From a virus, in IMG/VR virus record IMGVR_UViG_3300037584_006704, positions 1 through 22,842 of that record: 22,842 nucleotides of DNA, one strand, 5' to 3'. Numbering within the stretch: position 1 is the first letter of the stretch; each line of letters begins with the position of its first letter. This document shows, in pieces, positions 1-22,842 of this stretch. The notes under the pieces were generated by a model, which saw only the letters and a program-made list of their open reading frames with translations, was not told the origin of the DNA and searched no databases. The translations under genes and the position numbers were made by a program.

Positions 1-1044
1 ATTATCAACATTTCTTTTCAAGAAATCTTCAATTAATTCATTCTGATAATTAACATCTCTTACATCACCAATGTCTAATTTATTCTCTCTATCATCACCA
101 ATGGATATATTATCTTGTCTTTCCGTTACTATCTCTTTTAACTTCGGATATTGTTTTCTTAAACCAATTTGTATATCTTTGATTTGTTCCAATGTAGTGT
201 TTGTAAATTTAATTTTTACTCTACCTTTTGGTGGCATGAATGTCAACTCATATGGTTTACCAGTTGTTGAGTTTTTTATCTCACCATCCACTACATTTAA
301 TATTTTATATCCATAATCATTCTCCACTTGATGATATGTGGCTTTTCTTTTCTCTACATCCCATAATAAGAATCCGTGGCTTGGTTCTTCTGAATAATTC
401 TGTTGAATCAATGAACCAGGATACGCAATAGTTTCTTCTTCATTTAAGAATTGTCGTTTGTGAATATCACCCAACAACACCATATCATATCCAGCAAATG
501 TGTCATTCGTCACTCTATCATCTTGGACTTGGAATCCATTATCATAAAAGTGTTTATCCACTCCACCGTGAAATAAAGCTATCGATGTGTTTTTTAAATC
601 TTTTGGATTCGGTATTGTATCTGTTATTTGTTTACCTTCTTTATCAATATCAAAAATAGATAATGTAGCAAAGTCAATATTATCCATATTGTACACACCT
701 GTCTTTTTCCAATAATGTAAATTAGGTGTAATCTTCTGAACTAAATCCACAATAGGTGAAAGTGTATCTTCTCTTGATTTATTATTTAAATTACAATCGT
801 GATTACCTGGTATGACAATCGTGGGAGCAATCTTACATAACTCTAAAAAGAAGTTTGCAACCATTCTGACTTCTTCAGGTGAGGTATCCAATTTTCCGTG
901 AACCACATCACCACCAATATAGATAGCATCTGGTTTTAAATCTTTTAATTGTTTATATAGTTTTTTAAATACTTGTCTGTATTCTACGAAACGATGTAAC
1001 TTACGAATGTGTATGTCTGCTAAATGAGCTATTGTTTTAATCAA
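1..1044 (-). CDS. 47: gp47-like recombination endonuclease subunit (SbcD/Mre11 family), 3' end outside window
   Basis: This is a calcineurin-like metallophosphoesterase, the nuclease half of the gp46/gp47 (SbcCD, Rad50/Mre11) complex that resects DNA ends for phage recombination and recombination-dependent replication. I read 348 codons with no stop up to the left edge. The metal-binding motifs are in family order: D10-x-H12 (ADIHIRK), GGD at 44-46 followed by H49 and G50, GNHD at 80-83, H159 in LFHGG, and GDIH at 192-195. T4 gp47 has 339 residues, so little of the C-terminus should be missing. The start is TTG: an in-frame TAA lies directly upstream, and GGAG sits 7 bases before the TTG. It overlaps the phosphomannomutase gene by 8 bases, which suggests translational coupling. 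A gp46 (SbcC) partner would be expected beyond the left edge, but that is inference. The family call is firm; the exact gp47 orthology is very likely. Confidence 0.87.
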   Translation of the reverse strand, partial: MIKTIAHLADIHIRKLHRFVEYRQVFKKLYKQLKDLKPDAIYIGGDVVHGKLDTSPEEVRMVANFFLELCKIAPTIVIPGNHDCNLNNKSREDTLSPIVDLVQKITPNLHYWKKTGVYNMDNIDFATLSIFDIDKEGKQITDTIPNPKDLKNTSIALFHGGVDKHFYDNGFQVQDDRVTNDTFAGYDMVLLGDIHKRQFLNEEETIAYPGSLIQQNYSEEPSHGFLLWDVEKRKATYHQVENDYGYKILNVVDGEIKNSTTGKPYELTFMPPKGRVKIKFTNTTLEQIKDIQIGLRKQYPKLKEIVTERQDNISIGDDRENKLDIGDVRDVNYQNELIEDFLKRNVDN

Positions 1045-1771
1045 TTAAATTCTCCAATATTTCTTGTGTTTGTTTCCAACCATTTGTTTGAAATGTATAA
1101 CAATTATTTGTTTCTTCCATTAATTTTGCAAGTGGATAATCGTTTCCACCCTCTTTTGTTCTATCACCTATGAAAATATATTCATTTGGCTCACTAAATG
1201 GAATAGCAAAATCAGTTTCTATGTGTTCAAATATTTGTGATTTATCCATTCCTTTGGGATAAATATCAATTGATATTTGTCCACCCAAAACAGCATCTAA
1301 ATCTTTAAACTTGTTTTTCAAAAATGTACTAATCTTTTTTCTTTCACCTTTTTCATTATCCCATTTAAAAAAATGTTCTCTTTGTTCTTGATTACAATTC
1401 CTACCCACGATACTAAAGTTTACCATTGAACCTCTATCTTCAATATGATTACCATAACGATGTGGATATGAACTACTCATCAATACAATATCTAAAGCAT
1501 TTTTAAGTTTTGAAGTTAATTCAAACTTGTTATCATAAATTAATTCATTATCTCTCCACATTTGATTTCCACAACAGGTGAATATAGCTTCTGCTCTATC
1601 TATATAAGCAGTTGGTAATTGTTCTTTTGTTTTATCTAAATCACTACCTGTAACTAAATAGTAGTTATTTCTTTCACTCCACTTATCAAAGTATTTAGCA
1701 AACTCCTCTGTCATTCTTAATCGTGATGGTGTTAATGTCCCATCTACATCAAATATGTATATCTTACCCAT
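1037..1771 (-). CDS. Eukaryotic-type phosphomannomutase-like HAD phosphatase
   Basis: This 244-residue protein belongs to the HAD superfamily with a IIB-type cap and resembles eukaryotic phosphomannomutase (PMM, about 246-250 residues), which interconverts mannose-6-phosphate and mannose-1-phosphate. The catalytic loop is FDVDGTLTPSR, with D8 as nucleophile and D10 as acid/base. TGSD at 41-44 followed by K47 and EQL matches the PMM GGSD..K..EQL region. The cap carries EDRGSMVNFS then GRNC (about 111-126), matching PMM's RNGMLNVSP.GR substrate-binding stretch. GGQIS at 163-167, D169, P172, D176 and K177 follow, then the Mg site GDRTKEGGND at 202-211. PMM usually has GWDK where this has GMDK. 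It sits between primase and gp47, overlapping both by 8 bases, with AGGA 7 bases before its ATG. A role in making a GDP-sugar or in scavenging phosphate or sugar is inference. A sugar-phosphate or nucleotide phosphatase of the same fold is the alternative. Confidence 0.8.
   Translation of the reverse strand: MGKIYIFDVDGTLTPSRLRMTEEFAKYFDKWSERNNYYLVTGSDLDKTKEQLPTAYIDRAEAIFTCCGNQMWRDNELIYDNKFELTSKLKNALDIVLMSSSYPHRYGNHIEDRGSMVNFSIVGRNCNQEQREHFFKWDNEKGERKKISTFLKNKFKDLDAVLGGQISIDIYPKGMDKSQIFEHIETDFAIPFSEPNEYIFIGDRTKEGGNDYPLAKLMEETNNCYTFQTNGWKQTQEILENLID
1052..1055 (-). promoter_or_regulatory. Ribosome binding site that fixes the TTG start of gp47
   Basis: GGAG on the minus strand lies 7 bases before the TTG at 1044, inside the last codons of the phosphomannomutase gene. 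An in-frame TAA at 1045-1047 leaves no earlier start, and no ATG is close downstream before the conserved D-x-H motif. Confidence 0.7.
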
Positions 1772-2684
1772 ATAATCTTCCTTTTATTATATCTGAAAAT
1801 GTTGATTGTTGTGTTGAGTTGAGTAACTCCCAAAATTTTGTAAAACCTAATTCTGATGGGTCTTTGTCTTTCATATTTAATAAGTATGTTGAAATTCCAT
1901 AATCCATTAAAAACTTAGATAATTTGATTGCATCTTGCCTAGCGTCTTCATCTAATGCTACATATATTGTTTTTACTTTCTTTTCCACTAATCTTGTTAC
2001 CAATGTTTTACTTGGAAACTTTCCTAATAAAGGAATAGCATTATTTCTAATAGCTATAGCATCAAATACTCCCTCAACTAAAACAATGGGTTCATTCCAA
2101 TTTATAAACATTTCAAAACATACTGTATCTTTTGACATCGGTGGATTCTTATATTTAAAATTTGAATTTGGAAACATATCTCTTGCTATGAAATAATTCA
2201 ATTTACCATCTGCATCATAACTTGGTATGATAATACGATTAGCATACCCATTAGAAGAACAATAACCTATAGAATAACGAAGAATATCTATCCCACCTAT
2301 CCCTCTTCTCTTCAAATAACTAATTGCATTTTTATACAATGGGTCGGTTGATGGTTTCCAAAGTGGTTGATAACATTGAGGTAGGGAAACATTGTATTCT
2401 GTTTTTTCATCTTTTTCATTTTTAACACCTTTGTAATCACCAAGTATTTTCAATACCTCTGATATGATTTGTTTAGGTGCGTTTATCTTACGAAGTAATA
2501 TACCAATCTTATGTCCACCTTGATTACAAACCCAACAATGCCACTTTTGTGTTTCAAAGTTTACTTGAAGTTTTTTCTTGTGATGATTACAGAAAGGACA
2601 ATGGAAAGCATGTTCACCACCTTTCATTTCATAACTTGGATATAAAACTTTTTCTAATAATTTAACTAATTCGTATTTATACAT
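1764..2684 (-). CDS. DNA primase, short DnaG type
   Basis: This protein makes RNA primers for lagging-strand synthesis. Its 306 residues hold an N-terminal zinc ribbon (C29, C32, C50, C53 in CPFC and CWVC), a middle catalytic segment (RIIIPSYDADGKLNYFIARD, about 150-169), and a TOPRIM domain. The TOPRIM motifs are VEGVFD at 203-208 (E204, D208), the aspartate pair in LDED at 244-247, and KDPSELG at 274-280. It lacks a C-terminal helicase-binding domain or a fused helicase, so a separate gp41-like helicase is expected elsewhere. The ATG at 2684 is preferred because residues before the zinc ribbon fit the usual short DnaG N-terminus. No Shine-Dalgarno sequence precedes it, unlike most other genes here, and a sigma70-like promoter places the predicted transcript start at about this ATG. 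The stop overlaps the phosphomannomutase start by 8 bases. It is functionally equivalent to T4 gp61, though of uncertain orthology. Confidence 0.87.
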   Translation of the reverse strand: MYKYELVKLLEKVLYPSYEMKGGEHAFHCPFCNHHKKKLQVNFETQKWHCWVCNQGGHKIGILLRKINAPKQIISEVLKILGDYKGVKNEKDEKTEYNVSLPQCYQPLWKPSTDPLYKNAISYLKRRGIGGIDILRYSIGYCSSNGYANRIIIPSYDADGKLNYFIARDMFPNSNFKYKNPPMSKDTVCFEMFINWNEPIVLVEGVFDAIAIRNNAIPLLGKFPSKTLVTRLVEKKVKTIYVALDEDARQDAIKLSKFLMDYGISTYLLNMKDKDPSELGFTKFWELLNSTQQSTFSDIIKGRLYG

Positions 2685-2691
2685 TTAATAC

Positions 2692-2720
2692 AATATACGA
2701 AAGTTTTGGAAATAAATCAA
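2692..2720 (-). promoter_or_regulatory. Sigma70-like promoter for the primase-PMM-gp47 cluster, possibly leaderless
   Basis: On the minus strand a -35 box TTGATT (2715-2720, 4 of 6 matches to TTGACA) is followed by exactly 17 bases and a -10 box TATATT (2692-2697, 5 of 6 matches). The -35 box overlaps the TGA stop of the RuvC gene. A start 7 bases past the -10 box falls at about 2685, directly before the primase ATG, which would give a leaderless mRNA. The lack of any GGAG-like site before that ATG fits. AT-rich DNA yields such boxes by chance, so this is a prediction. Confidence 0.45.
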
Positions 2721-3226
2721 GCTTTTTTTTCAAAAAGTGACATAACCAATCCATCATACATATCGATATTTCTTTTATCCCAATTTCCTCGTTTGGTTTC
2801 TTTACACCATTTTTTAGTATTGTACATTTTTTCTATTTCTTCTTGTACAAATTGTTTTGCTTTTTTACCCTTGACTCTTGCTTTTCCAAACACTTGTTTT
2901 CTAGCAGTCATTGGATTTATACTATGTACATCAAAGTCAAAGTTTTCTAACATAAAACACAATATAGCATTAAACTTTGCTAACTTGATAATAACTTGTT
3001 GTGAAGTTCTTCCACCAGCAAATCCTGATAGATTGTCTTCAATGTTAATATTAATAACATCATCAATATACGGACTCTCATGAATAAATCCAAGAACTTT
3101 TTGAACTTTTTCTTTGGGTGTTTTTTCTTTTTTGATGTCGATGAATCCCATATCGAGAATCTTCTTATCTTCTGTGAATGCATATCCCACACAAGTCGTG
3201 GATGCATCTAATCCTAATGTAACCAT
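2717..3226 (-). CDS. RuvC-type Holliday-junction resolvase
   Basis: This 169-residue protein has the size and the four acidic catalytic positions of RuvC: D7 in LGLDAST, E63 in NIEDNLSGF, and D155 and D158 in NIDMYDG. E. coli RuvC has D7, E66, D138 and D141, so the spacing of the last pair is identical. The predicted activity is symmetrical cleavage of four-way junctions, either in recombination or to clear branched DNA before packaging, the late job of endonuclease VII (gp49) in T4. Its AGGAG ribosome site overlaps the TAG stop of the preceding structural gene, with 5 bases to the ATG. It is therefore almost certainly read on the late structural transcript. The C-terminus ends in an A8 run (FEKKA). 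RNase H-fold relatives such as poxvirus-like resolvases cannot be excluded, but the junction-nuclease call is solid. Confidence 0.82.
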   Translation of the reverse strand: MVTLGLDASTTCVGYAFTEDKKILDMGFIDIKKEKTPKEKVQKVLGFIHESPYIDDVININIEDNLSGFAGGRTSQQVIIKLAKFNAILCFMLENFDFDVHSINPMTARKQVFGKARVKGKKAKQFVQEEIEKMYNTKKWCKETKRGNWDKRNIDMYDGLVMSLFEKKA

Positions 3227-3233
3227 TTGTCTC

Positions 3234-4118
3234 CTATAAGTCTAATTTTAGATTAAATCGTAAGTTAATTTTATCACTTTTTTTTATTGGTTTAGGTAGT
3301 TTTGCTTGGATAACCGGCTCCTCAAATTCATTATCTTGATATAAATTTATTGTTGTAATATATGGTTGAAAGTTACTACCAGTAAAAGGTGAAGCTAAAG
3401 TTGATGTAGCTAAATCGAAAGGATTTAAATCAGTTGTTAAAACGTTTCTTACAGAATAGTTCATGGTATAATTATATTCATCTGGTAATAATGTCAAAGC
3501 GTATTCATGTGTTGTTATTTTATGTACAGAATCAAATTTTAAATCAAAATTTGTAGCTAAATCTGAATAATCTACACTACCACTCCATGAACCTGTTTCT
3601 GTAATTACCGCTAAACCCTTATCATAAAATATATTACCAACATAATTATCAGATGATGAAGCGTTTGTATTACTTTGTGAGTGATGTGCATTAGTAGAAT
3701 ATAAATTCCCAAATTTATCATCAATTATAATTGGATTATTACCACCGTTATCTGAATTATTTAAATCTACAATTTGAAAGCTTCCTCTTTTAATTTCCTC
3801 ACCATAATACTTAGATGGTATTTGTATTATAGAACTACTTGGATAACCATGATACTTTGTTAAAAATTGTGAATTATTAGATTTAACTAATGAAAAATTA
3901 TTTGCTGGTTTTTCAAATTTGTTTTCGTTTGGATACATTGGTGAACCACTTGTATAAAATAAAACATTTAGTGATTGCCAATAATTATTATTTATGGAAC
4001 CTGATACTATTTTTATCGATTGTATACCGATTGAAGATGTTGTAAGATTTTGAGTAAAATTTGTTAAATTACTTTTAATTACAGTTGATGATTTATCAAT
4101 CTCCTTAAATACATGCAT
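3234..4118 (-). CDS. Virion structural protein (294 aa) with LY-type C-terminal motif
   Basis: I do not recognise a named T4 counterpart. The 294-residue protein is rich in Ser, Asn, Thr and Tyr, has no membrane segment or signal peptide, and looks beta-structured. Its last 40 residues (TINLYQDNEFEEPVIQAKLPKPIKK, then alternating hydrophobics ending in LKLDL) match in pattern the C-terminus of the neighbouring 367-residue protein. This pattern (LY, a short acidic turn, A-KL-P-KK, then a beta strand) occurs in structural proteins of marine T4-like phages. The start at 4118 gives MHVFKEIDKS. It has only a weak ribosome site, a GATGGG stretch 11 bases below the upstream gene, so coupled translation is likely. 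It is the last structural gene before the RuvC resolvase. It is probably a tail, baseplate or virion-surface component; no enzymatic motif was seen. Confidence 0.6.
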   Translation of the reverse strand: MHVFKEIDKSSTVIKSNLTNFTQNLTTSSIGIQSIKIVSGSINNNYWQSLNVLFYTSGSPMYPNENKFEKPANNFSLVKSNNSQFLTKYHGYPSSSIIQIPSKYYGEEIKRGSFQIVDLNNSDNGGNNPIIIDDKFGNLYSTNAHHSQSNTNASSSDNYVGNIFYDKGLAVITETGSWSGSVDYSDLATNFDLKFDSVHKITTHEYALTLLPDEYNYTMNYSVRNVLTTDLNPFDLATSTLASPFTGSNFQPYITTINLYQDNEFEEPVIQAKLPKPIKKSDKINLRFNLKLDL

Positions 4119-4129
4119 AACAACCCATC

Positions 4130-5233
4130 TTAATAAGTTAATTTAACTTTTATTGTAGCTTCTGAACTAAAGTTTTTCTTCAATGGTGTTGATAGGTTAC
4201 CTACTGCGACCATTTCTCCATCATTATTATATAATTGTACAGATGTAATAAATGTAGTAGGACTACCTTTCATATTCTTTTTTCTTAATTCATTTAAGGA
4301 GCCAGAAACAAATGTTGGATTATTTGAAAAGTTCATTTGTCCACTTCTAACTCTACAAAAATATTGAGCACTTATCTGGTCTTCCTCATCTCTGAATGTT
4401 AATGAACCTCCACCTCCAGCACTTAAACAATTTATAAACCTTAATGCTGTACTTTCATTTGCATTTGTATCAGTTGAAGTGTGAAAACCTTGATGGTCTG
4501 TACTATCAAACGTGACAGCAGTATTGTTTCCATCACTTTTTCCAGGTATTGAAGCAGATAACTCTTGTTGACTCAATACTAAAATTCCCATATCAGGATA
4601 AAAGAAACCAAAATTTCTAGCAGTTGATTCACTAACAACTGTTCCAGCTGCTCCACTAACGATATTATATCTATCCCCAACAGGAGTTGCGGTTGGACTA
4701 TTATTCACACTATCATCTGTTAATTCAAGTAGTGTACCTGCAGTACCAGCTGCGGTTGAACCGCTTAATGCAATTGTCCAAGTTCCTTTATTAATTCTAT
4801 CTTTCATATTAGAGCGTCTAGCTGAAAGAACAAATATTTCATTGTCTTTTCCACTTGTTATAGCACTATCACTTGCAGGAGATGAAATAACAAATCCACC
4901 AGTAACTTCTGTAGGAGCCAGAAGTATACTAGCGTATTGTTTATAAATAGCTTCTGTTTCTGATTTTGTATTAGGTTCAATCAACGAACCATGACCCTCT
5001 GTATCACCGAACGCAACATTAAATTCTTGAACAGTTGGTGTTGAAGAATGTGCTATACCAAAGAAATATGTTTCATTGGTCGCTTGTCCGGTCTGTGATG
5101 ATGAAACTGTATTAGAACCTGCTAAAGTTACTGTTCCATCTGAAAAATAAGGACTAGTTACTTTTTCCGTTTGAGAAATTTTATCCATACCCTCCGTTGA
5201 ATCTAAATTTATGTTTCCGCCTGCTATAGCCAT
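4130..5233 (-). CDS. Virion structural protein (367 aa)
   Basis: This is a Gly/Ser/Thr-rich 367-residue protein with no signal peptide or membrane segment. The N-terminus (MAIAGGNINLDSTEGMDKIS) and the central part, with short polar repeats, suggest a beta-rich particle protein. The C-terminal motif at about 330-367 (SVQLYNNDGEMVAVGNLSTP, then LKKNF and a strand ending KVKLTY) parallels the end of the 294-residue neighbour. AGGAG lies 8 bases before the ATG, a strong ribosome site. The gene follows the 231-residue structural gene after 27 bases, so the three small structural genes form one expression unit. I associate proteins of this look with uncultured marine myophages, where they are annotated only as structural; a tail-fibre or virion-decoration role is inference. 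Confidence 0.6.
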   Translation of the reverse strand: MAIAGGNINLDSTEGMDKISQTEKVTSPYFSDGTVTLAGSNTVSSSQTGQATNETYFFGIAHSSTPTVQEFNVAFGDTEGHGSLIEPNTKSETEAIYKQYASILLAPTEVTGGFVISSPASDSAITSGKDNEIFVLSARRSNMKDRINKGTWTIALSGSTAAGTAGTLLELTDDSVNNSPTATPVGDRYNIVSGAAGTVVSESTARNFGFFYPDMGILVLSQQELSASIPGKSDGNNTAVTFDSTDHQGFHTSTDTNANESTALRFINCLSAGGGGSLTFRDEEDQISAQYFCRVRSGQMNFSNNPTFVSGSLNELRKKNMKGSPTTFITSVQLYNNDGEMVAVGNLSTPLKKNFSSEATIKVKLTY

Positions 5234-5260
5234 TTATTAATCTCCTAATTTACTAATTTA

Positions 5261-5956
5261 TTAACTTTTAATATTTTGTGCAAGTACTGCTCTTTGATTT
5301 TTAGTAATATTATTCACAACTCTAAATGAATTGTAAGCACCTGTTTCAATGTGAACTACATAAACAAAAGTTTCTTTACCAGCTGTATCTTGTTGTAGTG
5401 GATTTAAATTGAATGAATTTCCACTAAAACCATATCTTCTAGCATTTGGGATATCTTGTTCTTGTAAAAATTGTCTACTAGTACCACTAATGATTTCACC
5501 ACCCTTACCACCATTAACTATACTAGTATCTTGAATTACAAAATAATATTGGTCACCACCAATTGTGGCTTGTGTACTTGAGTAACCCACTAAATTAACA
5601 TTAATAGTTCCATTTTGACTACCCTCTGTAAATGTTATTAGATTTGTACCTGTTGAATCCAATCCACCTAATACTAACGCTGGTACTGCGATACTATTTT
5701 GTCCTAAACTAATTAATCTATTTCTTAAATTATATTCTGCATGAACACTCGCTTCTAATTGTGGTAAATTTTCAATAGCTTCACCATAAAAAGCAGAACC
5801 ACTTGGATGGTCTGTATTCCAAAGTGTATAATCCACACCTGTATCTGATAATGTAAATGAACTAATATTTAAATTACCACCTTCTTTTAAAATCTCACGA
5901 CCTTTTTTTGTCAGTACTGCATCAACCGTAATTGATGAATTGTCTAAATATCCCAT
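5261..5956 (-). CDS. Conserved marine-phage virion structural protein (231 aa)
   Basis: The N-terminus (MGYLDNSSITVDAVLTKKGR, then EILKEGG) is a hallmark of a structural protein family common in marine T4-like phages. The typical follow-up is present: a strand ending in SDTGVDYTLW, then an NTDHPSGSAFYGEAIENLPQ segment at about 47-66. No catalytic motif, signal peptide or membrane segment is present. The exact place in the virion is not established to my knowledge. AGGAG lies about 6 bases before the ATG. This is the first gene after the only sizeable gap in the window (75 bases), so it may begin a separate late transcript that continues through the 367- and 294-residue genes into RuvC. Confidence 0.7.
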   Translation of the reverse strand: MGYLDNSSITVDAVLTKKGREILKEGGNLNISSFTLSDTGVDYTLWNTDHPSGSAFYGEAIENLPQLEASVHAEYNLRNRLISLGQNSIAVPALVLGGLDSTGTNLITFTEGSQNGTINVNLVGYSSTQATIGGDQYYFVIQDTSIVNGGKGGEIISGTSRQFLQEQDIPNARRYGFSGNSFNLNPLQQDTAGKETFVYVVHIETGAYNSFRVVNNITKNQRAVLAQNIKS

Positions 5957-6031
5957 TGTTTTCTCCTATGTAGAAATACTTTAATTCATATATAAATATT
6001 ATAAAAATAAAAAAATAATCAAATTTATATT
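5957..6031 (-). promoter_or_regulatory. 75-base AT-rich intergenic gap, possible T4-like late promoter
   Basis: This is the longest non-coding stretch here and is almost entirely A and T until the AGGAG ribosome site of the 231-residue gene. On the minus strand it holds TATAAATT at 6022-6029, one base from the T4 late promoter TATAAATA, and a TATAAT at 5998-6003 whose upstream TTGATT is only 13 bases away, which is poor spacing. No convincing terminator hairpin is seen. Its position in front of three small, probably abundant virion genes makes a late promoter plausible, but base composition alone could produce these matches. Confidence 0.3.
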
Positions 6032-9000
6032 TTAAGGTGCATATATTATTTTATCATCTCCATCAATGTCACCAGAGCCACCTTTTATAATAATTTGATT
6101 TTCACCACCAGTTACATTAACTCTATAAAATGAAGCTGTTGAATAATCTTCATATCGTACGTTTAAAAATCCTGGGTTTGTATTTTGTGTTCCTTTATTC
6201 ATTTGTTCTTTAAATGGTTGACTAAAATTAGTAACGTGATTTGATGGGAAAGTAATTGAACCATCTGAACTTGTAATAAAATATCTTGTTTTACCCATCA
6301 TTCTACCTGTTTGGTTACCAGGATTACCATTTATTAATGATTCATAATTTACATTAGCATGAAAATCGTTATCTATTAATAACCTATTATAAAATTTATC
6401 ACTATTACTAAAATCAGAACTATCACCGAATGAAGCTGAATAATATTCCATATCACCGATAGAGTGAAACACAAATCTTTTTTCAATATCATATGTGTTA
6501 AATGTTCCATCAGAACCAGTCGGTGCTGCGAAATTAATATGTTGAACATCATTATTTGTTCTTCCCCAATTTTTATGAACATCTACATATGATTTGTTTA
6601 CGTTAGAAGCGTAGTCAATAGTTCCATTTTTAGAGAGAACAATTGTTGAACCATCATAAGTTGGTAATGGTGACATTGAAGCTGAAAGAGGATTTTCTAT
6701 TGTTACAACATAACCACCTGGTTGTAAAAATGGTGGGTGAAAATTATTTTTTACACTTTGATTACTTTCACTTGCAAGTGTACTTCCACTAAATGGTGCT
6801 AAATACCCACTACTTGTAACATACGCGTTACCAAGACTTATTGTATCACTATGTATCACTTCAATCGAACCAATGGTTGATGGGGTGATTTCAGCTGTTC
6901 CCTCTTTTTCAGTCAATAATTCTGTTAATGTTTCTTTATTAAAAACAATATTATTTAGTTTGATATCTAAATTATAATTACCAATAGGAGCATTTGGATT
7001 GACCTCCACACTATGTTCTTCATTTTCATATTTTTGTTTTTCTAATAATGTGTTTTTTATTTGAACACCAACGTTTGCATTTCTATCACTAAAAGTTGAA
7101 CGAGCAGGAACTAACTTTTTCAGACCCTCTACTAATGAAACATCATATAAATTCTCATATGCTCTAATAAATTTATTAGTATTTATTTCAATTGGATTTT
7201 CTTTAAAAAAGTTTTCTCTAAATGTATCAAACTCATTATAGAATTGTGAGTAATAATCATTTGGATTCCCATATAATTTTTCAAAATTAAATCCACCCAA
7301 ATTATCTAATATAAAATTATTTACAAAATTTTGTGGTGATGAAAATAATTCAAGCTTTGGTGAAGTAATAACCTCAGGTTTTTGATTATTATTAATATTA
7401 TCAACTATGTCTGAATTTAAATTATTTCCAATTGATTGAATATTTGGATTAATTAGAATTTTATTGTCATTTGCATTATCTTGATTATCTTGTGTTATGA
7501 CTTTTACAACATCTACAATATCAAAACCATAAATAATTGAACTAGTAAAAAATGTTCCAGGCTTTGTGATAGAATAATCTCCAAAAAGTTTAGGTGGTGA
7601 TGAGTCTATAAGTTGTAGATTTTGTGCTGATGATGAAACTGAAGCACTAGAGTAATTTTCGTTTAATTTAAAACGATACACTAAATCTGTTTTAAAAGAG
7701 TCTATTGTATTACCAACAGTTGAAAATTTGTTCAATGTATGTTGTTTAAATTTTGAAGTACTTAAAGTTGTTGACCAAGCTTTAATTTCAGCTAATGAAC
7801 CACTAAATATTTCACCAACAAATAAATTTGATGATGATAGTGGATGTCTTGAACCACTTGATTGGAAATTTTGGTTTGCAAAAAACCCTTTACCACCTTC
7901 AGTTGAAGAATTTCCAACTAAACCACCACTTATTGACATTGTAACTACACTATGTGGTTTTATAATTTTATTATTTTGTAGAGCTGAATGTAGTCTATAT
8001 TCAATTGTACCAGGTCCAGATGTTGAACCTGTCATTCTCTGTAACATTACGTTCCATAATTGTCCATCTGTCATTTGGTTAAATGCCAATGACATTGAAA
8101 AACCTCGACTACCAATGGCCGTATCAGCTTCTTGTGAATTATTTAATCTAAATTCAAATGAAGAACTTAATCCATCAGAACTTGGAATTAATCTTACATC
8201 CCAAAGTGTTTCAGCACCACTACCACTTGATTTTAATATTGTTTGTTCTTGCGTAGTTTTTACATGTTTGTATACAAATTCAACTGTGTTTATATTTGCA
8301 CCATCCATCCACCAATCAAGATTTAAAATTCTATCTGTGTTATTATTAAAATTATAATAGTATAATTTTTTCTTATTATCAATATATGAAACACTACCAG
8401 TTATCGCATCTAAATTAATATCTACACCAGTATCATCTGGTAAATTATCATTTAGACTATCGTTTAAATCATTTGTTGTTGAACCACCAAACTCTTGGAA
8501 ATTAATTACATCAGGAGGATAACCATATACATTTAATAAACCTCTTATGGAATTTTTTGTTCCTTTGGATTTATAAATATACAATAAATTATTTAGAGTT
8601 TTTCTCCATGTATTGTTTTTAATATCATCAATTGAAGTAACACCGCTTAAATAAGAACCCAATGTTTCAGTTAAACTTCCACCAAATGGATTTATCGCTT
8701 GATACCCCATATTATTTAATAACATTGGTAATGTATTATCAGGTGGTGAATTAGTTTTTTTATATCCCCTTTTATGAATTGTTCCCATTGAATCAATATG
8801 ATTTCTAATTAAATCATATTGTTCACCTTGTAGATTTAAGAATTTTTTCATATCATTAAAGTCAGAACTATTTTGAATATAAAGAGGTAAATTGTTTTCA
8901 AATGAATGAATGTTATTAGTATCGAAAGTTTCTGCTTGAGTTAAAGCATTATTATACCAATCTGTAAATTCAGTCGATGTTGTTTTATAAATGTTGTCGA

Positions 9001-11263
9001 ATGGTAAAACATTAGTTGGATTTTTTAATGTTACTTTTACATCAGTAATAAATGATTGAGTTAAAGCAGAACCTGATGTTATTTTTAAAGTAAATAAATC
9101 ACCGGCCGGCATTACAGAACCTTTAAATGGAACACCACTTTGAGTTATTACTGTAGTTGGATATAAATTAGTTGAATCTTTAATTTGACTTGAACCTGTT
9201 TTAACACTTCCACTTAAAATTTCAATTTTTGTTGAACCGGCATTAAAGTCACCAGTATCGATACTTAAATCAGCCATATCATTACCATTTGTTTTTGGTA
9301 TGAAATAAGATTGAGAAGCTTCATATATAAATCTTTTATAAGAACTACTAATTACAGTTGGCTCTAATATTGATGCAGTGTGAGCTGTGTCATGTGGTAA
9401 AAAGAAACCATTAGATATAAAACCAGTTACTAAATTATTACTAATTTGCCTACTAATTTCTAAATTATTTGTTCCCTTTAGTAAAAATGAAAGATATACA
9501 GACCCACTATGATTAAAAAATGGTTTATTTTGTATTCTATACAATGTGTCTGTTAAATGAATATCTTCACCTAATTCCAAATTAGAATTTTTATAAACAA
9601 CATTAAATCCATCACTTTGATTTAATTCTTCATAATTACCATCCTGTTTTAGTGGATTATTATCAGCATAGTTTTTCAGTGCAGGAGCAGAGGAGGTTGA
9701 ATCCGTTTGTCCATCAAAATATAAAAATCTTTCATAAGGTGTAAATGTTTTAAATTCTTCACTTATTTTATTAAATAAATCTTTTCTTTTTTGAATTACA
9801 AAAGTTGAATCACCAGTTAGAGAAATACCATCAGTTGACAGTGAACTTGATATTTCTGAATAGTAACTTTGAATAGTTTCAACCTTTGTTTTAAAATTTT
9901 CTAATTTCTTTTTAGCAGAACCAAAAAATGTATGATTTGTAAATTCGTTAAAATCTGTGTTTAAATTAGGATAACCATAACTACTCGCAGATATTAAAGT
10001 GTCTGATGTGATATCTTCTATTGATGATGAATTTATTAAATCATCAAAATTTTCAAAACCAATTTCATTATTTATAGGAGTAAGCCAATTTTCTTGTTGG
10101 TCAGGTTTTAATCCATCACCAAAAAATACATCAGGTACTTCAGAAAAATAAAATATATCTTGTACTTGTGTTGTTAGAACTTCTCTTTCAATAGTAACAA
10201 ATGATAGATTACTTATGTTGGTAGGTAGTGCATCATATAGTTTAAGTATAATTGATTGATTGTCTTTACCATCTGTTACCCTATCAAAGGTATAATTCAT
10301 AATAGGGTTATGGTCACCGTTTCCAACACTTAGTATATGTCCGAATTGATATTTGTAATTAGGATTAGGTAAAAAATTACCCTGTTCGTCAACTTCAGTT
10401 AAAAATTCAGGTTCATTGTTATTAAATTCATTTGTTAGTTTTGTTATAACATCTGAATTATTTAAAATAGGTTCGTTTAATATTTTTAATCTAACCTCTT
10501 TTCTTGAAGTTGATATTTGTTTTATAATAAACTTATATTGTACATTTTCAGGTTCAGAATAATAATATTCAACTCCCAATGGTGGTGGTGATGGTGGGGT
10601 GTTGTCTACTGTTTCACCATCTGGTCCTGTATCTGGAGGATTTTGAAGTTGCCAATCAGTATATTTTGGTGGTTCAGGTATAGAACCACCGATTATAGCC
10701 GGTATTAACTCAGCAATATCTTGTCTATTTACACTAACCCAACCAGCAGAATCTTCAATATTTAAAAATCCACTACCATTATAATCAAAATCTTCAAACC
10801 AATAAGGTGTTGGTAACTCTTGTTCAAATAATTGTCCTGCAGAAACTTGATTTAAAAAGTCAATTTGAATTTTATAATCACCTTGAGGTAATTCGAATTT
10901 ATTAAATATTTCATTTGGTTTTATGTATATTTCAGAAGAAGAATCAGATATATCTTTTTTGTATATTTTAAAATCACCTTTATCACCACCATATAAATTA
11001 CCACCTATGGGCTTTTCTCTGTATACATTATTTTCTGTAAATGGTGATATATTAATGACCATTGAATTAGGATTTAAAGTTGAGAAAAATATAGCTTTAC
11101 CATCAATACCTTTTTCACTATTGGGTAAATCCACTACATTGGTTATAGCTTCAGTTGGATAAATGGTAAGTCGAATGTAATCATTATCTGAAAATTGTCC
11201 ATTGGTTTCAGAAATTACTAAATCTTTATCTTTTTGATTAAATTCAAATTCTAATTCAGGCAC
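6032..11263 (-). CDS. Giant baseplate/tail protein (1743 aa) with gpI-like segment and LamG-like domain
   Basis: This is the largest protein in the window. The N-terminal 200 residues are beta-rich, followed by a proline stretch (TPPSPPP, near 224). Around residues 855-930 is a helical section with W-R--L--L--IYKSKGTKNSIRGLLNVYGYP. That matches the KGT---IR--L---G pattern of P2-type tail protein I, the TssG/gp7 equivalent in contractile tails. Residues about 975-1190 look like a LamG/concanavalin-type jelly roll, ending in the usual GSLAEIKAWSTTLS stretch. The C-terminal 550 residues are Asn/Ser-rich with no recognised domain. T4 gp7 has 1032 residues. The start is GTG: a TGA lies a few codons upstream in frame, and GGAG sits 7 bases before. 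It shares one base with the stop of the 733-residue gene (TAGTG). It is a virion protein with high confidence; the wedge role is inference. Confidence 0.7.
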   Translation of the reverse strand: MPELEFEFNQKDKDLVISETNGQFSDNDYIRLTIYPTEAITNVVDLPNSEKGIDGKAIFFSTLNPNSMVINISPFTENNVYREKPIGGNLYGGDKGDFKIYKKDISDSSSEIYIKPNEIFNKFELPQGDYKIQIDFLNQVSAGQLFEQELPTPYWFEDFDYNGSGFLNIEDSAGWVSVNRQDIAELIPAIIGGSIPEPPKYTDWQLQNPPDTGPDGETVDNTPPSPPPLGVEYYYSEPENVQYKFIIKQISTSRKEVRLKILNEPILNNSDVITKLTNEFNNNEPEFLTEVDEQGNFLPNPNYKYQFGHILSVGNGDHNPIMNYTFDRVTDGKDNQSIILKLYDALPTNISNLSFVTIEREVLTTQVQDIFYFSEVPDVFFGDGLKPDQQENWLTPINNEIGFENFDDLINSSSIEDITSDTLISASSYGYPNLNTDFNEFTNHTFFGSAKKKLENFKTKVETIQSYYSEISSSLSTDGISLTGDSTFVIQKRKDLFNKISEEFKTFTPYERFLYFDGQTDSTSSAPALKNYADNNPLKQDGNYEELNQSDGFNVVYKNSNLELGEDIHLTDTLYRIQNKPFFNHSGSVYLSFLLKGTNNLEISRQISNNLVTGFISNGFFLPHDTAHTASILEPTVISSSYKRFIYEASQSYFIPKTNGNDMADLSIDTGDFNAGSTKIEILSGSVKTGSSQIKDSTNLYPTTVITQSGVPFKGSVMPAGDLFTLKITSGSALTQSFITDVKVTLKNPTNVLPFDNIYKTTSTEFTDWYNNALTQAETFDTNNIHSFENNLPLYIQNSSDFNDMKKFLNLQGEQYDLIRNHIDSMGTIHKRGYKKTNSPPDNTLPMLLNNMGYQAINPFGGSLTETLGSYLSGVTSIDDIKNNTWRKTLNNLLYIYKSKGTKNSIRGLLNVYGYPPDVINFQEFGGSTTNDLNDSLNDNLPDDTGVDINLDAITGSVSYIDNKKKLYYYNFNNNTDRILNLDWWMDGANINTVEFVYKHVKTTQEQTILKSSGSGAETLWDVRLIPSSDGLSSSFEFRLNNSQEADTAIGSRGFSMSLAFNQMTDGQLWNVMLQRMTGSTSGPGTIEYRLHSALQNNKIIKPHSVVTMSISGGLVGNSSTEGGKGFFANQNFQSSGSRHPLSSSNLFVGEIFSGSLAEIKAWSTTLSTSKFKQHTLNKFSTVGNTIDSFKTDLVYRFKLNENYSSASVSSSAQNLQLIDSSPPKLFGDYSITKPGTFFTSSIIYGFDIVDVVKVITQDNQDNANDNKILINPNIQSIGNNLNSDIVDNINNNQKPEVITSPKLELFSSPQNFVNNFILDNLGGFNFEKLYGNPNDYYSQFYNEFDTFRENFFKENPIEINTNKFIRAYENLYDVSLVEGLKKLVPARSTFSDRNANVGVQIKNTLLEKQKYENEEHSVEVNPNAPIGNYNLDIKLNNIVFNKETLTELLTEKEGTAEITPSTIGSIEVIHSDTISLGNAYVTSSGYLAPFSGSTLASESNQSVKNNFHPPFLQPGGYVVTIENPLSASMSPLPTYDGSTIVLSKNGTIDYASNVNKSYVDVHKNWGRTNNDVQHINFAAPTGSDGTFNTYDIEKRFVFHSIGDMEYYSASFGDSSDFSNSDKFYNRLLIDNDFHANVNYESLINGNPGNQTGRMMGKTRYFITSSDGSITFPSNHVTNFSQPFKEQMNKGTQNTNPGFLNVRYEDYSTASFYRVNVTGGENQIIIKGGSGDIDGDDKIIYAP

Positions 11264-13464
11264 TACATTGCTCCATCATTTTTACGAGTTTTTTTGGGAA
11301 CTTTAATGAATGTATCTCGTCTCATAGGTTCACCTTTTCTATTTTTTTTAATTTTATAATCACCAATTAATAAACCTTTATTTGAATTTCCACTAGAATC
11401 ATAAATAGAATTATTTGTTAATTCACTTGTATTTATTTCCATTTTACAATTTTTTTTCAATTCCATATCCTGATTATCATTTATAAATATCTGTCCAATG
11501 GAACTTTCCATTGGAAAAGTTCTATCAGAAGTTTCTCCATTATATTCATTATAAGAAATAAGTTGATTATCTTGAACAGCTTCGATGTTTAGTAGTTCAT
11601 AAATACTATATTGTTTGTTAAAATAACGACATTGTTCTAAATCTAATTTTTCAATTGATGAACCTAATTCATTATTTTCTCTAGCATTTATCAAAAACTT
11701 TTCATCAATTATATCCGTATCTCCAATTTTACCTCCACCCAATGTATTTAAAATACTTTGATAATATTTTGAATCTTTATCAATTCCACCAATGATAGCT
11801 GTTGTGTATGGCCAAGGTAATGTTGTGTAATTAGTGCCTCCCAACTCACCAAAATCAGGATATTGATTAATTGGTATATCTAAGAAAATTTTAGTTGTTA
11901 CTAATTTCCATCTACCTAATTGTCTTGTTGTTTCATCAAAACTTATCATAATAGACTTTATGTTTTTAATACCTGGTGTAGTATATGTGTTTGTAACAAA
12001 TTCATTATTTTCATTACTAAAAATTTTATATATATTTTCGGTGTCTTTTAAAATTTGTAAATCTTGAAGTTCAGATGGTCTAATTTTTAACCAATCATCT
12101 AAAGTTTTTATTTTATCTTCAATATCATTCCAATCAATTACAAAGTAATAGAATTTTATTGTATCGATATCAAAATTGTTTTCACTCATCGCTTTAAAAC
12201 TTAATCCAATTGTAGCTGGTGCTGAAGCTATCAAACTTTTTTGTAAATCGTTTTCATAATAACTTTGTAAATCAATTTCTGTTTTTAAATTATTATCAGT
12301 ATCTAAAGTTGAAACGATTGTCTTTGGAATAAAATTTGGATATATTGAATCTTGGTTATCGTCTGGTCCTGGTGGATTTGTATTATTACTTAATTGTCTA
12401 TCAAAATTAATTGATAGTAAATCCACATCAGATAAAAAGTTTGAAATAAAATAAGTTGGTTGAACGGATTCAAAAAATTGTACATAGTTCTCTTCATCAC
12501 TTAAAATTTCATCAACTTCACCAGCCCAATTATTAGGAATTGCATCAATAGTACTGATGGATATTTTTAAATCAGTAACTGTCCAGGCTGGTTTTTCATC
12601 ACCATAACCTCCCCCATCACCTTCTACATCAACAATTTTTGGAAGATTTGTTTCAGAATCAAAATAAGATATTTTACCACTAACTTCATTACCTTGAACA
12701 TTAAATAATTCTAAATTATCTATTTTATAAACTTGATATTTTCTTTTTCTTACATCAGTTCCAATCCATGGGTCTTCATCACCTCTTAATCTAATTACTA
12801 AATAAATAGCATTATTAATATTTTCATCAAATATTTTAGTCGATAAACCACCTTCATCTTTTAATGGAAAGTTTTCGGTAAATGGTCCATTACCACCTAG
12901 ATATTCATCACCACCACTAAAACCTGTATTACGACCATCGAAATCTCCAAATTCCGGCCCATCAGCAGCTGCAGAAAAGTTGAATAAAATATTCTTCCCT
13001 TCTACATGTGTGACATTTCCTAAATCACCACCATTTAAATTACTAAAATTTTGTACAAAAAATCTTCTTCTAAAACTATCTGCCCCAACAATACTCTTTA
13101 AAGCAGAATAACCAATACCAGGTGTTATATATGCATCCTCTTCGGAAAATAAATAACCCTCCACTCTATTATTTTTAGTGGGTTTAGGTGATGCATAAGC
13201 ACTTACATACAATGAATCAATACGAATAAAATTTGAACTACCACCTCCCCCTTGTGCCTTTAAATTTCGTTTTATTATTGCATTATTAACATCAGAACCA
13301 ACTGATTTTGTGTATAAATCTTTATTTTGAAATTTATCATTGTTGAGAGGTAGACCGATTGAATCATAGTAATTTATTGATTCAGTATTATAATTTTCAT
13401 CAAAATTATAAACACTAACATCACCTATGTTTGGTTCGTCAATAATTATTAATTTCTTTTCCAA
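11263..13464 (-). CDS. Virion protein (733 aa), shorter paralogue of the 1271-aa neighbour
   Basis: This 733-residue acidic, Asn-rich protein is unrecognised as a named gene. Residues about 150-260 may be a jelly-roll domain ending in YQVYKIDNLELF. Residues about 425-545 look like a degenerate PKD domain (YYFVIDWND, later YTTPGIKNIKSIMIS), followed by a C-terminal module from about 557. That module has the same landmarks as the 1271-residue protein: IIGG, YY-SI---LG, a YSIYELL segment, a DSSGN-N-G-LI-DYK stretch, and a basic tail ending NDGAM. The start is TTG, immediately after the neighbour's TAA and in the same frame; GGAG lies 8 bases before it. No Met occurs early enough to be an alternative. 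The two genes probably arose by duplication. A baseplate or fibre component is the likely role. Confidence 0.65.
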   Translation of the reverse strand: MEKKLIIIDEPNIGDVSVYNFDENYNTESINYYDSIGLPLNNDKFQNKDLYTKSVGSDVNNAIIKRNLKAQGGGGSSNFIRIDSLYVSAYASPKPTKNNRVEGYLFSEEDAYITPGIGYSALKSIVGADSFRRRFFVQNFSNLNGGDLGNVTHVEGKNILFNFSAAADGPEFGDFDGRNTGFSGGDEYLGGNGPFTENFPLKDEGGLSTKIFDENINNAIYLVIRLRGDEDPWIGTDVRKRKYQVYKIDNLELFNVQGNEVSGKISYFDSETNLPKIVDVEGDGGGYGDEKPAWTVTDLKISISTIDAIPNNWAGEVDEILSDEENYVQFFESVQPTYFISNFLSDVDLLSINFDRQLSNNTNPPGPDDNQDSIYPNFIPKTIVSTLDTDNNLKTEIDLQSYYENDLQKSLIASAPATIGLSFKAMSENNFDIDTIKFYYFVIDWNDIEDKIKTLDDWLKIRPSELQDLQILKDTENIYKIFSNENNEFVTNTYTTPGIKNIKSIMISFDETTRQLGRWKLVTTKIFLDIPINQYPDFGELGGTNYTTLPWPYTTAIIGGIDKDSKYYQSILNTLGGGKIGDTDIIDEKFLINARENNELGSSIEKLDLEQCRYFNKQYSIYELLNIEAVQDNQLISYNEYNGETSDRTFPMESSIGQIFINDNQDMELKKNCKMEINTSELTNNSIYDSSGNSNKGLLIGDYKIKKNRKGEPMRRDTFIKVPKKTRKNDGAM
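11266..11800 (-). repeat. Paralogous C-terminal module, copy in the 733-aa gene
   Basis: This codes for about 178 residues running from IIGGIDKDSKYYQSILNTLG to a basic tail ending NDGAM. The order of landmarks (IIGG, YY-SI---LG, a YSIYELL segment, DSSGN-N-GLLI-DYK, Lys-rich tail, N-GA-hydrophobic) matches the C-terminus of the 1271-residue gene. The similarity is visible at protein level only; the copies are strongly diverged in DNA, so the duplication is old. Confidence 0.6.
11271..11274 (-). promoter_or_regulatory. Ribosome binding site for the GTG start of the 1743-aa gene
   Basis: GGAG on the minus strand lies within the Gly-Ala codons that end the 733-residue gene, 7 bases before the GTG that overlaps that gene's TAG. 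It decides the GTG start, since the first internal Met is at about residue 68. Confidence 0.65.
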
Positions 13465-16400
13465 TTAAAAAGCTCCATTGTTCTTTTCTGTTTTTACTTT
13501 ACTAAATACTTTTCGTTTTTTTGGTTTTAAACTTTTTTTATCAAAACTTGGTTTATAATCTGAAATTAAAAATCCTAAATTTTGATTGCCACTTTTATCA
13601 TCAATAACATTATTGTCTATTTTTTCACTAGTTAAATTAATTAATAAACTTTGATTAATTTCATTCTCATCAGTAATTACACCTTGTTTAGGAAATGGTA
13701 TTTTATCATTTGGAAAATCACCATCTATAAAATTACCATCAACACCATATCTTGGTAATACAGGATAGTATGAATCATCCAACCAATCTTGTTCTGAAAA
13801 AGTATCAACAACTAAAGTGCCGTTTTGTATACTTCCATTTATATCAATACCCTCTCTGTCAAATATTGAAGTATTTATATCAATAATGTTTTTCCAATAT
13901 CTTGATTCATCAGGTTTTCCGACTTGATTTAAATCTTGTTCTTCAAATCCAAACAATTCCCAAATTGACTTTGGTTCATTATAATATTTTATATTTGTTA
14001 AGTCAGAATCCCCTATATGTTTTCCAAGTGTTTCTACTATTGGTTGTGTGCCATTATTAATTAAAGTTTCTTCTGTTTGTATTGTTTTATCATTGTATCT
14101 TTTTTTTATATAATTTGGTAAAGTATCTAATTCATTAATATCTTTACCTTCCATTTTTAGTAAAGCTATTTCAGTTTTTAATTTATCACTATCATTAGCA
14201 AATTTTACAAAAGTTTTAGTTTCGTCTAAAAAACCTAATTGTCTTTTAATAGAATTATAATATGAACTTTGATTTGAATAACCACCAATTATTGGTAAAG
14301 TGTTTTTAAATGGAATAAATGAAAAACCATCACTACCAAAATATGTAAAATCTTCATCTAACCCTTCATTAATATTTATTCTTAATTTAAATTTTTTAAC
14401 ATGAGCTACACCACCTAAGTTTCCATCCTCGTCTATTTTTTTTCTAACCATAAATCCTGTAACTTCAAAAGTTCCACTCTGTTCATATGTATGATACAAA
14501 GGTGTTTCTTCGTCAATTTGTTCAAGTTTTGTTGTAAATTCTTTTGGTGAACCATCACCCCAATCTATATCATAGATGAAGAAAAGGCCTTTTTTAAAAT
14601 CTCGATAAATTGGAGTTCTTTTTACATCAAAGATTTCATCTGTTGGATAAGTTGGATAAAAATAAAATTGAGCTTCCAATGGAGCGGTTGTATCTTTATA
14701 TTCATTAGGTTGTAATTCTTTGTCATAATATTGTGTTAAATCTCCTTTACCATAATTACCAACAGATATTTTTTTTCTAACATCTACATCAGGAGTAAAT
14801 TCATAAGATTCAATAATTTTAAAATCATCTAATAATACTCTACCATAAAAATTATTAGCAGCTTGAACGATTAAAAATAATCTTCTAACATAATTAGTAT
14901 CACCATATAAAAAATTATTACCTAAAGTGAATGAAAAAGAAAATTCCTCCCATTCATCCATTACAGTGTTTTTAAATCTACCCATAGAACCATAATTTGA
15001 AAATGCTGCACTAACTGTGCCATCACTATGTAAATTATCATTATAAGTTTGAGAATTAAAATCACCATGTGGGAAATAAATATGTTTTTTATTATAAGGA
15101 TATGTCCCATCTGTTGGTATATTATCTAAATTTAAAGGATATGGAAAAAAATTATAAGTTGTTTCATCTATCCAACGCATTGGATTATAAATATCACCAT
15201 CAGAATCAACAACAGCTAATTCAACTTCTGGTTGGTCATAATTTCCTACAAAACTACTATCAGTTTTCATTTTAAAGGAAACTTTAAGTGAAGAATATGG
15301 TGATAATAAATTACTAGTATCCGTAAAACCACCACGATAAAATTCTATGACTTGATTTAAAGACCTGTATTGATTTTCTTTAGGGACATCATCTCCAAAA
15401 TCATCATCCCAATTAAACGAGTAATCATATAAATTCAACCATCCATCTCCTGCAACATCTCTAGCAGATTTACTAAAATTAGTTGATAAAAATTCTAAAC
15501 ATTTACCATATGAATATGCTTCATCACTAATTATCCATTTTGCAAAGTTTGGCCAACCCACCAATGTTGGTGCACTGTTCCATCCAGTTGGTTCAACTGC
15601 AGGGGATGTTATAAATGATTTTTTAACACCTTTAAATTTTTCTATCTCTAATGTACCATCATCGGCAAAAAGATTGGTTAGTTGTTGATATTCATATCCA
15701 TCATTACTATCAAGAAAACAATCATAGTGATTCATATGAAAGAATAAATTACATGAATTTTCTATATTTTGAGTATTGTAACCATGGTATAATGATGCAA
15801 ATAAATCATAAGATAATCTTAATAAACTGTTTTCATGGTCAAAAAAATAAGGATAATAACCAGCATATCCAACTCTGTTTTGATTATCATTTGGTTCACC
15901 ATTTGATTGGTTAAAAGAATCTATAAAATTTTCTCCAGTGGATGATTCCTCAATATATGACCCACCATCTCCATATAGGTCTATATCTCTTTTTCTGGTT
16001 TCAATTCCATCATAAGTACAATATCCCCAACCACCATCTGGTATGAAGTAAGAAATTTCTGCAAGTATACCTGAGCCTCCACTATCATTGATAATTGGAG
16101 CTGGATGAGTATATTTACTTAAAATAAATCTACCAGAGCCATTGTTTATTAAATTAGGTTTGTAAATAGTTTTAAAATCAGGCCCTTGACTTGGGAAGTA
16201 ATCACTATTTAAGTTATCATCATTGAATACAAACATACCAAGTGCTATTCTACCATCTTGATTAGAATTTAATAGTCCTTGATTGGTGTTTTGAAAAGAA
16301 CCCATATCGATATCCAAACCACTAAATGGGTCGAATGGTTGTAAAAGAGTTTGTTCAATGTCTATATTTGGTACTCCAAAATTATCTGAAAATTCTTCGT

Positions 16401-17280
16401 CTGTAAAAATTTCTGAATAACTATTATTAATTTCAATTTCAATATCAGTTTCTGAATCAAAAATGAAATTGTCAGAAACTTTACGAAGAAAATTATTAGT
16501 TGTGCTTTGAACAGATTTTGTATCAATTAATTGGCCTGCTCCAATTGGGAAATTTTCTCGATTTACATATCCCTCTGTAAAGGTATTTAAATCCTTATCT
16601 TCTTTAAAATATTCATATTCTTGTTCTAAACCTTCAGTTGATTCTAAATCATCTGAACTATATACAGGTCTTGTAGATACATCCAACCCATCTTCAGATG
16701 GATTATTAACGTCTGGTATTGATGGATATTCAAGTCCACTAATTTCTAATCGCAATCTAGTTTCACCTAAATTACCTTTCATATATACACCCAAAATTTC
16801 ACATTCTATTAAATCCACACCACCGTTAGGCATTTCAATATTATAATATTCATATATTTCTGTAGCTGTGGGTAAATCTATAAATGAATATATATTTTTT
16901 TTACCACCACTTCCATTTCCATCTGCACCACCCAAATCATCAATTTCAGTTCGTTGTTTACCAAAAGTTATCCTATTATCGTCATCTGAATCATCTAAAA
17001 TTTTAAAACCATTATCTAGATTTAAATCAGATTCAAGTGTTATAATGTCTGTGTATTTATTTTGTAAATCACTCCATTGACCATATTTATACCTTAAATG
17101 TAACCAAACTTGTACAGCTGCACCATCACCAACTCCATCCATCTCATCATCAAATCCTGACCTTACCTGTAGGAATAAAGTAGTAGTATACCTTGTATTT
17201 TCAGGTGATGTATGGTTATATTCATCTAATTCTGTTAATCTGTCGATTTGAAAATTTAAATGTGGAGTTATGTGAGACAT
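13465..17280 (-). CDS. Large virion protein (1271 aa) with carbohydrate-binding-like and PKD domains
   Basis: This is a multidomain surface protein. The N-terminal 170 residues are beta-rich. Residues about 570-825 resemble a CBM4/9-type jelly roll, with a K-SFKMKT strand and the closing GRVLLDDFKIIES typical of such folds. Residues about 865-960 form a PKD domain (IDWGDGSP near 902-909, then YHTYEQSGTFEVTGFMV). From about 997 it carries the C-terminal module shared with the 733-residue neighbour, ending in a lysine-rich tail and NNGAF. PKD and CBM modules usually mediate adhesion or spacing, so a receptor- or glycan-contacting role is plausible but inferred. The ATG lies 4 bases past the upstream stop, with AAGG 9 bases before it. 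The TAA at the end is followed at once by an in-frame TTG that starts the next gene. Confidence 0.68.
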   Translation of the reverse strand: MSHITPHLNFQIDRLTELDEYNHTSPENTRYTTTLFLQVRSGFDDEMDGVGDGAAVQVWLHLRYKYGQWSDLQNKYTDIITLESDLNLDNGFKILDDSDDDNRITFGKQRTEIDDLGGADGNGSGGKKNIYSFIDLPTATEIYEYYNIEMPNGGVDLIECEILGVYMKGNLGETRLRLEISGLEYPSIPDVNNPSEDGLDVSTRPVYSSDDLESTEGLEQEYEYFKEDKDLNTFTEGYVNRENFPIGAGQLIDTKSVQSTTNNFLRKVSDNFIFDSETDIEIEINNSYSEIFTDEEFSDNFGVPNIDIEQTLLQPFDPFSGLDIDMGSFQNTNQGLLNSNQDGRIALGMFVFNDDNLNSDYFPSQGPDFKTIYKPNLINNGSGRFILSKYTHPAPIINDSGGSGILAEISYFIPDGGWGYCTYDGIETRKRDIDLYGDGGSYIEESSTGENFIDSFNQSNGEPNDNQNRVGYAGYYPYFFDHENSLLRLSYDLFASLYHGYNTQNIENSCNLFFHMNHYDCFLDSNDGYEYQQLTNLFADDGTLEIEKFKGVKKSFITSPAVEPTGWNSAPTLVGWPNFAKWIISDEAYSYGKCLEFLSTNFSKSARDVAGDGWLNLYDYSFNWDDDFGDDVPKENQYRSLNQVIEFYRGGFTDTSNLLSPYSSLKVSFKMKTDSSFVGNYDQPEVELAVVDSDGDIYNPMRWIDETTYNFFPYPLNLDNIPTDGTYPYNKKHIYFPHGDFNSQTYNDNLHSDGTVSAAFSNYGSMGRFKNTVMDEWEEFSFSFTLGNNFLYGDTNYVRRLFLIVQAANNFYGRVLLDDFKIIESYEFTPDVDVRKKISVGNYGKGDLTQYYDKELQPNEYKDTTAPLEAQFYFYPTYPTDEIFDVKRTPIYRDFKKGLFFIYDIDWGDGSPKEFTTKLEQIDEETPLYHTYEQSGTFEVTGFMVRKKIDEDGNLGGVAHVKKFKLRININEGLDEDFTYFGSDGFSFIPFKNTLPIIGGYSNQSSYYNSIKRQLGFLDETKTFVKFANDSDKLKTEIALLKMEGKDINELDTLPNYIKKRYNDKTIQTEETLINNGTQPIVETLGKHIGDSDLTNIKYYNEPKSIWELFGFEEQDLNQVGKPDESRYWKNIIDINTSIFDREGIDINGSIQNGTLVVDTFSEQDWLDDSYYPVLPRYGVDGNFIDGDFPNDKIPFPKQGVITDENEINQSLLINLTSEKIDNNVIDDKSGNQNLGFLISDYKPSFDKKSLKPKKRKVFSKVKTEKNNGAF
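13468..14292 (-). repeat. Paralogous C-terminal module, copy in the 1271-aa gene
   Basis: This codes for about 275 residues running from IIGGYSNQSSYYNSIKRQLG through KSIWELFGFEE and DKSGNQNLGFLISDYK to a lysine-rich tail ending NNGAF. It is the longer version of the module in the 733-residue gene, with an insertion of roughly 90-100 residues. Its function is unknown. Sharing between adjacent virion proteins suggests a common docking site or a hetero-oligomer interface, which is inference. Confidence 0.6.
13473..13476 (-). promoter_or_regulatory. Ribosome binding site for the TTG start of the 733-aa gene
   Basis: GGAG on the minus strand lies in the Gly-Ala codons at the end of the 1271-residue gene, 8 bases before the TTG that directly follows its TAA. 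The arrangement mirrors the one at the next junction downstream. Confidence 0.65.
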
Positions 17281-17284
17281 TTAA

Positions 17285-19000
17285 CTATACCTTAAAACCA
17301 CGAGCTCGTAGTAAGTCTGATTTAGATATGATTTCTACTTTGCATTTGTTTCCAAAACCTGAATTGTTTATATATTGATGTGGTGTTTGAGCTGAATTAT
17401 CAGTTTGTAAATTTGGAGTAATATGATTCATCCAAAAGTCTTTGTTATGTTCATAAGCTGTATATATGTTTCCGTCAATATCATTAGGGTTACCACCCCC
17501 CTCATCGATTTTTCTTGGTTCTATAATTCCTGGATTATATGATGCACATATGAAATACCATTCATTGAAATCTTCTGGAATAAAAGTTGTATTTAATAAC
17601 CTTGTATTCATCGAGGCAGAAATACCATCTCTATATCGAAGGTCTGGATAATTCCAAGAAATTTTTCTCATAGAGTTGTTACCCGTATGAGAATCTCTAA
17701 TTCCAATTTCTGAATCTTCTTCTCTTACCATTAATCTTACAAATCTTGCTGTATTTGAATTTGAAAAAATACCTTGTTCACTTAATTCAATGGTGTTTTC
17801 TACAGTGTTACCAAAAGTTTGAAAACTATTATCTGAATCAAAATTTGTAGGATAATATGTCTTATCATCTTTGTTTAAAACATAAGTTTCTAATTTAAAT
17901 CCAAAGGGATTCTCCTCTCTTGTCGGATTACCAAAATTAAACAATGTCCCCTCTGATACTTTATCTAAAAATCTAACCCACATTGTAATTGTAAAACCAG
18001 TGCCAGGTATTGTTTCTCCGTTTTCATCTAACCTATCTAAATAAGTTAAATTATTTGGGTCTAATCCTTCAATAAAGTCTTGATTAGTGTTACGAATAAT
18101 TATGCCTGAGTTAAGATTTCTAAATTTTAAATAACCATTTGATTTATTTTGATAAACCTCTCTATCATCTGCCAGCCCAATATCATCCTCTAATATATCT
18201 GTTAAATAAGGAAGTATTGTATTGTAAATATCTTCAATGGTTCTTGATGAATTTGTATCATTAGCTGTTGATTTTAATCTATGAATAAAAGCATCTTCTT
18301 CATCAATGTTTGCTAAAGATGGATTATCTTGAGTATATGAAATACTATAATTTTGATTATAGTCTAATGACCCAGTCCAATTTCCATTATTATCTCGTTC
18401 GACTGGATTTTCAAATTCTGGTGTTGGTGGTAGTAATGCATTTAATTCTTGAAAAAATCTTATAATTCTAGCCTGTCTAGCATCACCACTAGGTAATAGT
18501 TCAAATATATTTGTATCTAAAAATTCATTTGCTTTGTTTGTATCAATTATGGTTGATGATTGTTGTAATGGAATGAATTGACTTGTGTTTGAAAAATTAC
18601 CATCTAAGACAACTAATTCTGTAATGTTTTCTCCATTTACTAAATCACCACCACCATTAATACTAATCGATATACCAAAATCTCCACCTTCAACGATTGA
18701 TATTGGTGGATTACCTAATAAACTAAAATCAATTTTGTTTGCAACATCTTGTAATTTAGGTATTGTTTCCTCTTCTTCCGTACCTTGATTAAGAGTAATT
18801 ATTGTATTTAAATCTTCAATATTTGCTTTAATGTCCTTTTGAAAAAGGGCTAAAACACCCTCACCCGCACCAGCTTGTAATTGTCCATTAAGAATAAATT
18901 TTTGAGCACCTGTTACATCGGATACATTTACAAAGTCACTTTGTATTAAGGCGTCAGCTATTAAATCTAATAGTCGTTCTAATTTTTCTGTAGGTGTCAT
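17285..19000 (-). CDS. Virion protein (571 aa) with LamG-like domain
   Basis: The N-terminal 95 residues are helical (MTPTEKLERLLDLIADALIQ) and could form an assembly or trimerisation segment. Residues about 290-495 have the signature of a LamG/concanavalin A-like jelly roll: GFTITMWVRFLDK at 335-347, GTLFNFGNP at 351-359, and NEWYFICASYNPG at 479-491. This fold typically binds sugars or acts as a beta-sandwich spacer. The protein ends in a short basic tail (SDLLRARGFKV). No signal peptide or membrane segment was seen. The ATG is 2 bases past the stop of the DNRLRE-like gene, with GAGG about 9 bases upstream. It is probably a baseplate-associated or fibre protein; no T4 equivalent was recognised. 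Confidence 0.65.
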   Translation of the reverse strand: MTPTEKLERLLDLIADALIQSDFVNVSDVTGAQKFILNGQLQAGAGEGVLALFQKDIKANIEDLNTIITLNQGTEEEETIPKLQDVANKIDFSLLGNPPISIVEGGDFGISISINGGGDLVNGENITELVVLDGNFSNTSQFIPLQQSSTIIDTNKANEFLDTNIFELLPSGDARQARIIRFFQELNALLPPTPEFENPVERDNNGNWTGSLDYNQNYSISYTQDNPSLANIDEEDAFIHRLKSTANDTNSSRTIEDIYNTILPYLTDILEDDIGLADDREVYQNKSNGYLKFRNLNSGIIIRNTNQDFIEGLDPNNLTYLDRLDENGETIPGTGFTITMWVRFLDKVSEGTLFNFGNPTREENPFGFKLETYVLNKDDKTYYPTNFDSDNSFQTFGNTVENTIELSEQGIFSNSNTARFVRLMVREEDSEIGIRDSHTGNNSMRKISWNYPDLRYRDGISASMNTRLLNTTFIPEDFNEWYFICASYNPGIIEPRKIDEGGGNPNDIDGNIYTAYEHNKDFWMNHITPNLQTDNSAQTPHQYINNSGFGNKCKVEIISKSDLLRARGFKV

Positions 19001-19002
19001 AA

Positions 19003-20145
19003 CTATTTCCTCTTAACTATAAATTCAAAATCATCATCAAACACTTGTTCTTGCCCATCATCATATTTTAATTTTAATAATATTTTATAAACCCTATCAG
19101 GATAAAACCCATCTAAGTATTGAATAAAATAATTTGATTCACTATCACAACTGAGTTTTGTATAACTAACATCTTGATTATCTTCAAAAGGCACTATAAA
19201 CTCATCAGTAGTAACATCTTTAATTGCATATGAACCACTACCTTCAGTTATGAATGAACCAGTCACAGTCTGAACTGAATTAGAAAAAGTTTTTTGAATA
19301 TACCTTTTTCTTGCACCAACCCTAAACTTAACTCGTTCACCAACTTTATATTCCTCTCTCAACCCCTGCATGTATAAAAAGTTATCAGCTAACCCACTCA
19401 TTGTTAATTCAGTTAATGAACCTGTGTTTGAACCCGTACAAGGTAAATGGTCATCCCAACGAACTTCCAATTGTGGTGAGTAAATAGTATGTGTGTTTCT
19501 TGAAAAGAATTTTAAATGTCCAAATGTTGTTGAATTAGTTTCTTGAGTTCCATTAAAACGAATCAACATACCATTATTTTCTTCTTGACCTTTTAACCAC
19601 ATATTAACCATATCAGTTACTTCTACATTTACGTCAGGAGATTGATTTGAAAAAGTTTGTGTTGATGAACTAAGTACAGAGAGTCCTGTTGGTATTTTAT
19701 AACTTGTACCACCAGCATTAAGCCAAGGCACTGCTGTTCCACCTATTGGATTACTACGATTATCAAAACTACAACCATTAGTATTTTTTGGATTATCACC
19801 AAACTTACCAGTACCCTCAGTCCAAGATTCTGATAATGGTTGAATCGCTAAAGTATATTCTTCAGTCATCTCAGCATTACCCTCAGCTTCATAAAGTCTT
19901 AAATAGTATTTCGCGTCTGAGTCTATAGTACCATCAGCTACTGACTTAGATAATTCAGTAAATTCATCCCCACTAAATTGAACCAACGCCCTTGTAAAGT
20001 GGTCTAATGATGAATTAAAAAATTCTTTTTTGACTTCAAGTATTTGGTCTCTTCCAAAGTTTTGGTCTCTGAAAGATTCACCAGTTATTTTTGACGAACC
20101 ACTTGAAATCCAAGTGTCTTGATTTGGAAAAATAAAATGATGCAT
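19003..20145 (-). CDS. Virion protein (380 aa) with DNRLRE-like domain
   Basis: Residues 1-220 resemble a DNRLRE-type beta domain, found in surface proteins and some phage particles. The opening IFPNQDTWI, YYLRLYEAEG at 80-89, YTLAIQPLSESWTEGTG at 97-113 and a VTDMVNMWLKG strand fit that pattern. The remaining 160 residues look like a second beta-sandwich, ending in basic VKRK. No catalytic residues, signal peptide or membrane helix were found. The ATG shares one base with the gp6 stop (TAATG), and GGAG is 9 bases upstream, so translation is coupled to gp6. Position after gp6 suggests a baseplate part or fibre-attachment protein. T4 has gp7 here, but this protein is far too short and lacks similarity I can see. 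Confidence 0.62.
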   Translation of the reverse strand: MHHFIFPNQDTWISSGSSKITGESFRDQNFGRDQILEVKKEFFNSSLDHFTRALVQFSGDEFTELSKSVADGTIDSDAKYYLRLYEAEGNAEMTEEYTLAIQPLSESWTEGTGKFGDNPKNTNGCSFDNRSNPIGGTAVPWLNAGGTSYKIPTGLSVLSSSTQTFSNQSPDVNVEVTDMVNMWLKGQEENNGMLIRFNGTQETNSTTFGHLKFFSRNTHTIYSPQLEVRWDDHLPCTGSNTGSLTELTMSGLADNFLYMQGLREEYKVGERVKFRVGARKRYIQKTFSNSVQTVTGSFITEGSGSYAIKDVTTDEFIVPFEDNQDVSYTKLSCDSESNYFIQYLDGFYPDRVYKILLKLKYDDGQEQVFDDDFEFIVKRK

Positions 20146-22409
20146 TATCTAACTCTCCCTTGTATGTTTTGATTTGGATTTTTTAATTCAAAAACCGTTG
20201 GTGTTGCTAAGTTAGGTGGTAATATTATAGTTTCATCAGTTGAAAGTGCATTTTTAAAATTATATTTATATCCATATCCAACAGTGCCCTCACCATTATC
20301 TCCTGAACTATTGATGAAACTTCCATCTAAACCCTCAATACCATCTATATCAACATTCAAAACTGAATTATCAAAAGAATAAGTATATGTTGGTGAGGTC
20401 AATAATTCACCATCTCCATTATAATCTTCATGTTGAGTAATTGTTACATGACCAATAGAACGAACTCCCTCTACTCCCATTAATTCAAATTCTAATTGAC
20501 TTTTATAAATTGGTTGATTGAATTGCATTTTTTCAATTCTAAAATAATCTTTTATTTTTTGTATACATTTTAATTTAACTTGTTGTTTATTTGCATATTT
20601 TTCAGCGATGACATCAAACATCACACCAAAGTTTACTATGTAACCATCATTAAGTGTTACTAAATCAGTTAGTAATTTAAAATTATTAAGATAATTTTTT
20701 ATATTAGTCAACAATGTTAATGGTAGATTATCATTTGTTAAGGTTGTAGATATGTTTGGATTACCAACTAATTGTTTTCTATTATTGTATCCTAATAAAT
20801 AAATGTTTATTGTTCCCAATTCTAATTCTCTAGCTAAGTCGTTTGTAATATTTGGTGGTGATGGTACATTAGATAAGAAAATATTATTTATATCATTGAC
20901 CAATAAATCAACATCACTTGGTTGATTTGCAGAAATTACAGTATTTTTAAATGTGGTACTAGACAAAAAACCCCTTAAGCCTTCATTACTTAATATATTT
21001 GTATCAACACTATTTACAAAATTATTTACAGCTGTTAAGTTAGTTCCTGTTGGAACATTTGGTGATAAACGAGTAACATATGCTTTTGCTATGTTTCCAA
21101 ACTTTGCTGGTATATTTAACACCCTTGCTTCATAGTCTTCTTTTGTCACACATCTGTTTTGTGTTGTGAAAAATGCTTTAGCTCTTTCTTTTATTTCAAT
21201 TGTATCTTCTTCATTTTTACCACCACGGGCTGGAAGATTGTTTGTCACACTTAGTAAAGTAGCAGATGTGTTTCCACTTTGAGCAGTAATTGTTGGTGTT
21301 GTGGATAAATTACCAGATGGTACATTGGAATTAATACCACCACCTACACGATAAGTAATTGTTAAGGTTATATTGTTTGGTGTTTCACCAAGTGTTGAGT
21401 ATTCGTCACCTAACAATGGGTCAATTGATTCATTGAGGTCATTAGTTTGACCAGGAATTACAATACCAATTTGTTCTAAATCTAAAAAGCCCTCATCGAC
21501 TATTTCACCATTTTTTAAAACACCATTTCCAAACACTAATGATGTAGTATTATCAGTATTAGTTTCACGAGTAAATCTTTTTGTAGTTGTAATGTATGTT
21601 AAAGAAAATGGAACTGCAGTTGTTGATAATAAACCTTGTTCATCTACATATGCAGATTCTCGTGTATCATCAGCAGTATAGTGAGTAGTAATAGGAACTT
21701 TGTCTTGAGCAAGAAAATCAACTTCATACCAATTGTTTCCATTCGAATCCACACAAGAAATAATATCAATTACATTAGTATCAGGTATAGTAATGGTTTT
21801 AAATTTTTCAGGTGCTCCAATTTGAAATGAAATTGTTTTTTCAGTTGCACTTACAGCTCTTACAGTTCTTGATAATGTATATGTTGAAGCTAAACCACTA
21901 GTGTCTGTCGTTCCAATGGTTTCAGTATCATTTGAACCTGTAATTCTAAAATCAATTGGTTCTAATGTTGTAAAAATAGTGTTTGAATCTGTGTCTGAAA
22001 CTATTTCAATACCTGCATCAAAAGTACCCGCATTTGAATAATCAACTTTTGAAACATCACCACTTGATACGTTTACGTTTGAAGTAAATGTCAAATCAAC
22101 ATATGATGGTACGATTGGTTTTACTTTATATCCCAACATTTTAGCCATTGTGATTATGTTTCTTCTTTCCTCAGCTAATGGTAATAACATTTCTTGATAT
22201 TGTTTATCGATGTAAAACGACAATACATCACCAACATAAGCATTCATTTCTAATAACATCATACCAGGTGATGTTTCATTGAAATCACGATAAGTATCTG
22301 GAAAATAAGATTTAGCATAATTCATTAAAGATTCTTTTAATGCCCCAAAATCTTTATTTAAATAGTTTACATTTGATTCTTTAAAATTTTCTTTACCATA
22401 TGTTGGCAT
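20145..22409 (-). CDS. 6: Baseplate wedge protein gp6 (baseplate J-like)
   Basis: This 754-residue protein is the core of the baseplate wedge in contractile tails; two copies combine with gp7 to make the trifurcation unit that forms the inner ring. The N-terminus is characteristic: GALKESLMNYAKSYFPDTY, then FNETSPGMMLLEMNAYVGDVLSFYID and LAEERRNIITMAKMLGYKVK within the first 100 residues. A second landmark is the baseplate-J-like segment RCVTKEDYEARVLNIPAKFG near 418-440. A C-terminal domain with YKSQLEFELMGVEGVRSIGH follows. T4 gp6 has 660 residues, so this one is somewhat longer. GGAG lies 5-6 bases before the ATG. It follows gp25 after 13 bases, the gp25-gp6 order conserved in T4-like phages. 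Confidence 0.9.
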   Translation of the reverse strand: MPTYGKENFKESNVNYLNKDFGALKESLMNYAKSYFPDTYRDFNETSPGMMLLEMNAYVGDVLSFYIDKQYQEMLLPLAEERRNIITMAKMLGYKVKPIVPSYVDLTFTSNVNVSSGDVSKVDYSNAGTFDAGIEIVSDTDSNTIFTTLEPIDFRITGSNDTETIGTTDTSGLASTYTLSRTVRAVSATEKTISFQIGAPEKFKTITIPDTNVIDIISCVDSNGNNWYEVDFLAQDKVPITTHYTADDTRESAYVDEQGLLSTTAVPFSLTYITTTKRFTRETNTDNTTSLVFGNGVLKNGEIVDEGFLDLEQIGIVIPGQTNDLNESIDPLLGDEYSTLGETPNNITLTITYRVGGGINSNVPSGNLSTTPTITAQSGNTSATLLSVTNNLPARGGKNEEDTIEIKERAKAFFTTQNRCVTKEDYEARVLNIPAKFGNIAKAYVTRLSPNVPTGTNLTAVNNFVNSVDTNILSNEGLRGFLSSTTFKNTVISANQPSDVDLLVNDINNIFLSNVPSPPNITNDLARELELGTINIYLLGYNNRKQLVGNPNISTTLTNDNLPLTLLTNIKNYLNNFKLLTDLVTLNDGYIVNFGVMFDVIAEKYANKQQVKLKCIQKIKDYFRIEKMQFNQPIYKSQLEFELMGVEGVRSIGHVTITQHEDYNGDGELLTSPTYTYSFDNSVLNVDIDGIEGLDGSFINSSGDNGEGTVGYGYKYNFKNALSTDETIILPPNLATPTVFELKNPNQNIQGRVR

Positions 22410-22422
22410 ATTTTATCTCCAA

Positions 22423-22842
22423 TTAATATCCACTACCACCGACAGAACCAGCGGTAGTTCCACTATCAGCTGATGTAGATTCATCACTACTAAAGTTAAG
22501 TGTTACAGCATCTAAAGTGTTTGGGTCTTGTTTAATGTTAAATAATATTTTTACTACAATCTCATTTGTTCCTATATCTGTTTTATTGTCTCTACTCAAA
22601 ACCTGTATATCTCTTACTTCAACAAAAGGTAACCAAAATTCTAATTTATCTAATATGTTATCTTGTATAGTAATTAAATTATTATTTGATATATGTTCAA
22701 ACAATAACTTTCTTAATCCTATACCTAAGTTTGGTTGAAAAAATCTTTCACCTTCTTCGGTTTGTAATAAATTTCTTATATTGTTTTTAACAGCCTCAAT
22801 AGTTGTTGAAGTGCTTGCAAAAAATCCATCTAAATCATCACC
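22423..22842 (-). CDS. 25: Baseplate wedge protein gp25 (GPW/gp25 lysozyme-like fold), 5' end outside window
   Basis: The frame is open to the right edge, giving 139 residues without a start. An internal TTG at 22704 is not the start, because conserved sequence continues upstream of it. The visible part holds the gp25/GPW signature: an IRNLLQTEEGERFFQPNLG segment followed by LGIGLRKLLFE, then LEFWLPFVEVRDIQV and alternating strands. T4 gp25 has 132 residues. This copy carries a Gly/Ser/Thr-rich tail (ADSGTTAGSVGGSGY) that may be an extension. gp25 links the wedge to the sheath initiation site. The gp6 gene follows after 13 bases. The catalytic lysozyme role suggested historically for T4 gp25 is not supported by anything seen here. 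Confidence 0.82.
   Translation of the reverse strand, partial: GDDLDGFFASTSTTIEAVKNNIRNLLQTEEGERFFQPNLGIGLRKLLFEHISNNNLITIQDNILDKLEFWLPFVEVRDIQVLSRDNKTDIGTNEIVVKILFNIKQDPNTLDAVTLNFSSDESTSADSGTTAGSVGGSGY

What the first reader, a model, noticed from the sequence alone, without database searches (positions are those of the whole stretch)
1037..1771. Eukaryotic-type phosphomannomutase inside a phage replication/recombination operon
The protein matches eukaryotic PMM in length and in every main motif (DVDGTLTPSR, TGSD..K..EQL, RG.MVNFS..GRNC, GGQIS.D..P.G.DK, GDRT..GGND). Bacteria normally use the unrelated alpha-D-phosphohexomutase type. Its coupling by 8-base overlaps to primase and gp47 is odd for a sugar enzyme. 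It may feed GDP-mannose or fucose synthesis for glycan or DNA decoration, or act as a repurposed phosphatase on nucleotides or DNA ends.
Basis: partly seen in the sequence, partly recalled or inferred. Interest (0 to 1): 0.62.

Follow-up and report, generated by a model that had tools for sequence, protein, structure and literature searches.

The report
Phage phosphomannomutase closest to eukaryotic enzymes
This marine phage gene encodes what looks like a complete phosphomannomutase, a sugar-phosphate enzyme of the kind otherwise known from eukaryotes, and hundreds of phages carry relatives of it, often beside genes for making activated sugars, so it probably helps the phage build an activated sugar rather than copy or repair DNA.

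Summary
In detail: window 1037-1771, minus strand, encodes a 244-aa protein of the eukaryotic phosphomannomutase (PMM) family (PF03332, 107 bits; human PMM2 E 1e-29). Every PMM catalytic and substrate residue is kept. The AlphaFold2 model (pLDDT 95) matches trypanosome PMM at Z 28.6. In a tree, 47 phage PMMs form one clade, sister to eukaryotic PMM and separate from bacterial HAD-type alpha-phosphoglucomutases. At least 564 IMG/VR stretches encode relatives. The family is PHROG 29277, 'unknown function'.

The link to replication is positional. Phages whose primase is 95-96% identical lack PMM, and there primase and gp47 overlap by the same 8 bases; PMM is one of several cargo genes in that slot. 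Its real partner is a cytidylyltransferase-like nucleotidyltransferase (18/20 PMM+ versus 7/26 PMM- DNA-polymerase loci), sometimes with a mannose-6-phosphate-isomerase cupin. A near relative carries a GDP-mannose 4,6-dehydratase and glycosyltransferases.

Best reading: a phosphohexomutase making Man-1-P (or Glc-1-P) for an NDP-sugar. Whether the sugar goes to DNA, virion or host surface is unknown. A DNA-end phosphatase is not supported. New: the phage sister clade of eukaryotic PMM and its nucleotide-sugar module.

The parts
1037..1771 (-). HAD-type phosphomannomutase/phosphohexomutase gene, 244 aa (P0001), PHROG 29277
1742..1750 (-). codons of D8 (nucleophile; PMM2 D12) to D10 (acid/base; PMM2 D14), motif I DVDGT
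   Evidence: alignment to PMM2; roles from PMC3465800
1379..1435 (-). cap-domain substrate segment R113 ... N118 ... R124 ... R131 (PMM2 R123, N128, R134, R141)
   Evidence: R113, N118, R124 and R131 invariant in 47 of 47 phage sequences; bacterial alpha-PGM has R, T/S/A, Q, K there
1265..1273 (-). codons of S167 to D169 (PMM2 S179, D181), cap substrate contacts
1139..1165 (-). D203 to D211 (PMM2 D209, D217), Mg-binding motif GDRTKEGGND
   Evidence: roles from PMC3465800 and PMC4263888
1776..1782 (-). AGGAAGA, ribosome-binding-like sequence before the PMM start, inside the primase gene
   Evidence: read from sequence
1764..1771 (-). 8-base primase/PMM overlap ATGGGTAA
1037..1044 (-). 8-base PMM/gp47 overlap TTGATTAA
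1764..2684 (-). upstream boundary of the slot: DnaG-type primase (phrog_47)
1..1044 (-). downstream boundary of the slot: gp47/SbcD-type nuclease, runs off the contig

Best explanation
The gene encodes an active HAD-superfamily phosphohexomutase, most likely a phosphomannomutase. D8 takes a phosphate from hexose-1,6-bisphosphate and passes it between C6 and C1 of mannose (probably also glucose), with D10 as acid/base. The cap arginines R113, R124 and R131 hold the distal phosphate while the sugar turns over. The product, hexose-1-phosphate, is then activated to an NDP-sugar: by a phage cytidylyltransferase-like nucleotidyltransferase in relatives that carry one, otherwise by another phage or host enzyme. 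The NDP-sugar is remodelled (epimerase, dehydrogenase, GDP-mannose dehydratase) and transferred to an acceptor. PMM sits as optional cargo in a slot between primase and gp47 and has no part in replication itself. Shown here: family, residues, fold, phylogeny, cassette behaviour, association with the nucleotidyltransferase. Inferred: activity, the sugar made, the acceptor.
For: PF03332 107 bits and PDB hits to eukaryotic PMM. All PMM pocket residues kept; the cap positions R123, N128, R134 and R141 are invariant in 47/47 phage proteins, and three of them differ in bacterial alpha-PGM. The same residues line the T. brucei PMM pocket: D9, D11, S45, R121, R132, R139, S177, K187, D206, D214 (PMC3465800). 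Model pLDDT 95.2, Z 28.6 to T. cruzi PMM over 233 residues, versus 25.1 for 4bnd and 19.5 or less for Cof and other HAD phosphatases. Phage+eukaryote grouping 98/94, and 100/99 without outgroups. Nucleotidyltransferase in 18/20 PMM+ versus 7/26 PMM- polymerase loci, p 2e-5; p 6e-4 after collapsing relatives at 85%. Cupin mannose-6-phosphate isomerase nearby (PF01050 E 3e-30). Three nucleotidyltransferase-cupin fusions. Epimerase and NDP-sugar dehydrogenase neighbours. A near relative with GMD at 430.7 bits over a 415 cut-off, NDP-sugar dehydrogenase and GT2s. Slot evidence. Purifying selection. Precedent: Bacillus phage SP-15 is proposed to use a phosphomannomutase, hexose-phosphate isomerase, uridylyltransferase and UDP-glucose dehydrogenase for DNA hypermodification (PMC5977210).
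Against: No activity is shown. The window is a 22.8-kb fragment without a nucleotidyltransferase, isomerase or recognised glycosyltransferase, and L002, L006 and L218 likewise have PMM alone in the slot. No GDP-mannose pyrophosphorylase-type protein (PF00483) in 19 of 20 PMM-group records. The partner nucleotidyltransferase is of the cytidylyltransferase/HldE kind, for which hexose-1-phosphate is not an established substrate (own knowledge). GMD-size proteins occur in only 6 of 20 PMM+ records searched, and cyanophages S-SSM7 and P-TIM68 lack one. The phage residues at PMM2 Q177 and S179 vary (E/Q; S/G), so sugar specificity may differ among members.
Confidence: 0.74

Rival explanations
1. It acts mainly as a phosphoglucomutase (Glc-6-P/Glc-1-P), either supplying UDP-glucose-type donors or draining host glycogen into G6P and nucleotide synthesis as an auxiliary metabolic gene.
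For: T. brucei PMM also interconverts glucose phosphates in vitro, and RNAi data suggest it does so in vivo (PMC3465800). NDP-sugar dehydrogenase and UDP-glucose-type epimerase neighbours occur in relatives. SP-15's PMM is assigned Glc-6-P to Glc-1-P (PMC5977210).
Against: The residues are those of PMM rather than of the bacterial alpha-PGM subtype, and mannose-6-phosphate isomerase and GMD genes are associated. For the degradative version, the neighbours are biosynthetic (NTase, epimerase), not glycogen-degrading.
Confidence: 0.15
2. A repurposed HAD phosphatase acting on nucleotides or DNA 3'-ends, working with primase and gp46/47.
For: It lies between primase and gp47 with 8-base overlaps. 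HAD-IIB folds include many phosphatases.
Against: The distal-phosphate arginines needed by a hexose bisphosphate mutase are invariant in 47/47. Primase and gp47 occur without it in phages with 95-96% identical primase. In most other phages it lies elsewhere, often next to nucleotide-sugar genes. The fold search ranks phage PseT at E 0.95.
Confidence: 0.04
3. A recent gene transfer from a eukaryote, or eukaryotic contamination, in a phage contig.
For: Sequence closest to eukaryotic PMM among solved structures.
Against: It sits seamlessly in a phage operon, with relatives in cyanophage isolates and at least 564 IMG/VR stretches. The phage clade is sister to, not inside, the eukaryotes sampled (7 sequences) and is deeply diverged. 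GC is that of the window.
Confidence: 0.05

Closest known systems
Eukaryotic phosphomannomutase PMM1/PMM2/SEC53 (PF03332; e.g. T. brucei PMM 3f9r, L. mexicana PMM 2i54)
   Same: Length, all four HAD motifs, every catalytic and substrate residue, cap fold (Z 28.4 to 3f9r, 33% identity)
   Different: Phage-encoded; forms its own clade sister to eukaryotic PMM; residues at PMM2 Q177 and S179 vary among phage members; dimer interface not examined
Bacterial HAD-type alpha-phosphoglucomutase (L. lactis 4bnd type; Patescibacteria, Bacteroidota, sphingomonads)
   Same: Same Pfam family and fold (Z 25.1)
   Different: PMM2 positions R21/N128/R134/R141 read K / T,S or A / Q / K there; separate clade
Bacillus phage SP-15 sugar-nucleotide genes for DNA hypermodification (PMC5977210)
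   Same: Phage-encoded phosphomannomutase, hexose-phosphate isomerase, nucleotidyltransferase and NDP-sugar dehydrogenase proposed to feed a sugar modification
   Different: The class of SP-15's mutase was not tested here; its uridylyltransferase is a different enzyme; for the window phage no DNA modification is shown
PHROG 29277 (function unknown)
   Same: The window protein matches it over its full length, E 6.4e-58
   Different: It carries no function; this work proposes one

Membership tests
Eukaryotic-type phosphomannomutase (PF03332, HAD type IIB) | Curated family score above cut-off | tested here: met
   107.3 bits vs 22.4
Eukaryotic-type phosphomannomutase (PF03332, HAD type IIB) | DxDGT nucleophile and acid/base, Ser of motif II, Lys of motif III, Asp pair of motif IV | tested here: met
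   D8, D10, S43, K177, D203, D211; roles per PMC3465800
Eukaryotic-type phosphomannomutase (PF03332, HAD type IIB) | Cap arginines and Ser that bind the distal phosphate, plus R21, N128, D181 | tested here: met
   R113, R124, R131, S167, R17, N118, D169; R113, N118, R124, R131 and D169 equivalents invariant in 47 phage sequences
Eukaryotic-type phosphomannomutase (PF03332, HAD type IIB) | Type II cap between motifs II and III, PMM fold | tested here: met
   pLDDT 95.2; top structural hits are PMMs, Z 28.6
Eukaryotic-type phosphomannomutase (PF03332, HAD type IIB) | Phylogenetic grouping with eukaryotic PMM rather than bacterial alpha-PGM | tested here: met
   98/94 with outgroups, 100/99 without; the euk+bacteria alternative has p-AU 0.037. 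Cellular sampling is limited
Eukaryotic-type phosphomannomutase (PF03332, HAD type IIB) | Mutase activity with hexose-1,6-bisphosphate activator | not testable with these tools
   needs purified protein
Bacterial HAD-type alpha-PGM (4bnd) | Lys/Thr/Gln/Lys type residues at PMM2 positions 21/128/134/141 | tested here: not met
   R/N/R/R in the window protein
Cof-type HAD-IIB phosphatase | TIGR00099 cut-off | tested here: not met
   30.8 bits vs 137; Cof outgroups distant in the tree
Bacterial alpha-D-phosphohexomutase (ManB/AlgC type) | Pfam PGM_PMM domains | tested here: not met
   no such domain listed for P0001; the model has the HAD/PMM fold
PNKP/PseT-type DNA 3'-phosphatase | family-level similarity to PseT | tested here: inconclusive
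   no such family among the hits; Foldseek E 0.95 to phage PseT

The most novel reading that the evidence does not exclude
A large phage-borne PMM clade is the closest known non-eukaryotic relative of eukaryotic PMM, so the eukaryotic enzyme, and with it the GDP-mannose entry to N-glycosylation, may share its ancestry with a viral lineage. In phages the clade serves dedicated NDP-sugar pathways, with a cytidylyltransferase-type enzyme activating the hexose-1-phosphate, possibly for sugar-modified DNA.
Probability: 0.22. Interest if true: 0.82.

Novelty: new variant of a known kind. Interest (0 to 1): 0.6.

Why it matters
It gives a likely function to an unannotated but common family of aquatic phage proteins (PHROG 29277) and places it next to, not inside, the eukaryotic PMMs that cause PMM2-CDG when defective. 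The origin of the HAD-type eukaryotic PMM, as opposed to the bacterial ManB type, becomes testable with a specific sister group. It also points to an overlooked way for phages to make activated sugars: isomerase, PMM and a cytidylyltransferase-like enzyme, two of these sometimes fused. And it shows how short gene overlaps in phages can suggest functional coupling that is not there.

Tried and rejected
Functional coupling to primase/gp47: rejected by empty-slot relatives. Cof-type or DNA-end phosphatase: rejected by residues and scores. Recent eukaryotic transfer: not supported by the tree, but only seven eukaryotic sequences, recovered from PDB alignments, were used. Acinetobacter phage 'hydrolases' (L019, L020) and the faecal phage record L021 turned out not to belong to the clade, although L019/L020 sit beside a cupin or nucleotidyltransferase; they were left out of the residue counts. 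The E. coli yidA region was missed. Cluster 4, thought at first to be a sugar gene, reads like a sliding clamp and was dropped. The conserved 508-aa neighbour found no Pfam, PHROG or PDB match. In the 80-locus polymerase test, cupin and epimerase/dehydrogenase showed no association with PMM; only the nucleotidyltransferase did. Literature searches gave no paper combining phosphomannomutase, phage and auxiliary metabolic genes, and the four that mention both phosphomannomutase and cyanophage do not, by their titles, deal with a HAD-type PMM in phages.

Full report
What is there. Window 1037-1771 (minus strand) is a 244-aa ORF between a DnaG-type primase and a gp47/SbcD-type nuclease, downstream of a RuvC-like resolvase and a T4-like baseplate and tail region (gp25, gp6 and long structural proteins). 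It scores 107 bits to PF03332. Its best solved relatives are eukaryotic PMMs, and its PHROG (29277) has no function. It has the base composition of the window and evolves under purifying selection (dN/dS about 0.15-0.3). The window is a whole virus record of 22,842 bases, presumably a fragment of a larger genome: gp47 runs off its end and relatives reach 168.8 kb.

Is it really PMM? Aligned to human PMM2 and to 47 phage, 30 bacterial and 7 eukaryotic sequences, the window protein keeps D12, D14, R21, S47, R123, N128, R134, R141, Q177, S179, D181, K189, D209 and D217 (window D8, D10, R17, S43, R113, N118, R124, R131, Q165, S167, D169, K177, D203, D211). R123, N128, R134, R141 and D181 are invariant in all 47 phage proteins. 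The 30 bacterial alpha-PGM-subtype proteins all have K at R21, Q at R134 and K at R141, and T, S or A at N128. These residues are those that line the T. brucei PMM pocket (PMC3465800), and R134 and R141 were mapped chemically as active-site arginines of PMM2 (PMC4263888). The AlphaFold2 model (73-sequence alignment, pLDDT 95.2) matches T. cruzi and T. brucei PMM at Z 28.6 and 28.4, the L. lactis alpha-PGM at 25.1, and other HAD phosphatases at 19.5 or less.

Where does it come from? A tree of 90 sequences puts 47 phage proteins in one clade (96/97), sister to the eukaryotic PMMs (100/100), with the joint group at 98/94. The bacterial HAD-type alpha-PGMs lie elsewhere. Without outgroups the split phage+eukaryote versus bacteria is 100/99, and forcing eukaryotes with bacteria gives p-AU 0.037. 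PF03332 is patchy in bacteria: above cut-off in 39 of 287 genomes of one phylum and 3 of 296 of another, and the members recovered are of the alpha-PGM subtype. Cellular sampling was limited to the phyla reachable from three loci and to plasmids, and eukaryotic sampling to seven PDB chains, so the sister relation needs a wider test.

How common is it? Isolated cyanophages S-SSM7 and P-TIM68 have one.

Why between primase and gp47? In relatives whose primase is 95-96% identical (L219, L220, L222, L223, L224) primase runs straight into gp47, overlapping by 8 bases (ATGGTTAA), and in most distant relatives the two are likewise adjacent. Other relatives hold PMM alone (window, L002, L006, L218), nucleotidyltransferase + PMM (L005, L230), a DruA-like gene + nucleotidyltransferase + PMM (L003), RimK-type gene + PMM (L004, L023, L233, L236), or methyltransferase + unknown + PMM (L225). 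The five empty-slot records have no PMM elsewhere in the sequence held. The slot takes changing cargo and the 8-base overlap is how genes there join. It is not evidence for a replication role.

What does it work with? Across 122 non-redundant relatives plus the window, a cytidylyltransferase-like nucleotidyltransferase (PF01467; nearest solved relatives PCYT2 and TagD; best NCBIfam models HldE2 and TagD, below their cut-offs) occurs within 6 kb of PMM in 51, directly adjacent in 23. A cupin isomerase occurs in 31 and an epimerase or NDP-sugar dehydrogenase in 32. At least one of these is present in 77 of 123. The cupin of the L008-L014 group is a mannose-6-phosphate isomerase domain (PF01050, E 3e-30; NCBIfam GMP_PMI). 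Three loci fuse nucleotidyltransferase and cupin. As a control, 80 loci were fetched by a family-B DNA polymerase instead of PMM. With at least 2.5 kb downstream of the polymerase, the nucleotidyltransferase is present in 18 of 20 PMM+ and 7 of 26 PMM- loci (p 2e-5; p 6e-4 after collapsing at 85% polymerase identity, p 0.03 at 75%). The cupin and the epimerase/dehydrogenase showed no such association in that set. The nucleotidyltransferases fall into at least two subfamilies, which suggests repeated pairing.

What consumes the product? The closest large relative (G606, 168.8 kb, primase 88% identical, PMM in the same slot) carries, in its first 19 kb, a GDP-mannose 4,6-dehydratase above the curated equivalog cut-off (430.7 vs 415), further NDP-sugar dehydratase/epimerases, an NDP-sugar dehydrogenase above cut-off, a cytidylyltransferase-aldolase protein and glycosyltransferases. 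GMD-size proteins occur in 6 of 20 PMM-bearing records searched and in none of 6 PMM-less ones; these numbers are too small for a test. A classical mannose-1-phosphate guanylyltransferase (PF00483) is missing in 19 of 20 records. So GDP-mannose supply is likely in some lineages, with the host or an unusual nucleotidyltransferase doing the activation; in others the NDP-sugar may be CDP- or ADP-linked. A published phage precedent for the logic is SP-15, whose proposed DNA-hypermodification pathway lists a phosphomannomutase, a hexose-phosphate isomerase, a uridylyltransferase and a UDP-glucose dehydrogenase (PMC5977210). Nothing here shows that the window phage modifies its DNA.

Verdict. The replication-coupling and DNA-end-phosphatase ideas are not. 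Activity, sugar and acceptor are inferred.

Noticed in passing
L003:8738-11965, L005:8722-11925, L373:7955-11176: In close relatives the gp47 reading frame continues to about 1070 aa, so gp47 and gp46 (SbcD and SbcC types) appear to be one fused protein; the window copy runs off the contig.
   Followed up: no
L040:5730-6497, L081:6342-7121, L094:6533-7309: Single proteins that fuse the cytidylyltransferase-like enzyme to the mannose-6-phosphate-isomerase-type cupin.
   Followed up: partly
L003:6924-7499: 191-aa gene with similarity to Druantia DruA (PF14236, E 1.2e-8) in the primase-gp47 slot beside nucleotidyltransferase and PMM.
   Followed up: no
L004:7106-8008, L233:1294-2202: A RimK-like ATP-grasp ligase takes the nucleotidyltransferase's place next to PMM in at least four relatives; its substrate is unknown.
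   Followed up: no
L070:6481-8007 and 22 relatives: Conserved ~508-aa protein near PMM and the sliding clamp with an LGDSGGFQ motif reminiscent of tRNA-guanine transglycosylase/DpdA, but no Pfam, PHROG or PDB match.
   Followed up: partly
L017:9165-9602 (S-SSM7): Annotated 'NAD synthetase' (phrog_447), but its other family matches are homing endonucleases; the name looks wrong.
   Followed up: no
L015:6325-7452 and 11197-12711: RuBisCO-large-like protein and carbamoyltransferase around PMM in this phage contig, with two radical-SAM proteins.
   Followed up: no
L010:4529-5713: Tryptophan-halogenase-family protein near PMM, between DNA polymerase pieces.
   Followed up: no
L238:8914-9378: SET-domain protein in the primase-gp47 slot.
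   Followed up: no
window 19003-20145: 380-aa structural-region protein with a CBM96 carbohydrate-binding module, possibly a receptor-binding or tail fibre part.
   Followed up: no
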